From Flavipsychrobacter sp. (GTDB taxonomy: Bacteria; Bacteroidota; Bacteroidia; Chitinophagales; Chitinophagaceae): a stretch of DNA of 64,000 bases. The stretch covers positions 496,001-560,000 of the forward strand of contig JAEUVX010000002.1 of NCBI GenBank assembly GCA_016786615.1, given 5' to 3'. The position numbers and the translations under genes are program-made. This document shows positions 1 to 64,000 of this stretch, in pieces (the first letter of the stretch is position 1; each line of letters starts with the position of its first letter). The notes beneath the pieces were generated by a model that searched no databases, was not told where the DNA came from, and saw only the letters and a program-made list of their open reading frames with translations.

Positions 1-2
1 GC

Positions 3-347
3 AGGCTTAGCCCTGTGCTTGGTCGCAAGCAGCAAATGATTAAGTACAAAGGCACTACAATCTATCCACCTGCGGTGTTCGATATACTCAACAATATTCC
101 TTTCATTAAAGAATATGTTGTAGAAGTATTCACCAACGAATTGGGTACTGATGAACTGCGTATTCACATCAACACACCACTACCTGTAGATGATTGTGAA
201 GCCAAACTAAAACCACTGCTGCAATCTAAACTGCGTGTGGCGCCGCTGCTCCACTTCCATAGCGGCAGCGAAATGCAGCAAATGCATTTTCCACCCAATA
301 GCCGCAAGCAGGTGAAGTTTATGGATAACAGGAAGAGTGAGATATAA
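3..347 (+). CDS. Phenylacetate-CoA ligase homologue, C-terminal part (5' end outside window)
   Basis: The reading frame is open to the left edge, so only the last 114 residues are visible. They match the small mobile C-terminal domain of the adenylate-forming phenylacetate-CoA ligase family (PaaK type): an LGRKQQMIKYKGTTIYP stretch, in which the G-R-x-x-x-x-I-K-x-K-G hinge region precedes a ferredoxin-like fold. This domain rotates over the active site between adenylation and thioesterification. A GTG at base 15 lies inside this conserved stretch and is not a real start. The gene ends 97 bases before the TetR gene. Family membership is clear; the acid substrate cannot be told from the C-terminus. 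Confidence 0.8.
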   Translation, partial: RLSPVLGRKQQMIKYKGTTIYPPAVFDILNNIPFIKEYVVEVFTNELGTDELRIHINTPLPVDDCEAKLKPLLQSKLRVAPLLHFHSGSEMQQMHFPPNSRKQVKFMDNRKSEI

Positions 348-387
348 GCACTCTTATAGTGCTATAAACAAAACCTTTAGATAAAAA

Positions 388-418
388 TTTGGCAGTATTA
401 TTTCTCACCGTACATTTG
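388..418 (+). promoter_or_regulatory. Bacteroidota promoter of the TetR gene
   Basis: TTTG at 388-391 and TACATTTG at 411-418 are separated by 19 bases, which matches the Bacteroidota -33/-7 consensus. Transcription would start near base 422, inside the palindromic operator that follows. Confidence 0.75.
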
Positions 419-420
419 TG

Positions 421-436
421 GAGTGATTAGTCAATC
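421..436. promoter_or_regulatory. Putative TetR operator, site 1
   Basis: GAGTGATTAGTCAATC sits directly downstream of the -7 element and 8 bases before the TetR start codon. Its core TGATTAGTCA (424-433) differs at one base from the perfect palindrome TGACTAGTCA. The same 16-mer with two changes recurs in front of the dehydrogenase gene at 1024-1039. Binding here would cover the transcription start, giving autorepression. Confidence 0.65.
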
Positions 437-444
437 ATAAAATA

Positions 445-1002
445 ATGGATAAACAAAAAGACATACTGAACGCCGCACTGAAACTGTTTACCGAATTCGG
501 TTTTCATGGCACACCTACCAGCAAGATAGCGCAGGAGGCAGGTGTGGCTAATGGCACATTATTCCATTATTTCAAGACAAAAGACGAATTGATTGTTGCG
601 CTGTATGTTGATATCAAGAAGCGCCTTGGCTTCTGCGTATCTAAAGACATTCAGGCCGAAGACAGCATAAAAGAAACAGCACGCAAATACTATATAGCCG
701 CATTGCATTGGGGCATAGACAATGAAACAGAGTTCCGCTACATTCAGCAATTCCTTAGCTCTCCGTACGTATCTATGATACCTGCAGAGCTTGTTGAGCA
801 AAGCCTGGCTATGATTAACATGATAAAAGAGGGCATCAAGCAGAAACTGATAAAAGTAACACCTGCAGAATATGTGATGTCTATAATCAGCAGCCATCTT
901 TATGGGGTAAATCAATACATCAATTCACAGAAGTTAAGCACGACAAAACAAAAGCAACTTATCAATGAATCTTTCGAACTGGTTTGGAAGATGATTACTT
1001 AA
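445..1002 (+). CDS. TetR/AcrR family transcriptional regulator
   Basis: A 185-residue protein with the standard TetR layout: an N-terminal helix-turn-helix (about residues 5-52, with ALKLFTEFGFHGTPTSKIAQEAGVA-type spacing ending in GTLFHYFKTKDEL) and a helical ligand-binding and dimerisation domain. Its own operator-like palindrome overlaps the predicted transcription start, and an almost identical palindrome precedes the next gene, a short-chain dehydrogenase. The simplest reading is a local repressor controlling itself, the dehydrogenase and the hydrolase at 1895. The inducer is unknown; a hydrophobic or aldehyde/ketone compound is only an inference from the neighbours. Confidence 0.88.
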   Translation: MDKQKDILNAALKLFTEFGFHGTPTSKIAQEAGVANGTLFHYFKTKDELIVALYVDIKKRLGFCVSKDIQAEDSIKETARKYYIAALHWGIDNETEFRYIQQFLSSPYVSMIPAELVEQSLAMINMIKEGIKQKLIKVTPAEYVMSIISSHLYGVNQYINSQKLSTTKQKQLINESFELVWKMIT

Positions 1003-1023
1003 TATTTTTTTGACAAAATAATA

Positions 1024-1039
1024 GAGTGACTACTCAATC
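1024..1039. promoter_or_regulatory. Putative TetR operator, site 2
   Basis: GAGTGACTACTCAATC matches the site at 421-436 at 14 of 16 bases. Core TGACTACTCA (1027-1036) is again one base from the palindrome TGACTAGTCA. A TTTG at 1009-1012 lies at -33 distance from the operator, so the site probably overlaps the -7 region of the dehydrogenase promoter. No clean TAnnTTTG is visible there. Confidence 0.62.
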
Positions 1040-1062
1040 TAATAATCTTAAAAATTAATAAA

Positions 1063-1890
1063 ATGAAAAATCAGGTAGTATTAATAACAGGTGCATCATC
1101 AGGTATAGGCAAAGAAACTGCGCGCCTGCTTTCACAAAGAGGTTACAAGGTATACGGTGCTGCTCGCCGCACAAATAAGATGAAAGAACTGGAGCAATTC
1201 GGTGTTAAGCTATTGGAAATGGACGTTACAGATGATGAGTCTATGACGGCGGGCATCACCTCTATTATCAAAAACGAAGGCAGGATAGATGTACTGGTAA
1301 ACAATGCCGGCTATGGTTCTTACGGTGCGCTGGAAGATGTACCTATCAGTGAAGCCAAGTATCAGTTTGAAGTAAACATCTTCGGCCTTGCAAGGCTTAC
1401 CCAATTGGTACTGCCTTATATGCGCCAACAGCACAGCGGTCGCATCATCAATATATCATCTATCGGTGGCCGCATAGGCGAACCACATGGTGCATGGTAT
1501 CATGCAACCAAGTTTGCTGTAGAAGGCCTTAGCGATAGCCTGCGCATGGAACTGAAAGAGTTTGGGATAGACGTAGTAGTCATACAACCGGGTGCTATCA
1601 AAACAGAATGGGCAGGCATAGCACGCGAAAAAATGTTGCAGACATCGGGCAATACCGCATATAGCGACCTCACACAGAAACACGCCTCGATGTTCGAAAA
1701 AGCGGATGGCAAAATGGGTAGCGATCCTGTAGTAATTGCACGTACCATAGAAAAAGCCGTTACTGCATCTAAGCCTAAAACAAGGTATGCTGCCGGCTCG
1801 GGCGCTAAACCAATACTGATTGCACGCAGCATCTTGTCAGACCGTATGTTCGATAACCTGATGCTCGGTATGATTAACCGTTTATCATAA
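1063..1890 (+). CDS. Short-chain dehydrogenase/reductase (SDR), classical type
   Basis: A 275-residue NAD(P)-dependent oxidoreductase of the classical SDR family. Visible motifs: the dinucleotide-binding TGASSGIG (residues 9-16), NNAG (about 81-84), a catalytic Ser in ISSIGG, and the YHATK catalytic Tyr-Lys pair, followed by PGAIKTEW. An ARR sequence after the second beta-strand suggests NADP(H) preference. The substrate is not determinable. It is followed by the metallo-hydrolase with only 4 bases between them and is preceded by a TetR-type operator, so the two are probably co-transcribed and induced together. Confidence 0.9.
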   Translation: MKNQVVLITGASSGIGKETARLLSQRGYKVYGAARRTNKMKELEQFGVKLLEMDVTDDESMTAGITSIIKNEGRIDVLVNNAGYGSYGALEDVPISEAKYQFEVNIFGLARLTQLVLPYMRQQHSGRIINISSIGGRIGEPHGAWYHATKFAVEGLSDSLRMELKEFGIDVVVIQPGAIKTEWAGIAREKMLQTSGNTAYSDLTQKHASMFEKADGKMGSDPVVIARTIEKAVTASKPKTRYAAGSGAKPILIARSILSDRMFDNLMLGMINRLS

Positions 1891-1894
1891 ACCT

Positions 1895-3010
1895 ATGCGC
1901 ATCCTTAAACGTATCGCGTTAACACTATTATTCACCCTCTCGGGTTTAACTTTAGTTACTATTATTTATATGCAGAAAGCAATATTTGGCAAAACACCAT
2001 CAGGTGCTCGTCTCGAAAGGATAAAACAGTCGCCTAATTATCGCGATGGCAAGTTTCAGAACCTCAGCCATACGCCCGACCTTGCAGAGGGTGTCAGCTA
2101 CTACAGGGTGATGAAAGATTTCTTCTTTGATAAAGACAAGCGGAATACGCCGAAGGATATTATCCCGACAAAAAAAACAGATTTGCACAGCCTGCCTGCA
2201 GATACAAATGTGCTGGTATGGTTTGGCCACTCGTCTTACTACATACAGATAGATGGTAAACGTATATTGGTTGACCCCGTACTGAGTGGCAGTGCATCGC
2301 CTGTCAGTTTTACTACCAAGAGCTTTAAAGGCAGTGACGCATATACTGTAGAAGATTTTCCGCCGATAGATTACCTATTCATAACACACGACCACTACGA
2401 CCATCTTGATTATGAAACCATCATGAAGCTGAAGCCGAAAGTTGGTAAAATTATTATGGGGCTTGGTGTAGGCGAGCATTTCGAGCATTGGGGTTTCGAT
2501 ACATCAACAATCATTGAACGCGATTGGCATGAAACAGTAACGCTCGATAACGGTTTTACCATGCACACCACACCTGGCAGGCACTTTTCAGGCAGGGGCT
2601 TTAAACGCAATCAGTCTTTGTGGATGTCTTATGTTTTGCAGACACCATCTGTGAAGATATTTTTGGGTGGAGACTCAGGCTACGATACACACTTCGAAGT
2701 AATAGGCAAGCAACACGGTCCATTCGATTTTGTACTACTGGAATGTGGTCAATACCACCCATACTGGAAGTACATACACATGATGCCTGAAGAAGTAGTA
2801 CAGGCGGCGATAGACCTGAAAGCAAAAACACTGATGCCTGTACACTGGTCTAAATTCAGCCTTGCCCTGCATGCTTGGGATGAGCCTATCACACGAGCCT
2901 TAGCAGAAGGCAGGAAAAAGAATATGCCGATGGTTACCCCGATGATAGGGCAAATAGTAACCCTGCAAGGCGATAATCAACACCATCCTTGGTGGGAGGG
3001 TGTTAAATAA
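1895..3010 (+). CDS. Metallo-beta-lactamase-fold hydrolase, membrane-anchored
   Basis: A 371-residue protein with an N-terminal hydrophobic segment (about residues 5-27) and a metallo-beta-lactamase fold resembling the UlaG/NAPE-PLD branch. Metal-ligand motifs seen are FGHSSYY, DPVLSG, THDHYDHLD (the HxHxDH signature), GRHFSGRG, GGDSGYD and a final MPVHWSKF histidine. NAPE-PLD relatives cleave phospholipid-like phosphodiesters, but the substrate here is open. It lies 4 bases after the dehydrogenase and is likely in the same TetR-controlled transcript. The membrane segment points to action at the inner membrane or in the periplasm. Confidence 0.82.
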   Translation: MRILKRIALTLLFTLSGLTLVTIIYMQKAIFGKTPSGARLERIKQSPNYRDGKFQNLSHTPDLAEGVSYYRVMKDFFFDKDKRNTPKDIIPTKKTDLHSLPADTNVLVWFGHSSYYIQIDGKRILVDPVLSGSASPVSFTTKSFKGSDAYTVEDFPPIDYLFITHDHYDHLDYETIMKLKPKVGKIIMGLGVGEHFEHWGFDTSTIIERDWHETVTLDNGFTMHTTPGRHFSGRGFKRNQSLWMSYVLQTPSVKIFLGGDSGYDTHFEVIGKQHGPFDFVLLECGQYHPYWKYIHMMPEEVVQAAIDLKAKTLMPVHWSKFSLALHAWDEPITRALAEGRKKNMPMVTPMIGQIVTLQGDNQHHPWWEGVK

Positions 3011-3045
3011 ATACCATAAAACATAAATAATATGTATATTTGCAG

Positions 3046-3240
3046 TAGCAATTTATCGCTGATTACCTGCTCTTTGACATACCGTTCCTTTATCACCAAC
3101 AGTTAATATTGTTGCAGTATTTACAACTGTGTAAAACTGCAACAAACTGCAACAAAATATCAACGCATCTAAAATAAACCTGTTTATCAGGCAGTTATAA
3201 GACAATAAAAAACGGCCCCGATGTTTCGGAGCCGTTTTTG
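3046..3240 (+). ncRNA. Candidate small RNA in the intergenic region before the rny terminator
   Basis: This gap between two convergent genes holds a -7-like TATATTTG at 3035-3042, a strong hairpin at 3111-3143 (13 base pairs with one bulged A at 3119 and a six-base loop) and an intrinsic terminator at 3207-3239 that works on the plus strand too. Together they would give a transcript of about 195 nucleotides. No clear -33 TTG is present, so the promoter is weak evidence. The hairpin arms are GTTGCAGT (3111-3118) and ACTGCAAC (3136-3143), extended by TTTAC and GTAAA. It may instead be an untranslated tail of the hydrolase mRNA. Confidence 0.35.
3207..3239. terminator. Bidirectional intrinsic terminator between the hydrolase and rny
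   Basis: ACGGC-C-CCG and CGG-A-GCCGT arms with a short loop, flanked by an A-run on the left and a T-run on the right, so it can end minus-strand rny transcripts and plus-strand transcripts. Confidence 0.85.
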
Positions 3241-3259
3241 TTATCGTTTGTTGCAACAA

Positions 3260-4834
3260 TTAGCGGGCAATGTTCACCGCACGCAGTTCACGTATTACGG
3301 TTACTTTCACTTGTCCCGGGTATTGCATTTCCTTCTGTATTTTGTCTGCAATCTCGAAAGAGAGGCGTGTGCTGTCTGCATCCGTTACTTTCTCTGCTTC
3401 CACTATTACACGCAGTTCACGGCCAGCTTGTATAGCGTATGCTTTCTCAACACCATTGTAGGCCATTGCCAATGCTTCCAGATCTTTGATACGTTGCAGG
3501 TAGCTTTGCATCATCTCGCGGCGTGCACCCGGCCTTGCACCACTTATAGCATCACAAGCCTGTACTATCGGACTGATGATATAAGCCATTTCCATTTCAT
3601 CGTGGTGGGCACCTATTGCATTTACGATGGCTGCATGTTCGCCACATTTCTCAGCCAGCTTAGCACCCAGCAATGCGTGGCTCAATTCTGTTTCTTCATC
3701 AGGCACTTTACCAATATCGTGGAGAAGGCCGGCACGTTTAGCCAATTTAACCACCTTCTGCCCAAGACCTAACTCTGCTGCCATGATACCGCAAAGGTTG
3801 GCAGTTTCTTTAGAGTGCATCAACAGGTTTTGGCCATAAGAAGAACGGAAACGCATCTTACCTACCATACGCACCAGGTCTTTGTGCAAGCCGTGAACAC
3901 CAAGTTCTATAATAGTACGTTCACCTATTTCCAGTACCTGTTCTTCCAGTTGTTTTTTGGTTTTCTCAACCACTTCTTCAATACGTGCCGGGTGTATGCG
4001 GCCATCCTGTACAAGACGTTGCAGCGATAGGCGTGCTACCTCGCGACGCAGCGGGTCGAAACAACTCAGTACAATAGCTTCAGGGGTATCGTCTATTATC
4101 AAATCAACACCTGTTGCTGCTTCCAACGCGCGGATGTTACGACCCTCACGGCCAATGATTTGACCTTTGATTTCATCACTTTCCAGGTTAAATACAGTGA
4201 TGGCATTTTCGATAGTCTGCTCAGCACCTGTACGCTGTATAGTCTGGATGATGATTTTCTTAGCTTCTTTAGATGCGTTTTGTTTCGCCTCTTCCATTAT
4301 CTCTTTCACATGAGCCATAGCAGCAGTGCGTGCTTCTTCCTTCACAGCCTCCATCAGCTCAGCCTTCGCTTCGTCAGCACTAAGGTTAGCTACTTTTTCC
4401 AAGCGTTTGATGTGTTCTTCCTGATGGCGTTCCAGTTCGCTGCGTTTAATGTTTACAGCTTCCAGTTGCGCATCCAGTTTTTCTTTCAGTTGCTGGTTTT
4501 CGTTCGTCTGCTTTTGCAGCGCAGCGTTCTTATCGTTTACGCTTTGTTGTTGTTGCTTTACTCGTGCTTCGGCTTCGGTTATCTTCTGGCTGCGTTGCAG
4601 TACATCTTTTTCATGCTCACTCTTTAATTGCAGGAAGTGTTCTTTTGCCTCTAAAACTTTCTTTTCTTTGATTGTGTCTGCATGAGATTTTGCGTCTTCT
4701 ATCAGTTTCTTAGCTTGTTGTTCTGCCTCTTCTACTTGTTTCTGAGTGTTTTTTGCAAATACCAGTTTACCTAAAAAGATACCTATTAATATAGCCGCTA
4801 CCGCCACGACGGCAACGATGATTGTTGAGTCCAT
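3260..4834 (-). CDS. rny: Ribonuclease Y
   Basis: A 524-residue endoribonuclease that starts mRNA decay at the membrane. Domain order: an N-terminal transmembrane helix (residues 4-25), a long coiled coil rich in Glu, Lys and Gln (about 28-200), a KH RNA-binding domain with [11 protein letters not shown] (about 228-240), and an HD hydrolase domain with LLHDIGK and AIGAHHDE. Length is as expected for the family. The coding strand is opposite to both neighbours, and the gene ends 21 bases before a strong terminator. The start is ATG at 4834, directly before the membrane helix. Confidence 0.96.
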
Positions 4835-5035
4835 AATGTTGTTTAACTTTTAGTCCGTTTATTAATTCCATTTCAGTCGGCCTTTTCCTTCTATTACTTA
4901 TATATATTATTATAATAATATGGTTTGGCTGCTTTAGCCTGCTAAGTTAAGAAAAGATTTCGGTAAAGGAAATGGAGCAAGCTGTATCCTATTATCGCTT
5001 TAACACCGTAATATTGTGGCGTTTAGCTGATTATA

Positions 5036-5821
5036 ATGATATTATCATATGCTTATTGCAACGTATCTGTTCTGCCCATGAGGGGTGAACCGAGTCACTG
5101 CTCGGAACAGGTAAACCAGATGCTTTATGGCGAACGTTGCGAAATATTGGAGATAAATGAGAAGGATTGGGCAAAAATACGTTGCGAATGGGATGGTTAT
5201 GAAGGTTGGTGCCGGTTCGGGCAGCTTTCTATGATTCCACTAAAGGAATACCGGAAACACCCCAAAGCTGTGGCCTTTTCACTTGGCAGCAAATTGACAT
5301 ATGAGCAAGGTGAGCAATGGATGCCACTTGGCAGCGACCTGTTTGGTATAAAAGGCGGCAGAGCACCTTTAAATCTGCCAGCAGCTAAATACAAAGGGAA
5401 GCGATTAAGACACGATAAAATGGTGCTGGATGCGGAAACGTTGAAACAAATGGCGTTGAAATACCTTCACGCTCCATACTTGTGGGGCGGCAGAACTGTT
5501 TCGGGTATAGATTGTTCAGGACTTACACAAATGGCATTCAAACTATGCGGGATGGCGATACCCCGAGATGCCGGCCAACAGGCAAATGAAGGTGAGACAG
5601 TTGATTTTTTGCAACATGCCCGTTGTGGCGACCTGGCTTTTTTCAACAATGCTGATGGTAAAATTGTACACGTAGGTTTACTGTTGGACCATGATACTAT
5701 CATACATGCTACGGAAACAAGCGGACGGGTAGTTATTGACCGTATAGACCAAGGGGGTATCATCAGCGTAACACTGCGAAAGCGCACGCATCATCTGAGG
5801 CTTGTAAAACGCCTGTTTTAA
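5036..5821 (+). CDS. NlpC/P60 (C40) cysteine peptidase with SH3-like N-terminus, cytoplasmic
   Basis: A 261-residue peptidase. An SH3-like half (about 1-120) is followed by the NlpC/P60 domain with catalytic Cys160 in GIDCSGL, His212 in IVHVG and a third polar residue His224 in IIHATE. No signal peptide or lipobox is seen, which fits relatives such as YkfC/dipeptidyl-peptidase VI that trim imported muropeptides by cutting gamma-D-Glu-diaminopimelate bonds during cell-wall recycling. Stop codons of this gene and the convergent gene at 5825 are 3 bases apart. A TAATATTG at 5009-5016 may be its -7 element. Confidence 0.88.
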   Translation: MILSYAYCNVSVLPMRGEPSHCSEQVNQMLYGERCEILEINEKDWAKIRCEWDGYEGWCRFGQLSMIPLKEYRKHPKAVAFSLGSKLTYEQGEQWMPLGSDLFGIKGGRAPLNLPAAKYKGKRLRHDKMVLDAETLKQMALKYLHAPYLWGGRTVSGIDCSGLTQMAFKLCGMAIPRDAGQQANEGETVDFLQHARCGDLAFFNNADGKIVHVGLLLDHDTIIHATETSGRVVIDRIDQGGIISVTLRKRTHHLRLVKRLF

Positions 5822-5824
5822 ATA

Positions 5825-6919
5825 CTAATCGCTGTACTCTGTGCCTTTGTTATAAATGCGGAACATATTCATCCCTATCTGGTATTTCAGAACATCGTAA
5901 CTCAGCTCCCAGTTTTCTAGTTCTGCATTCGTAACATCATATATCTCTCCCTCTGTAAAAAGGCGCAACATCCCCATCCTGTTGATGTAAGCAATAGAAT
6001 TGTATTGCATGACATATTTTTCGGGGTAGTAGCTTTCCAGTGTATAAACATTGCCTTTATAAAAAACCTTGAAATAGCCGCTCTGGTCGCGATATGAAAC
6101 CATATTGTCTGCCACGCGTACATCCTGCGGCGTGAAAAACCCTATACTGCGTACACTGTCTTCATAAAACACTTTAAAATAACCGTCATTAGAGACGAAT
6201 GCTACAACATTATCTCCTGCCTGATAACTTATCGGCGGAAAGTCTTCTACTACAAAAGTTTGCCCGCTATGGAAAATTTTAAACTGCCTGTTTATATCTA
6301 AATATGCAACTGTGTTACGTCCTACTTCAAAGCTGCTGACAGCATAATTTTCCTGCTCCAGTATCTCTCCTTTATAAAATATTCTGAACTGGTTAGCGTA
6401 ATTATCATAAGCTACTATATTGTCAGACACTTTTATTACCTCTAACGGATTACCTGCCAGAAAGCCCTCTATAGGATATACCTGGCCATTGTAATATGCT
6501 TTATACTCACTTCTCACTCCATCGAAAAACAGTATGACGCTATCGCCCATATAATATTGAGAGCAAAACGTTGACAGGTTTTTTACATTGCCTTTATCAA
6601 AAACATTCAATGATTTATTGTTCATGAATGTCACCAGATTATCCGACACTTTGAACTCATTGGTAAATCCGATATTGACGGTCTTCACCCCCCCTGCATA
6701 GTAAATCTTAAATGATCGGGAATTATCCAAATATGGTATCGCTACCCTTCCTATTTTCACTTCAATCGGGGTTAGGTAATCTACCTTTCTTATCATACCC
6801 TTATCCCAAACCATAACCTGATTCTGCATATTGACATAGTATGACAACTGGGCATGAGCAGAATAACTAAAACTAACTAGGAACAACACAATGAATAAGG
6901 CTCGGGACATATGAAGCAT
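5825..6919 (-). CDS. Secreted protein of tandem 35-residue repeats
   Basis: A 364-residue protein with a signal peptide ending near AHAQ (residue 24); a second ATG at residue 4 (6910) is an alternative start. The mature part is almost wholly repeats. From residue 27 the units are 35, 35, 33, 40, 35, 35, 35, 35 and 35 residues, then a partial unit of 20. A typical unit reads AYxDxxxxFKVFYKG, then an acidic/aromatic stretch, then a VxDNxV end. The alternating hydrophobic pattern suggests short beta-strands, as in a propeller or solenoid. I recognise no named family and no catalytic motif. No T9SS sorting domain is present. A periplasmic or surface role is inferred only from the signal peptide. 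Confidence 0.75.
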   Translation of the reverse strand: MLHMSRALFIVLFLVSFSYSAHAQLSYYVNMQNQVMVWDKGMIRKVDYLTPIEVKIGRVAIPYLDNSRSFKIYYAGGVKTVNIGFTNEFKVSDNLVTFMNNKSLNVFDKGNVKNLSTFCSQYYMGDSVILFFDGVRSEYKAYYNGQVYPIEGFLAGNPLEVIKVSDNIVAYDNYANQFRIFYKGEILEQENYAVSSFEVGRNTVAYLDINRQFKIFHSGQTFVVEDFPPISYQAGDNVVAFVSNDGYFKVFYEDSVRSIGFFTPQDVRVADNMVSYRDQSGYFKVFYKGNVYTLESYYPEKYVMQYNSIAYINRMGMLRLFTEGEIYDVTNAELENWELSYDVLKYQIGMNMFRIYNKGTEYSD

Positions 6920-6939
6920 TTAGCTCACTAAAATAAAAT

Positions 6940-6996
6940 AAAAAAGCCGACCTGAGAACAGGCCAGCCCCTATAAACCCTATCACTATGAAAACTT
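6940..6996 (-). ncRNA. Candidate small RNA, copy 1 (about 57 nt)
   Basis: A minus-strand promoter with TTTG (7031-7028) and TAATTTTG (7007-7000) separated by 20 bases predicts a start at about 6996. That is exactly the edge of a 51-base block (6946-6996) repeated at 7063-7113. The unit ends in a 9-base-pair hairpin with two G-U pairs and a TTCT loop, followed by six T on the minus strand. It carries no open reading frame on its own strand. Confidence 0.62.
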
Positions 6997-7113
6997 TTAC
7001 AAAATTAAATATTGATTAAATTTTACCCAAAAAGTTTTTTCAATATGGCTATAAATAAAAAAGCCAGCCTGAGAACAGGCCAGCCCCTATAAACCCTATC
7101 ACCATGAAAACTT
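6946..7113. repeat. Direct repeat of 51 bases (6946-6996 and 7063-7113), 117 bases apart
   Basis: The two copies agree at 48 of 51 bases. Identity stops abruptly at both ends, and the sequence between copies is unrelated. On the minus strand each copy forms a terminator hairpin preceded by a conserved stretch containing GATAGGGTTTATAGGGG. Two of the three differences fall inside the hairpin stem and keep the pairing by exchanging G-C with G-U. This whole 310-base gap (6920-7229) is accounted for by the two units and their promoters. Confidence 0.9.
7000..7031 (-). promoter_or_regulatory. Promoter of small RNA copy 1
   Basis: On the minus strand TTTG (7031-7028), 20 bases, TAATTTTG (7007-7000). 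Both boxes and the spacing match the Bacteroidota consensus. Confidence 0.68.
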
Positions 7114-7157
7114 CTTATAATAAAACGCCGAAGCGCAATATGGTATCAGATTTCTTA
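7057..7157 (-). ncRNA. Candidate small RNA, copy 2 (about 100 nt)
   Basis: A minus-strand promoter at 7191-7161 lies between the end of infC and the second repeat copy. A start near 7157 and the hairpin-plus-six-T terminator at 7085-7057 define a transcript of about 100 nucleotides. Its 3' half is the repeated 51-base block; its 5' part is unique. Readthrough from infC would also end here, so the same hairpin serves as the infC terminator. Confidence 0.55.
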
Positions 7158-7160
7158 ATG

Positions 7161-7191
7161 CAAAGGTAAGAATCGTTTCATTTTAAAACAA
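7161..7191 (-). promoter_or_regulatory. Promoter of small RNA copy 2
   Basis: On the minus strand TTG (7191-7189), 20 bases, TACCTTTG (7168-7161). It lies downstream of the infC stop codon and points away from it, so it cannot serve infC. Confidence 0.68.
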
Positions 7192-7229
7192 GTATCTTAA
7201 AAAAAAATCTTACCTGAGTTAATATATTA

Positions 7230-7784
7230 TTATTTCTTCTTTTTAGGCGTAAAAATAGCTAACATCCTGCGTCCCTCCATCTTCGGCATCGACTCTAATA
7301 AGCCAACTTCCGTCAATCTTTCAGCAAATTTTAACAAAAGCAACTCCCCTCTTTCCTGGAACATGATAGCACGCCCCTTGAACTGAACATAGCATTTCAC
7401 CTTATTACCTTCCTGCAGAAACTTCTCCGCATGTTTGGCTTTAAAGTCAAAGTCATGTTCATCCGTATTAGGTGTAAAGCGTATTTCTTTTACCTCAGAC
7501 TGTTTTGCTTTTGCCTTTTGTTCTTTGTCTTTTTTCTTCTTTTCGTACAAAAACTTCTTGTAATCAATCAGACGACAAACGGGTGGCACAGCATTCGGAG
7601 ATATTTCTACCAGATCCACTTCCTGCTCTTCTGCCAACCTCAATGCTTCGGCAAGCGGATATACTGCAGGCTCTATACCTTCGCCTATCAGGCGCACTTC
7701 GTGTGCGGTTATTTCACGGTTTAAACGATGTTCGTTTTGCGGTACTCTCGGTTTAAAATATGGTCCTTTACTTCTTCTTTGCAT
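7230..7784 (-). CDS. infC: Translation initiation factor IF-3
   Basis: A 184-residue protein that binds the 30S subunit, keeps subunits apart and checks the start codon and initiator tRNA. The N-terminal domain (about 12-80, with NREITAHEVRLIGEG and VCRLIDYKK) and the C-terminal domain (about 95-180, with KEIRFTPNTDEHDF and FKGRAIMFQERG) are joined by a lysine-rich linker. The start is ATG at 7784. A -7 element TATTTTTG (7815-7808, minus) lies just upstream, so infC may have its own promoter besides readthrough from thrS 85 bases away. rpmI and rplT, normally next in this operon, do not follow. Confidence 0.96.
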   Translation of the reverse strand: MQRRSKGPYFKPRVPQNEHRLNREITAHEVRLIGEGIEPAVYPLAEALRLAEEQEVDLVEISPNAVPPVCRLIDYKKFLYEKKKKDKEQKAKAKQSEVKEIRFTPNTDEHDFDFKAKHAEKFLQEGNKVKCYVQFKGRAIMFQERGELLLLKFAERLTEVGLLESMPKMEGRRMLAIFTPKKKK

Positions 7785-7807
7785 TAATGATTATTAATAA
7801 ATGATGG

Positions 7808-7815
7808 CAAAAATA
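7808..7815 (-). promoter_or_regulatory. -7 element upstream of infC
   Basis: TATTTTTG on the minus strand, 23 bases before the infC ATG, in the gap after thrS. No -33 TTG is seen at the expected spacing. Confidence 0.45.
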
Positions 7816-7869
7816 GTGTATTTACTATATAAATGTATATGCAGCACTATATTATAAATACATTACACA

Positions 7870-9813
7870 CTACTTCTTACCGCTTATTTGTTCTTTTACT
7901 GTGTTTGTAATATCTGCTATAAACTCTTCCAGTGTCATTGTCCCCTTATCACCTTCTCCATGTTTGCGTACGGCTACCCTGCCTTCATTCATCTCTTTTT
8001 CACCAACAACAAGCATATAAGGCACTTTCATCAGCTCTGTATCACGTATTTTCTTACCTATTTTCTCATTTCTGTCATCTATTTCTGCACGAATACCAAC
8101 ATCCTTCAATGCTCTTGCCACGCTCTCTGCATATTCGCCAAACTTATCGCTGATTGGTAATACTTTCAACTGTACCGGGGCTAACCATAATGGCAGGTTA
8201 CCACCACAGTGTTCCAACAAAACTGCTATAAAACGCTCCATAGAGCCAAACGGTGCACGATGTATCATTACCGGGCGTTTGCGGCTATTATCGCTGTCTA
8301 CATATTCCAGTTCAAAGCGTTCAGGCAGGTTGTAATCTACCTGTATAGTACCTAACTGCCAGCTACGCCCCAGTGCATCCTTCACCATAAAGTCGAGCTT
8401 AGGGCCATAGAATGCGGCCTCGCCATATTCTACTACCGTTTTCAAGCCCTTCTCTGCGGCAGCCTGTATGATGGCCTGCTCTGCAATATGCCAGTTTTCT
8501 TCGCTGCCAATGTATTTGCTGCGATCTTCTTTATCGCGCAATGATACCTGTGCTGTAAAGTTTTCGAAATCAAGGGATGTAAATACATACATCACCAGGT
8601 CTATTACTTTCTTAAACTCTTCCAATACCTGGTCCGGGCGGCAGAAAAGATGTGCATCGTCCTGAGTAAAGCCACGTACACGTGTCAGGCCATGCAATTC
8701 GCCCGACTGCTCGTAACGGTATACAGTACCAAACTCTGCAAGGCGGAGCGGCAGATCTTTGTACGAACGTGGAGATGTTTTGTATATCTCACAGTGGTGC
8801 GGACAGTTCATCGGCTTCAGCATAAACTCTTCACCCTCTTGTGGTGTAGTTATAGGGCGGAAGCTATCCTTACCATATTTTTCCCAGTGACCTGATGTTA
8901 CATACAATTGCTTGCTACCAATATGTGGCGTAATAACCGGCAAATAACCCGTATCTAACTGTGCTTTTTGCAAGAATTGTTGCAGACGTTCGCGCAACAT
9001 AGCACCTTTCGGCAACCACAAAGGCAAACCACTACCCACTTTCTCAGAGAACGCAAACAGTTCCAGTTCCTTGCCCAATTTTCGGTGGTCGCGCTTTTTA
9101 GCTTCTTCCAGCAATGCAAGGTGCTCGTCAAGCTCCTTCTGCGCAGGGAATGTTACACCATAAATACGGGTAAGCATTTTGTTCTTTTCATTTCCCCTCC
9201 AGTATGCGCCGGCAATGTTCATCAGCTTGACAGCTTTGATGAAACCGGTATGAGGAATGTGTGGCCCACGACACAAATCGGTGAACCCGCCTTGTGTATA
9301 GAATGTAATCTGGCCGTCTTCCAAACCTTCAATCAGCTCCAGCTTGTACGGGTCTTGCTTTTCAGTAAAATATGTTACCGCATCATTCTTGCCAACATCT
9401 TTGCGTACATACACACTGTTTGTTTTGGCAAGCTCGCGCATTTTGTCTTCAATCTTTTTAAGCTCTTCTTCTTTCAATACACGGTCGCCTAAATCTATAT
9501 CGTAATAAAAACCGCTATCGATTGACGGCCCGATACCCAACTTTACACCCGGATATAATGCCTCCAACGCTTCCGCCATCAAGTGTGCAGACGAATGCCA
9601 GAATGTTGATTTACCATTTTTATCGTCCCACGTCAGCAGTTTTAAAGAAGCATCACTGTTAATAGGTCGTGTGGCATCCCAAACCTCACCATTCACCTCG
9701 GCCGCTAACACCTTACGTGCCAACCCCTCGCTTATAGACTTGGCCACATCCATGGCTGATATACCCGCTTCATACTCCCTTACTGCTCCGTCGGGCAATG
9801 TAATATGTATCAT
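7870..9813 (-). CDS. thrS: Threonyl-tRNA synthetase
   Basis: A 647-residue class II aminoacyl-tRNA synthetase that charges tRNA-Thr. Domain order: TGS (1-62), the HxxxH editing domain (about 65-225, with [11 protein letters not shown]), the catalytic core (about 245-535, with [10 protein letters not shown] holding a zinc ligand, the motif 2 region [22 protein letters not shown] and motif 3 [10 protein letters not shown]), and the anticodon-binding domain (about 540-640). It lies upstream of infC on the same strand, as in the classic thrS-infC order. A -7 element TACATTTG (9852-9845) is 31 bases before the ATG. No T-box leader is visible. Confidence 0.97.
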
Positions 9814-9844
9814 AAACTATTGAGAAATCGTTATTAATTGGTTG

Positions 9845-9852
9845 CAAATGTA
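9845..9852 (-). promoter_or_regulatory. -7 element upstream of thrS
   Basis: TACATTTG on the minus strand, 31 bases before the thrS ATG. No -33 TTG is found at 19-21 bases. Confidence 0.5.
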
Positions 9853-9872
9853 CGAATTGCCTTCGTGGATAT

Positions 9873-9903
9873 AAAAAACCCACCGATACGCACCGGTGGG
9901 TTT
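9873..9903 (-). terminator. Intrinsic terminator after the lipoprotein gene at 9921
   Basis: CCCACCG (9879-9885) pairs with CGGTGGG (9894-9900) and is extended by A/T pairs. The A-run at 9873-9878 gives a T-run on the minus strand. Confidence 0.85.
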
Positions 9904-9920
9904 AAAAACAGTATTATATA

Positions 9921-10418
9921 TTACTTCTTTTTAAACTTCACCGAGTATTTAACCGTTATGGTATCGCCAGTGCCTGATTTAATCTTTTTAGGGAATGCAA
10001 AAACGAATTGATCATCACGAAAATCGACAAGATCACCTGTAGCATCCTGACCTAACAATGCATACAATCCGTACATATACATACGGGTATCATTTTCTGT
10101 TATTCCCCATGTAAATTCGATATCATTAGACTCACTTACGTTGCATTTATCAGGCCCTGTAATGTGCGAACCATCAAAATTTGCACGGAATTTCAGATAA
10201 TCATCTTTTACACAGTCCGGTTTTTTATACTCAGGATCTGAACCCCAGGCACCGAACATTAAAGAGTCAGCCCCTGCAGTTGTAAGATATGTAATAGTTG
10301 CTGTATCTACCCTCCACTCGCTTTCGCGGAGTTTTTCCTGTTTAGACAATGGTACTTCTACCTTGCTGCATGAGGCAATAAAAAACAATGAGGATAAAAT
10401 CAGTAAACAATATTTCAT
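9921..10418 (-). CDS. Small lipoprotein, possibly lipocalin-like
   Basis: A 165-residue protein with a lipoprotein signal peptide (lipobox IASC, Cys17). The mature part begins with an LRESEWRVDTATI segment resembling the first strand of lipocalin-like Bacteroidota lipoproteins, and ends in TITVKYSVKFKKK. No enzyme motif is seen. A -7 element TACTTTTG (10475-10468) lies 50 bases upstream, and a strong terminator follows, so it is probably transcribed alone. The lipocalin assignment is tentative. Confidence 0.7.
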   Translation of the reverse strand: MKYCLLILSSLFFIASCSKVEVPLSKQEKLRESEWRVDTATITYLTTAGADSLMFGAWGSDPEYKKPDCVKDDYLKFRANFDGSHITGPDKCNVSESNDIEFTWGITENDTRMYMYGLYALLGQDATGDLVDFRDDQFVFAFPKKIKSGTGDTITVKYSVKFKKK

Positions 10419-10467
10419 AATATACTTCTAAATTATGCTCCTAAAACTAAACAATATATTGATGTTG

Positions 10468-10475
10468 CAAAAGTA
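10468..10475 (-). promoter_or_regulatory. -7 element of the lipoprotein gene
   Basis: TACTTTTG on the minus strand, 50 bases before the ATG at 10418; it lies between the stop codon of the LolA-like gene and the lipoprotein gene. No -33 box is clear. Confidence 0.42.
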
Positions 10476-10487
10476 TTTGTACCTAAA

Positions 10488-11201
10488 TTATTTCTTCTTT
10501 TCTACAAATACATTGTCGGCAACGCCTTTATTAACTATATAATCCAAATAATCTATCTGAATTTTGCCTTTTTTTGTCTTTGTCTTATCGGGTTTAGAAA
10601 TTGCCTCAGCGGTACCGGTTTCATAATCCATTGTTACCCCTTTGGGCAACTTAAAGTCTTTTACATCAAGATAGAAAATCACTTTGTCGGGAAGCCCGTT
10701 TTTTTCAAACCTGCCAAACTGAAGTTCCATCTTTACGGTACCATTATCTTTGGTTGTGGTTTCGGTCTTTAGTGCCAGCAAGCGCTTTTCATCTACCCAT
10801 ATTTTAGACAGGATTATATCCGACTCTGTTTCGGGAACTACTTTCAGTACTCTGACAATCTTTCCATCAACATTATCAGTACCGGCATCTATTACAGTAG
10901 CCCCTGCCTGTGGCATCAGATTGTTAACTGTCATATTTATACTATTCTTCGGCAATATTGAAATGCCACCATTTCTTTCCAGTTTCATTTTATCAGGTGC
11001 TTTGAAGTATAGTTTACCCTTCAACCGCGGAACTTTCATAAATGAAACATCAATTTTCATATCCACAGTAGCAACATAGTCTTTTACAAGATCTATTTTG
11101 GTACGCAGTTTCAGAAACAAATGTTCTGCACTCAATTGCTGTGCATCAGCAATAAATGAACCTGACAATAAAATAATCAATACACTTAAAAACCTTCTCA
11201 T
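10488..11201 (-). CDS. LolA-like outer-membrane lipoprotein-sorting protein
   Basis: A 237-residue periplasmic protein with a signal peptide ending near ADAQ (residue 21). The order of features fits the LolA/LolB half-barrel: a helix after the signal, MKVPRLKGKLYFKAPDKMKLE (a strand-turn region giving the concave hydrophobic face), and an IWVDEKRLLALKTETTT strand pair. Its ATG overlaps the stop of the ABC permease by 4 bases (ATGA), so it is translationally coupled to an ABC-2 exporter. That suggests the three genes move or handle a lipidic substrate together, which is an inference. The substrate is unknown. Confidence 0.66.
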   Translation of the reverse strand: MRRFLSVLIILLSGSFIADAQQLSAEHLFLKLRTKIDLVKDYVATVDMKIDVSFMKVPRLKGKLYFKAPDKMKLERNGGISILPKNSINMTVNNLMPQAGATVIDAGTDNVDGKIVRVLKVVPETESDIILSKIWVDEKRLLALKTETTTKDNGTVKMELQFGRFEKNGLPDKVIFYLDVKDFKLPKGVTMDYETGTAEAISKPDKTKTKKGKIQIDYLDYIVNKGVADNVFVEKKK

Positions 11202-12028
11202 GACTGTATATCCTTTTTATTAAACCAAACAACCGTTGCGCCAACAAACAAGATGGTGTACACAGCTAATACAACTGCAGAGTTGGCGATTGCACGATAA
11301 GGTACAGGGTCATCAAAAAAACCTTTCCATCCTATCATATGTGTTGTAAATAAGTATTGCCTGATTACAGAGAATACCGGCAGGTCGAGTGTGCTGAATA
11401 TCATCAGCACAACGATAATACCCATAGTACCCATTATGGGCCCAATAGCATTATCTGCAAAGGCCGACAGCAGTAAAGAAAGCGATGCAACTGTTGTCAT
11501 AGCCAATGCTGCAAAGCCGAATGCAGCCATATAGCGCCACATGATATCATCTTTAAGGATAATTACAACAGTATCACTTTTCAGGTTGACCATATCGCCT
11601 GTCCCGAAAACAATCACTGACATAACAAGCGCTATTACTGCTAACCACGTAATGAGCAATAACGCATAGCATACTGACGCTGTAAACTTTACTAACACTA
11701 CTTTAGTTCTCGACACCGGCTTTGTAAGCAGTAAACGTAGTGTACCCATGCCTGCCTCACCTGCAAGTACATCACCCGCTACCAAAGCCACCAGTAAAGG
11801 TATCTGTACCAATAGTGATTGTAAGATGATATATGTTACGAGGTAGCCATTGAGTATTTTACCCTGAATCTCAAATTGCTCTGTGACACCCATCAGTGCG
11901 AATGAAATAAAGTTCTTCCCATCTGCAAGTAACGCCAACTGGATGACCATTGCAAAGGCAGTAATGATACCGAAACTGATGTAGGTACGTGGCCGCCTGA
12001 ATATTTTATATAGTTCCAGCTTCAGCAT
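11198..12028 (-). CDS. ABC-2 type transporter permease
   Basis: A 276-residue membrane protein with six predicted transmembrane helices and the LAGEAGMGTLRLLLTKPVSRTKVVLVKF-region signature (about residues 88-115) typical of ABC-2 permeases such as GldF/NosY relatives. It overlaps the ATPase gene by 23 bases on the upstream side and the LolA-like gene by 4 bases downstream, so the three form one tight operon. It is probably a half-transporter that dimerises around the ATPase pair. Substrate not identifiable. Confidence 0.85.
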   Translation of the reverse strand: MLKLELYKIFRRPRTYISFGIITAFAMVIQLALLADGKNFISFALMGVTEQFEIQGKILNGYLVTYIILQSLLVQIPLLVALVAGDVLAGEAGMGTLRLLLTKPVSRTKVVLVKFTASVCYALLLITWLAVIALVMSVIVFGTGDMVNLKSDTVVIILKDDIMWRYMAAFGFAALAMTTVASLSLLLSAFADNAIGPIMGTMGIIVVLMIFSTLDLPVFSVIRQYLFTTHMIGWKGFFDDPVPYRAIANSAVVLAVYTILFVGATVVWFNKKDIQS

Positions 12029-12944
12029 ACGGCGAATTTGTGAGTGATAAAAAATAGGTCTCCAATGAATGGCTTGATTTTATTTCCATTACCTGTACCC
12101 CTTGCTCAACCAGCCATTTATTTAAATCGGGCATACCGGCAGGGTTCATTTTAAATGTCGCTTTATCAGCATTGGCAGACACCAGATAATCTACCCATTT
12201 GCTGCCTGTGAATCGGGATGGCAACTGTTCATCCTGCACATACACTACCTCCATAAGTGTTTCATCAGGCGATAACAGGCTTTTTACATCACCTTCTATA
12301 ATTTTTTTACCCCTGTGTATTATTATCATACTTGTTGCTATCTGCTCTACCTCGTGCAGCAAGTGTGATGATATCAGAATAGTTTTCCCTAAATCTTTGC
12401 TCAGACGCTGTATCAGCAGCCTCATTTCGTATATACCTTGCGGGTCCAATCCATTGGTCGGCTCATCAAGTATCAGCATATCAGGATTATGTACTAATGC
12501 TATTGCAATGCCCAGGCGCTGCTTCATGCCCTGAGAGTATGCTTTGACTTTATCTTGTTCCCTGCCTCTCAAACCAACAATATCCAACACTTCATGTAAT
12601 CTGCCTGTCGTTACCTCTACCCCACTGATACCAGCAAACATTTTCAGGTTATCCCAGCCTGATAAATACCTGTACAAATCAGGGCGTTCTATAATAGCGC
12701 CTACATGCTTTAGCAAATGCCTGCTGTTATTATTAAACCTTGTTCCTTTAATCTGCACCTGCCCGCTATCCGGATATATCAGACCAAGCAACATACGCAT
12801 TGTGGTACTTTTGCCTGCTCCATTTTGTCCTAAAAAGCCATAGACATCGCCTGTATGTACTGCAAAAGACAAATCATCTACGGCCTTAAACCTAGCGAAT
12901 GATTTTGTGAGGTTTTTAGCCTCGATAATTATTTCCCTTGCCAT
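12006..12944 (-). CDS. ABC transporter ATP-binding protein
   Basis: A 312-residue ATPase when started at the ATG at 12944. A GTG six codons upstream at 12962 is possible but less likely, because the family begins at AREIIIEAKNLTK. Motifs: Walker A GQNGAGKST (39-47), the signature YSQGMKQRLGIA, Walker B LILDEPTNGLD and a switch His in ISSHLLHEVEQ. The C-terminal 80 residues form an extra domain of the kind seen in ABC-2 exporter ATPases. First gene of the operon with the permease and the LolA-like protein. Confidence 0.9.
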   Translation of the reverse strand: MAREIIIEAKNLTKSFARFKAVDDLSFAVHTGDVYGFLGQNGAGKSTTMRMLLGLIYPDSGQVQIKGTRFNNNSRHLLKHVGAIIERPDLYRYLSGWDNLKMFAGISGVEVTTGRLHEVLDIVGLRGREQDKVKAYSQGMKQRLGIAIALVHNPDMLILDEPTNGLDPQGIYEMRLLIQRLSKDLGKTILISSHLLHEVEQIATSMIIIHRGKKIIEGDVKSLLSPDETLMEVVYVQDEQLPSRFTGSKWVDYLVSANADKATFKMNPAGMPDLNKWLVEQGVQVMEIKSSHSLETYFLSLTNSPYAEAGTI

Positions 12945-13040
12945 TGTATAGCAATTTAACACAGTAATTTAACTATAGTTTGATTAAACAAGGAAAAAGT
13001 AAAAACAGTTGTATTTTCATCTAATATTAGTTTACAGCAC

Positions 13041-13059
13041 CGTTAAAGTGGCGTTAAAG
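13041..13059. promoter_or_regulatory. Tandem CGTTAAAG direct repeat upstream of the sensor kinase
   Basis: CGTTAAAG occurs at 13041-13048 and again at 13052-13059, an 11-base period. This is the geometry used by OmpR-family response regulators that bind as head-to-tail dimers. It lies about 45-65 bases before the predicted kinase transcription start, in the 165-base gap between divergent genes. Confidence 0.4.
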
Positions 13060-13094
13060 GGCTAAAACACACCTTTTTAACCAACATGCAAACC

Positions 13095-13102
13095 TAATTT
13101 TG
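13095..13102 (+). promoter_or_regulatory. -7 element of the sensor kinase gene, giving a very short leader
   Basis: TAATTTTG ends 7 bases before the ATG at 13110. Transcription would start about 3-4 bases before the start codon. Confidence 0.55.
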
Positions 13103-13109
13103 CACAAAG

Positions 13110-14384
13110 ATGAAGAAAGTATTTCCGCTGATAGTATTTCTTATTACCCTTTCGGTATTAGGTATCATATTCATACAGATATCGTGGATAAGTGATGCTA
13201 TTAAACTGCGACAGAACCAACGAAAACAAGACATAGAATATGCGCTGAACCAGATAAAAGAAATGGCATGGCGCAGTTACCTCATAAAATCAGGCAACAT
13301 CGGCTATCTGGATGAAGAGTCTAAAATGTATTATCTGCAGGACTTCACCGTTCAGATGCTCAGTAACGATGAGATGAAGATGATTATCGACACATCATTA
13401 CGCAAATACAATATCAAAGAGCGCTATGAATACGGTATCACTAATATTTTTCAGGTTCCGGTAAAAAGCTCTGCCAGTTTTCATACCGATGACATCAGCA
13501 ACAGCAACTCTGTATCGCTGACACCAGACCCTGACAGATCGAGGAATCCAGAGGTATTTCACCTTTATATAAATGAGGATAAGAATTACATCTTGAGAAA
13601 GATGGGATGGATGATTGCGGCATCCATCATTTTCACCTCCATCATTATTTCAGCCTTTGCATTGACTGTGAGAACACTATTCAATCAAAAGAAATTGTCA
13701 GAGATCAAATCAGATTTCATCAACAATATGACGCATGAGCTCAAAACACCACTGGCCACAATATCTCTTGCAATCGATGCCCTTACAAATGAAAAGGTAA
13801 TCCACGATTCGGATAAAGTAAGGTACTACAGCGGTATGATAAAAGATGAGAACAAACGAATGAATAAGCAGGTGGAAAAAATACTGCAAGCCGCCCGCAT
13901 CGAAAAACAAGACATAAAACTAAACCTGCAGCGATTAAACGCACATGATATTATCAACAAGGTTGCAGATAACTTAGCCTTACAAATACAAGAGAAAAAC
14001 GGAACATTATCCCTTACCCTGAACGCCGACAAACATGTTATTGAAGCTGATGAAGTACACTTCTCTAATATCATTTTCAACCTACTGGATAATGCTATAA
14101 AATATTCTAATGACAACCTTCATATTGATGTTTCCACATCTGTGGCAAACGGTATGCTAGCCATCAAAATAAAAGACAATGGTATTGGCATGAACAGGGA
14201 AACACAAGCACGTGTGTTTGAAAAATTTTACCGCGCTCACACAGGTAACATACACAATGTAAAAGGATTCGGATTAGGGCTGAGCTATGTTAAAGCTACT
14301 GTAGAAGCGCACCATGGCAAGGTTACAGTTGACAGCACTTTAGGAAAAGGCAGTACATTCATAGTAATGCTACCATTGGTATAG
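13110..14384 (+). CDS. Membrane sensor histidine kinase without adjacent response regulator
   Basis: A 424-residue kinase. Transmembrane helices at about 5-27 and 166-188 enclose a periplasmic sensing region of roughly 140 residues that I cannot assign. The HisKA box MTHELKTPLAT has phospho-acceptor His209. The HATPase domain shows NLLDNAIKYS (N box), DNGIGM (G1) and GFGLGLSYV (G2). There is no HAMP or PAS domain. Bacteroidota kinases of this build are usually followed by an OmpR-type regulator, but here a strong terminator follows at once. A tandem CGTTAAAG site upstream could be the target of its unseen partner. Confidence 0.92.
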   Translation: MKKVFPLIVFLITLSVLGIIFIQISWISDAIKLRQNQRKQDIEYALNQIKEMAWRSYLIKSGNIGYLDEESKMYYLQDFTVQMLSNDEMKMIIDTSLRKYNIKERYEYGITNIFQVPVKSSASFHTDDISNSNSVSLTPDPDRSRNPEVFHLYINEDKNYILRKMGWMIAASIIFTSIIISAFALTVRTLFNQKKLSEIKSDFINNMTHELKTPLATISLAIDALTNEKVIHDSDKVRYYSGMIKDENKRMNKQVEKILQAARIEKQDIKLNLQRLNAHDIINKVADNLALQIQEKNGTLSLTLNADKHVIEADEVHFSNIIFNLLDNAIKYSNDNLHIDVSTSVANGMLAIKIKDNGIGMNRETQARVFEKFYRAHTGNIHNVKGFGLGLSYVKATVEAHHGKVTVDSTLGKGSTFIVMLPLV

Positions 14385-14426
14385 AATTAAAATCAACATT
14401 ATCTTTTCTCCTTCTTCAGAGGGATT

Positions 14427-14472
14427 ATAAATAAAAGAAAGGTGCAGTTTCCTGCACCTTTCTTTTATTTAT
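14427..14472. terminator. Bidirectional terminator, 21-base-pair perfect stem
   Basis: Arms 14427-14447 and 14452-14472 pair perfectly around a TTTC loop, with A-rich left and T-rich right flanks. It separates the convergent sensor kinase and T9SS type B genes. Confidence 0.9.
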
Positions 14473-14485
14473 TTATTGTGTAAGA

Positions 14486-16528
14486 CTATCTTATAAGTGT
14501 TACGTTTCCTTGTTTCTTAAGCCTTTTACCGGAGTTACAGAAGCCATCTACATTCCATACATAAACACCCATCGGAGCGTAGTCGCCGTTTACTTTACCA
14601 TCCCATTCTTTAGTTGGGTCTGTTGTAGTAAATACTTCTTTGCCCCAACGATCATATATACTGAAGAATGAAAGTTTGATTATCTGACTATTAGCGAGAC
14701 CGAAACGGCTTTGCGAATTTCTGCCTTCCGGAGCAAATGCATTCGGAAGATTTACATCATTACAACCTACACTAACTACGACAGTATCTATAGCTACGCA
14801 ACCCGAAGTATCTTTTACCTGCAGGTAATAAGTATAATCGAATGGTGGTGTAGCTGTAGGATTAGTGATAGCATCGCTGCTCAAATACCTGTTTGGAGTC
14901 CAGTTATATGTGTAATTAACACCAATGCTTGTATTAGGTCCGCCTAATAATGTAGTAGCACCATCTGATAATGTACGATCCGGACCAGCATCAGATTTTA
15001 CTTTGCTAACGGCAACCCTGACAGCTGTATCTACTATACAACCAGACAAATAAGGCATCACTAAACGATAAGTAGTATTATACCTTGGCCATACCCTTAT
15101 TTCATCTGCAGTTGTGCTTGAAATATTATAATTAGGGCTCCATGTTTTATTGATAGCTGTTACAGACAATATTTTAAGAGATACCGTATCTCCCTGGCAT
15201 ATAGCAGTATCATTACTCAATATGATTGGAGGCGTAGGTAATACATAAATCAGTTTACACTGAGATTGCATATCAGGCAATCCTTCGTTTGTCATATAAT
15301 ACAGGTTGTATATGCCTGCTGTATCATATTTATAACGAGGAGGAACAAGCGTTGTTGATGATTGAATGCTTGCATTATTGCACTGTTGGAATTTGATTTT
15401 CACCAAAATGCTATCAGGCTCGTTAGTAGAGAAAAGGAAGATGTTATCCCTATCCCTGATAGCCCTTGACAAACCTGTAGGGCCTAACATATCACCGGGA
15501 ATACCTAAGTCATTGAATTTGAATGCAGTTGAATCACCGGTAATGTCAGTAGCATCCAAACGTATGAATTTACGGTTTGTTTTATTAGTAATAAAGAGGT
15601 GGAAACTGTCACAATCCCTGATAATTGATATACCGGTAGGGTTTCTTAAATTTTTCAGGAAGTTAGACAAATACGTACTGCTTAAAGTAGGGTTAGCTAA
15701 TGACGGCCCCATTGTCAAGCGTGTTAAATGATCTCCAAGTTCATTGGTAATGAAGAAGTGCCATATACCGTTATGTTTCATCACGGCAAAATCATTAGGG
15801 CTGGCAACATTAGTTACAGCACCAAGATCCGTAAGTGTTGGTGTGAGTGATAACAATGTATCAAATTCAATTTTCACCAAGCTGCTGCTAGCTTTATTGA
15901 AAGTGTAACCATACCATTTTGTAAGCTGGTCTGTATTATCAAAGTCTTTATAAATAAATAAACCTGTTGGTGAACTCAACGCATTGTCAAGATTGCCGAA
16001 ATTCACGATATTAGGTGTATTAGCCAATGTTTTACCAAAATCAAGACGTGCTAACGTAGAATTACCTGCATTATCGCCACCAACTACAAATACATGCCAA
16101 ACACCCTTTGTAGTATCTTTTACAATGTGTAAAGAAGATGGCTTTATTGGCAATACATTATCCATTTTGCCATAGTTGGTAACCCTCGGAACGTTATCAA
16201 GGCTATTGCCAAACTCCAATCTTACAAAAGAATTACCGGGGCCCCTGTTTATCACAAAACCATAGTAATTACTACCATCTTTCTCTATTTCAATAGCAGC
16301 CGCGCCATCCAAACCAAGGCCAGTACCCATGTTGGTTCCTACAGCATTATTGAATGCGTAGCCAGAGCAAAAACCCCAGAAGTGGGTTTGCGCGCCTGGA
16401 ACATTACTTTTTAATTGCACCCATTGACGTTCGCACACCGTATCGGGTGCGGTGAACAGCCCCTGAGCATATATTGAATTGATATGCGACACTATTAAAA
16501 GCGCAGTTAACAGTAGGTATTTTTTCAT
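14486..16528 (-). CDS. T9SS type B sorting-domain surface protein with propeller-like and PKD-like domains
   Basis: A 680-residue secreted protein. After a signal peptide (cleaved near IYAQ, residue 22) come six or so repeats of the type LVRLEFGNSLDNVPRVTNYG, about 55-60 residues each (roughly 75-385), which suggest a beta-propeller. Then follow Ig/PKD-like segments (about 390-590), one with the DAGPDRTLSDGATTLLGG pattern common before gliding-motility C-termini. The C-terminal domain has NAFAPEGRN, FSIYDRWGKEVF and WDGKVNG, the T9SS type B (CHU_C) signature. It would be exported by the T9SS and anchored to or released from the cell surface. Function otherwise unknown. Confidence 0.86.
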   Translation of the reverse strand: MKKYLLLTALLIVSHINSIYAQGLFTAPDTVCERQWVQLKSNVPGAQTHFWGFCSGYAFNNAVGTNMGTGLGLDGAAAIEIEKDGSNYYGFVINRGPGNSFVRLEFGNSLDNVPRVTNYGKMDNVLPIKPSSLHIVKDTTKGVWHVFVVGGDNAGNSTLARLDFGKTLANTPNIVNFGNLDNALSSPTGLFIYKDFDNTDQLTKWYGYTFNKASSSLVKIEFDTLLSLTPTLTDLGAVTNVASPNDFAVMKHNGIWHFFITNELGDHLTRLTMGPSLANPTLSSTYLSNFLKNLRNPTGISIIRDCDSFHLFITNKTNRKFIRLDATDITGDSTAFKFNDLGIPGDMLGPTGLSRAIRDRDNIFLFSTNEPDSILVKIKFQQCNNASIQSSTTLVPPRYKYDTAGIYNLYYMTNEGLPDMQSQCKLIYVLPTPPIILSNDTAICQGDTVSLKILSVTAINKTWSPNYNISSTTADEIRVWPRYNTTYRLVMPYLSGCIVDTAVRVAVSKVKSDAGPDRTLSDGATTLLGGPNTSIGVNYTYNWTPNRYLSSDAITNPTATPPFDYTYYLQVKDTSGCVAIDTVVVSVGCNDVNLPNAFAPEGRNSQSRFGLANSQIIKLSFFSIYDRWGKEVFTTTDPTKEWDGKVNGDYAPMGVYVWNVDGFCNSGKRLKKQGNVTLIR

Positions 16529-16629
16529 AATACTGAAAAGAATTTCACTTTCTATTGGGCTAATATAACAAATCGGGCAAAACTTTTATAGCAATGCTGT
16601 ATTTTTATTTCTTTAAACCAATATAAAAC

Positions 16630-18801
16630 ATGTATAAAGCTAATCGTTTTTCCTCATTTATAGTAAAGACTGCATTGAGCATCTCCTTGGTTGGTATTCA
16701 TCTGGAAACAGGTGCCAAAGAAGGGATGTGGCTGCCTCCTACCCTAAAAAGCAGGGAAAATGACATGAAAAATATGGGTCTACAGATACCCGTAGAACAA
16801 TTATATAATGAAAACGGCACCGGACTGAATAATGCGGTAGTATTATTCGGCAAAGGATGTACGGGTGAAATCATATCTTCAAAAGGGCTGTTGCTTACAA
16901 ATCACCATTGCGGTTATGGCACAGTACAGGGGCTGAGCAGCAAAGAAAAAGACTACTTCGCCAATGGTTTTTGGGCTAAAAAAACGGAAGAAGAACTTCC
17001 CTGCCCGGGGCTGACAGTTACATTTATAAGAAAAATGGAGAATGTGTCTGACAAAATATTAACGGGATTGGATGATACCCTGAATGAAAACCAAAGAAAT
17101 ACCATCGTGCAGACCCGTATCAAAAACCTGGAAAAAGGTTTTAAATATGCCACAGGGATGGATGCCTCTATCAAAACTTATTACAATGGCAATCAATATT
17201 GGGTAATCCTCTCAGAAACATTCAGGGACATCCGTTTGGTAGGCTTCCCTCCGAATGGTATTGGTTCTTTTGGTGGCGATACCGATAATTGGATGTGGCC
17301 AAGACATACAGGAGACTTCAGTATGTTTCGGGTTTATGCAGGCAAAGACAACAAACCGGCAGATTATTCAAAAGACAACAAACCATATCAGACAAAGCAA
17401 TTTTTCACAATTAACGTATCGGGTTATAAAGAAGGCGACTTTACAATGGTGTATGGTTTTCCGGGAACCACTATGGAATATATTTCTTCATACCAGTTGA
17501 ACCAGATTTATTCAATACTAGACCCTATAAGAATTGAAGCAAGGACAGCACGATTGGGCGCATGGACTAAAAACATGCAAGCTTCGCGCGATGTATTCTT
17601 AAAATACACTTCAAAACGAGCAAGTATTGCAAACGGATGGAAGAAATGGCAGGGAGAAGTCAGGGGATTACGTATCAACAATGTTGTACAAAAAAAGCAA
17701 GATTATGAAATGCAATTTCAGGGATTAGCCGTTAGCGATAACACGCTGCCATATGCTGACGACTTACTTGCAAACATAGCTGCTAAATCTGCGTCTGTAA
17801 ATGATGTACTGAAAGCCGAAGAGTATATTAAAGAGGCTGTATTGGGCATAGAATTGCTGCAGCAAACTGCTACACTTGATAAAATGCTGCAAACTATGCG
17901 TTCGGGCATAACCGATGCTTTACTCCGCGATTCGCTGATGAAAATTGCAAAGTCTGCAAATGCATTTTATAAAAACTATGATGCCACTACAGATAAAAAT
18001 GTATTTGCTGCATTGATGCCATTATATATGAACAATAGAAGCAAATTTATTCCGGAGGCATTTAGAAATCAGTATGGCGAACAAGGTGCTGATTACAACT
18101 TATGGGCTGCATATGTCTTCAAGTCTTTAGCAACATCTGATGCTACACTAACTGCATTCGCCAATACTGCTACCAAAGCAGATACAAACATTGTAAAAGG
18201 CGACCCTGCATGGCAGTTATATAATGGAATATCACAATTACGAAAAGAAAAAATCACTCCTTATATTAACAAGTATAATGCCGACATGGCATACCTGAAC
18301 AGGCTGTATATGAATGGGCAAATGAAACTGGATAAATCGAAAATGTACTATCCCGACGCTAACCTGACACTGAGGCTTACTTACGGGCAGGTTGCCGGTA
18401 TAGACCCGGATGGTGCTGCCGGTTATTCATTTCAAACAAATGTTGACGAAGCAGTAGCAAAACATAATGCCGATGTTGAAGAATTTAATGTCCCTGCAAA
18501 ACTGCGCAGTTTGCAACAGGAAAAAAATTATGGTTCATGGGCAGTTAACAAAACTGTTCCTGTTGCATTTATCGCAAACAACCATACATCCGGGGGCAAC
18601 TCCGGCAGCCCTGTGCTAAATGCCCGAGGCGAACTCATCGGCACCAATTTTGACAGAATTTGGGAGGGTACAATGAGTGACTTATACTTCGACCCTAAAT
18701 TATGCAGGAACATTTCGCTTGACATCAGATACACATTATTTATTGTTGAAAAATTCGGTGACGCCGGTTGGTTATTGAAGGAAATGAATATTGTGAAATA
18801 A
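16630..18801 (+). CDS. S46 family dipeptidyl-peptidase, DPP11-like by its specificity residue
   Basis: A 723-residue periplasmic serine exopeptidase of the DPP7/DPP11 family, which releases dipeptides from oligopeptide N-termini for uptake. The N-terminus is signal-like though its cleavage site is not sharp. Catalytic motifs: LLLTNHHCGYG with the His, GGDTDNWMWPRHTGDF with the Asp, and SGGNSGSPVLNARGE with the Ser. Length is normal. The family's S1 specificity position is Arg in DPP11 (Asp/Glu at P1) and Gly in DPP7 (hydrophobic P1); here the motif reads NFDRIWEG, so acidic preference is predicted. A terminator follows at 18839. Confidence 0.92.
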   Translation: MYKANRFSSFIVKTALSISLVGIHLETGAKEGMWLPPTLKSRENDMKNMGLQIPVEQLYNENGTGLNNAVVLFGKGCTGEIISSKGLLLTNHHCGYGTVQGLSSKEKDYFANGFWAKKTEEELPCPGLTVTFIRKMENVSDKILTGLDDTLNENQRNTIVQTRIKNLEKGFKYATGMDASIKTYYNGNQYWVILSETFRDIRLVGFPPNGIGSFGGDTDNWMWPRHTGDFSMFRVYAGKDNKPADYSKDNKPYQTKQFFTINVSGYKEGDFTMVYGFPGTTMEYISSYQLNQIYSILDPIRIEARTARLGAWTKNMQASRDVFLKYTSKRASIANGWKKWQGEVRGLRINNVVQKKQDYEMQFQGLAVSDNTLPYADDLLANIAAKSASVNDVLKAEEYIKEAVLGIELLQQTATLDKMLQTMRSGITDALLRDSLMKIAKSANAFYKNYDATTDKNVFAALMPLYMNNRSKFIPEAFRNQYGEQGADYNLWAAYVFKSLATSDATLTAFANTATKADTNIVKGDPAWQLYNGISQLRKEKITPYINKYNADMAYLNRLYMNGQMKLDKSKMYYPDANLTLRLTYGQVAGIDPDGAAGYSFQTNVDEAVAKHNADVEEFNVPAKLRSLQQEKNYGSWAVNKTVPVAFIANNHTSGGNSGSPVLNARGELIGTNFDRIWEGTMSDLYFDPKLCRNISLDIRYTLFIVEKFGDAGWLLKEMNIVK

Positions 18802-18838
18802 CACATTCCAATCAATTGTCACAGATATGTCTTTAAAG

Positions 18839-18869
18839 GCAGTGCTATACATAACAGCACTGCTTTTTT
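18839..18869 (+). terminator. Intrinsic terminator after the S46 peptidase
   Basis: GCAGTGCT (18839-18846) pairs with AGCACTGC (18856-18863), followed by six T. Confidence 0.88.
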
Positions 18870-18897
18870 CGTTATATTTACAACCTTATTTATACAA

Positions 18898-19428
18898 ATG
18901 CGAACTAATAAATCTTCATTTTTAATACTTGTTTCCGTAGTAACATTATCATGGTCGGCCTGCGCACAAACAAAAAAAACAGCAAAAGTCAGTTCCGGCA
19001 CCAGTTATGCCAAACTGATAGAATGCAGTGAACAAACAACATTACCCGGCAGGCAGGAATCTGCGCCAAGTACACAGCAGAGAATCCTTATTGTATGGAA
19101 ACATACAACTCCCCCCCAATTATTTTTCTGGAGAGCATCTGACGGATGGGCTGACTGTAATGTATATAAAGCAAGAAAATCAACTTCGCCTGCGAAAGCC
19201 AGATATGAATTCGGAGAAAATTGGTATAGCACACAAGACATAACACTAGATAAAATAAAAAAAGGCGACACCGTTGAGCTTATACCATACTACGGTGGAA
19301 AAAACACAATACCTGAAGAAGTAACCTCCTCTATGACAAACAAGGTATTTTTTAAAACTAAAAAAAGCGGATGGATGTATTTACCTGTAAACAAATGCGT
19401 GAAACGTCCTGATATTGTAATGCCATAA
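18898..19428 (+). CDS. Secreted protein of unknown function, possibly lipoprotein
   Basis: A 176-residue protein with an N-terminal hydrophobic signal (residues 8-21) and a WSAC-A sequence that could be a lipobox (Cys22) or lie just before a cleavage after CAQ. The mature part has a W-K-H segment near residue 68, FFWRASDGWADC near 77-88 and a KKSGWMYLPVNKC end, with four mature cysteines. I recognise no family. It ends 7 bases before the T9SS cargo gene at 19436, so the two are probably co-transcribed. A -7-like TATATTTA (18873-18880) lies 17 bases before the ATG. Confidence 0.68.
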   Translation: MRTNKSSFLILVSVVTLSWSACAQTKKTAKVSSGTSYAKLIECSEQTTLPGRQESAPSTQQRILIVWKHTTPPQLFFWRASDGWADCNVYKARKSTSPAKARYEFGENWYSTQDITLDKIKKGDTVELIPYYGGKNTIPEEVTSSMTNKVFFKTKKSGWMYLPVNKCVKRPDIVMP

Positions 19429-19435
19429 TTTAAAA

Positions 19436-22012
19436 ATGAAAAAAATCTTAACCACAATTGCAGTATGTGCAACTGCAATTAGCGTCAACGCACAATCCTG
19501 GACAAAGAAAGTAGGCGATAACCCTATTAAACTACAGGATATTATTGAAGAGCGGGAAAAAGCAACGCCTAACAGCATTGATCGCGCTGCTTCTGAAGCA
19601 GGTACATATATACCTGAGGGTAGCAATAATCAGTATAACAGATGGAAATGGTACTGGGAACACCATACGGACCAAAACGGCTATTTAGTACCTCCTGCCT
19701 ACAACCTGCAACAATGGTACAAGCAAAATGCACAACACACCGAAAGAAAAACTACTGCTGATAAATCTGCATGGACATTTGCAGGACCGGATAAATCTAA
19801 AAGTGGTTATAATGGTGTTGGCCGTATCAATGTCGTAGCATTTCATCCTACAGACACAAATATCTTCTGGATTGGCAGTGCAGGTGGTGGCGCATGGAAA
19901 ACAAGTAACGGAGGTTTGAACTGGACACCAATCAACGACCAGTTTCCTGTAATGGGTGTATCGGATATTAAAATGAACCCGCTAAACCCCAACACAATCT
20001 ATCTGGCAACAGGCGACAAGGAAGCTAACGACACATATAGTGTTGGCTTATTAAAGTCTACTGACGGTGGTGACACATGGGATACCACAGGATTAAAGTG
20101 GCCGGTAAATGCATTCAGACAAATTGGTGGCATACTCATCAACCCTATTGACACCAATTCTCTGACAGTTGCTACTACTGATGGCATATATAAATCATTG
20201 GATGGAGGTGCAACATGGGCGCAGACATTCAACGGGTCATTCAAACAAATACTCTACCACCCTACAGACACCAATATTATTTTCATTGCAGGGTTTACAA
20301 CATTATCGAACCAGATATTCCGTTCTACTGATGGTGGCTACACATGGACACAGCGCTCTGCATTTAATACAAATTCAAGAGTTGCTATCGCTGTAACAGA
20401 GGCCAACACATCTAAGGTAATGGCAGTAGTATCCAATTCATCTCACGGACTTGACGCCGTATATTCTTCATCTGATTCAGGAAAAACTTTTACATCAATT
20501 TATACAACTACAGGCAGTAACTGTTCCGGGAACCTGCTTGCCAGCAACCCGAATGGCAACACATGCGGCGGGCAAGGATGGTATGATTTGACAATTGCAA
20601 TCAGCAATGATGATGATATGAATGTTGTAGTTGGTGGTGTTAATACCTGGTATTCAACTAATGGTGGTATCAATTGGCAGATAGCTAATCAATGGCAAAG
20701 CACACTACCTGGTATAAAAGTAGTACATGCCGACAAACACTACCATGCATACCACCCTATAAAGAAAGGTGTATTATTTGAATGTAACGATGGAGGTATC
20801 TATACCACAACAACACCTGTCAGCTCATTATGGACAGACCTTACTAACGGATTAGGTATTACCCAATTTTACAGAAATGCGGTTTCAAACATTGCCAACT
20901 TCGTAGTTGGTGGTGCTCAGGATAACGGTTCTAAAAAACTTGCCGGGACTACATACACAGAGTTAACAGGCGGCGATGGTATGAACTGCGAAATGGACCC
21001 TAATGACAATGGTACTTTTTACACCGCTATTCAATATGGCGATATCAGGAGAACAACAAATGGTGGTGCCAACTTCACTAAAATATCGGATAATATTCCC
21101 GGGCAACCTGATGGAGAATGGATAACACCTTACATATTGCATCCGCTAAATAACACAAACATCATCGCAGGTTATAACAAACTGTATTCATCGCAAAACA
21201 GAGGAAATAGCTGGACTGAAATTTCACCATCTTTCGGTGCAAATGTAAAACGTATAGCTATGTCTCCTGACAAAGAAGAGTACATATATGTACTTGTAAG
21301 CAATGGCATACGTTATACAAAAGATTTCGGGCTTAGCTGGCAAATAATGCTTAGCAAACCAGATGGTGTTATATCTGACCTTGTAGCAGACCCGCACGAT
21401 GCAGAAAAAATATACATCACTATCGGTGGATATGGTTCTAATAAAGTAGCAGAATACAGGCTCGGCACATGGAAACTGATGAATGAGAATTTGCCTGATA
21501 TTCCTGTTTATTGTATGGCTATTGATAGCGCTGACGGTACATTATATATAGGCACAGACTTTGGTGTTTATTACCGCACACCGGATATGACACAATGGGA
21601 AACCTATAATAATGGTTTACCAAACGTTGAAGTAACAGACCTTGGCATCAATTATACTACCAACGAAATATGGGCTGCTACATACGGACGCAGCATGTGG
21701 AAATCTGTTCGGAACGGGCATCCTGTGGGTATCTCTAACACTGCACCTTATGCTAATGACGTTATAACACTATCCCCTAACCCGAACAAAGGAAGCTTCG
21801 CATTACAAACCACAAACAAAGCTTTATTAAACAGTAATGTACAAGTTCAGATAGTAAATATGAACGGTAGCATAGTATGGAAAGAAAACAAGAAAATCCC
21901 TGCAAACGGATTACTGAACATCAATGCTACATTATCTAACGGCACATACATGGTTCAGGTACTAAAAGACAATGCAATCTTTTCTAAGGCTAAAATGGTA
22001 ACATACCAATAA
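19436..22012 (+). CDS. VPS10/sortilin-like propeller protein with T9SS type A sorting domain (paralogue A)
   Basis: An 858-residue secreted protein. A signal peptide (cut near VNAQ, residue 20) is followed by many BNR/sortilin-type repeats with the STDGGDTW or SQNRGNSW Asp-box pattern across about residues 110-760. They form a large propeller of the kind found in sortilin-like and glycosyl-hydrolase-like proteins. The last 85 residues hold LSPNPNKGSFAL and a GTYMVQVLKDN end, the T9SS type A signal. It is clearly paralogous to the gene at 42038: both have the DQNGY stretch near residue 77, the IGSAGGGAWKTSNGG-type start and the YSTNGG-region layout. No catalytic residues were assigned, so a binding or adhesin-like role is as likely as an enzymatic one. 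Confidence 0.88.
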   Translation: MKKILTTIAVCATAISVNAQSWTKKVGDNPIKLQDIIEEREKATPNSIDRAASEAGTYIPEGSNNQYNRWKWYWEHHTDQNGYLVPPAYNLQQWYKQNAQHTERKTTADKSAWTFAGPDKSKSGYNGVGRINVVAFHPTDTNIFWIGSAGGGAWKTSNGGLNWTPINDQFPVMGVSDIKMNPLNPNTIYLATGDKEANDTYSVGLLKSTDGGDTWDTTGLKWPVNAFRQIGGILINPIDTNSLTVATTDGIYKSLDGGATWAQTFNGSFKQILYHPTDTNIIFIAGFTTLSNQIFRSTDGGYTWTQRSAFNTNSRVAIAVTEANTSKVMAVVSNSSHGLDAVYSSSDSGKTFTSIYTTTGSNCSGNLLASNPNGNTCGGQGWYDLTIAISNDDDMNVVVGGVNTWYSTNGGINWQIANQWQSTLPGIKVVHADKHYHAYHPIKKGVLFECNDGGIYTTTTPVSSLWTDLTNGLGITQFYRNAVSNIANFVVGGAQDNGSKKLAGTTYTELTGGDGMNCEMDPNDNGTFYTAIQYGDIRRTTNGGANFTKISDNIPGQPDGEWITPYILHPLNNTNIIAGYNKLYSSQNRGNSWTEISPSFGANVKRIAMSPDKEEYIYVLVSNGIRYTKDFGLSWQIMLSKPDGVISDLVADPHDAEKIYITIGGYGSNKVAEYRLGTWKLMNENLPDIPVYCMAIDSADGTLYIGTDFGVYYRTPDMTQWETYNNGLPNVEVTDLGINYTTNEIWAATYGRSMWKSVRNGHPVGISNTAPYANDVITLSPNPNKGSFALQTTNKALLNSNVQVQIVNMNGSIVWKENKKIPANGLLNINATLSNGTYMVQVLKDNAIFSKAKMVTYQ

Positions 22013-22031
22013 ATAATACCAATAAATACTT

Positions 22032-22079
22032 AAGCATAAAAAAAGCGGGATGATTAATCATCCCGCTTTTTTTATGCTT
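22032..22079. terminator. Bidirectional terminator, perfect 48-base palindrome overlapping the recN stop
   Basis: Two 24-base arms (22032-22055 and 22056-22079) are exact reverse complements, with GCGGGATGATT stem cores and A7/T7 flanks. The right arm contains the last codons and the stop of recN (22072-22074). It serves both recN and the T9SS gene. Confidence 0.92.
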
Positions 22080-23733
22080 CTACCAATTCTTTAGCGTTAT
22101 CTATTGCCGCTTTGGTTGGCTGTTCCCCTCCTATCATACGGGCTATGGCATCTATCCGTTCTTCCTGTTTCAGCAATCGAAGTTGTGTATTGATTTTGCC
22201 GTCTTTTCCTTCTTCCTTATACACGTAGAAATGTGACGTACCTTTCGCTGCAACCTGTGGCTGGTGTGTAATACAGATAATTTGATGATGGACAGCTAAC
22301 TTACGCAGCAATATACCAACCTGCCTTGCTGCTTCACCGGATATGCCGGTATCAACCTCATCGAATATCAAAGTAGGCAACTGCATAGCTGCTGCTGTCA
22401 ATGATTTTATACACAACATTATACGGCTCATTTCACCACCTGAAGCAGCTTTTTGTAACGGCAAAAACTGTCCGCTTCTATTTGCATCCAATACGAATGA
22501 AATATCATCAACACCATATACTCCTATAATATCTGTTTCTTTGGCGTCAATATCAATCAATGCATTAGGCATACCTACAAGTGCCAGCAATTCGTTTATC
22601 TGCTTTATAAATGACGGTATTGCCGCCTTTCTTTTTGAAGAAAGTGCCGTTGCTTTTTGAAGCAATTCTGCGTGCAGGGTATTCTTTTCTTTTTCAAGTA
22701 CAGCTATCTGTTCAACCAGCGCATTATTATCATCCATCGTATGCTGCAGGCGGTTTTGCAATTCAAGCAAAGCATTTGTATCGTGCAAAGCATGTTTTTT
22801 CAATAACCTGTACCCTATATCTATTCGTTCCTGCAATTTGTTTACATGCTCTTCATCCAGAGATACTTTATCCTGCAGCAATGCCACTTCTGATGCAATA
22901 TCTTTCAGCTCCAACCAAACAGAATTAATGCGTTCCTGCAGTAATGTACTTCCCGGTAATACATCTGTAATAGTTTGCAGTAATTGATTCAACTTTTTAG
23001 TTTCATTCACTAACGGGTGCTCACCCTCCTCCAATATTGACTGTGCCGCTTTCAGTGTAGTGATAATTTTTTCTGCATGCAGCAATTGTTTCAGCTGTAT
23101 TTCTGTACCTTCTATTTCATTTTCCTTAAAGCCTGCATCATTCAATTCCTGCAACAAAAAATTATTATAATCAGCTTCTTTTTGCCATTGTTGTTGTTGC
23201 TGTTGCAAATCAGCAAGTGTTGTTACCAGCTTTTTATATGTTTTAAACACTTCAGCATACAAGTTTCTTTCAACAGACGTATGTGCAATAGCGTCTATTA
23301 CATCCAACTGAAAATTACCATCCTCCAATGCCAGATGCCCGAATTGTTGTTGTAAATCAACTAATAGTGAAGTAAGTTTTGAGAGTACAGGCAACGTAAC
23401 TGGCGTATCGTTGATAAACGCACGTGATTTGCCTGCTGTGCTTATTTCTCTTCTGATTATTGCAACAGGCTCGTAGTCAACATCTTCCCCTTCTAATACC
23501 TGACGGAATACTTCATTACTTTGCACATCAAAATGGGCTTCTACAACACATTTTTCTTCTTTATTAATCAATACTGAGGTATCAGCACGCGCACCCAATA
23601 TCAGTGACAAAGCACCTAAAATGATACTTTTCCCCGCGCCAGTCTCTCCGGTAATAGTATTGAGTTGATTGTCCGGCTTTATTTCCAGATTATCAATTAT
23701 GGCATAATTTCTAATAACAAGCTTTTGTAACAT
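22072..23733 (-). CDS. recN: DNA repair protein RecN
   Basis: A 553-residue SMC-like ATPase used in double-strand break repair. The start is placed at the ATG at 23733 (MLQKLVIRNYAIIDNL), where the family begins; the longer frame runs on to 23850 through the divergent promoter region. Motifs: Walker A TGETGAGKSI (about 30-39), a glutamine-rich coiled coil (about 165-385), the signature SGGEMSRIML and Walker B LPTLIFDEVDTGISG. A -7 element TATTTTTG (23758-23751, minus) lies 17 bases upstream. Confidence 0.95.
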   Translation of the reverse strand: MLQKLVIRNYAIIDNLEIKPDNQLNTITGETGAGKSIILGALSLILGARADTSVLINKEEKCVVEAHFDVQSNEVFRQVLEGEDVDYEPVAIIRREISTAGKSRAFINDTPVTLPVLSKLTSLLVDLQQQFGHLALEDGNFQLDVIDAIAHTSVERNLYAEVFKTYKKLVTTLADLQQQQQQWQKEADYNNFLLQELNDAGFKENEIEGTEIQLKQLLHAEKIITTLKAAQSILEEGEHPLVNETKKLNQLLQTITDVLPGSTLLQERINSVWLELKDIASEVALLQDKVSLDEEHVNKLQERIDIGYRLLKKHALHDTNALLELQNRLQHTMDDNNALVEQIAVLEKEKNTLHAELLQKATALSSKRKAAIPSFIKQINELLALVGMPNALIDIDAKETDIIGVYGVDDISFVLDANRSGQFLPLQKAASGGEMSRIMLCIKSLTAAAMQLPTLIFDEVDTGISGEAARQVGILLRKLAVHHQIICITHQPQVAAKGTSHFYVYKEEGKDGKINTQLRLLKQEERIDAIARMIGGEQPTKAAIDNAKELVEA

Positions 23734-23750
23734 ATATCTGTGCAGTGCAA

Positions 23751-23758
23751 CAAAAATA
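23751..23758 (-). promoter_or_regulatory. -7 element of recN
   Basis: TATTTTTG on the minus strand, 17 bases before the recN ATG. It lies 26 bases from the divergent -7 element at 23785-23792, so the two promoters share a very small region. Confidence 0.5.
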
Positions 23759-23784
23759 AATAACCCCTGTTGTTGACAGTATAT

Positions 23785-23792
23785 TATTTTTG
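23785..23792 (+). promoter_or_regulatory. -7 element of the rRNA methyltransferase gene, leaderless position
   Basis: TATTTTTG ends 4 bases before the ATG at 23797. With the usual distance to the start site, transcription would begin at or next to the A of the ATG. Confidence 0.58.
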
Positions 23793-23796
23793 CACG

Positions 23797-24969
23797 ATGG
23801 CAAAATTCTTTTTGAGGAAAAAAGCGGGCGACCGGGTTATTAACGGACATCCATGGATTTTTGGTAACGAATTAGGGGATAGTGAAGGAGCTTATGAAGC
23901 CGGAGATATTGTTGATGTATTCTCTTATAATGGCTCTTTTGTTGGTAAAGGTTATATAAATCCGGCATCTCAAATTCGTATTCGCCTTGTATCAAGGATA
24001 AAAGAAGAGGTAATCGATGAAACTTTCTTTCATAACCGTATAGCAGAGGCATGGGCTTACAGGCAGAGCATCGGCTATGTTGAAAACTGCAGGCTTATTT
24101 TTGGTGAAGCAGACCAGTTACCGGCACTTATTATCGATAAATTCAATGATTATTTCGTAATACAAACCCTTGCATTGGGGATTGATAAGTGGAAACCTGC
24201 CATTATAAAAGCCCTTGAAACTATCTTTACACCTAAAGGTATATACGAACGTAATGATGTGCCTGTACGTGAATTGGAAGGTCTGGCACAACAAAAAGGC
24301 TTTTTGTCAGCACCTTTTGACACCAACATCATTTTAAATGAAAACGGCCTGAAATTTCATGTTGATATTGAAAACGGACAAAAAACAGGTTATTTTCTTG
24401 ATCAGCAAGACAATCGTCGTGCTATACAGCATATTGTAAAAGGAGCAGATGTACTAGAGGCGTTCTGTTATACAGGTACCTTTTCATTGCATGCAGCGCA
24501 TTATGGTGCTAAATCTGTTTTAGGGCTAGATATATCTGAGAATGCAGTAAGTACGGCTAGACGAAATGCTACACTTAACGGCTACGACGACATCTGCAAA
24601 TTTAACGCTGTAAACGCATTTGACGTATTAAAGCAATGGGTGAAAGACGGTAAACGTTATGACGTTGTTATGCTCGACCCTCCAGCATTTACCAAAAGCA
24701 GGGAGAATATACAGAAAGCTATAACAGGATATAAAGAAATTAACCTGCGTGGTATGAAACTGACCAAACCCGGAGGTTTTCTTGTAACAGCATCTTGTAC
24801 CAACCTGGTGCCACCGGATATGTTCCTGAAAACTATTGAAATGGCAGCTAAAGATGCTAAAAGGAAGATCCGCCAGGTAACATGGCAGACGCAAGCATCA
24901 GACCACCCTATATTATGGCATGTACCGACTACTCAGTACCTTAAGTTTTTGATAGTGCAGGTGTTATAA
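23797..24969 (+). CDS. Class I SAM-dependent rRNA cytosine methyltransferase, RlmI-like
   Basis: A 390-residue enzyme. The start is taken as the ATG at 23797 (MAKFFLRKKAGDRV); a longer frame from 23770 would begin inside the promoter. An N-terminal PUA domain (about 1-75, HPWIFGNEL) precedes a RlmI-type linker and a Rossmann methyltransferase domain (about 180-390). Visible motifs are DVLEAFCYTGTFSLHAA (SAM binding), DVVMLDPPAFTKSR (motif IV) and VTASCTN (motif VI with the catalytic-type Cys). RlmI makes 5-methylcytosine at 23S position 1962 in E. coli; the same target here is inferred from similarity. Confidence 0.9.
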   Translation: MAKFFLRKKAGDRVINGHPWIFGNELGDSEGAYEAGDIVDVFSYNGSFVGKGYINPASQIRIRLVSRIKEEVIDETFFHNRIAEAWAYRQSIGYVENCRLIFGEADQLPALIIDKFNDYFVIQTLALGIDKWKPAIIKALETIFTPKGIYERNDVPVRELEGLAQQKGFLSAPFDTNIILNENGLKFHVDIENGQKTGYFLDQQDNRRAIQHIVKGADVLEAFCYTGTFSLHAAHYGAKSVLGLDISENAVSTARRNATLNGYDDICKFNAVNAFDVLKQWVKDGKRYDVVMLDPPAFTKSRENIQKAITGYKEINLRGMKLTKPGGFLVTASCTNLVPPDMFLKTIEMAAKDAKRKIRQVTWQTQASDHPILWHVPTTQYLKFLIVQVL

Positions 24970-24993
24970 TATAACCAAGACACTTAAACACAA

Positions 24994-25021
24994 AAAAATG
25001 GCTGCATCAGCAGCCATTTTT
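24994..25021. terminator. Bidirectional terminator
   Basis: AAAAATGGCTGC (24994-25005) pairs with GCAGCCATTTTT (25010-25021) around an ATCA loop, between convergent genes. Confidence 0.9.
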
Positions 25022-25044
25022 CATAATATATACTTACTAATATT

Positions 25045-25584
25045 CTACAGTTGATTATACAGATTTGCATCTGAACCACGAGCAATACCAAAGTATTGGA
25101 AAGATTTTTTACGATACCCTTTCTTGAAGTAAGCATCTGTATTTGCTTCTTCAGGTATTGTAACCCAGTCATGGTTTTTCGGTACGTACCAACGATAAAT
25201 CGCTACAGTATTAGCACCACGACCAATTAACGCATAGAATTGTATGTGTTTATTGGTATAACCCATTTTAATCATTTGGTCATCACTGAATTCATCTTCA
25301 GAGATGCTTGCATAATCTTTGGTATCAGGGTTGTACCAACTATTTACAGCCACACGGCCCGGAGCAGGGTTGCGATAAGCTACAAATATCAAAGTTTTTT
25401 CTTTCCAGTTCCAGTTCAGCATTTGGCCGTCCTGATATTCTCCTTCAGCAACTGTTACATAGTTTTGGTCGTTAGGATTGTACCAACGATATACCCTAAC
25501 CAGTTCATCGTTTTGAGCAAAACTGGTATTAGTAGCAAAAACCGATGCCAACACAGTTGTAATGAGGATGAAGGTTTTTTTCAT
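25045..25584 (-). CDS. Secreted protein of three tandem repeats, DUF5648-like
   Basis: A 179-residue protein with a signal peptide cut near SFAQ (residue 24). The mature part is three repeats of about 48 residues. Each starts with a V-x-x-W-Y-x-P motif (VYRWYNPNDQNYVTV, VNSWYNPDTKDYASI, IYRWYVPKNHDWVTI), then an acidic stretch, then an aromatic strand. This is the pattern of the DUF5648 family, small beta-trefoil-like modules often fused to secreted proteins. Three modules are exactly what one trefoil needs. The assignment rests on the repeat pattern only. A carbohydrate-binding role is a guess. Confidence 0.72.
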   Translation of the reverse strand: MKKTFILITTVLASVFATNTSFAQNDELVRVYRWYNPNDQNYVTVAEGEYQDGQMLNWNWKEKTLIFVAYRNPAPGRVAVNSWYNPDTKDYASISEDEFSDDQMIKMGYTNKHIQFYALIGRGANTVAIYRWYVPKNHDWVTIPEEANTDAYFKKGYRKKSFQYFGIARGSDANLYNQL

Positions 25585-25853
25585 AATTAGTCGCTTTTTT
25601 TTCTAAATCGTTTCCAAAATACATAAAAATTTTCTTGCCTTGCAATAGGTAGCACCAATTTTTTTTTATTCAGGCTTTTATGGCATTTATTTCCTTGTTC
25701 AAATGCTGCATTTGGCGTAGTTTTGGTGCCCTTTAGGTGTCAGGCTGTCAGTTTAAAAAAACTGCATGGCTTTTGATACTTATTGTTTTTTAACACCCGG
25801 ATGGCTCAAAGAGATATTTCGGGATTATATATTAGTAATAACAGAACGTAACA

Positions 25854-28800
25854 ATGATTGGTTTCCTTTCAAAACTGTTTGGCGGTAGCAAGTCTGATAA
25901 AGATGTAAAACGCATTCAACCGATTGTAGCCGAAATAAACAGGATATACAACGACCTGCAGCACCTGTCGCACGACCAACTTCGTAATAAAACATACGAA
26001 TTTCGCCAGCAAATACGTGAATACCTCAAAGATATTGATGCCCAGATAGCAGAGCAGAAAGCCGCTGCCGACGAGCATCCGGAAACAGAACTGCATGCCA
26101 GGGAGGCTATTTACAATGAAGTTGATAAGCTCATCAAGAAGCGCGACCAACTGATAGAAGAAATCCTCGAAAAGCTTCTGCCTGAGGCATTTGCAGTAGT
26201 AAAAGAAGCTTCACGCAGGCTGAAAGAAAACCCTGTAATCGTTTCAACAGCTACAGAACTGGATAAGGAACTGGCACTGGAGAAGGATTATATCCGCATT
26301 GAAGGCGACCAGTGCCACTTCAGCAATACATGGCAGGCAGCCGGCAATACCGTTACGTGGAACATGGTACACTATGATGTACAGTTGATTGGTGGTATCA
26401 CGCTGCATGAAGGTAAAATATCGGAAATGGCAACAGGTGAGGGTAAAACCCTTGTTTCTACACTGCCGTCTTACCTCAATGCATTGGCCGGCGAAGGCGT
26501 TCACGTAGTAACCGTGAATGACTACCTTGCCCGTCGTGACCAGGAATGGAACGGCCCACTGTTTGAATTCCTCGGACTGACTGTTGATTGTATAGATAAA
26601 CACCAACCGAACTCGCCAATGCGCCGCAAAGCGTATCTGGCAGACATTACATACGGTACGAATAACGAATTTGGTTTCGACTATCTGCGCGATAATATGG
26701 TGCATCACCCTGATGAGATGGTGCAACGTAAACACCATTATGCAATGGTGGATGAGGTGGATAGTGTATTGGTGGATGATGCCCGTACCCCGCTTATCAT
26801 ATCCGGCCCTGTACCAAAAGGTGATGAACAGCAGTTCCACCAACTGAAACCACGTATAGAACGCCTTATTGAAGCACAAAAACGTGTAATTAACAACAGC
26901 ATTACAGAAGCCAAAAAACTGATTGCTGAAGGCAAAACGGATAAAGATAACGGCGGATTACACTTATTCCGCGCATACAGGGGGTTGCCTAAAAATAATG
27001 CCCTTATAAAATTCCTGAGTGAAGACGGCAACAAGCAAATACTGCAAAAAACAGAAAACCACTACATAGGCGAACAGAAACGCCACATGCCGGTTGTTGA
27101 TGCTGAATTGTATTTCTTCATTGATGAAAAACAAAACAGCGTTGACCTTACAGAAAAAGGGCTTGCATTAATAACGCAGTCGGGTGAAGACCCTAACTTC
27201 TTCATGCTTCCGGATATTGCTACCGGCCTTAGTGCTATTGATAATATGGATGCCCCTGCAGAAGAAAAGGCACAACGCAAAGATGCCTTACTGCAAGAGT
27301 ACTCAATCAAAGCTGATCGCATCCACTCATTACAACAATTGCTGAAAGCATACACACTGTTTGACAAAGACGTTGAGTATGTAGTAATGGACGGCAAAGT
27401 AAAAATCGTTGACGAACAAACAGGCCGTATACTGGATGGCCGCCGCTACAGCGATGGATTGCACCAAGCTATAGAAGCAAAAGAAAATGTAGAAGTAGAA
27501 GCTGCGACACAAACATTCGCTACTGTTACACTACAAAATTTCTTCCGTATGTACCACAAGCTGGCCGGTATGACCGGTACTGCCGAAACTGAAGCAGGCG
27601 AATTGTGGGAAATATACAAACTGGACGTGGTAGCAATACCTACCAATGTACCAATATCGCGCAAAGACCAGCAAGATCTGGTTTACAAAACAAAACGCGA
27701 AAAATATAAAGCTGTAATAGACGAGGTAGAAGCACTACGTGGTGTAGGCCGTCCTGTACTGGTCGGAACCACATCTGTAGAAGTATCTGAATTACTGAGC
27801 CGTATGCTGCAGCAAAAGAAAATACCGCATAACGTACTGAATGCCAAACAACACTCAAAAGAAGCACAGGTTGTAGCTGAGGCGGGCTTACCGGGCGCTG
27901 TAACCATTGCAACCAACATGGCAGGCCGTGGTACGGATATTAAACTGGGGCCTGGTGTTAAAGAAGCAGGAGGCTTGGCTATTATTGGTACAGAACGTCA
28001 CGAAAGCCGCCGTGTTGACCGCCAGTTGCGTGGTCGTGCAGGCCGTCAGGGCGATCCGGGTACTTCTCAGTTCTTCGTATCTCTTGAAGATGACCTGATG
28101 CGTTTATTTGGCTCAGAGCGTATTGCATCGCTTATGGACAAGATGGGTCACAAGGATGGAGAAGTGCTGCAACATAGCATGATTACCAAGTCGATAGAAC
28201 GTGCACAGAAAAAAGTAGAAGAAAACAACTTTGGTATTCGTAAGCGTTTGCTGGAATATGATGACGTGATGAACTCTCAGCGCGATGTAATATACAAACG
28301 CCGCAACCACGCATTATTTGGCGACCGCCTTTCAATAGATTTGGATAATGCCATGTATGATGTGTGCATCGATACAGCTACCAAGTTTGAAGAAAGCAGG
28401 GATTTCGAAGCATTCAAACTGGATGTGATGATGCATCTGGCTATGGAACCACATGATATTACAGCTGAAGAGTTTTCAAAAGGTGACCTGAGCGCAATTG
28501 GCGACAAACTTTACAATCAGGCTAAAGAGTTTTATAACCGTAAAACAGCTGCAATAAGCGAAAATATATTGCCTGCACTTACACAGATACTGAATGAAAA
28601 CGGCGAACGTGTAGAAAACATTGTTATACCATTTACCGATGGTATACGTGGCATACAGGTATATGCTAACCTGAAAGAAGCAGTTGCCAGCAACGGACGT
28701 GGCGTATTCCAGACACTGGAAAAAAACATGACACTGGCATTGATAGACGATGCATGGAAAGACCATCTGCGCGCTATGGACGACTTGCGCAACTCTGTGC

Positions 28801-29177
28801 AAATGGCATCTTATGAGCAGAAAGACCCACTATTGATTTATAAGTTCGAAGCATTCAATTTATTCAAACAAATGATGCTGGAAACTAATAAAACCATCGT
28901 GTCATTCCTGCTGCGTGCAGGCATACCAATGCAGGATGCCCCACCACAAGCCGCACAGGAAATTCCGCATCATACAGACATGAGCCAGTTGCAAATGAAT
29001 AAAGATGATATTGACGAAACCGGCCAAGATTATGGTGCTGACGAACACGATGTATATAATGAGGATACTGCTGTAAGGCGCACACCTGTACAGGCAGGTC
29101 CTAAAATAGGAAGAAACGACCCTTGCCCTTGCGGTAGCGGCAAAAAATATAAAAGCTGTCATGGAAGGGGGCTATGA
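25854..29177 (+). CDS. secA: Preprotein translocase ATPase SecA
   Basis: An 1107-residue motor that drives preproteins through SecYEG. Walker A is in [11 protein letters not shown] (about 192-201), the DEAD-type box is [13 protein letters not shown], and the second nucleotide fold carries [13 protein letters not shown] and [10 protein letters not shown]. The C-terminus ends with a zinc site, [13 protein letters not shown] (Cys1091, Cys1093, Cys1102, His1103). An insertion of roughly 50 residues around 70-110 and an extension near 340-440 make it longer than the E. coli protein, as is usual in Bacteroidota. The 269 bases before it hold no recognisable TAnnTTTG promoter. Confidence 0.97.
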
Positions 29178-29240
29178 CCCTCTTACATGACAATTGGTGA
29201 TATGTGAATTTTTGTTTTTTAATAATTGCTTCTGACTTTA

Positions 29241-29248
29241 TACTTTTG
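29241..29248 (+). promoter_or_regulatory. -7 element of the DUF6580 gene, short-leader position
   Basis: TACTTTTG ends 7 bases before the ATG at 29256. Confidence 0.5.
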
Positions 29249-29255
29249 AGCTAAG

Positions 29256-29804
29256 ATGAAACGTAACTATACAAATATTATACTGGCTGCCGGTTTGATT
29301 CTGGCTGCTGCCGTAATGCGCATTATTTCTGCGGAAATGTTTATTCCTAACATCACACCGATAGCCGCTGTAGGCTTGTTTGGTGGCGCTGTTATTGCCG
29401 ATAAAAAATATGCATACATACTGCCATTGGCTGCTATGTTTATTGCGGATATATACTTCAAACTATTTACAAGTATTAATGGTTTTTATGGCTTTGACCA
29501 ACTGTTTGTGTATGGCGGCATGGCCCTTACTACATTCCTTGGCACTAAAATGGGTAATGTAACAGGGATTAAAGTACTTGGATACTCCCTGGTTGGCTCT
29601 TTTGTTTTCTTTGCAGTATCTAACTTTGGTTACTTCCTTGCAGGATGGAATGGTTATACAATCAGCGGCCTGATAAAAACATTTACTGATGCGATACCTT
29701 TTTACAAAAACAGTCTTGCTACTGATTTGGTAGGCAGTGTAGTACTTTTCGGCACTTATTTCCTTGCAAAGAAAGCAGTAGGTACACAGGTACAAAACGC
29801 TTAA
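29256..29804 (+). CDS. DUF6580-type integral membrane protein, ECF-transporter S-component-like
   Basis: A 182-residue protein with about five transmembrane helices. The FIPNITPIAAVGLFGGAVI start and the GFDQLFVYGGM and FFAVSNFGYFLAGW motifs resemble the DUF6580 family, whose helix pattern looks like the substrate-binding S component of energy-coupling-factor transporters. No ECF ATPase or T component is nearby, and no riboswitch is visible in the 78-base upstream gap, so the solute is unknown. A strong terminator follows at 29823. Confidence 0.75.
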   Translation: MKRNYTNIILAAGLILAAAVMRIISAEMFIPNITPIAAVGLFGGAVIADKKYAYILPLAAMFIADIYFKLFTSINGFYGFDQLFVYGGMALTTFLGTKMGNVTGIKVLGYSLVGSFVFFAVSNFGYFLAGWNGYTISGLIKTFTDAIPFYKNSLATDLVGSVVLFGTYFLAKKAVGTQVQNA

Positions 29805-29822
29805 TTTAATATACTTTACATT

Positions 29823-29852
29823 AAAACATCCCGCAACATAGCGGGATGTTTT
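29823..29852 (+). terminator. Intrinsic terminator after the DUF6580 gene
   Basis: AAAACATCCCGC (29823-29834) pairs with GCGGGATGTTTT (29841-29852) around AACATA. Its T-run overlaps the -33 box of the next promoter. Confidence 0.88.
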
Positions 29853-29880
29853 GTTTAACGGCATATTCAAAAGACATTTG
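29850..29880 (+). promoter_or_regulatory. Promoter of the SET-domain gene
   Basis: TTTG (29850-29853), 19 bases, GACATTTG (29873-29880). The -7 box has one mismatch to TAnnTTTG. It ends 4 bases before the ATG at 29885, and its -33 box is inside the preceding terminator's T-run. Confidence 0.55.
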
Positions 29881-29884
29881 AGCT

Positions 29885-30274
29885 ATGATATATCATGCTA
29901 TATATATCGATACAACAAACAATAAAGGGAGGGGTGTTTTCACATCGCAGCCAATAATAGCTGATGAAGTGATTGAAATATCACCTGTTATTGTGATGAG
30001 TGCAGAGGAACGTAATCTACTAGATCAAACTACGTTACACGATTATATATTTGAATGGACACCTGATGGCAATATACAATGCTGTATGGCACAGGGTTAC
30101 ATATCTGTGTACAATCACTCTTACGCTTCCAACTGCGAATATTTTATGAATTACGAGGATAACACAATCATGATAAAAACGGTGCGGGACATTATTGCAG
30201 GAGAAGAGCTGACTATTAACTATAACGGTGACTGGAATGATGAGAAGCCTGTTTGGTTTGATGTAAAAGACTAA
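29885..30274 (+). CDS. Stand-alone SET-domain protein, putative protein-lysine methyltransferase
   Basis: A 129-residue minimal SET domain without pre-SET or post-SET cysteine clusters. Key motifs: NKGRGVF (residues 13-19, SAM-binding), [10 protein letters not shown] (75-84, the NHxxxxN knot with Asn77 and His78) and [10 protein letters not shown] (106-115, catalytic-site Tyr). All residues expected for activity are there. Short bacterial SET proteins of this form methylate lysines in unknown or ribosomal targets; none can be named here. It is followed by the pterin dehydratase gene after 20 bases and probably shares its transcript. Confidence 0.86.
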
Positions 30275-30294
30275 CTTTAAATAAATACACTACT

Positions 30295-30525
30295 ATGTGG
30301 CAAGAGCAGGAGCATACACTATACAAACGCTTTCAGTTCAGAGATTTCTCAGAGGCATTCGCCTTTATGACACGTGTTGCAATTCTTGCTGAAAAACACA
30401 ATCACCATCCTAAATGGACGAATGTCTGGAACACTGTTGAAATATGGCTTAATACACATGATGCAGGCAATATTGTAACAGATAAAGACCGTGCACTTGC
30501 CGCTGATATAGATAAGCTACTCTAA
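30295..30525 (+). CDS. 4a-hydroxytetrahydrobiopterin dehydratase (PCD/DCoH)
   Basis: A 76-residue enzyme that recycles the 4a-carbinolamine formed by pterin-dependent hydroxylases. The active-site motif EKHNHHPKW (33-41) keeps the His trio His35, His37 and His38, and [11 protein letters not shown] (55-65) is the second signature. It is shorter than the E. coli-type protein of about 95-105 residues at the N-terminus, which is common in Bacteroidota. The last 9 bases overlap the convergent M14 peptidase. No aromatic amino acid hydroxylase gene is in the window. Confidence 0.9.
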
Positions 30526-32241
30526 TCGATATACAGGATAGCGCATATGCACCGGCTCGTAGTACTGCGAGTTTTTGTAGATAAAATCAAGTTGCGCTTC
30601 ACCATCATCTGCAAACTTCCGGTCTTCACCTTGCTGTTTTCTGAGTTTTTTCTGCAGTACCACATCATTCTCTAATATCTTTGCTGCCTCATTTTCAAAC
30701 ACATAATCACTATAGCCTTCTTTCTGTTGTAAAATTGCATCAAAGAAACCCCATGCAAAAAAAGCATCCGGTGCAGTTGGCTCCAACACCTCTGCCAGAT
30801 AACGCTTTGCGGGCTGATTAGCAGTAATAACATAATCACCCTTATACACTTTTACAAAACGTTTCTCCAATCTTGTCTTTACATTACTATGAACATAGTG
30901 CCCTTCATATGGACGAGGGGATGTCTCGTAGCTTTCTATAGTGTGTACACTTAAAGCCATAAGCGTATCTGCAGCAATTTCTTTCATCTTTACACCATTA
31001 ATTTTTAATCTTTCAGCAACACGCCCCCATCCCCTTGGCAAGATATATGCCTTAGGTATGCTGATACTTTGTTTGGCAGTGTAGTGGTTATAAAATTTTA
31101 TCTGCTTAGTGTACGGTTTATCCCTATCATAATACAGCCGAGTCTTGCCTGATACTGCACTGGGCTTATAGCCTGATTCATAGCCCTTAAAAGTGATAGT
31201 TGTATACTTTGATGTATCAGAAGTCCATGCTACAGGCAGATTCATTTGTTTATGATATGCTTCTTTCTGTGCCTCACGTGTTTCCAATATCCCATTAGCA
31301 TTAGTTGATGCTAAGGATATAAAACTGTTCATTAATGCATACGTTGCTTCTACCCGTTGTCTAAATGGCTTCAGCATATGTGTTTCACTGACGAAAGAAT
31401 ATGTGTGAAACAATGCCGCAAAACCACTTGCAAAACGCGGCCCCTCGTGAAAAGCTATCCATCCTCTGTCCGGCGTATGTCCCCAATGATTTACATAAGG
31501 TACAAGGTCGTAACCTTTTTTCTGCATGTCCTTGTATATCATCGGCTCAAAAATCTCATTGAGGTACTTAGCCATAGCACCACCAAGTTTATTGTGCTGT
31601 GTAGTGAGCAGTGTCATTACATGCTGATAATCGGCACCATTACTAACATGGTTATCAATAAAGACATCAGGGTCTAACTGGTGGAAAAGCCCAACAAGGC
31701 TTTGCGTTTCTTTAGCATCCATTTTTATAAAATCCCTGTTCAGGTCGAGGTTTTGTGCATTGCCCCTGAAACCATATTCTAACGGGCCATTCTGATTAGC
31801 ACGACTATGGCTGCCCCTGTTATTCATACCACCAATATTAAATACCGGAACTACTGCCAGTACTATATTATCCGGTATCTTCACTTTACCCATTGCAGCA
31901 TCGCGAAGTAACATCATACTGGCATCTATACCATCCGGTTCACCCGGATGAATACCATTATTTATAAGGATAATCAATTTTTTATCTGCTTTCCAACTAT
32001 GTACTTCAAACTTTGCACTACCACTATAATACACAACATGTAAGGGGTAATAAGTATCTGTCTCTCCGGCTTCTGCCAGTTTTATAGTTTCATATTGTTC
32101 ATCCAACAATTTGTAATAGTCTATCAGTTGCTTGTAAGAAACCGATTGGATACCGTCAGTACGTTCAAAGACTGTTTCAAAATTCTGTGCACTAACATTA
32201 AATGCAAACAGAAAAAGACAAAAAAATAACCACCTATTCAT
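30517..32241 (-). CDS. M14 family zinc carboxypeptidase, secreted
   Basis: A 574-residue secreted metallopeptidase with a signal peptide cut near VSAQ (residue 19). Zinc ligands are in the motif [11 protein letters not shown] (His98, Glu101) and DVFIDNHVS (His198). NLDLNRDF holds the substrate-carboxylate Arg, and FVSETHML probably holds the catalytic Glu. The C-terminal 200 residues form a beta-rich region I cannot name. Likely role: peptide trimming in the periplasm or at the surface, alongside the S46 peptidase elsewhere in the window. A -7-like TATCTTTA (32256-32249, minus) ends 7 bases before the ATG. Confidence 0.86.
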
Positions 32242-32248
32242 AGATGGC

Positions 32249-32256
32249 TAAAGATA
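32249..32256 (-). promoter_or_regulatory. -7-like element of the M14 peptidase gene
   Basis: TATCTTTA on the minus strand, with G replaced by A at the last position. It lies 7 bases before the ATG, inside the 29-base gap after the upstream gene. Confidence 0.35.
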
Positions 32257-32270
32257 AAAAGATTGAGGCG

Positions 32271-33134
32271 TTAATCTATCTTGTTTCGAGACTTCCACCC
32301 CTTCCACATCTTGGTTGATGTTCGGGAGTTGTTCCACCAGCCATTATCAGGCCAATCGAATGAAAACGGCATAAGAATTAATGAAACTGTTAATCCGGAG
32401 TTACCCTTCAACTCAAATTTCTCTACACCAAACGGATTGGGTTTATGCCAATTCTGGTAATCTTCTAACAACCTGAACTCCCCGATTGCATAATTAACAC
32501 GCAGCTTCCAACAAATGCCCGCAAAAACACCTGCCTCGAACCTAAGATACGGAGCATATCCAAAACGTCTTTGTTTAATAGGCTTATCTACAGTATCCTC
32601 CAACTTTGTTGTATTAAACATTGGGTTGATACCCGCTCCGAAATTCAAACAGAAACGATGGTTTTTTTCCAGTCTTGCGTCAGAACCAATCTTGAGGCTA
32701 AATCCGGTAGGCAACGACATTTGTGACGTAACACCGCCGTTATTCCATTCCCTTTCCTTATAAAATCCTGCACCGATACCTTTCCAGTATGCAACATTAT
32801 ATGCAAAATCAAGGTCCCAGGTGATAGCTGCCCTTTTACCAAGTTTTGCCACTCGTGAATAAGTACCTAAAACAACACCTAACCCTCCTTTCGATACGGC
32901 AGGCCCTTCATAATAAATACTTCTGTAAAGGCCGTCTGGCCTGCTCCTGAAATAGCCCTTGTAATAACCATTCGACCCGTAAGAGGAAAGCCCGAATTGG
33001 AACTTCTGCAAGCTACGAGGCAGGCGGCTTTGTTTTACATAGCCTTGTCTTACATAATCATCCTGTCCAAAAGCAGCATTACCATAATTAAGTAAGAATA
33101 GAAAAACTGATAGAATAGCCAGTTTGAATTTCAT
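32271..33134 (-). CDS. Secreted beta-rich protein, likely outer-membrane
   Basis: A 287-residue protein with a signal peptide cut near AFGQ (residue 24). Alternating aromatic and polar stretches occur throughout (FQFGLSSYGSNGYYKGYF, ITWDLDFAYNVAYWKG, YLRFEAGVFAGICWKL), consistent with a small outer-membrane beta-barrel of about 8-10 strands. No conserved family could be named. It is the gene upstream of the M14 peptidase on the same strand with a 29-base gap. A lipid or porin role is possible but unproven. Confidence 0.65.
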   Translation of the reverse strand: MKFKLAILSVFLFLLNYGNAAFGQDDYVRQGYVKQSRLPRSLQKFQFGLSSYGSNGYYKGYFRSRPDGLYRSIYYEGPAVSKGGLGVVLGTYSRVAKLGKRAAITWDLDFAYNVAYWKGIGAGFYKEREWNNGGVTSQMSLPTGFSLKIGSDARLEKNHRFCLNFGAGINPMFNTTKLEDTVDKPIKQRRFGYAPYLRFEAGVFAGICWKLRVNYAIGEFRLLEDYQNWHKPNPFGVEKFELKGNSGLTVSLILMPFSFDWPDNGWWNNSRTSTKMWKGWKSRNKID

Positions 33135-33241
33135 AGGTATATTTTAAATAAAGTATCCGCGAAAATAATACTTCTGCAATAGTTTACATAGAGTTGTGGA
33201 ATATTAACTTTATTGCATCTTAGCATAGATAAGCGACGTGT

Positions 33242-33799
33242 TTGGCACATCATAATTACAAAGACCTCAGCGACGAAGAATTAATTTTTTCGTTCAGAAA
33301 AAGTAGCGACAATGCACTTTTAGGGGTATTGTTGCAACGCTACACACTATTATTATTGGGTGTTGCCGTCAAATACCTTAAGGACAAAACCGCAGCAGAA
33401 GATGCAGTGCAACATGTATTTTTGAAAGCAATAACACACCTGCCCAAAGAAAACATACAAAACTTCAAGGGTTGGCTATATATACTGATGCGCAATTATT
33501 GTCTGCAGCAATTGCGTGATAAACAACACATTGCTGACGATGGCTTACTTACCTATATTCCAGCAGCAGAAGAAAATAAGGATGAACGAATATGGAAAGA
33601 AACAACCATAGAAAAAATGCAGGGCGCAATACTACTACTTGAAGAACAGCAACGCCGATGCATAACATTATTTTACCTGCAAAAGCAGAGCTACAAGCAG
33701 ATAATGGAACAAACAAACTATACCTTTGAACAAGTAAAGAGTTATATACAAAACGGCAAACGCAACCTGAAACTGATATTGACGAAAAACGAAGAATGA
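33242..33799 (+). CDS. ECF-type RNA polymerase sigma-70 family factor
   Basis: A 185-residue sigma factor. Region 2 lies at about 20-90 (LGVAVKYLKDKTAAEDAVQHVFL) and region 4 at about 125-180 (ITLFYLQKQSYKQIMEQTNYTFEQVKSYIQNGKRNL, here described by its ends). The frame opens with TTG at 33242; no in-frame ATG fits better, and the family starts with an N-terminal DLSDEEL-type segment that is present. The gene overlaps its anti-sigma partner by 4 bases, so both are made together. Confidence 0.88.
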   Translation: MAHHNYKDLSDEELIFSFRKSSDNALLGVLLQRYTLLLLGVAVKYLKDKTAAEDAVQHVFLKAITHLPKENIQNFKGWLYILMRNYCLQQLRDKQHIADDGLLTYIPAAEENKDERIWKETTIEKMQGAILLLEEQQRRCITLFYLQKQSYKQIMEQTNYTFEQVKSYIQNGKRNLKLILTKNEE

Positions 33800-34149
33800 G
33801 TCAACAGGATAACATATGGAATCATAACAATACGAAGCTTACCAACGAATTGCTTACGGCATATCTTGAAGGTAAACTTACTGCCGAGCAACAGCATGAT
33901 GTGGAAACATGGATGTCTGAATTCGGCATGGAAGCCGATGCACTTGAGGGTTTGCAAACTATACCGACCAATGAAAGCCGTGAAATAACCAATAAACTGA
34001 ACCATGAACTGCAACTGCAGCTTAGAAAGAAACCACGCAGGCGCACAAAAGCCATAACTGATAACAAATGGGCTTGGGCTGCCATTGCAGTTGTACTATT
34101 ACTCTGTGTATTAGCATATATCGTTTTATATATTAGCTCAAAACCCTGA
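33796..34149 (+). CDS. Short membrane anti-sigma factor without zinc finger
   Basis: A 117-residue protein coupled to the sigma gene by an ATGA overlap. The N-terminal helical domain (about 14-60) begins with the NELLTAYLEGKLTAEQQHDVETW pattern of anti-sigma domains, but it lacks the His-x-x-x-Cys-x-x-Cys zinc ligands. A single transmembrane helix (about 92-114) leads to a very short C-terminal tail, so there is almost no periplasmic sensor. Control may come through proteolysis or another partner. Confidence 0.8.
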   Translation: MSQQDNIWNHNNTKLTNELLTAYLEGKLTAEQQHDVETWMSEFGMEADALEGLQTIPTNESREITNKLNHELQLQLRKKPRRRTKAITDNKWAWAAIAVVLLLCVLAYIVLYISSKP

Positions 34150-34236
34150 GTATTTACCCCACTCATAAATACCTTACTGCTCAAAAATCTGTACCTTGCA
34201 GAACCAAGCCCGATGGCTTACAGATAAAATATTACT

Positions 34237-35454
34237 ATGCAATTAGCAGGTAAAAAAATAGTGCTCGCTATATCAGGCAGCATCGCAGCATACAAAACAC
34301 CACATCTGGTGCGTTTGCTTATAAAAGCAGGTACAGAAGTTCGTGTTATAACAACAACTGCAGCAGAGGCTTTTGTAAGCCCATTGGCATTAGCAACCGT
34401 ATCAAAACACCCTGTTTACAGCAATGTAGCCGATGGCAATGCATGGAATAACCATGTAGAACTTGGCAGGTGGGCAGATGCTATGCTGATAGCACCTTGT
34501 AGTGCTAATACGCTTGCCAAAATGGCAAATGGCATATGCGATAATCTACTTTGTGCCGTGTATCTCTCTGCAATATGCCCTGTGTTTATTGCACCAGCTA
34601 TGGACGAGGATATGTGGCTGCACCAAAGCACAAAAAACAATCTTGACAAAGTGCGTAGCTACGGCAATCATATTATACCCGTAACACACGGCGAATTGGC
34701 AAGCGGCCTTGTAGGTGAAGGCCGTATGGCTGAACCTGAAGATCTGGTATCTCACCTGGCAGATTTCTTTGAAAAAAAAAACAATAGCCAGCTTAAAGGA
34801 TTAAAGGCATTGGTTACTGCCGGGCCAACTTACGAGCGCATAGATCCTGTTCGCTTTATTGGCAATTTTTCCACCGGGAAAATGGGTATTGCAATAGCAG
34901 AAGTACTGGCAGCACAAGGTGTAGCCGTAACATTGGTATTAGGCCCCACTAATCTAAGGCCGCAAAACCCGGCTATCAATACGATACATGTAGAAAGTGC
35001 TGACGAAATGTATGATGCAAGCATAAAGGCATTTACAAACTGCGACGTTGCAATCTTATCTGCAGCAGTAGCAGACTACAAACCTGCAGAAAAAGCACCT
35101 GAGAAAATAAAAAAGCAAGGAGATACGTTAGATATAGAACTGGTAAAAAATAAAGACATACTGGCAACATTGGGCGCAAGTAAGCAACCGGAGCAAGTAT
35201 TGGTAGGATTTGCATTGGAAACAACAAATGAATTGAGCCATGCACTTGATAAGATGAACAGGAAGAACGCGGACATGATTGTGTTGAATTCGTTAAAAGA
35301 TGTTGGGGCCGGCTTCGGGCATGATACAAATAAAGTAACTTTAATAGACCGTACAGGTACTAAAACAGAATTGCCATTGCAAAGCAAACAAGCTGTTGCA
35401 GAAGCAATTGTAAATCACATATCAGAACTCAGGAATGCAGAAAAAGCTGTTTAA
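34237..35454 (+). CDS. coaBC: Bifunctional phosphopantothenoylcysteine decarboxylase / phosphopantothenate-cysteine ligase
   Basis: A 405-residue enzyme of coenzyme A biosynthesis. The N-terminal CoaC domain (1-185) is a flavoprotein with SGSIAAYKTP, the catalytic-His region NHVELGRWAD, PCSANTLAKMANG and PAMDEDMW. The C-terminal CoaB domain (190-395) has TAGPTYERIDPVRFIGNFSTGKMG, VADYKP and KIKK. Full length and both halves look intact. It heads an operon with porD (20-base overlap) and the DUF4296 lipoprotein. Confidence 0.96.
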   Translation: MQLAGKKIVLAISGSIAAYKTPHLVRLLIKAGTEVRVITTTAAEAFVSPLALATVSKHPVYSNVADGNAWNNHVELGRWADAMLIAPCSANTLAKMANGICDNLLCAVYLSAICPVFIAPAMDEDMWLHQSTKNNLDKVRSYGNHIIPVTHGELASGLVGEGRMAEPEDLVSHLADFFEKKNNSQLKGLKALVTAGPTYERIDPVRFIGNFSTGKMGIAIAEVLAAQGVAVTLVLGPTNLRPQNPAINTIHVESADEMYDASIKAFTNCDVAILSAAVADYKPAEKAPEKIKKQGDTLDIELVKNKDILATLGASKQPEQVLVGFALETTNELSHALDKMNRKNADMIVLNSLKDVGAGFGHDTNKVTLIDRTGTKTELPLQSKQAVAEAIVNHISELRNAEKAV

Positions 35455-36352
35455 TATTATACTACTCTCACTGATTACCATTAATGGTTATGCGCAAGAG
35501 CTGAATTGCAAGGTGAAGGTAATGTATGACCGGATACAAGGAAGGGATAAAGAAATATTTACCGGCATGGAACGTGGCATTACAGAGTTTATGAATACCC
35601 GCAAGTGGACTACGGAGCAATTTCAGACAAATGAACGCATTGAATGTAACATACTTATAAACCTTACTGCACAAATAGAACAGGATGTTTATGAGGGTAC
35701 AATAAACATTCAAGCAACCAGGCCGGTATTCAATACTGGATATAACAGCTCTATTGTAAATCATATTGACCGTGAGTTTAAATTCCGTTTTAATCAGTTT
35801 ACGCCATTGCAGTTTGATGATAATCGTGTTACAGGCAATGATGCGTTTACATCGAACCTTACGGCTACATTGGCATACTATGCTTATATTGTTTTAGGGC
35901 TGGACTATGATAGCTTTGCGCCAAACGGCGGAAGTGAATACTTTAAGAAAGCGCAAAACATTGTCAATAACGCACCTGAATCGGGGAAAGCAATAGTAGG
36001 CTGGAAAGCTGTTGATGGTAACAAAAACAGGTATTGGATAGTAGATCAGATTTTAAACCCAAGGTTTAAAGATTTCAGGGCAATATGGTATAATATGCAT
36101 CGCGAAGGGCTTGATAAAATGTCATCGAAGCCAGATGAGAGCCGAAGGCTGATACTCGAAAGCCTGCCCAAATTAGTACAATTGAACAGGGAAAATCCAA
36201 GCTCTATACTGCTGCAATTTTTCTTTAGTGCAAAATCTGATGAATTTGCCAGTATGGTTTCGCAAGAAGATGCAGCAGAAAAAACCAAGTACATTTCTAT
36301 GTTGCAGCAAATTGATGTTCCAAACATTCAGAAATACAACAACATAAAATAA
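35435..36352 (+). CDS. porD: PorD/DUF4835-family protein, T9SS-associated
   Basis: A 305-residue periplasmic protein with a signal peptide cut near YAQE (residue 21). The mature part, ELNCKVKVMYDRIQG then KWTTEQFQ, NERIECNILIN and AFTSNLTATLAYYAYIVLG, matches DUF4835, which has been named PorD in type IX secretion studies. coaBC followed by DUF4835 is a conserved order in Bacteroidota. It overlaps coaBC by 20 bases and is followed after 2 bases by the DUF4296 lipoprotein. Its exact role in secretion is not settled in the literature as far as I know. Confidence 0.86.
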   Translation: MQKKLFNIILLSLITINGYAQELNCKVKVMYDRIQGRDKEIFTGMERGITEFMNTRKWTTEQFQTNERIECNILINLTAQIEQDVYEGTINIQATRPVFNTGYNSSIVNHIDREFKFRFNQFTPLQFDDNRVTGNDAFTSNLTATLAYYAYIVLGLDYDSFAPNGGSEYFKKAQNIVNNAPESGKAIVGWKAVDGNKNRYWIVDQILNPRFKDFRAIWYNMHREGLDKMSSKPDESRRLILESLPKLVQLNRENPSSILLQFFFSAKSDEFASMVSQEDAAEKTKYISMLQQIDVPNIQKYNNIK

Positions 36353-36354
36353 AT

Positions 36355-36702
36355 ATGCGCATTTACATCCTTGCTGTCTGTTTTTGTGCTCTACTGATAT
36401 CGTGTGATAATAAACCCGGAGGGAAAGATGTTATTGCACCTGAGAAGATGCAACTGATACTTACTGATATGCATTATGCAGAAACTTACAGCACAATGGT
36501 AAATGACAGTTTCATGCGCAACAAGAATAAAGACTCCCTTGCTTCTTTCTACAAGAGCATTCTCTCTCACCACAAAATATCAATGGATGAATTTCGGAGT
36601 AGTATCGATTGGTATAAAATGAACCCGGAACAATTGGATTCTGTTTATGCAAACATGATACCCAACCTGAGCAAACAGGAAAGTATATACCCTGTAAAAT
36701 AA
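36355..36702 (+). CDS. DUF4296 lipoprotein
   Basis: A 115-residue lipoprotein (lipobox ISC, Cys17). The DMHYAETYS motif (about residues 38-46), an FYKSILSHHKISMDEFRSS segment and the WYKMNPEQLDSVYANM end are the DUF4296 pattern. It starts 2 bases after the porD stop and completes the coaBC-porD-DUF4296 unit. Its stop codon abuts the stop of the convergent aminotransferase with no gap. Confidence 0.85.
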   Translation: MRIYILAVCFCALLISCDNKPGGKDVIAPEKMQLILTDMHYAETYSTMVNDSFMRNKNKDSLASFYKSILSHHKISMDEFRSSIDWYKMNPEQLDSVYANMIPNLSKQESIYPVK

Positions 36703-37893
36703 CTAGTTCAGTGCAGCTAATGCTATAGCCATTCGCTTCATCGCCTCTTCCAGCTTATCCATACTTGTTGCAAAAGATATACGTATGCAGTTAGGATTAC
36801 CAAAAGCATCCCCGTTCACCGTACTGATATGTGCATTATGAAGCAAGTACATGCTGAAATCTTCGTCATTATTTATAACCGTATTGCCATCGGTTTTCCC
36901 GAAGAATGAACTGATGTTCGGGAAAGCATAAAATGCCCCTTCAGGCATATTTATTTGTACGCCCGGCATCTTTTGCAATTCACCTATAACATAATCGCGG
37001 CGTTGCCTGAAAGATGCTGTCATGTTATATGTCGGTGTCAAATCTCCTGTCAGGGCAGCTATTGATGCGCGTTGGGTAATTGAGCTGGTAGCAGAGGTAA
37101 ATTGCCCCTGTAGTTTTTCGCAGGCTTGTATTACGTCTTTTGGCCCTGCCATATAACCAAGCCTCCAGCCGGTCATCGCAAACCCTTTTGACATGCCATT
37201 CACTACCATAACACGGTCCCTTAATTCAGGAAACTGTGCGATGCTTTCATGCTTCCCTGTATAGTTGATATATTCATAAATCTCATCGCTGATAATGGCA
37301 ACCTGCGGGTGTCGCTTGAATACATCTGCGAGGCTTTGCAACTCTGCTTTTGAGTATACACTACCGGTAGGGTTGCAAGGAGAAGAAAATATGAAAAGTT
37401 TTGTATCGGGTGTGATTGCCTCCTCCAGTTTTTCTGCTGATAGCTTAAAGTCTGTGTCGATGAAGCAATTAATATATTTCACATCACCTTCAGCCAATCG
37501 AACCAATGCACTATAGGTAACCCAGTACGGAGTAGGTATTATCACTTCATCGCCCGGATTCACAATACTTAGTATAGCATTAGCTAATGATTGCTTGGCA
37601 CCGGTAGAAACAATGATTTCATCTATTGCATAGTCTAACCCGTTATCTCTTTTCAGTTTTTCAGAAATTGCCTGCCTCAATTCCGGGTATCCTACAACAG
37701 GTGTATATTTTGTAAAGCCATCCTCCATTGCCTGAGTGGCAGCAGCACAAATATGTGCAGGGGTTTTGAAGTCGGGTTCCCCAAGACTCAGGTCTATAAC
37801 ATCCGCCCCTTGTGCTCTCAGCTCCCTGCCAAGTTTGGCCATCTTTATTGTCTGCGGCTCAGTTATCCTATTCAGTCTTTGGGCTAATTCCAT
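36703..37893 (-). CDS. Class I/II pyridoxal-phosphate aminotransferase, aspartate aminotransferase type
   Basis: A 396-residue aminotransferase of the Ib aspartate subgroup. Visible landmarks: SLGEPDFKTP near the N-terminus, SPCNPTGS (aldimine-site Asn), SDEIYEYINY (cofactor Asp), the cofactor-binding Lys in SKGFAMTGWRLGYMAGP and the carboxylate-binding Arg in NCIRISFATS. Aspartate or another alpha-amino acid is the likely donor, with 2-oxoglutarate as acceptor. A -7 element TAGATTTG (37924-37917, minus) lies 23 bases before the ATG. Confidence 0.92.
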   Translation of the reverse strand: MELAQRLNRITEPQTIKMAKLGRELRAQGADVIDLSLGEPDFKTPAHICAAATQAMEDGFTKYTPVVGYPELRQAISEKLKRDNGLDYAIDEIIVSTGAKQSLANAILSIVNPGDEVIIPTPYWVTYSALVRLAEGDVKYINCFIDTDFKLSAEKLEEAITPDTKLFIFSSPCNPTGSVYSKAELQSLADVFKRHPQVAIISDEIYEYINYTGKHESIAQFPELRDRVMVVNGMSKGFAMTGWRLGYMAGPKDVIQACEKLQGQFTSATSSITQRASIAALTGDLTPTYNMTASFRQRRDYVIGELQKMPGVQINMPEGAFYAFPNISSFFGKTDGNTVINNDEDFSMYLLHNAHISTVNGDAFGNPNCIRISFATSMDKLEEAMKRMAIALAALN

Positions 37894-37916
37894 AAAATAT
37901 CCTGTTGTTAAAACAA

Positions 37917-37924
37917 CAAATCTA
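37917..37924 (-). promoter_or_regulatory. -7 element of the aminotransferase gene
   Basis: TAGATTTG on the minus strand, 23 bases before the ATG at 37893. No -33 TTG lies at 19-21 bases. Confidence 0.45.
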
Positions 37925-37960
37925 AGTAAGAATGCTTTAAAATATGCTTAAAACCTGCTA

Positions 37961-38488
37961 CTATGATGCAGATGACATATGCGAAAAAGCAGATGTAAAG
38001 AATGTAAGATATAATGCTAGCAATATAATCATACCTATTACAACCGATAAGAATACGATTGTCTTTTTATATGCATTATTGATTGTCCTGACTTTATGCA
38101 GCTCACTTACATTATTGATGATATTCTCCATTCTTGAAAAGGCAGTCTCCCCTTTAACCACATAGTCATACGCTCCATATTTCATACTGTCAATAGCTAC
38201 ATCAATCTTATCCTGTCCGGATAACATTATTACTTGCGTACTCGGGCTACGCTCAACTATCATCTTTAATATATCCACACCGTTCTTTGCATTTGGCAAA
38301 TGCGAGTTCAGGTGATAATCTAAAATGATAATTTCAGGATTGAGCGATAAGCTATTTACCGCCTCTTCTCCGTTATCAAATGTTTTGATATTATATAAAA
38401 ACCTTTCAGAAAGATAATCTTTCAACATTTCATTCTGGATGGGTTCATCATCCACGAGAAACATATAACGAGCGTTTTCAGTAGCCAT
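37961..38488 (-). CDS. Response regulator receiver domain with C-terminal membrane anchor
   Basis: A 175-residue protein. Residues 6-125 are a complete receiver domain: acidic pair Asp13-Asp14, phospho-acceptor Asp57 in IILDYHL, Ser90 in MLSGQ and Lys112 in VVKG. No DNA-binding or enzymatic output follows. Instead a helix leads to one transmembrane segment (about 142-164, rich in Ile, Leu and Val) and a short tail. A membrane-anchored receiver is unusual. The hybrid kinase gene directly upstream on the same strand is the obvious phosphodonor, and its HPt domain fits this. Confidence 0.85.
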   Translation of the reverse strand: MATENARYMFLVDDEPIQNEMLKDYLSERFLYNIKTFDNGEEAVNSLSLNPEIIILDYHLNSHLPNAKNGVDILKMIVERSPSTQVIMLSGQDKIDVAIDSMKYGAYDYVVKGETAFSRMENIINNVSELHKVRTINNAYKKTIVFLSVVIGMIILLALYLTFFTSAFSHMSSAS

Positions 38489-38523
38489 GAGCTAAAACTT
38501 TCAATTTCGTAGTAAAATAGAAA

Positions 38524-38570
38524 AAATATTCAGAAATAAAAAAGGATTAATATCATATACCTGAATATTT
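38524..38570 (-). terminator. Possible terminator after the hybrid kinase
   Basis: AAATATTCAG (38524-38533) and CTGAATATTT (38561-38570) are perfect inverted arms around a 27-base loop, with a T-run on the minus strand. The loop is long, so this is weak. Confidence 0.35.
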
Positions 38571-38571
38571 G

Positions 38572-41214
38572 TTATAAAACCTGTAGTTTCCTTAATTCTT
38601 CAAAAGCCTTTTCACATACCCTGTTCAGGTTTGCAACAAGAGTCGGTAACCTGTCGTAGTGTGCAGACTCACCCGCAGTTTGCTCTATAAGAAATATATG
38701 ACTTACATCCTCCTTAACCCCCATATACGATAGCTGTGGTTTCATAGAATGCGCAGCAATTTTAAGTGCACCATAATCTCTAGTCAACAGCGATTGTTGT
38801 ATAGTAGTGAGCAGTTTGGGGCCATTTTCTAAAAACATGCCAACATATTTCGCCATCTTTTCATCATTTCCGCCGGTAAATTGCTTCAGGAATTGCATAT
38901 CCGTTATTACATCCGGCAGTTCGGGCATAGCAGGTTCTGCTACTATTGTATTCTTAGCCGCATTGCTTCCTTGTATTATTGGTGCCTGCCCATCCAATAC
39001 TGCACACATTTTCAGCAATAATTCATCTGCCTGAAATGGTTTTGAGACATATGCGTTCATTCCGGTTTTAAAATACTGATGCACATCTTCCTGTAATACG
39101 TTTGCTGTCATGGCAATTATTTTCACGTCTTTTGCAGGGGAAGAAAGTGTTGTTCTGATAGTTCTTGTTGCTGTTACGCCATCCATTACAGGCATCTGGA
39201 TATCCATCAGTACTATATCATATTGTTGCTGTTGCACCCTGTTTACAGCTTCCTGTCCGTTTACAGCAATATCAATTGTCAAACCCGGCAACAACTCTTT
39301 AAGAGTGTCTTCTGCTACCATACGGTTAAATTCATTATCCTCTACCAGCAACAATTTTACATTATTGAGCCTTTCCATACTTTGGGCATCAAGCACTTCA
39401 CTTTTTTGCTCTACTACCTGAACATCTGATTCTGCTAACGGTATTACTACTGTAAACGTTGTCCCTTTGCCCAGTTCACTGGTCACACCAATTTCACCTC
39501 CCATCAATTCTGCCAATTGTTTTGATATGGTAAGTCCCAAACCGGTACCACCAAACTTCCTGGCAACGTCTGTTCCTGCCTGTGTAAAACTTTCAAATAT
39601 CTTTCCTACATAGTCGGGCGATATCCCGATACCGGTATCAGCTACATCAAATTTCAACCAATATTTTTTATCCAGTTTTTGCTGCACTGTTACTTTTACT
39701 TCCACATACCCCTTTTCGGTAAACTTAAGGGCATTGCCTGCAAGATTAATGAGTATCTGGTTAATGCGAGTAGGGTCTCCAATCACACGGGCAGGAATTG
39801 AATCTTCTAAACTTACTTTGAAATTCAACCCCTTTTCTTCAGCTTTCAACATCAGCATATCACGCACGCTATTTACTACTTCACGTATTGCAAAATCTGT
39901 ATGTTCTATGACAATTTTACCGGCTTCTATTTTCGATAAATCGAGGATATCATTAATAATGACTAACAGGTTATCGGCAGATTGCTGAATTGCCTTCAGG
40001 TATCTCATCTGCTCGGGCATTGGTGCCTTACTAAGCAAGAGGCTTGTCATACCAACAATAGCATTCATGGGTGTGCGAATTTCATGACTCATATTCGCCA
40101 TGAATTGTTGCTTGAGATGTGCTGTTCGCTCCGCTACTTCTTTTTCTTTTTGTGCAAGCTCTACCTGCTGGCGTGTTTGCAGGTTTCTTATTTTATTGAA
40201 CGTTGTTTGTTTAAATATCTCCTCTTTAATCTGCTCATACGCTTTCAGGTGATGAAATGCTTTGGGAATATCCCCCATTTTATCATACAACATCGAAAGG
40301 GCTTCATGTACACTCATCACATCATGTTTACGACTGTACTCATCTGCCAGCTCGAAGGCAGCATTCATGTGCTGCAAAGACTGACGATAATTACCTTCGT
40401 CCATCATTAAACGCCCAATATAGAAATGGCATATTATCTGTACTTCTACATTGCTTAAATCTTCTGATTGTTTCAGTGCATCTACAAGGTGTTTTCTGGC
40501 ATTTTCAAAATTGTGCATTTTATAATACACCTTTCCCAAGCCACTTATTGCCAAGGCATATAGTACCGTATCAGGCTCACTCAATCGCAGGTTTTCCTCA
40601 AAATATCTGAGTGCTTCCTGTAATTGCTCTTGTTTAAAGTATATATTTCCCAGTATGTGATACAATGCATTTAACCTGTGCAGGTCTTCTGCTTTTTCAA
40701 ATATCGGTAAGCATCTTAACGCAAACTCCAACGCATTATCATAGTCGTTCAAGTCATACAACAGGTATGCGATGCTGGATAAGTTTACAGACTGGGCTAC
40801 TTCATCGCCCAGTTTTTCATTTATTTTCAATGCACCTTCAAAATGATTAAGTGCATCTGCAAGGTCTCCCCTGTCACGATATATATATCCAAGATTGTTA
40901 AGTACACGTGCGGCAAGTGGCTTATTATTTATGTCTCGGGATATCTTAAGCGCATCCTGCAATATATCAACACCTTCGTCGTACTCACCCTGTTGCCAGC
41001 AACACCATCCTTTCAAATTCATTCCACGCCCCTTACCTAAACGGTATCCCACTGCTTCTGAACGGCTTATGATTTCATTTGCCATGTCCATTGCCTGCTC
41101 TATATCAAAGTTGCGAACCTCAACAGCCATTTGCACATACACATCTATTCTGGCACGTTCGTCCTTGAGACTGTCGTATTCTTTTTGCAGTTCCTTGTAT
41201 CTTGGGGTATCCAT
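38572..41214 (-). CDS. Soluble hybrid histidine kinase: TPR - HisKA - HATPase - receiver - HPt
   Basis: An 880-residue phosphorelay protein without transmembrane helices. About eight tetratricopeptide repeats (residues 30-330) replace a membrane sensor, followed by a coiled coil (340-370). The HisKA box is NMSHEIRTPMNAI with His377; the HATPase domain (480-595) has NLAGNALKFTEKG, DTGIGI and GGTGLGLTIS. The receiver domain (619-740) has LLLVEDNE and phospho-acceptor Asp671. The HPt domain (765-870) has AAHSMKPQ with His822. The relay would run His377 to Asp671 to His822 and then to an outside receiver, most likely the membrane-anchored one 83 bases downstream. The ligand or partner read by the TPRs is unknown. 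Confidence 0.94.
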   Translation of the reverse strand: MDTPRYKELQKEYDSLKDERARIDVYVQMAVEVRNFDIEQAMDMANEIISRSEAVGYRLGKGRGMNLKGWCCWQQGEYDEGVDILQDALKISRDINNKPLAARVLNNLGYIYRDRGDLADALNHFEGALKINEKLGDEVAQSVNLSSIAYLLYDLNDYDNALEFALRCLPIFEKAEDLHRLNALYHILGNIYFKQEQLQEALRYFEENLRLSEPDTVLYALAISGLGKVYYKMHNFENARKHLVDALKQSEDLSNVEVQIICHFYIGRLMMDEGNYRQSLQHMNAAFELADEYSRKHDVMSVHEALSMLYDKMGDIPKAFHHLKAYEQIKEEIFKQTTFNKIRNLQTRQQVELAQKEKEVAERTAHLKQQFMANMSHEIRTPMNAIVGMTSLLLSKAPMPEQMRYLKAIQQSADNLLVIINDILDLSKIEAGKIVIEHTDFAIREVVNSVRDMLMLKAEEKGLNFKVSLEDSIPARVIGDPTRINQILINLAGNALKFTEKGYVEVKVTVQQKLDKKYWLKFDVADTGIGISPDYVGKIFESFTQAGTDVARKFGGTGLGLTISKQLAELMGGEIGVTSELGKGTTFTVVIPLAESDVQVVEQKSEVLDAQSMERLNNVKLLLVEDNEFNRMVAEDTLKELLPGLTIDIAVNGQEAVNRVQQQQYDIVLMDIQMPVMDGVTATRTIRTTLSSPAKDVKIIAMTANVLQEDVHQYFKTGMNAYVSKPFQADELLLKMCAVLDGQAPIIQGSNAAKNTIVAEPAMPELPDVITDMQFLKQFTGGNDEKMAKYVGMFLENGPKLLTTIQQSLLTRDYGALKIAAHSMKPQLSYMGVKEDVSHIFLIEQTAGESAHYDRLPTLVANLNRVCEKAFEELRKLQVL

Positions 41215-41240
41215 ATTATTGCATTATCAATACACTAAAA

Positions 41241-41276
41241 TTAAACACCCCTTGCTGCAATGCAAGGGGTGTTTAA
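41241..41276 (-). terminator. Terminator after the 2TM gene
   Basis: Arms 41241-41255 and 41262-41276 form a perfect 15-base-pair stem (TTAAACACCCCTTGC). It lies 27 bases before the hybrid kinase ATG and 24 after the 2TM stop on the minus strand. Confidence 0.75.
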
Positions 41277-41299
41277 ATATTTCAGTAAATTAATAAATA

Positions 41300-41548
41300 C
41301 TAACCGTTGTTTTCCTGACGTGTGTATTCTTTGTGTCCCGGATCTTCGTAACTGGTATATACTGCACAACCATGACCTATCAGTGATAAGCCCCATGCTG
41401 CAACAATCCATGCCGGCCAAGGATATACCCATGTTGTTGCCCCTTTATCATACATAGTAAGCATCAGTGCAGATGCTATAGCAAATACGATGAAGTGCAA
41501 TAGAAATATTGATTTCTGACGGCCAGTTGGTTTTATTTTCTGCGGCAT
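41300..41548 (-). CDS. Small 2TM-domain membrane protein
   Basis: An 82-residue protein with two hydrophobic helices (about 16-32 and 42-60) joined by the WVYPWPAW loop, the pattern of the 2TM domain family found in Bacteroidota, often in or near signalling proteins. A promoter with TATATTTG (41576-41569) and TTTG (41598-41595, spacer 18) lies just upstream. A terminator follows. It may help sense or transmit at the membrane, but no activity is known. Confidence 0.72.
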   Translation of the reverse strand: MPQKIKPTGRQKSIFLLHFIVFAIASALMLTMYDKGATTWVYPWPAWIVAAWGLSLIGHGCAVYTSYEDPGHKEYTRQENNG

Positions 41549-41568
41549 TACTTTTCTTTATTTGACTG

Positions 41569-41598
41569 CAAATATAATAGCTAATGATTAAAGTCAAA
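41569..41598 (-). promoter_or_regulatory. Promoter of the 2TM gene
   Basis: On the minus strand TTTG (41598-41595), 18 bases, TATATTTG (41576-41569). Spacing is one base short of the usual 19-21. Confidence 0.5.
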
Positions 41599-41608
41599 AA
41601 CCTATTAT

Positions 41609-41929
41609 TTACAGTATTTTATATTTGTCCAACAAAGTCTCGTCAGTTTCAGCATTTCTGGCTTCTACCTCGTACGGATTATTACTGTAACCAAACTTTA
41701 TATGATTAAATATATACTGGAGTATAAATCTGCCAACACCTTCCCTATTGTACTGTACAACATGTTGCAATTCGTGCAGCAACCACCTCTTATCCGATAA
41801 AAAAGCCTCTTTATGAACGCCATGTATATATATTACATTTCCTATCACTATTGCCGCATTATGCGTTTTTAACACAAAAGCTGCAATTCTGGCTATTAAA
41901 GACCCTTCCTTTATATGCACATTGTCCAA
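41609..41929 (-). CDS. Small HExxH-type putative metallopeptidase, DUF4157-like
   Basis: A 106-residue protein with no signal peptide. LLHELQHVVQY (51-61) is an HExxH zinc motif in the form found in DUF4157 domains, and NNPYEVEARNAE (83-94) supplies a possible third Glu ligand (Glu87 or Glu89). DUF4157 domains are typically found at the start of effector-like proteins or alone in Bacteroidota. The protein is short but complete for the fold's core. The region from 41930 to 42037 is AT-rich and holds no obvious -7 element on this strand. Confidence 0.65.
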   Translation of the reverse strand: MDNVHIKEGSLIARIAAFVLKTHNAAIVIGNVIYIHGVHKEAFLSDKRWLLHELQHVVQYNREGVGRFILQYIFNHIKFGYSNNPYEVEARNAETDETLLDKYKIL

Positions 41930-42037
41930 TGATATTAATTATTTCAACGTTTTATATCAAACAATATTAAAAAAAAATTAAAAATTACCTATTTTAGCTA
42001 ATTGTATTTTTTTAGATTAGTTAAAATATAGTTATAA

Positions 42038-44686
42038 ATGTTTAGAAAATTATTGTTCCTGACTGCGGTCTGTATTTCATCACAATCTTATGCACAGCCT
42101 TGGTTAGAGAATGTAAATACAGAACAAACTAAGCTGGAAGACATCGTCAAAAATTACGAGGCGAAAAAGACTGCTGCTATAGAAGAAAAACGCATTGCCG
42201 GAGAACCTATTAAAGAAGATAAAGACTATCATTTCTACAGGTGGCTCAGCCATGCGCAGGCTCATACCGACCAAAACGGGTATGTAGTATCTACAGTAAA
42301 AAACTACGAAGAGTGGAAAAAGCATTATGGTAACGTACAGAACAAAACCACCGCTGCCAACAGCTCAAACTGGTCGTTTCAAGGCCCGACAACAAGCACC
42401 GGCGGCTATGCCGGCATTGGCCGTATTAACAGTATAGCATTCCACCCAACAGATGCTAACCAGATATGGATAGCGAGTGCGGGTGGCGGTGCATGGCGTA
42501 CAACGAACAATGGTGTTAGCTGGACATCCATGTCTCACATGCTGCCGGTATTAGGTGTATCTGATATTGATATACATCCTACAAACACAAGCATTATATA
42601 TATGTGTACCGGTGATAAAGATGCCAGTGATACCTATAGCATTGGTGTTATGAAATCTACTAACGGTGGCACTACCTGGGACACTACAGGCCTTAAATGG
42701 GCTGTTACACAAAACAGGCTTACAAACACATTAGTTATCAATAAACAAAATCCGAATACAATAATTGTTGCAACCAGTAATGGTATATACAGATCTACTA
42801 ACGGCGGAACAAGTTTTGTACAAGAAAAAGGCGGCAACTATAAAGAAATCGTGTATCATCCTACAGATAGCAACATTCTGTATGCTACTGGTTCAGCGTT
42901 AGTATCTCGCTCTTCAAATGGTGGTGACACATGGACAGATATATCCGGCTTCAGTGGCAAAGGACGTGTGGCAGTTGCGGTAACTCCTGCAGATGTACGC
43001 GTAGTGAAACTGGTAGTAAGTAACACGTCAAACGGATTGGATGGTATTTACAATTCAACTGACACGGGTAAAACTTTCAGCCTTATTTATCAGGCTACAG
43101 GCAGTGGATGTAATGGTAACATCCTTAGCGGCAATAACAGTGGTAACGGTTGCGGAGGCCAAGGCTGGTATGACTTATGTATAGCTATTGACCCTGCAAA
43201 TGCTAATAATGTGACGGTAGGTGGTGTGAATACATGGTATTCTACAAACGGAGGCACATCATGGACTATTTCTACCAACTGGTATAGCATCAGCGGTGTT
43301 GCTACGGTACACGCCGATAAACATTTTATGGCTTATCATCCATTATTCCCCGGAAGATTGTATCAGGGAAATGATGGTGGTATCTACAGAACAGATAACC
43401 CAATGGCTAAAAACTCTATTTGGACGGATATGACTAATGGCTTAGGCATTACACAGTTTTATCGTAATGCAATAAGCCCTAATACAAACTTCCAGGTAGC
43501 AGGCGCACAGGATAACGGAACAAAAGGCTTGCGCAATACAACATGGACGGATGAAAATGGTGGCGACGGTATGGATTGTCAGGTTGATTTTTCAGACAGC
43601 ACCATTTACTATTGCGGTGTGCAAAATGGTTCTATCACAAGGAAATCTCCATCCGGCAGTGTAGAAATATCAGACAACATTCCACCCGGCAGTGGTTATA
43701 TGTCCAACAAAGGGGCATGGATTACCCCATACATCATCAACCCACATAACCCTACTCATATAATAGCAGGATACAGGCAAGTATATGTATCTGCAGACAG
43801 GGGCAATACATGGATGTCATTATCAGGTGATTCACTAAACAAATCAAGAAATATCCATAAACTGGCAATGACACCTGCAGACAATAAAACTTTGTATGCA
43901 ATCACTGCTTTTTCAGGAAGTGATACCACCAAGGTATATTACACTTATAATTATAATACAACAACTCCTGTTACATTCAATACAATTGTATCTCCATACA
44001 AATCCGCAGCTTCCGATATTAAAGTGGACTATAAAAAGAAAGACCGTTTCTGGCTAACATTTAGCGGATATGGCAGCCCGCAAGTAGTACAATACGATGC
44101 AGGTGTATGGACTTCTTACAATACAGGATTGCCAAACGTTCCTGTACACTGTATAGAGATTGACACTGCTACCGGATTCAAATATATCGGCACCGATTTT
44201 GGTGTTTATCATTGGGATACTTCAAGTAAAAAATGGGAAGTGTTTAATAACAGTAATGCGATGCCAAATATAGAAGTCAGCGATTTGGGTATCAACTATA
44301 AAAAGAAAGAACTCTGGGCATCAACCTATGGTCGCGGACTTTGGAAAAGCAGTGTGCAGCTATATGTAGTTCCGCCGGATACTACAGACACTTCGGATAC
44401 AACAACTGTTGTAAACATTATACCATATTCAAATAAAAACCTGAGCTTATACCCTAACCCTAACAATGGTGTATTTGAAGTGAAAACAGACCTGAAATAT
44501 GCAAACACAAATGCCAGCATAAGAATCGTGGACTATACCGGGCGCACTATCTGGAAAAGTGAACAAAAAATAAACGATAACGGCATAGTATATATCAGGG
44601 CATACGGCTTACAAGTTGGTGCATACATTATAGATGTATCATCTGATAAAGATGTTATAGGCCGACAACGGTTTTTGATAGAATAG
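42038..44686 (+). CDS. VPS10/sortilin-like propeller protein with T9SS type A sorting domain (paralogue B)
   Basis: An 882-residue secreted protein with a signal peptide cut near SYAQ (residue 20). BNR/Asp-box repeats of the type STNGGTTW and SSNGGDTW run from about 110 to 770. The C-terminal 80 residues, after an insert of repeated D-T-T-D-T-S-type residues, hold LSLYPNPNNGVFEV and GAYIIDVSSDKD, the T9SS type A signal. Layout and motifs match the 858-residue protein at 19436 along the whole length, so the two arose by duplication. This copy has a low-complexity linker that the other lacks. A terminator follows at 44701. Confidence 0.88.
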   Translation: MFRKLLFLTAVCISSQSYAQPWLENVNTEQTKLEDIVKNYEAKKTAAIEEKRIAGEPIKEDKDYHFYRWLSHAQAHTDQNGYVVSTVKNYEEWKKHYGNVQNKTTAANSSNWSFQGPTTSTGGYAGIGRINSIAFHPTDANQIWIASAGGGAWRTTNNGVSWTSMSHMLPVLGVSDIDIHPTNTSIIYMCTGDKDASDTYSIGVMKSTNGGTTWDTTGLKWAVTQNRLTNTLVINKQNPNTIIVATSNGIYRSTNGGTSFVQEKGGNYKEIVYHPTDSNILYATGSALVSRSSNGGDTWTDISGFSGKGRVAVAVTPADVRVVKLVVSNTSNGLDGIYNSTDTGKTFSLIYQATGSGCNGNILSGNNSGNGCGGQGWYDLCIAIDPANANNVTVGGVNTWYSTNGGTSWTISTNWYSISGVATVHADKHFMAYHPLFPGRLYQGNDGGIYRTDNPMAKNSIWTDMTNGLGITQFYRNAISPNTNFQVAGAQDNGTKGLRNTTWTDENGGDGMDCQVDFSDSTIYYCGVQNGSITRKSPSGSVEISDNIPPGSGYMSNKGAWITPYIINPHNPTHIIAGYRQVYVSADRGNTWMSLSGDSLNKSRNIHKLAMTPADNKTLYAITAFSGSDTTKVYYTYNYNTTTPVTFNTIVSPYKSAASDIKVDYKKKDRFWLTFSGYGSPQVVQYDAGVWTSYNTGLPNVPVHCIEIDTATGFKYIGTDFGVYHWDTSSKKWEVFNNSNAMPNIEVSDLGINYKKKELWASTYGRGLWKSSVQLYVVPPDTTDTSDTTTVVNIIPYSNKNLSLYPNPNNGVFEVKTDLKYANTNASIRIVDYTGRTIWKSEQKINDNGIVYIRAYGLQVGAYIIDVSSDKDVIGRQRFLIE

Positions 44687-44700
44687 TACCCTAATACATA

Positions 44701-44740
44701 ATAATAATAAAGCCCCGCAAATACGGGGCTTTATTATTAT
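44701..44740. terminator. Bidirectional terminator
   Basis: 17-base-pair stem: 44701-44717 pairs with 44724-44740 around a CAAATA loop, GC core GCCCCG, flanked by AT repeats. It lies between convergent genes. Confidence 0.88.
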
Positions 44741-44773
44741 GTATCTCTATCCCTATGGCGCTGGGCCAGTAGT

Positions 44774-45220
44774 TTAAAGTTCATTTTTAGGAAGATGTGC
44801 GTCAAATATTCTTTGTGCAAGTATTCCGCTACGTCCTTCATCTTCACTTACAATATCCACCTTCACTTTAGTGATACCTTTTTTATGGAAGTCCAGCTTC
44901 TTGGCAGCAATACTGGCAAGGTCTATTAAGCGCTTATTGCCTGCTGCCATACGGTCATTGATTTTTACATATACTACTTCGCCATTCGATATATTGGTTA
45001 CTTTCACATAAGAACCCAACTTAATCTTGTTACTGGCAGCAGTAAACTTATCATTATCAAACACATCGCCTGTAGAGGTTTTACGCCCTTCAAACTTGTC
45101 GTGATAATAACTTGCCACACCTTTTTCACTTTCAGATACAGTAACCTGCCTCTGAATATCCTGAGCTTTAAGCCCGGGAATTGAAAACGATAAGAATGTA
45201 AATAATAACACCCGCCTCAT
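44774..45220 (-). CDS. RlpA-like secreted protein (double-psi beta-barrel)
   Basis: A 148-residue protein when started at the ATG at 45220 (MRRVLLFTF), which opens a signal peptide cut near LKAQ. The mature part has GVASYYHDKFEGRKTSTGDVF and VTNISNGEVVYVKINDRM, the RlpA signature. RlpA proteins of other bacteria cut naked glycan strands at division sites; many Bacteroidota homologues are untested. An alternative ATG at 45226 exists. A TTG at 45241 falls inside the -7 box, so it cannot be the start. Confidence 0.86.
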   Translation of the reverse strand: MRRVLLFTFLSFSIPGLKAQDIQRQVTVSESEKGVASYYHDKFEGRKTSTGDVFDNDKFTAASNKIKLGSYVKVTNISNGEVVYVKINDRMAAGNKRLIDLASIAAKKLDFHKKGITKVKVDIVSEDEGRSGILAQRIFDAHLPKNEL

Positions 45221-45238
45221 ACACATTAAATATTTTTG

Positions 45239-45269
45239 CAAAGGTACAATCTTAAGACGACAGATGCAA
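45239..45269 (-). promoter_or_regulatory. Promoter of the RlpA-like gene, decides its start
   Basis: On the minus strand TTG (45269-45267), 20 bases, TACCTTTG (45246-45239). Transcription should begin near 45235, leaving about 10-15 untranslated bases before the ATG at 45226 or 45220. Confidence 0.68.
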
Positions 45270-45279
45270 GTACGTATGA

Positions 45280-47004
45280 TTATTTGTCGTTATGTCTTCT
45301 GTTAAACTTCTGTGAACCACCACGTCCTCCTCGGAATCCACCACCTTCATTACTTCTTGAAAATGAGCGATTTGTAGGGAATCCACCTCTTTCTCTGTCA
45401 CGTTGTTCGGCTTCTTCTATTCGTATCTTCCTACCCTTGTACTTTTTGGCTGAAAGTGTCTGAATGATATACTCTGCTGCAGAACCGCTAACATTGAAGA
45501 AACTGCTAAGATCACGTACTGTAATACGTTCTATTTGCCCTGTTTCAATATCTGTTGATTCTGTTATAAAACTTAACAGCTTTTCGTTTGAGCTAATGCC
45601 ATCCTTAATACCGACATTGATAAACAAGCGTACGCTGCTACGATTACCTCTTGCTCTGCTCTCTCCTTTTTTCTCGTAGCCTGCATTCAGGTCTTCTGCA
45701 TCATTATAAGCTTCAACAGCTTCGCGCAATTGCAACCAGATAAGCCTGCGTATCAGTTCATCCTTGTCAAGGTCTTCAAAACGCTCATGGATACTTGCCT
45801 GATAAACCTTGGCAAAATCGCCTTCAGGTTTAGCTGTTTCAATTTGTTCCAGGTAAAAGAATAGTTTTTTACGAATCACTTCTGCACCATCAGGAATATC
45901 GCTCTTTATGAAACGCATCTTAACAATACGTTCAATTTGACGAACTGTAGAAATCTCTTTAGGAGAAACTATAGACATACAGATACCCGACTTACCGGCA
46001 CGGGCCGTACGGCCACTGCGGTGTGTGTACACTTCAGGATCATCAGGCAATTCGTAGTTAATAACGTGACTGATATCGTTTACATCAATACCACGTGCCG
46101 CAACGTCTGTAGCTACTATACACTGAAGGCTCTTGTTCTTAAAGCGCTCCATAACTTTGCTACGCATCTTCTGATCCATATCACCATGCAATGGGCTGAC
46201 ATGGTATCCCATACGCATCAGCTTCTCTGATATATCCTGACAATCCTGCCTTGTACGTACGAATATGATGCCATAAATACCAGGTGTGAAATCGAGCAAG
46301 CGGCGCAATGTTTCAAACCTGTTATGGTGATTAGTAACATAATACTGGTGGTCGATATTTTCGTTGGTAACGTTTTCTTTTGCAACGGCAAATTCTTCCC
46401 ATTTGCTCATAAAACGCTTTGCGATGTTACGCACATCGTTGTTCATTGTTGCAGAAAACAACCATGTATATTTACGAGCAGGCGTATTTTTCAGGATAAA
46501 TTCTATATCCTCACGGAAGCCCATATTCAGCATTTCATCAGCCTCATCAAGTACAACATACTCAACCTGGTCAAGTGATATGGCTTTACGTTCCAGCAAG
46601 TCTATCAGCCTGCCGGGTGTTGCTACAATTACTTGCGGGTTTGCCTTCACTTCACGAATCTGGCCACTTATAGGCACACCTCCGTACACAGCGGTGGTTT
46701 TAAGGCCACGCATGTAGTAACCATATTTTTTAAATTCCTCTTGTATTTGCATACACAATTCGCGTGTGGGGCTCAATACAAGTGTTTGCACATGTTTCAG
46801 TGCTACGTCTGTGTGGTGCAGTAACGGCAGTCCGAATGCGGCAGTTTTACCTGTTCCGGTTTGCGCAAGGGCGATAATATCAGAAGGTTGAGATAAGAGT
46901 TGCGGGATAACTTTTTGTTGAATAGGCGTCGGCGTCTCAAAGCCCATGTCCGATACGGCACGAGTCAATTCTTCTCTTAGCGAGAAGTCTGAAAATAAAT
47001 TCAT
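45280..47004 (-). CDS. DEAD-box RNA helicase with DbpA-type RNA-binding domain
   Basis: A 574-residue RNA helicase. Motifs: Q motif (FETPTPIQ), I (AQTGTGKTAA), II (VLDEADEM), III (FSATM), and VI in HRSGRTARAG, followed by a helicase C-domain, a linker with RARGNRSSVR and a DbpA-like RRM (about 455-535, with GISSNEKLLSFI). An arginine/glycine-rich tail ends it. Homologues of the DeaD/CsdA group help ribosome assembly and mRNA decay, particularly in the cold. A promoter with TACCTTTG (47042-47035) and TTTG (47068-47065, spacer 22) precedes it. Confidence 0.93.
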   Translation of the reverse strand: MNLFSDFSLREELTRAVSDMGFETPTPIQQKVIPQLLSQPSDIIALAQTGTGKTAAFGLPLLHHTDVALKHVQTLVLSPTRELCMQIQEEFKKYGYYMRGLKTTAVYGGVPISGQIREVKANPQVIVATPGRLIDLLERKAISLDQVEYVVLDEADEMLNMGFREDIEFILKNTPARKYTWLFSATMNNDVRNIAKRFMSKWEEFAVAKENVTNENIDHQYYVTNHHNRFETLRRLLDFTPGIYGIIFVRTRQDCQDISEKLMRMGYHVSPLHGDMDQKMRSKVMERFKNKSLQCIVATDVAARGIDVNDISHVINYELPDDPEVYTHRSGRTARAGKSGICMSIVSPKEISTVRQIERIVKMRFIKSDIPDGAEVIRKKLFFYLEQIETAKPEGDFAKVYQASIHERFEDLDKDELIRRLIWLQLREAVEAYNDAEDLNAGYEKKGESRARGNRSSVRLFINVGIKDGISSNEKLLSFITESTDIETGQIERITVRDLSSFFNVSGSAAEYIIQTLSAKKYKGRKIRIEEAEQRDRERGGFPTNRSFSRSNEGGGFRGGRGGSQKFNRRHNDK

Positions 47005-47034
47005 CTAATTAAGAACTTTTGTAATAATGAGGCG

Positions 47035-47068
47035 CAAAGGTACGCTTAATAATTGACAACTTATCAAA
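47035..47068 (-). promoter_or_regulatory. Promoter of the DEAD-box helicase gene
   Basis: On the minus strand TTTG (47068-47065), 22 bases, TACCTTTG (47042-47035). The spacing is one base longer than ideal. It gives a leader of about 27 bases. The rest of the 210-base gap up to 47214 shows nothing clear. Confidence 0.55.
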
Positions 47069-47214
47069 TATTTAATATTTATCCCATTATTAACATCGTG
47101 CTTATGAAGTGGCTTTTGACCAATTCACAACTTTTCATTGAGGTATAGCTGTAATCTCTTTCTGGCTCTAAATGCAGCATAGTTACTGCACTTAAATATA
47201 TATATACAGTACAA

Positions 47215-47610
47215 CTACTCAATTTTAACTGCGGCCTGTGTTTTGAATGATTCATTTTTTGCTTCACTTGAAACCACAATAATATTTTCAAAATACAACT
47301 TATCTCCCGGCTTAATATTATTTACAATTGAAGTAAGAATATCTCCTTTTATACCATCCCCATTAATATTAAAGGGGCCTTGTACCTCATTGGTACCTTT
47401 CGGCAAATAAGACACTTCGTAGCTACTGATAGTAAACCCTTTATAGTCTGATGATAAATGCAATTGGGGGTCTGCAAGTAATTTGTCTTTGGTAATAGCT
47501 ATTCCGGCAGCATTACTTACAAGAACAGCAGGCTTTCTTTGAGCCCCCGATTGGGCATTTACAGTAATTGATACAGCAATGAACGCTGTAATAAGGGTTA
47601 AGTATTTCAT
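47215..47610 (-). CDS. Secreted protein with a single GldM C-terminal-type domain
   Basis: A 131-residue protein from the ATG at 47610 (MKYLTLITAF), with a signal peptide cut near VNAQ. The mature part is one domain whose features, KGFTISSYEVSYLPKGT and NNIKPGDKLYFENIIV, resemble the last domain of the T9SS/gliding rotor stalk GldM. There is no membrane helix or earlier GldM domain. A free copy could bind GldN or PorK-ring proteins, but this is inference. Proposed by pattern, not proven. Confidence 0.68.
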   Translation of the reverse strand: MKYLTLITAFIAVSITVNAQSGAQRKPAVLVSNAAGIAITKDKLLADPQLHLSSDYKGFTISSYEVSYLPKGTNEVQGPFNINGDGIKGDILTSIVNNIKPGDKLYFENIIVVSSEAKNESFKTQAAVKIE

Positions 47611-47622
47611 ATAATAAATATA

Positions 47623-47648
47623 CAAAAAAAGCCCGTCAATGACGGGCT
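47623..47648 (-). terminator. Terminator after the acyl-CoA dehydrogenase gene
   Basis: AGCCCGTC (47630-47637) pairs with GACGGGCT (47641-47648), with an A-run on the left that becomes a T-run on the minus strand. Confidence 0.88.
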
Positions 47649-47668
47649 CTATAAAATATTATTATATT

Positions 47669-48811
47669 TTAATCTTTCAACACCGTACGGCTGATTACGA
47701 TTTTCTGTACCTCGCTGGTACCTTCGTATATCTGTGTAATCTTTGCATCGCGCATCAGGCGCTCTACGTGGAATTCTTTTACATAGCCGTAACCACCGTG
47801 TATTTGTACAGCTTCATTAGTTACCCACTGTGCTATTTCAGATGCATACAGTTTTGCCATAGATGCAGATAGTGTATAATCTTTACCTTGGTCTTTTGTC
47901 CATGCAGATTTTATAACCATCAGCCTTGCACCTTCAATAGCCGTAGCCATATCAGCCAGTTTGAAGGCGATTGATTGGTGGTTAGATATTTCTGTACCGA
48001 ATGCTTTACGCTCTTTAGAATATTTCAATGCCAGTTCATAAGCACCACTTGCAATACCCAGTGCCTGTGCAGCGATACCGATACGACCACCTGCCAGTAC
48101 TTTCATGGCAAATGTGAAACCAAAGCCATCATCACCTATACGGTTTGCTTTCGGCACTTTCACATCCTGGAACATGATGCTGTGTGTATCGCTACCACGA
48201 ATACCCAGTTTGTTTTCTTTTGCACCCACAGTTACACCAGGCCAATCTTTATGCACTATCAGTGCATTAATGCCTTTGTGTTTCTTATCAGGATATGTTT
48301 GTGCAATTACCAGATAGTAAGATGCTGTGCTACCGTTTGTGATCCAGTTTTTAGTACCGTTCAGCAAATAGTAGTCGCCCATATCTTCGGCAGTAGTACG
48401 CTGAGAAGTAGCGTCAGAACCAGCCTCAGGTTCGCTCAACAAGAACGCACCTATCTTCTGGCCACTTGCCATTTCTGTCAGGTAAGTTTTCTTTTGCTCT
48501 TCGTTACCGTAAGTTTCAAGACCCCAGCAAACCAGCGAGTTGTTTACACTCATACAAACAGAAGTAGAAGCATCTACTTTAGAGATTTCTTCCATAGCCA
48601 GTACGTACGATACCGTATCCATACCAGAACCACCGTATTGAGGGTCAACCATCATACCAAGAAAACCGAGTTCGCCCAGTTTCTTTACTTGCTCTGCAGG
48701 AAATTTCTGATGCTCGTCGCGCTCAATAACACCCGGCAGCAATTCGTTTTTAGCGAAATCGCGGGCTGCGGCCTGTACGGCTAATTGTTCTTCTGTTAGT
48801 TGAAAATTCAT
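47669..48811 (-). CDS. Acyl-CoA dehydrogenase
   Basis: A 380-residue FAD enzyme that makes the trans-2-enoyl-CoA double bond, probably on short or branched acyl-CoA. Three-domain fold: N-terminal helices, a beta domain with LSEPEAGSDATSQ, and a C-terminal helical domain with QIHGGYGYVKEFHVERLMRDAKITQIYEGTSE (the final stretch carries the ARITEIYEGT-type signature and the catalytic Glu). A -7 element TAGGTTTG (48856-48849, minus) lies 37 bases before the ATG. Chain length preference cannot be read off. Confidence 0.94.
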   Translation of the reverse strand: MNFQLTEEQLAVQAAARDFAKNELLPGVIERDEHQKFPAEQVKKLGELGFLGMMVDPQYGGSGMDTVSYVLAMEEISKVDASTSVCMSVNNSLVCWGLETYGNEEQKKTYLTEMASGQKIGAFLLSEPEAGSDATSQRTTAEDMGDYYLLNGTKNWITNGSTASYYLVIAQTYPDKKHKGINALIVHKDWPGVTVGAKENKLGIRGSDTHSIMFQDVKVPKANRIGDDGFGFTFAMKVLAGGRIGIAAQALGIASGAYELALKYSKERKAFGTEISNHQSIAFKLADMATAIEGARLMVIKSAWTKDQGKDYTLSASMAKLYASEIAQWVTNEAVQIHGGYGYVKEFHVERLMRDAKITQIYEGTSEVQKIVISRTVLKD

Positions 48812-48848
48812 ATTAGAATAATATGCTTTACTGTAAAAAAATGTGCTG

Positions 48849-48856
48849 CAAACCTA
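48849..48856 (-). promoter_or_regulatory. -7 element of the acyl-CoA dehydrogenase gene
   Basis: TAGGTTTG on the minus strand, 37 bases before the ATG. No -33 TTG lies at 19-21 bases. Confidence 0.45.
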
Positions 48857-48883
48857 CGCTTTTTATCCCTAAAATCTAAATAA

Positions 48884-49450
48884 CTACCAGTTATGTTTAA
48901 TTGATTCATACTCCGATTTCAGTAGACCATAAACAGCAGAATCTTCCGTAATGCCATTTTTGCCGTAGTGCTGACGCAGCAGGCCTTCTTTGGTAAACCC
49001 GTAATGGTCTATCAGCTTGATAGATGGGATGTTCAACGGGCTGGCAAATGCTTCTACCCTGTTCAGCTTCATGTGCTCAAAGCCGTGTATCAGGATGGCT
49101 TTCATAGCCTCTTTCATGTAGCCTTTCTGCTTAGCCTCTTCATAGTAAAGCCCATAACCTATTTCTGCTCTTTCGTGTGCGGCCTTCCAGGTATGATAAC
49201 CAATACGCCCTATTATTCTATTGCGCTCCTTTTCTACCATCGCAAAGCTTTTAAAGCTCAAGTAGTAAGAAGTGAGTCCCTTTATATATTTCTGCTTTTC
49301 CAGTTCAAAATCCGCTTCGCTGGGATTGCCCAGATAAGCCATTATTTCCTGATCGCTCCAGTTTTCAAACATGTAGTCATATAGCTCGGGCGTCAGTTCT
49401 TTCAGCAATAGTCTGGATGTCTCAATGATAATAGTTTCGGGCATGTTCAT
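48884..49450 (-). CDS. GNAT acetyltransferase, RimJ/RimL type
   Basis: A 188-residue N-acetyltransferase. The TSRLLLKELTP start, RIGYHTW strand and QKGYMKEAMKAILIHGFEHMKLNRVEAFASP core (acetyl-CoA loop and following helix) fit the RimJ/RimL branch, which acetylates ribosomal-protein N-termini or small amines. A second ATG at 49444 (residue 3) is a possible start. It is 58 bases upstream of the next minus-strand gene's terminator. Confidence 0.85.
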   Translation of the reverse strand: MNMPETIIIETSRLLLKELTPELYDYMFENWSDQEIMAYLGNPSEADFELEKQKYIKGLTSYYLSFKSFAMVEKERNRIIGRIGYHTWKAAHERAEIGYGLYYEEAKQKGYMKEAMKAILIHGFEHMKLNRVEAFASPLNIPSIKLIDHYGFTKEGLLRQHYGKNGITEDSAVYGLLKSEYESIKHNW

Positions 49451-49480
49451 AATCTAAAATTATCACTCTGTATTTACATA

Positions 49481-49505
49481 AAAAAAGCCCGAGTTAACGG
49501 GCTTT
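49481..49505 (-). terminator. Terminator after the lipoprotein gene at 49509
   Basis: AAAGCCCG (49484-49491) pairs with CGGGCTTT (49498-49505) around AGTTAA, with a T-run on the minus strand. Confidence 0.85.
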
Positions 49506-49508
49506 GAT

Positions 49509-50123
49509 TTACAATTGAATATTAACAAGTTCATCCCGATAATCGAGTATCATAGTACCCGGTGCACCCGGCTTTTCATCATATTCTTCATTTCTTAGCA
49601 AATACTCGGTATCGTTATACCACATTTTATTTTCCAGACTGTTGGCATCACTGCTTTCCATATAAGTAGCATTTGTAAAACTACCCTTTGGTACTGTCAG
49701 GCTTTGGTTAAGAGACTTCACTACACATGTCTGGCTACTGGCATCAACCCATGTATCATTAACAGCAGCATTAAACTTCAACTGCATTTTTGCGCCACCG
49801 CTACCCAAATTGTACATACCATCAGCAGCAAACTTCATCAGACCATACTGACTGCCTTTGCTGTCTTTCCTTTCTACAACAAGCCATTTTTCACCATTCA
49901 AGGTCGAATCCCTTAACATCGTCAATGTGTATTGGGTTGTAGATAACACTGAAGTGCCTGCAAGGCTATCATAATCAGTTCTTTGAAACGTAAAAACTGA
50001 ACCTGCTTTTACTGTTGTGGTGGTTGGCGTTGTAGGAGTAGTATTGTTCTTAGTTTCCTCTTTGTCGCAAGCAGATAATAATAACGACATCAATGTTGCG
50101 TAGGCAATTAATTGTTTCTTCAT
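49509..50123 (-). CDS. Lipoprotein of unknown function
   Basis: A 204-residue lipoprotein with lipobox LLSAC (Cys19), then a threonine/proline-rich linker (TTPTTPTTTT) and a beta-rich domain starting at GSVFTFQRTDYDSL. The domain has no catalytic motif and resembles the generic secreted domains of Bacteroidota that follow a Thr/Pro linker. It is transcribed alone by position, between two terminators and the divergent YceI gene. Confidence 0.68.
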   Translation of the reverse strand: MKKQLIAYATLMSLLLSACDKEETKNNTTPTTPTTTTVKAGSVFTFQRTDYDSLAGTSVLSTTQYTLTMLRDSTLNGEKWLVVERKDSKGSQYGLMKFAADGMYNLGSGGAKMQLKFNAAVNDTWVDASSQTCVVKSLNQSLTVPKGSFTNATYMESSDANSLENKMWYNDTEYLLRNEEYDEKPGAPGTMILDYRDELVNIQL

Positions 50124-50217
50124 TTTTTTGGGGGTGTATTTAAATTAATAACCCTCAAGATATAAAATTGATAATCAATTAATAATACTATCTCTATACA
50201 ATTATAAGTGAAACTGA

Positions 50218-50250
50218 TTTGGAAAAAACAAATAGATGTATGTACATTTG
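50218..50250 (+). promoter_or_regulatory. Promoter of the YceI gene
   Basis: TTTG (50218-50221), 21 bases, TACATTTG (50243-50250). Both boxes match the Bacteroidota consensus. The leader is about 33 bases. Confidence 0.75.
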
Positions 50251-50286
50251 TTGTGCAAACATTAAAATAGTACTAAAAATTTAATT

Positions 50287-50910
50287 ATGAAAAAATTATT
50301 GATCCTTTCAGCTATGGCGTTGTCTCCTTATATTATGACTGCGCAATCTGCAAAAAAACCAGTAGCAGCTGCCACTACTGCTACTAAGTGGAACCTTGAC
50401 CGTAGCCACTCAGGCGTTAAATTCAGTGTTTCTCACCTGGTAATTTCTGAAACAGAAGGTACATTCAAAGTATTTGATGGAACGGTAACATCGCCATCAA
50501 CAGATTTCAACAACGCGTCTATCAACTTCAACGTAGATGTAAACAGCATAAACACAGACGATGATAAACGTGACGGGCACCTGAAAAGTGATGATTTCTT
50601 TAACGCAGAAAAATACCCTGCGATGAAGTTTACAAGCACTTCATTTAAGAAAGTTAAGGGCAATCAATATGCACTTGAAGGAAATCTGACTATCCGCGAT
50701 GTTACAAAGAAAGTAAAACTGAATGTGGTGTACGGCGGCACTGTAAAAGATCCTTGGGGTAATATAAAAGCAGGTTTTAAAGCAACCGGCAAGATTAATC
50801 GTAAAGAATTTGGTTTGAAATGGGGTGCAGTTACCGAAGCTGGTGGAGCTGTAGTAGGAGACGAAGTAAATATGGAGATAAAAGTTGAGTTTGCTCAGCA
50901 AAAAGCATAA
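50287..50910 (+). CDS. YceI family periplasmic lipocalin-like protein
   Basis: A 207-residue protein with a signal peptide cut near MTAQ (residue 20). The mature domain starts KWNLDRSHSGVKFSVSHLVIS, with later FKVFDGTVTSPS, DKRDGHLKSDDFFNAEKYP, LTIRDVTKKV and NRKEFGLKW, all standard YceI landmarks. YceI proteins hold long polyisoprenoids in an extended lipocalin barrel. A polyprenyl synthase lies 3 kb away but on no shared transcript. A terminator follows at 50949. Confidence 0.93.
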   Translation: MKKLLILSAMALSPYIMTAQSAKKPVAAATTATKWNLDRSHSGVKFSVSHLVISETEGTFKVFDGTVTSPSTDFNNASINFNVDVNSINTDDDKRDGHLKSDDFFNAEKYPAMKFTSTSFKKVKGNQYALEGNLTIRDVTKKVKLNVVYGGTVKDPWGNIKAGFKATGKINRKEFGLKWGAVTEAGGAVVGDEVNMEIKVEFAQQKA

Positions 50911-50948
50911 GCATAGGTTGGGTTTATAGTAAAGGTGGGTTTAAATTG

Positions 50949-50979
50949 AGCAGTCCTGATAATATCAGGACTGCTTTTA
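50949..50979 (+). terminator. Intrinsic terminator after YceI
   Basis: AGCAGTCCTGAT (50949-50960) pairs with ATCAGGACTGCT (50964-50975), followed by T residues. Confidence 0.88.
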
Positions 50980-51027
50980 TATTATAGTCGACAGTAAATC
51001 AAACATTTAAAAAAACAGGCATAAAGC

Positions 51028-51049
51028 AAAAATCCCGGTCGGTGCCGGG
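51028..51049 (-). terminator. Terminator after the small lipoprotein gene
   Basis: CCCGG (51034-51038) pairs with CCGGG (51045-51049), followed on the minus strand by a T-run (A-run at 51028-51032). Confidence 0.7.
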
Positions 51050-51075
51050 TAATGCCATTGAAAATGGTTATCATA

Positions 51076-51249
51076 TTAGCCGATAGACTGAACAGCTGTT
51101 TGCTGTGCAGGAGAAGGCATCACCATTGTCATTTTCCTAGGCGGACGTGGATGCACTTGCGGGCGTGGTATTTTATTAGATGATCCGCAAGATTCCAATA
51201 TTGCAGTAAGGGCAAACAATACGCCCGCGAAAACTATCAATTTTTTCAT
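51076..51249 (-). CDS. Small lipoprotein, 57 residues
   Basis: The start is taken at the ATG at 51249 (MKKLIVFAGV). A signal of about 20 residues ends in a lipobox LESC. The mature peptide is only about 35 residues and rich in Pro, Arg, Lys and Met (a RPQVHPRPPRK stretch). No family is recognised. A longer frame starting at 51297 has no signal-peptide logic. It is followed by its own terminator, which supports it as a real gene. Confidence 0.62.
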   Translation of the reverse strand: MKKLIVFAGVLFALTAILESCGSSNKIPRPQVHPRPPRKMTMVMPSPAQQTAVQSIG

Positions 51250-51345
51250 GACTGTGAAAATAATAAGCAATCTGCAAAAAAACAATCGATGGAACACAAA
51301 TCCTCAGATAATTTACATTAAGCCTGTAATAAGTCAATCACTCGA

Positions 51346-51353
51346 TATATTTA
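51346..51353 (+). promoter_or_regulatory. -7-like element of the GNAT gene at 51358
   Basis: TATATTTA ends 4 bases before the ATG. The last consensus base is A instead of G, so this is weaker than the others. Confidence 0.38.
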
Positions 51354-51357
51354 CATA

Positions 51358-51855
51358 ATGACGACTATAAGACAAGCCGATGTAGCAGATACAGAAGCTA
51401 TACAAAAATTAGCTGCTGATGTATGGTGGCCAACATACTCAACAATCCTAAGTAAAGAACAGATAGAATATATGCTGGGCAGGATGTATGATGCCACTGT
51501 AATTCAAGAACAGATATCAACAGGTACACAAACCTATATCCTACTCTATGCTGAGGGGGAGCTTACAGGGTTTGCAGCATACTCTCCTCGTCCGGGAAAC
51601 AATGATGTATATAAACTACACAAATTGTATTGCCTTACCCGTACAAAAGGAATGGGATATGGCAAACAGCTATTACAAGCAGTTGAAAAAGCGGTATTGA
51701 ATGCAGGAAAATCAATGTTGGAATTGAATGTAAACAGGAGTAACCCTGCTATTGGCTTTTACGAAAAAATGGGCTTCTCAATAGCTTATACGGAAGATAT
51801 TGACATAGGAAACGGCTATGAAATGAATGACTACGTAATGCGGAAACAACTATAA
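51358..51855 (+). CDS. GNAT acetyltransferase
   Basis: A 165-residue N-acetyltransferase. The strand MTTIRQADVADTEAI, the acetyl-CoA loop RTKGMGYGKQLLQAVEKAV and the LELNVNRSNPAIGFYEKMGF end (the typical V/N-x-x-N-x-x-A-x-x-x-Y-x-x-x-G-F motif) are clear. The acceptor is unknown. A leaderless or very short-leader mRNA is likely given the -7-like box 4 bases before the ATG. It ends 65 bases before a strong terminator. Confidence 0.85.
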   Translation: MTTIRQADVADTEAIQKLAADVWWPTYSTILSKEQIEYMLGRMYDATVIQEQISTGTQTYILLYAEGELTGFAAYSPRPGNNDVYKLHKLYCLTRTKGMGYGKQLLQAVEKAVLNAGKSMLELNVNRSNPAIGFYEKMGFSIAYTEDIDIGNGYEMNDYVMRKQL

Positions 51856-51920
51856 AAAGATAAAGAATAGCATTGCCTGCAATTTGTTACAAATTGTTAC
51901 AAAAAAGTATAGCCATAAAA

Positions 51921-51944
51921 AAAGCCCCCGATATCGGGGGCTTT
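51921..51944. terminator. Bidirectional terminator, 24-base perfect palindrome
   Basis: AAAGCCCCCGAT and ATCGGGGGCTTT arms without a loop base. A long A-run on the left makes it strongest for the minus-strand OmpA gene; the plus side has only CTTTC. Confidence 0.9.
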
Positions 51945-51965
51945 CTGTTATGAAGTCAGATAAAA

Positions 51966-53696
51966 TTAATCTCTCCTCAAGTTAGGGAATGGAGGTGCTA
52001 CGTTAGCAGGACCTTCTTCACCAGGCATTGCAGAACGATACATTACACCGTTTGCATCACCAGCTTGACCGTATTGGAATATGAAACGGTTGCGGTCGAT
52101 ACCATGTTTTTCACTCATGTATTCGATGATACCATTAACACGATCCCAAGAACGTTGTTGTTGAATTTTGCTTCCGTTACCTGCGCCAGTGATAACTACT
52201 TTACAAGTAGGATTAGCTTGCATTTGAGCAGCTAAAGTAGCCAACTGAGCTTGTGCAGCAGGGCGGATTTTAGATGCGTTATTGTCAAATGATACATTAC
52301 CTGCACCAATGTTACCACAAGATGTAGTTACTGTGCCGCAACCTTCCGGACAAGGGCATTTACCTACACCGTCAGCATCAACTGGTTGACATTCTGTCGG
52401 AGTGATCAGTTGTTTATCACGATCATCAGGTACACCATCACCATCAGTATCAAGCGGACAACCGTGGCTGTCAACAGCAACACCTGCAGGAGTACCAGGA
52501 CATTTGTCGAATTGGTCAGTGATACCATCGCCATCGCTGTCAGGCAGGATTGGGTCAGGCAGTTGCATATGACGTGGGTAAGACAATTCGTTGAATGCAT
52601 GATCCAGTGGGTTAACCCAGTACAATGGTTCGATGCTCTTACGCTTGTTACCCAAGTTGAAGTTCAGACCAAGGTTAAGATAGTTAACAAAATCATTCTG
52701 ATTTGTTTGTACCGGAGAACCGAATACTTGCTCAGACCAACGTTGACCATCTAACAGATCCTCGTCCCAAGGCATTGTAATACGATCTTCGATAGACAGA
52801 TTGATACGCTGGCTCAGGCGGATTTGGAAACCAACACCTGCACTAGGTGCAAACTGTAAAGTTTTGTTGTTGAAGATTTCAGGACGACGACGATCACGTT
52901 CGTGTTCTGCTTCAGTTTCATAAGTACCGTCCATTTTATCCTGAAGTTTCTTCTGGATATCCCTGCGATTCTCATGAATCTGAGTCTGGATATTAGTAAT
53001 ATCCAACATAGTATGGAAGTCATACTTCTGGTTGCTTGCATTCAACGCATCAACACGAGTGTTGTAAGCGTAAGCACCAAGACCAATGAAAGCGTATGCA
53101 GAAACACCTGTTTTAGCCTTGTGGAATTTGATGTTGTTAAGAGATGCAATCATATCCAAATTCAACTGATGTGCTTCTAAACGATAGTTATAGAAAACAG
53201 GATCAGATGGTTGGTTAAGATTTTCGAAGATTGCTGCGTTGTAGTAATCTTTCCAAGCAGTGTTGTAACGATAGTTACGACTTTCTTGCCACTGTAAGCC
53301 TTTTGCAACACCATAGATATATTGCAAACGGGTAGAGAATACATATCCCCAAGCCTTACGTACGTGTAAGTGGTAACCCAAACCACCACCTTTGGCATTC
53401 CATGCCATCAGAGACGGAACGTCGCCAGATACGTTGTAAAGACCAGCACCAAAACCGATTTCCCACATGTTACGAGGACGTGCAGGGAATGCATATTGGT
53501 GGTTTAAGAATTTGCGATGTTGTTTCATACGGAAGCCGGGTACGTAGTTCGTATCCAAAACATCATAGCTCTGACCGCGATATGTCATATCACGTCCAGA
53601 CCATTTAGCGGTTTGAACACCATCTTGCGCAAATACCGGCTGCGTTGCCAATAAGGAGCATACACTGGCTAGCAATAGGTACTTTTTGTTGACCAT
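51966..53696 (-). CDS. OmpA-family outer-membrane protein
   Basis: A 576-residue protein started at the ATG at 53696 (MVNKKYLLL); upstream codons fall in the promoter. A signal peptide (cut near VFAQ) is followed by a beta-barrel (about 60-370), thrombospondin type 3 calcium repeats (DSDGDGITDQFDKCPG and DTDGDGVPDDRDK, about 400-445) and an OmpA-like periplasmic domain (about 465-560). In that last domain the usual GHTD aspartate is replaced, although QQQRSWDRV keeps the Arg region. A textbook promoter precedes it and a palindromic terminator follows. Confidence 0.86.
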   Translation of the reverse strand: MVNKKYLLLASVCSLLATQPVFAQDGVQTAKWSGRDMTYRGQSYDVLDTNYVPGFRMKQHRKFLNHQYAFPARPRNMWEIGFGAGLYNVSGDVPSLMAWNAKGGGLGYHLHVRKAWGYVFSTRLQYIYGVAKGLQWQESRNYRYNTAWKDYYNAAIFENLNQPSDPVFYNYRLEAHQLNLDMIASLNNIKFHKAKTGVSAYAFIGLGAYAYNTRVDALNASNQKYDFHTMLDITNIQTQIHENRRDIQKKLQDKMDGTYETEAEHERDRRRPEIFNNKTLQFAPSAGVGFQIRLSQRINLSIEDRITMPWDEDLLDGQRWSEQVFGSPVQTNQNDFVNYLNLGLNFNLGNKRKSIEPLYWVNPLDHAFNELSYPRHMQLPDPILPDSDGDGITDQFDKCPGTPAGVAVDSHGCPLDTDGDGVPDDRDKQLITPTECQPVDADGVGKCPCPEGCGTVTTSCGNIGAGNVSFDNNASKIRPAAQAQLATLAAQMQANPTCKVVITGAGNGSKIQQQRSWDRVNGIIEYMSEKHGIDRNRFIFQYGQAGDANGVMYRSAMPGEEGPANVAPPFPNLRRD

Positions 53697-53745
53697 AACA
53701 GATTGTTTAATTATACAAATTTTGGTTAAAATACTCAAAACATGA

Positions 53746-53777
53746 CAAAGGTATAGCACACCTTTCAAAAAAACAAA
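53746..53777 (-). promoter_or_regulatory. Promoter of the OmpA-family gene
   Basis: On the minus strand TTTG (53777-53774), 20 bases, TACCTTTG (53753-53746). The leader is about 46 bases. The remaining gap to 53923 holds only AT-rich sequence and a weak -7-like TACATTTA (53899-53906, plus). Confidence 0.75.
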
Positions 53778-53923
53778 GAACAAAAAATAAAATATTTTAT
53801 GTTTTTTTAAATATCATATTAAAAGTACTGCGGTGTAAAAGTAATTTTAAGTATCGATTACATCAACGATTTTTGCTTTTTTTACGATAGGTTAACATTA
53901 CATTTACCGGTCATTAACATAAT

Positions 53924-54886
53924 ATGGAGCTCGTAAAGCAGGTAATTGGGCAGGAATTAGACTTATTTGAGAAGAAGTTTTCGGATAGCGTAAAGGGATC
54001 AAATCCTTTACTGGATAGGATTATGCGGTTTATCATACGCCGAAAAGGCAAACAAATGCGACCGATGTTTGTTTTCCTTGCCGCAAAGATAGCCGGAGAC
54101 ATCAAAGACAAAACTTACAGGGCTGCTTCTCTTATAGAATTGCTGCACACAGCCACCCTTGTTCATGATGATGTTGTGGATAATGCCATGTTAAGACGTA
54201 GCTTTTTTTCTATCAACGCCCTGTGGAAAAATAAAATTGCTGTACTCGTTGGGGACTATTTACTGGCTAAAGGGCTATTATTGTCTCTTGAACATGATGA
54301 TTATCAAATACTTAAAATCACATCCCGAGCAGTAAAAGAGATGAGTGAAGGCGAGCTTTTACAGATGGAAAAGGCCCGAAAACTGGATATTAAAGAAGAT
54401 ATATATTTTGAAATAATACGAGCAAAAACGGCTTCTTTACTATCTTCTGCTTGTTCGGCAGGGGCATATTCAGCTACTGATGACACCAAAGTTTCAGAAC
54501 ATTTCAGGCTTTTTGGCGAAAAAGTGGGCATTGCTTTCCAGATAAAGGATGATCTCTTTGATTACGGGCAGGATAATGTAGGTAAACCGACAGGAATAGA
54601 CATTAAGGAGAAAAAAATGACACTTCCACTTATTTATACACTTAATAATACAGACCCTGCCACCAAACGTAAAATTATATATATTGTAAAGAATCAGAAT
54701 ACAGACCGGAGGAAAGTGGAAGAAGTGATAGATATTGTACACAAGTCGGGTGGAATTGAGTATGCAAGGCAAAAAATGAACAGCTATAAAGAAGAAGCCT
54801 TGGCTCTATTGCATCAATATCCGCAGAGCCCGGCAAGAGATGCCATGGAATCATTAGTGAACTACGCTATAGAAAGAAAGTACTAA
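53924..54886 (+). CDS. Polyprenyl diphosphate synthase (octaprenyl/solanesyl type)
   Basis: A 320-residue trans-prenyltransferase that extends isoprenoid chains for menaquinone side chains. The first Asp-rich motif is HDDVVDNAMLRR and the second is KDDLFDYGQD. The Lys-rich RKGKQMRP motif and the FQIKDDL segment complete the active site. Length and layout fit the long-chain branch. Chain length is not predictable here. uvrA follows after 74 bases. Confidence 0.93.
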   Translation: MELVKQVIGQELDLFEKKFSDSVKGSNPLLDRIMRFIIRRKGKQMRPMFVFLAAKIAGDIKDKTYRAASLIELLHTATLVHDDVVDNAMLRRSFFSINALWKNKIAVLVGDYLLAKGLLLSLEHDDYQILKITSRAVKEMSEGELLQMEKARKLDIKEDIYFEIIRAKTASLLSSACSAGAYSATDDTKVSEHFRLFGEKVGIAFQIKDDLFDYGQDNVGKPTGIDIKEKKMTLPLIYTLNNTDPATKRKIIYIVKNQNTDRRKVEEVIDIVHKSGGIEYARQKMNSYKEEALALLHQYPQSPARDAMESLVNYAIERKY

Positions 54887-54960
54887 GCCATAAATATTTC
54901 CACAAACAGTTTCACACCACCATTGTTTATCTTGCAAGTGCTCTTGCTGGAGCAGATAAT

Positions 54961-57813
54961 ATGGCTAAGAAAGAAAGGGTTGCAACAACCAAAAACTATA
55001 TAGAAGTATTAGGCGCACGTGTACACAATCTGAAAAACATAGATGTACGCATTCCCAAAAATGAGCTTGTAGTTATTACCGGTATCAGTGGCAGTGGTAA
55101 ATCATCACTGGCATTCGATACAATTTTTGCTGAAGGGCAAAGGCGCTATATGGAAAGTTTTGCCGCCTATGCGCGCCAGTTCATGGGCGACCTGGACAGA
55201 CCTGATGTAGATAAAGTAAGCGGGCTATCGCCTGTTATATCTATTGAACAAAAGACAACCAACAGAAACCCACGCTCTACTGTTGGCACTGTAACGGAAG
55301 TTTATGATTTTATGCGATTGCTGTATGCACGTGTTGCAGATGCCTATTCTTACAATACCGGTAAGAAAATGGCCAAATTCAGTGAAGAGGAAATCATAGC
55401 ACATGTACAACAAAACTTTGCTGACAGAAAAATTGTGTTGCTGGCCCCTATAATACGTGGACGCAAAGGACATTACAGAGAATTATTTGAACAATTGCGA
55501 AAACAAGGCTACCTAAAAGTACGTGTAGATGGAGAGATCGTTGAGATGAAAGAGCGAATGCAACTTGACAGGTATAAAATACACGATATAGAACTGGTAA
55601 TAGACCGCCTGATAGTACAGCCTGATGCACAAGCAAGACTGAGTCAAAGCATACAAAAAAGCCTGCAAACGGGTAAAGACCTGATGTTTTTGCTGGATGC
55701 AGATAAGAACACAGTAACACAGTACAGTAAACAACTGATGTGTGCAGAAACCGGACTGTCTTATGAAGAGCCATCCCCAAATACGTTTTCATTCAACTCG
55801 CCATACGGTGCCTGTCCTAAATGCAAAGGATTGGGTAGTGTATATCAGGTAAACATGAATGAGGTAATACCTGACAACACTAAAAGCATTAATGATGGAG
55901 GTATTACACCACTAGGCGGAGAAAGGGAATCATGGACCTTTAATCAGGCAACGATACTCGCAAAAAAACATAAAATACCACTCAATACTGCTATAAAAGA
56001 CATCCCATCCAAGCAACTGAATATATTACTTTACGGAAACGAAGAAGGTATTATATCTTATAATAACGAAGAAGCCGAGAGTTACCATAATAAAGTAGCA
56101 GAACACCAATACGAAGGCATCGTGAATATGCTACTGCGTTGGTTTAATGAAACAACCAGCGAAGCTATCCGCGACTGGGCAGAAGAGTATATGCAACTCA
56201 GTACGTGCCCGGAATGTAATGGCGCCCGACTGAAGAAGGAAAGCCTGTGGTTCAAACTGGCAGAGAAGAATATTGCAGATCTTTCCCTGATGTCTTTGCA
56301 AGATTTGGCAGATTGGTTTAACACTGTTGAAAAGAAACTGAGTAAGAAACAGCAAACTATTGCAAAAGACATACTAAAAGAGATACAGGACAGACTGCAT
56401 TTTTTATTGGACGTAGGCTTGCACTATCTGACACTTGACCGCCCTACCCGCACACTAAGTGGTGGTGAAAGCCAAAGAATAAGGCTTGCCACACAGATTG
56501 GGTCTCAACTTACAGGCATTACATATATACTTGATGAACCCAGTATCGGGTTACATCAACGAGATAATCATAAACTCATCAGTGCGCTGAAAAACCTGCG
56601 CGATGGTGGTAACAGTGTTTTGGTAGTAGAGCATGATAAAGACATCATGCTTGCATCAGACTACCTGATAGACATTGGCCCTGCAGCAGGTAAGCATGGC
56701 GGGCGCATTGTAACACAAGGCACTCCGGAAGAAATTCTGAAAGGGAATACAACAACAGCAGGTTATCTGAACCACAAACTAAAAATAGAAGTTCCAAAAG
56801 AACGCAGAAAAGGGAATGGTAAAAAAATCGTCATAAAAGGTGCTACAGGAAATAACCTGAAGAATGTATCTATTGAAATGCCATTAGGTACGTTTATTTG
56901 CGTGAGCGGCGTATCAGGCAGTGGTAAGAGTACGCTTATCAATGAAACATTGTACCCAATCATTGCAAAAAACTGTTACCATAACTTCAAACAAATACCT
57001 ATGCCTTACAAAAAGGCAGAAGGCATAGAGCATATTGATAAAGTTATTGAAATAGACCAAAGCCCTATCGGGCGCACACCCCGTAGCAACCCTGCAACAT
57101 ACTGCGGGTTCTTCAATGAAGTAAGGCAATTATTTGCACAAATACCTGAGGCAAAAATTCGTGGATACAATGCAGGCAGGTTTTCATTTAATGTAAAAGG
57201 TGGCAGATGTGAAGAATGCCAGGGTGGCGGTATGCGTAATATAGAAATGAACTTTCTGCCGGACGTTTATGTGCCATGCGAAAAGTGTAATGGAAGAAGG
57301 TATAACCGCGAAACACTGGAGATTCGCTATAAAGGCAAATCAATCGCCGATGTACTTGACATGACTGTTGATGAGGCAGTTGATTTTTTTGTAAACGTCA
57401 ACTACCTGCATCGAAAAATAAAGACCTTACAGGATGTAGGGCTTGGGTATGTAACACTCGGACAAAGCGCAGTAACACTAAGTGGTGGTGAGGCACAACG
57501 CGTAAAGCTGGCAACCGAGTTATCTAAACGCGATACAGGACAAACTATATATATACTGGATGAGCCAACGACAGGATTGCACTTCGAAGATATTAAGCAC
57601 CTCTTAGCAGTACTTAACAGATTGGTGGAAAGAGGAAATACGGTACTTGTAATTGAGCATAATCTGGATGTAATAAAAGTAGCTGACTATGTTATAGACA
57701 TGGGGCCTGAGGGCGGCAATGGTGGCGGGCAATTAGTTAGCGCAGGTACACCTGAAGCTATAGCAAAAATAAAGGAAAGCCACACAGGCAGATACTTGAA
57801 AGAAGAGCTCTAA
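54961..57813 (+). CDS. uvrA: Excinuclease ABC subunit A
   Basis: A 950-residue ATPase that finds DNA damage with UvrB in nucleotide excision repair. Two ABC cassettes are seen: Walker A GISGSGKSSLAF (about 40-51) and GVSGSGKSTLI (about 650), signatures TLSGGESQRIRLAT and TLSGGEAQRVKLAT, and two Walker B boxes ending LDEPSIGLHQRD and LDEPTTGLHFED. Zinc modules are CPKCKGLG and CPEC in the insertion domains and CEECQGGG with CEKC near 755-785. Ends 4 bases before a hairpin. Confidence 0.97.
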   Translation: MAKKERVATTKNYIEVLGARVHNLKNIDVRIPKNELVVITGISGSGKSSLAFDTIFAEGQRRYMESFAAYARQFMGDLDRPDVDKVSGLSPVISIEQKTTNRNPRSTVGTVTEVYDFMRLLYARVADAYSYNTGKKMAKFSEEEIIAHVQQNFADRKIVLLAPIIRGRKGHYRELFEQLRKQGYLKVRVDGEIVEMKERMQLDRYKIHDIELVIDRLIVQPDAQARLSQSIQKSLQTGKDLMFLLDADKNTVTQYSKQLMCAETGLSYEEPSPNTFSFNSPYGACPKCKGLGSVYQVNMNEVIPDNTKSINDGGITPLGGERESWTFNQATILAKKHKIPLNTAIKDIPSKQLNILLYGNEEGIISYNNEEAESYHNKVAEHQYEGIVNMLLRWFNETTSEAIRDWAEEYMQLSTCPECNGARLKKESLWFKLAEKNIADLSLMSLQDLADWFNTVEKKLSKKQQTIAKDILKEIQDRLHFLLDVGLHYLTLDRPTRTLSGGESQRIRLATQIGSQLTGITYILDEPSIGLHQRDNHKLISALKNLRDGGNSVLVVEHDKDIMLASDYLIDIGPAAGKHGGRIVTQGTPEEILKGNTTTAGYLNHKLKIEVPKERRKGNGKKIVIKGATGNNLKNVSIEMPLGTFICVSGVSGSGKSTLINETLYPIIAKNCYHNFKQIPMPYKKAEGIEHIDKVIEIDQSPIGRTPRSNPATYCGFFNEVRQLFAQIPEAKIRGYNAGRFSFNVKGGRCEECQGGGMRNIEMNFLPDVYVPCEKCNGRRYNRETLEIRYKGKSIADVLDMTVDEAVDFFVNVNYLHRKIKTLQDVGLGYVTLGQSAVTLSGGEAQRVKLATELSKRDTGQTIYILDEPTTGLHFEDIKHLLAVLNRLVERGNTVLVIEHNLDVIKVADYVIDMGPEGGNGGGQLVSAGTPEAIAKIKESHTGRYLKEEL

Positions 57814-57816
57814 CGC

Positions 57817-57853
57817 GACAATGGCTTACAAATATATGTAAGCCATTGTCCTT
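57817..57853. terminator. Intrinsic terminator after uvrA
   Basis: GACAATGGCTTACA (57817-57830) pairs with TGTAAGCCATTGTC (57837-57850), 14 base pairs, followed by CTTT. It may also stop the convergent protease gene. Confidence 0.75.
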
Positions 57854-57870
57854 TAAAATCATACACACTA

Positions 57871-60093
57871 TCACTCTACCACAAACTTCTTAATAATTAT
57901 CTCATTAGTTGCAGTACTCATAAGCTGTAATGAATATACACCTGCCGACCATGATACAGAACTAATTGTTGTTTTACCTACAACACTACCGCTCCATACA
58001 TGCTGGCCCAAAGTATTAGTAACTGAAGCCTTATAATGCACATTATTATTTACATCCACGAATAATGTATTTTTCACAGGTACAGGGTAAACACTAATTC
58101 CATCATTTTTCAAAGCATTGCTGACAGATGATGCCCACGGAAATATCCTGAATCCTTCATTACTGATATCGAAAAATACATTACCGGCACCCTTCACCTT
58201 CACTCTGCAACCACCGGAATATATATTGGCAGGAACACTGATTGTTTCATTACCATCATTCGGTGTGTTAGTAGCCAATGTGTATGGGTAAGTAATACCG
58301 TCATCAAGAGAAAGAAATATATCAACATTATTACAACTTACAGGTGCTGCAGTGCTATTGGCAACATCCCATGTAACTGTTGCGGTACCACCTGATTGCC
58401 AGTAGTCTGCATATATATTCGGAAATAACACTTTGAATGGTCCCGAAGTTGCAGTTGCGTTAATTGTAACCAACTCATCATGCACATTAAAAGTGCCGTA
58501 ACCATTAAATATATCCCTTACAGTTAATTTAAACTCCAGACTGCGTGTTACTTCCGGCAGTTTTTCTCCAAGATAATTTGTCTGGTTAGCTCGCAATTTA
58601 TCAAGCGTTGGGAATACCCGAGTACGAGAGAAGGACGGATTAAATGAACGGAATATAGGGCCGGTACCGGTTGTATTCGCAAAAGAGACACCGAAGCTAC
58701 CTAAATCCCATTGTTCCCAACAATACGTAAGCGTATCATGGTCTGTATCAACTGCTTCCGGAGCTATAAGTTCAAAAGGAGTTAGATATGGTATATGATA
58801 TAATTGCTGAATGGAGGGAACTACAGGTGGTGTATTATTAGATGCGGTACTTGTACCACAGGTAGCCCCATTCACTGTTAGGAAGTCAGCAATCTGGTTA
58901 AGGCTTTTACCATGAAAATAAGCATCACTATGTGGTTGAATATTATTTTCAGCACAGATACCTGCATAAGCCATTATTGTTGTGCCACTGCCCGGTTCAT
59001 GTGCTGTTGCACTTGCACCATTACCAAAACAAGAGCCTGTATTTGCATTAAATGTATGCATTGCACCAAACTGGTGTCCCATTTCATGTGCTACAAAATC
59101 AATGTCGAATGAAGCGCCAACAGGATTTGGTTGGCCTGATACACCTTGTCCCTTTTGAGTAACGTCACAAACACTTGCTAATTGGGCTTGTGCATTACCT
59201 GTAGTAACCAATACATGCCCAATATCATAACCAGAGAATCCTATAACAGCATCCAGATTTGTTTGATTTGTTCCCATATCTGCATTACTGTTGGAGTATG
59301 GATCAGTAGCTCCATCAAGGTATATTACATCATCATTACTACCTATCAATACCATTGTAACACCTACTTCTCTTTCGTAAACACCATTAATACGGTTTAC
59401 CGTAGTTGTAATAGCACTTAATGATAACGCTTTGGATGGTGTTGCAGTACCCGCAACTTTTACAGAATATTCACCTGTACAAGCCATAGCCAGAAGATAT
59501 GTCCTTCGATTGGCTCCGTGCATTTTAAACTGTGGTGTCGGAACGTCTTTCAACAATATATTTACCGGGCGGTCTTTTGTAAGCCCTTCTTCTGTACTGC
59601 CTGACAAACAAAAGGCAGAAGCATCTTCATTAACTTTTAAATCTCTTTTATAAAAGCATACATAGTAACCCTGCGCAGGATTGCTGTAAGGATCAATAAT
59701 ATAAGTTCCCGTACCATTGAAAATCATGGCATGAAAACCAGTATAGGTGTATTCAAATTTTGCGGTAATTGATCTATCGTTAACTGCAACACCGGAAAAG
59801 GTTTTAATCTCAGGATATTTTGATGCAAGCGCTTGTTCCATACAAGACCTTTCTTCAACCCGGAATGACATCATATTGCCGTCCGGTGCCGGAAGTTGTA
59901 AAATATATCCTGGCTGCAAATTGAATAATATATTTTTCAATGTAGTTTCCTGCAAGTTGAATACAGTGTAACGTGATGGTGCTATTGATTGTACAAGGTT
60001 ACCCGGAACAGATGCTACTTGTTTCCAATAGTTCAGGTTTGCATTCGCCCCTGTTGACAGGGCTAATAAAATAATCATCAAAAGTTTCTTCAT
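57871..60093 (-). CDS. Reprolysin-like secreted metalloprotease with T9SS type A sorting domain
   Basis: A 740-residue protease. A signal peptide (cut near ANAN) precedes a propeptide-like region to about 190. The catalytic domain has the zinc motif HEMGHQFGAMH (336-346) and a Met-turn in TIMAYAGIC. A Cys in the propeptide region, ERSCMEQ, could act as a cysteine switch, by analogy only. Then come an Ig-like domain and a C-terminal ISVYPVPVKNTLFVDV to KKFVVE type A sorting domain (about 665-740). It is exported by the T9SS, and its substrates are unknown. Confidence 0.9.
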   Translation of the reverse strand: MKKLLMIILLALSTGANANLNYWKQVASVPGNLVQSIAPSRYTVFNLQETTLKNILFNLQPGYILQLPAPDGNMMSFRVEERSCMEQALASKYPEIKTFSGVAVNDRSITAKFEYTYTGFHAMIFNGTGTYIIDPYSNPAQGYYVCFYKRDLKVNEDASAFCLSGSTEEGLTKDRPVNILLKDVPTPQFKMHGANRRTYLLAMACTGEYSVKVAGTATPSKALSLSAITTTVNRINGVYEREVGVTMVLIGSNDDVIYLDGATDPYSNSNADMGTNQTNLDAVIGFSGYDIGHVLVTTGNAQAQLASVCDVTQKGQGVSGQPNPVGASFDIDFVAHEMGHQFGAMHTFNANTGSCFGNGASATAHEPGSGTTIMAYAGICAENNIQPHSDAYFHGKSLNQIADFLTVNGATCGTSTASNNTPPVVPSIQQLYHIPYLTPFELIAPEAVDTDHDTLTYCWEQWDLGSFGVSFANTTGTGPIFRSFNPSFSRTRVFPTLDKLRANQTNYLGEKLPEVTRSLEFKLTVRDIFNGYGTFNVHDELVTINATATSGPFKVLFPNIYADYWQSGGTATVTWDVANSTAAPVSCNNVDIFLSLDDGITYPYTLATNTPNDGNETISVPANIYSGGCRVKVKGAGNVFFDISNEGFRIFPWASSVSNALKNDGISVYPVPVKNTLFVDVNNNVHYKASVTNTLGQHVWSGSVVGKTTISSVSWSAGVYSLQLMSTATNEIIIKKFVVE

Positions 60094-60181
60094 ACTACAA
60101 TTTGTAAGGTAGGTTTATATGTAAATTAACAAAAGCCGTGCTGGATTTTGTAACCGGTGTGTCTTTTTTATGACATTTTAA

Positions 60182-62311
60182 TTAACGGTTGATTTTTCTA
60201 ACACCTAAACGAAGTGAATTAATAATCAAAACGACATCACTTAAAGCCATGATACCAGCACCATAGGTTGGTTTCAACATACCTGCTGCTGCAACAGGTA
60301 TTGCAATAATATTGTACAAAAATGCCCAGAATAAGTTCTGTTTAATCGTTTGATCTGTATAAATACCTAAACGTATTGCTTTGGGCAATGTAGCCAATTG
60401 ATTGTTTGACAATATAACATTAGCAGATTGAATAGCTATTTGAGTAGATTCACTCAGTGATATCCCTACGGTTGCGCGTGCCAGTGCAGGTGCGTCATTA
60501 ATACCGTCACCCACCATTGCGGTAGGTGCTTTCTTCAGCAGTTCATCCAGTTTGGCATTTTTCATTTCGGGGGTATGTTCTGCATATACCTCTGCAATAC
60601 CCAGTTGCTTTGCAAGACGCTCACATTTGTCTTTCTTATCGCCACTCAACAATATTGTTGTATAACCCATTTCTTTCAGTTCATTCATAGTGGCAATAGC
60701 ATCAGGACGAAGTGTATCAGTAATTCTCAAAGCTCCTGCATATTGACTGTTTTTGTAGAGGTACAAGTCATATCCTGCGTTTTCTGCAACAGCATGCAAC
60801 CATCTTTCGGAACCTAATTGCCAGACATTACCTGCATCATCTTTGGCTTCCATACCTTTCCCTTTTACTTCAGCAATTTCGGCAAACGAATATTGTTTCG
60901 CTTCTTTCCATTGGCTGCTTATTGACTTTGCTATCGGGTGAGAAGAATGATTTTCGATGGATGCAATAACAGATTTGAATGTTTGATTATCAAGCAATCC
61001 TTCATTAAAAATATATTCATCTACTTGTAGTTTACCGGTAGTTAGTGTTCCAGTTTTATCAAACACTATTTGTTTTATTGTTTTGAGTTTCTCAAGAGTA
61101 TCCCCACCTTTTATCAGCATACCATTTCGTGCAGCACGCCCCAACCCTACAGCAACAGCTGCCGGCGTTGCAAGTCCCATAGCACAAGGGCAAGATATTA
61201 CCATCACAGCAATGGCGCGCATCATAGCCTCTGCGAAACTATTGTCCAGAAAAAAGTAGTTGACTACAATCGTAATTATTGCGATGCCTGCTACCACGGG
61301 TACAAATATGGCACTGATTTTATCTGCCAGTTTCTGAAGAGCGGGTTTTGTTCCCTGCGCTTCCCGTACCATACGTATGATGTTGGATAATACGGATGTA
61401 TTGCCAACAGTAGTAGCACGCACTTTAATATTACCATCTACTACTAATGTGCCACCTACTACTGCATCATTCACATATTTATGAGCAGGCACACTTTCGC
61501 CGGTTATCATGTGTTCATCTATCTGTGCATCCCCATAAATAATTTCCCCATCTACAGGAATACTATCACCATGATTTACCATTACCACATCGCCGGCACG
61601 AACATATTTACTTTCTACATCCAGTATGGTTTCCTTACCCACACTATCTGTCATGATGATACGCGCATTTTGCGGCTGCAGTTTTACCAATGCATCTATT
61701 GCTACTGTCGTAGATTTTACGGTCTGATGTTCCAGCCAATTACCGAGCATTACCAAAGTGATAATGGATGCGGCTGTTTCAAAAAACAGATAATCGTGCG
61801 CACGATCTGTGTATACTACAAGACCAATGATAGAATAAATATATGCGGCTGATGCCCCCAAGACTATCAGCACATCCATATTAGGCTGCCTATGCTGCAA
61901 AGAGCGCAATGCACTTTTACCAAACACCCACATACCAATTGCATATACAGGTGTAGATAATGCCAGCTGCACATACGGATTGTGCAACCAATGCCAACTG
62001 ATAAACATATGCAGCAATAGCGGAATGGTAAATGCTGCACAGATTATTAAATATCGTGTTGAATAGTCTTTATGTGTTTGTTCTCCACCTCCAGCTTCTT
62101 CACCCTCTCTCACTACATGATAGCCCATGCTATCTATTGTATCATATATCACCTCAACATCCATAGCTTCAGACACCGTAAAGCTTACCTCACCCGACGC
62201 AGCATTAGCAGCAATATTGGTGGCACCTTTCTTTTCCAGCAATTTGGAAATAGTAAGTGCGCAGTTTCCACAGGTCATACCCTCAACAACCGCCGCATGT
62301 GTTTTTTGCAT
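60182..62311 (-). CDS. copA: Copper-translocating P1B-type ATPase
   Basis: A 709-residue metal pump. One N-terminal heavy-metal domain (GMTCGNC, 12-18) precedes eight transmembrane helices with the CPC metal site (SCPCAMGLATP), phosphorylation motif DKTGTLTTG and hinge GDGINDAPAL, and the class-specific MLGNWLE helix. These features place it with Cu+ exporters (CopA type). It is divergently transcribed from tsaE, and the starts are 42 bases apart. No TAnnTTTG is found on its side. Confidence 0.94.
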   Translation of the reverse strand: MQKTHAAVVEGMTCGNCALTISKLLEKKGATNIAANAASGEVSFTVSEAMDVEVIYDTIDSMGYHVVREGEEAGGGEQTHKDYSTRYLIICAAFTIPLLLHMFISWHWLHNPYVQLALSTPVYAIGMWVFGKSALRSLQHRQPNMDVLIVLGASAAYIYSIIGLVVYTDRAHDYLFFETAASIITLVMLGNWLEHQTVKSTTVAIDALVKLQPQNARIIMTDSVGKETILDVESKYVRAGDVVMVNHGDSIPVDGEIIYGDAQIDEHMITGESVPAHKYVNDAVVGGTLVVDGNIKVRATTVGNTSVLSNIIRMVREAQGTKPALQKLADKISAIFVPVVAGIAIITIVVNYFFLDNSFAEAMMRAIAVMVISCPCAMGLATPAAVAVGLGRAARNGMLIKGGDTLEKLKTIKQIVFDKTGTLTTGKLQVDEYIFNEGLLDNQTFKSVIASIENHSSHPIAKSISSQWKEAKQYSFAEIAEVKGKGMEAKDDAGNVWQLGSERWLHAVAENAGYDLYLYKNSQYAGALRITDTLRPDAIATMNELKEMGYTTILLSGDKKDKCERLAKQLGIAEVYAEHTPEMKNAKLDELLKKAPTAMVGDGINDAPALARATVGISLSESTQIAIQSANVILSNNQLATLPKAIRLGIYTDQTIKQNLFWAFLYNIIAIPVAAAGMLKPTYGAGIMALSDVVLIINSLRLGVRKINR

Positions 62312-62337
62312 GTTTTCAACTAACCGATGTTTGATAG

Positions 62338-62345
62338 TATCTTTG
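62338..62345 (+). promoter_or_regulatory. -7 element of tsaE, decides its start
   Basis: TATCTTTG ends 8 bases before the ATG at 62354, and lies inside the frame's longer version from 62327. Confidence 0.58.
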
Positions 62346-62353
62346 TGACCACT

Positions 62354-62800
62354 ATGGCACCGGCTCCTTTATTACAAATTTCCTATTCTTTGTCCACAAT
62401 AGAAAATGCTGCACATCAGTTGTGGCAATCAGCACATCAGTATAATGTATGGGCTTTCAGTGGAGAAATGGGTGCCGGCAAAACTACTTTCATACATGCG
62501 CTGTGCAATATTTTGAACGTACAGGATGCCGTAAGCAGCCCTACCTTTGCCCTGATTAATGAATACCACTTCACCAAAGATGGCGTAGACCGTACTATAT
62601 TCCATATGGATTGGTACCGCCTCCGCGACACAGATGAAGCTATTAATGCCGGAATGGAAGACTGTGTACTCCAAAAAAATAATTATTCTTTAATAGAGTG
62701 GCCTGAAAAAGCACCTGAATTACTACCCCGTCCACATGTATGGATAAATATAGAATCTACCGATGCTGATATCAGGCAGATGACTGTTTGGGTGAAATAA
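62354..62800 (+). CDS. tsaE: tRNA t6A biosynthesis ATPase TsaE
   Basis: A 148-residue P-loop protein needed with TsaB and TsaD for t6A37 of tRNA. Motifs: Walker A SGEMGAGKTTF, SSPTFALINEY switch region, MDWYRL and IEWPEKAPELL. The start is placed at the ATG at 62354, because the preceding part of the frame (from 62327) contains the -7 box. The predicted leader is about 5 bases. Neighbouring tsaB and tsaD are not in the window. Confidence 0.94.
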   Translation: MAPAPLLQISYSLSTIENAAHQLWQSAHQYNVWAFSGEMGAGKTTFIHALCNILNVQDAVSSPTFALINEYHFTKDGVDRTIFHMDWYRLRDTDEAINAGMEDCVLQKNNYSLIEWPEKAPELLPRPHVWINIESTDADIRQMTVWVK

Positions 62801-62879
62801 GTACACAATAACATTAATTTTATATCTCCGTTATGACTTTTGTCAACCTCCCTTCTGCATAAGTTTTTTATCTTACACT

Positions 62880-63587
62880 ATGCATTTATTAGATGCTGTC
62901 ATAAAAGGATTTTTGTTGGGGCTGTTTATGGCCATTTCGGTAGGCCCTACATTATTTGCAGTTTTGCGTTATAGCCTCAACCATAGCTATAGGGCAGGTA
63001 TTGCATTTATAGCAGGTGTATCTCTCAGCGACATATTATATGTAACTGTTGCTAATGTGGCAGCAGAATGGCTGGAACTGTTGCATGAATATGAAAAATA
63101 TATTGCTTACGGGGGGGCTATCATATTAATACTTGCAGGTTTAGCTGGGCTCATCAAAAAGTATAAACCAATACGGCCAAGTGCCAAAACAGTTACTATC
63201 AGCGGAGGCCACTATTTCCGCATTTTCAGCAGTGGTTTTCTGATAAATACGATTAATCCCGGTGTCATCATTATATGGCTTGGTGCAGTAACAGCAACAG
63301 CAAATACCACCAGTTTTTACAGAATTGTATTGTTCGGCACCTGTTTAGGCTTAATATTATCAGTAGATATATTTAAAGTATTTCTTGCGGATTCTATACG
63401 CCGGAAACTGACACTCCGCAGGGTGATGTATCTCCAAAAAATCTCCGCAGGGTGCATACTATCAATAGGAATAGCTTTATTGCTTAGTACCGCATTAAAT
63501 ATACACTTCAAGCAACCTGAAGTGAAGCGGCCACAGACATATCAGCAAATTCAATCTGTATATAATACAAACTTTGCCAAAGCTTAG
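62880..63587 (+). CDS. LysE family amino-acid exporter
   Basis: A 235-residue membrane protein with six predicted helices. The GLFMAISVGPTLFAVLRYSL start (about 14-33) is the LysE/RhtB signature, and the SGFLINTINPGVIIIWLGAV mid-segment (about 118-137) carries the second conserved Asn-Pro. It lies 79 bases after tsaE. The -7 box of purF starts directly after its stop codon. Substrate is unknown; small amino acids are usual for the family. Confidence 0.87.
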   Translation: MHLLDAVIKGFLLGLFMAISVGPTLFAVLRYSLNHSYRAGIAFIAGVSLSDILYVTVANVAAEWLELLHEYEKYIAYGGAIILILAGLAGLIKKYKPIRPSAKTVTISGGHYFRIFSSGFLINTINPGVIIIWLGAVTATANTTSFYRIVLFGTCLGLILSVDIFKVFLADSIRRKLTLRRVMYLQKISAGCILSIGIALLLSTALNIHFKQPEVKRPQTYQQIQSVYNTNFAKA

Positions 63588-63595
63588 TATCTTTG
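63588..63595 (+). promoter_or_regulatory. -7 element of purF
   Basis: TATCTTTG begins at the base after the LysE-family stop codon and ends 7 bases before the ATG at 63603. The predicted leader is about 4 bases. Confidence 0.58.
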
Positions 63596-63602
63596 CCGCC
63601 TC

Positions 63603-64000
63603 ATGTCTGACGCGATTCGCCACGAATGTGGATTGGCTTACATCCGCCTGCTGAAGCCACTGGCATATTACCACCGCAAATACGGTACAGCTTTTTACGG
63701 CCTTAACAAATTGTACCTGCTCATGGAAAAACAACATAACCGTGGACAGGACGGCGCCGGTATTGCTACAGTAAAACTCAATACAGAGCCTGGGCACCAG
63801 TTTATGCATCGCCTGCGGGTAAGTGGTGCACAAGCTATTTCTCAGATTTTCCAGAATGTGCAACAGGAAGTTGGTGAGCTGGAGAAAATGTATCCGGACA
63901 TACGCCAATACCCCGGTTTGCTGAAAGGCTACCTCCGTTTTATGGGCGAAGTGCTGTTAGGCCATCTGCGCTATGGAACACAGGGTAAAAACAATGTAGA
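63603..64000 (+). CDS. purF: Amidophosphoribosyltransferase, N-terminal part (3' end outside window)
   Basis: The frame opens at ATG 63603 and stays open to the window edge, giving 132 visible residues. They begin MSDAIRHECGLAYIRLLKP, with the N-terminal-nucleophile Cys9 after an eight-residue propeptide, and continue with LYLLMEKQHNRGQDGAGIATVKL, where the RGQDGAG glutaminase motif is plain. The enzyme makes phosphoribosylamine from PRPP and glutamine, first step of purine synthesis. A Bacteroidota-type form with a tyrosine-rich YYHRKYGTAFYGLNK insertion after the Cys is indicated. Confidence 0.9.
   Translation, partial: MSDAIRHECGLAYIRLLKPLAYYHRKYGTAFYGLNKLYLLMEKQHNRGQDGAGIATVKLNTEPGHQFMHRLRVSGAQAISQIFQNVQQEVGELEKMYPDIRQYPGLLKGYLRFMGEVLLGHLRYGTQGKNNV

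Follow-up and report, generated by a model that had tools for sequence, protein, structure and literature searches.

Trans-acting small RNAs (sRNAs) of Bacteroidota have been worked out, as far as the literature surveyed is concerned, mainly in Bacteroides. According to passages of PMC11697453, the FopS RNAs repress SusC translation by pairing with the start codon, and the RRM protein RbpB acts as an antagonist. According to passages of PMC7366714, the seed of GibS from Bacteroides thetaiotaomicron pairs over start codons as well. Sections of a transcriptome paper on F. psychrophilum (PMC9723704) also describe sRNAs, the words 'copies' and 'paralog' being absent from the paper, and none of the open-access papers listed by the searches describes such an sRNA in Chitinophagaceae in its title or abstract. 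Related to this, a multicopy family linked to infC in relatives of Taibaiella would make the sRNA control of translation initiation testable far beyond the gut lineage.

The infC-linked pair compared with described RNAs

The window (the whole stretch of DNA analysed, 64 kb long) belongs to a genome of 2.96 Mb in 15 contigs (G000). Its minus strand carries, 3' of infC, the pair of 51-nt units with three mismatches that the initial annotation had described. The features of the region are the following:

5825..6919, minus strand: 10-bladed beta-propeller protein, recurrent downstream neighbour of the sRNA pair (PF21734, synteny)
6940..6945, minus strand: T run closing the terminator of copy 1, where the RNA is predicted to end
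6946..6996, minus strand: sRNA unit copy 1 (CATAG type, infC-distal), 5' single-stranded seed and terminator hairpin (fold and comparison)
6967..6993, minus strand: near-invariant single-stranded seed of copy 1, TTTTCATAGTGATAGGGTTTATAGGGG
7000..7031, minus strand: predicted sigma-ABfr type promoter of copy 1, TTTG 7031-7028 and TAATTTTG 7007-7000 (sequence)
7057..7062, minus strand: T run closing the terminator of copy 2, where the RNA is predicted to end
7063..7113, minus strand: sRNA unit copy 2 (CATGG type, infC-proximal) (fold, genome copies, synteny)
7084..7110, minus strand: near-invariant single-stranded seed of copy 2, TTTTCATGGTGATAGGGTTTATAGGGG
7114..7157, minus strand: putative leader at the 5' side of copy 2, within an RNA predicted to be about 100 nt long
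7161..7191, minus strand: predicted promoter of copy 2, TTG 7191-7189 and TACCTTTG 7168-7161 (sequence)
7230..7784, minus strand: infC, translation initiation factor IF-3, conserved upstream neighbour (PF05198 and PF00707, synteny)
7870..9813, minus strand: thrS, threonyl-tRNA synthetase, conserved neighbour (domain match, synteny)

The mismatches between the copies fall at unit positions 11 (A/G), 47 (T/C) and 48 (C/T). Folding recovers in both units the 9-bp hairpin core followed by six T that had been proposed: the hairpin of copy 1 has an MFE of -18.1 kcal/mol (z -3.17, matched by 0 of 200 shuffles) and copy 2 with its leader one of -31.0 kcal/mol (z -2.88, matched by 1 of 200 shuffles). 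The stem mismatches had been interpreted as compensating changes; pairing is indeed kept (G-C becomes G-U and G-U becomes G-C), but each of them alters one side only, so that the changes within the window are compatible and not compensatory, double changes being found in homologues. Judging by the positions of promoters and terminators, both units would be transcribed, from predicted 5' ends, into RNAs of about 56 nt (copy 1) and about 100 nt (copy 2). A search for tRNA and tmRNA genes gave none.

Whether the units belong to an already described Bacteroidota RNA had been left as a question, and the search answers it for Rfam 15: at the gathering threshold no family is found in the 64-kb window, and the nearest sensible family is FopS (RF04319). 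Its covariance model gives 20.4 and 19.3 bits to the two copies, the gathering score being 56, in an alignment that spans the whole model length and has in common with the Rfam consensus the 5' UUUUCAUGGU and a UAG, with a different extension. The same model yields 11 weak matches at E<=10 across the window's genome, none of them above the cut-off; class-wide it is above the cut-off in 12 of 395 genomes and in 0 of the 9 from the window's own family. Thirteen sub-threshold Rfam matches (L20 leader, rli61, RatA and STnc340 included) were discarded, with scores far below the cut-offs. The best E-value of that list is that of the Ribosomal protein L20 leader (RF00558; 22.8 bits, E 0.034, against a gathering score of 58.7), and it is mostly due to the terminator; the next gene downstream of the pair, however, is the PF21734 gene and not rplT.

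The likeness to FopS concerns several aspects. Both are multicopy, consist of a 5' single strand plus a terminator, contain UUUUCAUGGU and have intergenic as well as 3'-UTR-like members. A TAnnTTTG box is located just upstream in the FopS loci compared, and the window pair has the canonical elements of a sigma-ABfr promoter. Besides, an RRM protein partner is known for FopS, and the window's genome has three RRM_1 genes above the cut-off. On the other hand, the sequence after CAUGG is different, the pair forms an infC-linked tandem, and there are 12-15 paralogues per Bacteroides genome whereas five copies are found here. The SusC targets known for FopS are also missing in that form, since no SusC reaches the TIGR04056 cut-off in the window's genome. 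GibS, likened here by description and not by comparison of letters, has a long 5' single-stranded seed over start codons as well (passages of PMC7366714), but it possesses two seeds (R1 and R2) and a stationary-phase promoter (passages of PMC11697453). In layout and in the 5' UUUUCAUGGU, the FopS RNAs of Bacteroides come closest; the RNA family of the window pair is new, of a known kind (FopS-like), and absent from Rfam.

Copies, conservation and promoters

Copies beyond this locus were looked for as a test of the proposed family, and they are found both in G000 and in its relatives. G000 has five copies: the tandem pair, C6:372705, C6:40046 and C5:156028. Copy 2 used as query gives four more matches in this genome (E 2.2e-23 to 6.6e-17), copy 1 among them. 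An ORF stop codon immediately precedes the copy at C5:156028, which may therefore be derived from a 3'-UTR. In the same family of bacteria, 46 of the 244 genomes sampled match at E<=2.1e-11, spanning 16 genera, and 56 of 244 at the looser E<=0.01; at most three candidates were scored per genome, and copy numbers from this search are therefore lower bounds. A scan of named genomes gave at least 116 stretches, with Taibaiella, Flavipsychrobacter, Edaphocola, Chitinophagaceae bacteria LGM1 and IBVUCB1 and many MAGs among the matches listed. Records labelled Azovibrio restrictus, Phycisphaerales and Bacteroides (L148, L157 and L135) carry the sRNA too, which suggests mislabelled or mixed bins.

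The gene neighbourhood is also maintained. The order thrS-infC-[CATGG copy]-[CATAG copy]-PF21734 gene recurs across genera, and tandem copies are present at 39 of 58 infC loci. Counting from infC (G for CATGG, A for CATAG), these 58 loci comprise 36 GA, 17 with G only, 2 A, 2 AA and 1 GAA. Copies are likewise found at loci without infC.

Conservation was analysed in 188 distinct copies from 141 loci, identical and truncated copies being left out. Some of these had been retrieved with an exact pattern, so that the full set overstates seed conservation; identities are therefore given for the 96 copies whose loci a BLAST similarity search had found. Homologues hardly vary in the 5' single strand, UUUUCAU[A/G]GUGAUAGGGUUUAUAGGGG: mean pairwise identity amounts to 0.936 for the seed, and to as much as 0.968 for its core of about 17 nt (positions 14-30, GAUAGGGUUUAUAGGGG), as compared with 0.741 for the stem and 0.31-0.32 for the upstream sequence. 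The exact GATAGGGTTTATAGGG is present in 89 of the 96 copies and the full seed in 74. The stem covaries, with double changes at 7 of 9 pairs and 86 double-change cells against 18.8 +/- 3.4 in shuffles. Paired cells amount to 98.8% of 594, a percentage raised by the omission of broken or shifted stems among the seven types dropped from the alignment (L204, L096, L099, L103, L198, L119:1166 and L075:1683), which took 66 of 73 stem types. Covariation of the stem alone would fit a plain terminator too; the invariant single strand would not.

The initial annotation had assigned an own promoter to each unit. This holds in so far as the elements are found at preferred spacings across the copies, but the exact -7 box is missing in 33 of 69 CATAG and 44 of 112 CATGG copies. 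In both window copies TTG begins 23 nt before the -7 box (TTG-N20-TAnnTTTG). Upstream of the 188 copies TAnnTTTG occurs 118 times, compared with 13.7 in base-shuffled upstreams; the exact box is present in 36/69 CATAG and 68/112 CATGG copies, and 77 of these 181 have none. In the CATAG class, the type of copy 1, the box lies at a single fixed place, exact in 30 of 69 copies and with one mismatch in 14 more (background 0.1% and 1.7%, respectively). In the CATGG class, the type of copy 2, 43 of 112 copies have their nearest exact box 44-66 nt upstream of the core, and in most of the other boxed copies it is closer. A TTG 22-23 nt before the box accompanies 25/36 boxed CATAG and 42/67 boxed CATGG copies, the latter class showing a second TTG peak at -19 (15/67). 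The bipartite TTG-N19/20-TAnnTTTG element of many copies is probably the Bacteroidota housekeeping promoter, as it agrees with the sigma-ABfr consensus quoted in passages of PMC7366714.

The earlier view that the units are tandem small-RNA genes and members of a conserved regulatory RNA family, regulation being the presumed function, is supported by the further copies in the genome, the occurrence in 16 genera, synteny, stem covariation and promoter elements.

Predicted action at start codons and competing explanations

It seems rather probable that the window units are paralogous trans-acting FopS-like sRNA genes of the Taibaiella/Flavipsychrobacter/Edaphocola group, with their own promoters, and that pairing of their seed at start codons blocks translation initiation. 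Each unit would be transcribed from its own TTG-N19/20-TAnnTTTG promoter and would end at the intrinsic terminator, giving an RNA with an almost invariant single-stranded 5' seed followed by the terminator stem. The 5' UUUUCAUGGU is complementary to a start-codon context (ACCAUGAAAA), and the seed would pair over the start codons of several mRNAs, thereby blocking translation initiation as described for FopS and GibS, perhaps with the assistance of an RRM-type RNA-binding protein. The family, its copy number, seed conservation, stem covariation, promoter elements, synteny and the RRM genes are read from the DNA; transcription, start-codon pairing, repression, RRM involvement and target identities are the parts that we infer, pairing at start codons from the anti-AUG seed and from the analogy with FopS and GibS.

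Targets were sought by duplex energies in 402 own genes (464 kb, about 16% of the genome), where seeds with a shuffled extension (ten) and four foreign seeds served for comparison; as gene starts the first ATGs of long ORFs were taken and not annotated starts. The real seed had a mean of -12.50 at start regions, no better than the ten shuffles (-11.79 to -13.31). A wobble pattern of the seed complement was found at 122 places, five of which are the sRNA copies themselves, and the reversed control at 183; 7-mer counts near 400 starts gave at most a weak excess (ACCCTAT, 4 against 1.1). Among 12 TonB receptor loci, two with miscalled starts, one start was in the top 2%. In G004, another genome tested with 302 genes, starts below -16 kcal/mol numbered 38, 29 and 39 for the three seeds of that genome, the shuffled means being 29.8, 29.5 and 55.8; the window's seed, included there as foreign control, gave 93 against 57.9 with shuffles that had CAUAG for CAUGG, so that the measure is not specific. 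No set of targets emerged from these tests, although a small number of targets would escape tests for a global excess that cover about 16% of the genome.

These negative target tests would also be expected if the family is a real sRNA family whose invariant 5' stretch, with its AUAGGG...AUAGGGG repeats, binds or titrates an RRM-type or other protein instead of start codons. The presence of RRM genes and the very strict conservation of GAUAGGGUUUAUAGGGG (0.968 in the 96 similarity-found copies) are in favour of such a role, and this core remains in six copies without CAU[A/G]GUGAU. Variants without UUUUCAU[A/G]G before the core are seen at L088, L098, L101, L102, L103 and L104; in L098 and L101 TAnnTTTG ends 6 nt before the core, and the RNA would consequently start near GATAGGG. 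Such copies keep protein binding alive as an explanation. We nevertheless consider it unlikely, because CAU[A/G]GUGAU is kept in 181 of 188 copies (its absence from the other seven indicates that the anti-AUG part is not universal) and because sister families retain UUUUCAU while other 5' letters change, which suggests the anti-AUG motif as the shared feature.

The remaining explanations take the units for something other than trans-acting RNA genes. As all 98 copies located <=700 nt from infC share its strand, and any terminator would show stem covariation, the units could be mere tandem terminators of infC, that is, 3'-UTR elements without trans function; this is improbable, as a terminator does not need an invariant 5' single strand of 27 nt, promoter spacings are preferred, and copies exist at loci that lack infC. 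A mobile or repetitive (REP-like) element spread over the genome would account for several copies per genome, one of which in G000 is located about 300 nt before a gene (L003:1827-2483) that we take to be a serine recombinase from its resemblance. The recurrent order and strand at infC across genera, the promoter spacing and the unconserved flanks are against it, the exact 19-base core is absent from viral contigs, and phages and plasmids have chance-level matches only (best E 5 and 4), which makes this origin very improbable. Finally, ATGAAAA within the seed complement could belong to a short plus-strand coding gene or leader peptide (ATGAAAACT...). The frame that opens with this ATG is short, however, with a median of 12 codons and more than 50 in only 4 of 172 copies, and there is no conservation beyond the block. 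A coding origin is thus extremely improbable.

Sister families and a possible wider FopS-like group

The trans-acting FopS-like reading may extend to other Bacteroidia. The family model (R1) has matches at E<=0.01 in 77 of 395 genomes of the class and in 140 of 396 of the order; the weak matches read (68, i.e. 28 + 40, two of the 28 being empty) are look-alikes or seedless terminators, and these tallies are thus not family counts. In the class search only G000 and G031 reach 40 bits. Some of the weak matches are RNAs with the same 5' motif and other extensions, and plain terminators are found beside them.

In this way sister seeds were recognised in other genomes of the family: GGUGUUUUUCAUAGGUUAGCAACGGC, GUUUUCAUAGGGUACGGAUUAAAAACGGGC and GGUUUUUCAUAGGAUAUUGGAUUUUAAAACG. 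Like the window pair, the sister families have the UUUUCAUAGG 5' motif, a terminator stem and several copies in some genomes, but the extension after CAUAGG is another one. GGUGUUUUUCAUAGGUUAGCAACGGC with its terminator is near-invariant in 15 copies from 14 genomes and ten other genera of the family (L330, L333-L336, L341, L343, L346, L356, L359, L361 and L363-L366). In G004, a single-contig genome, three seed types with the same UUUUCAUAGG start coexist in 2, 1 and 5 copies (L427-L434).

Of 395 class genomes, 29 are matched by a mixed model (R2) built from 28 sequences. Each of the nine from the own family is among them, together with 20 others that have one match each. G000 and four of those 20 had supplied training sequences. 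The model selects UUUUCAU by construction, so that the single matches beyond the family are no more than suggestive. The window's type is found in two of the nine own-family genomes, G000 and G031, and other extensions behind the same 5' motif in the remaining seven. In the window's genome R2 matched only the five known copies. As a chance control, UUUUCAU[A/G]G was counted before terminator-like hairpins in ordinary DNA, where it is found in 1 of 129 and 0 of 180 cases (permuted-motif means 0.05 and 0.10).

This evidence, drawn from sequence comparison, suggests a wider FopS-like group beyond the window's family. A bolder proposal, which we make tentatively, is that FopS may belong, as a single branch, to a superfamily of start-codon-pairing sRNAs that extends across Bacteroidia and keeps the AUG-covering 5' UUUUCAU[A/G]G, each lineage having its own extension and set of paralogues. 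The Taibaiella group would then have one infC-anchored seed type, that of the window pair, one genome of a related genus three coexisting types, and G000 possibly a two-site decoy RNA (C6:425060-425205). The sister families share little except the anti-AUG motif and would offer a natural experiment in which seeds diversify and the start-codon motif is kept.

The putative decoy comes from 14 near-complements picked by similarity, whose energies are high by selection (strongest L016, -36.4; L023, -33.6; L025, -29.2). It is an intergenic plus-strand stretch (L016:1470-1610) in which two partial anti-seed sites are separated by 74 nt; the second needs one gap and is located in the loop of a terminator-like hairpin. 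The first site alone, in a gap-free scan, gives 1 match for a shuffled mean of 1.0, not beyond chance. In 396 kb of two relatives neither a similar stretch nor close orthologues of the flanking genes were found. The stretch may represent a decoy RNA, or else its opposite strand may carry sRNA copies that have decayed. Another near copy of the seed start, TGTTTTCATTGTGATAGGG, lies after an apparent recA in G000 (L023:1501-1519; C11:126172) without the remaining unit, and is possibly a relic.
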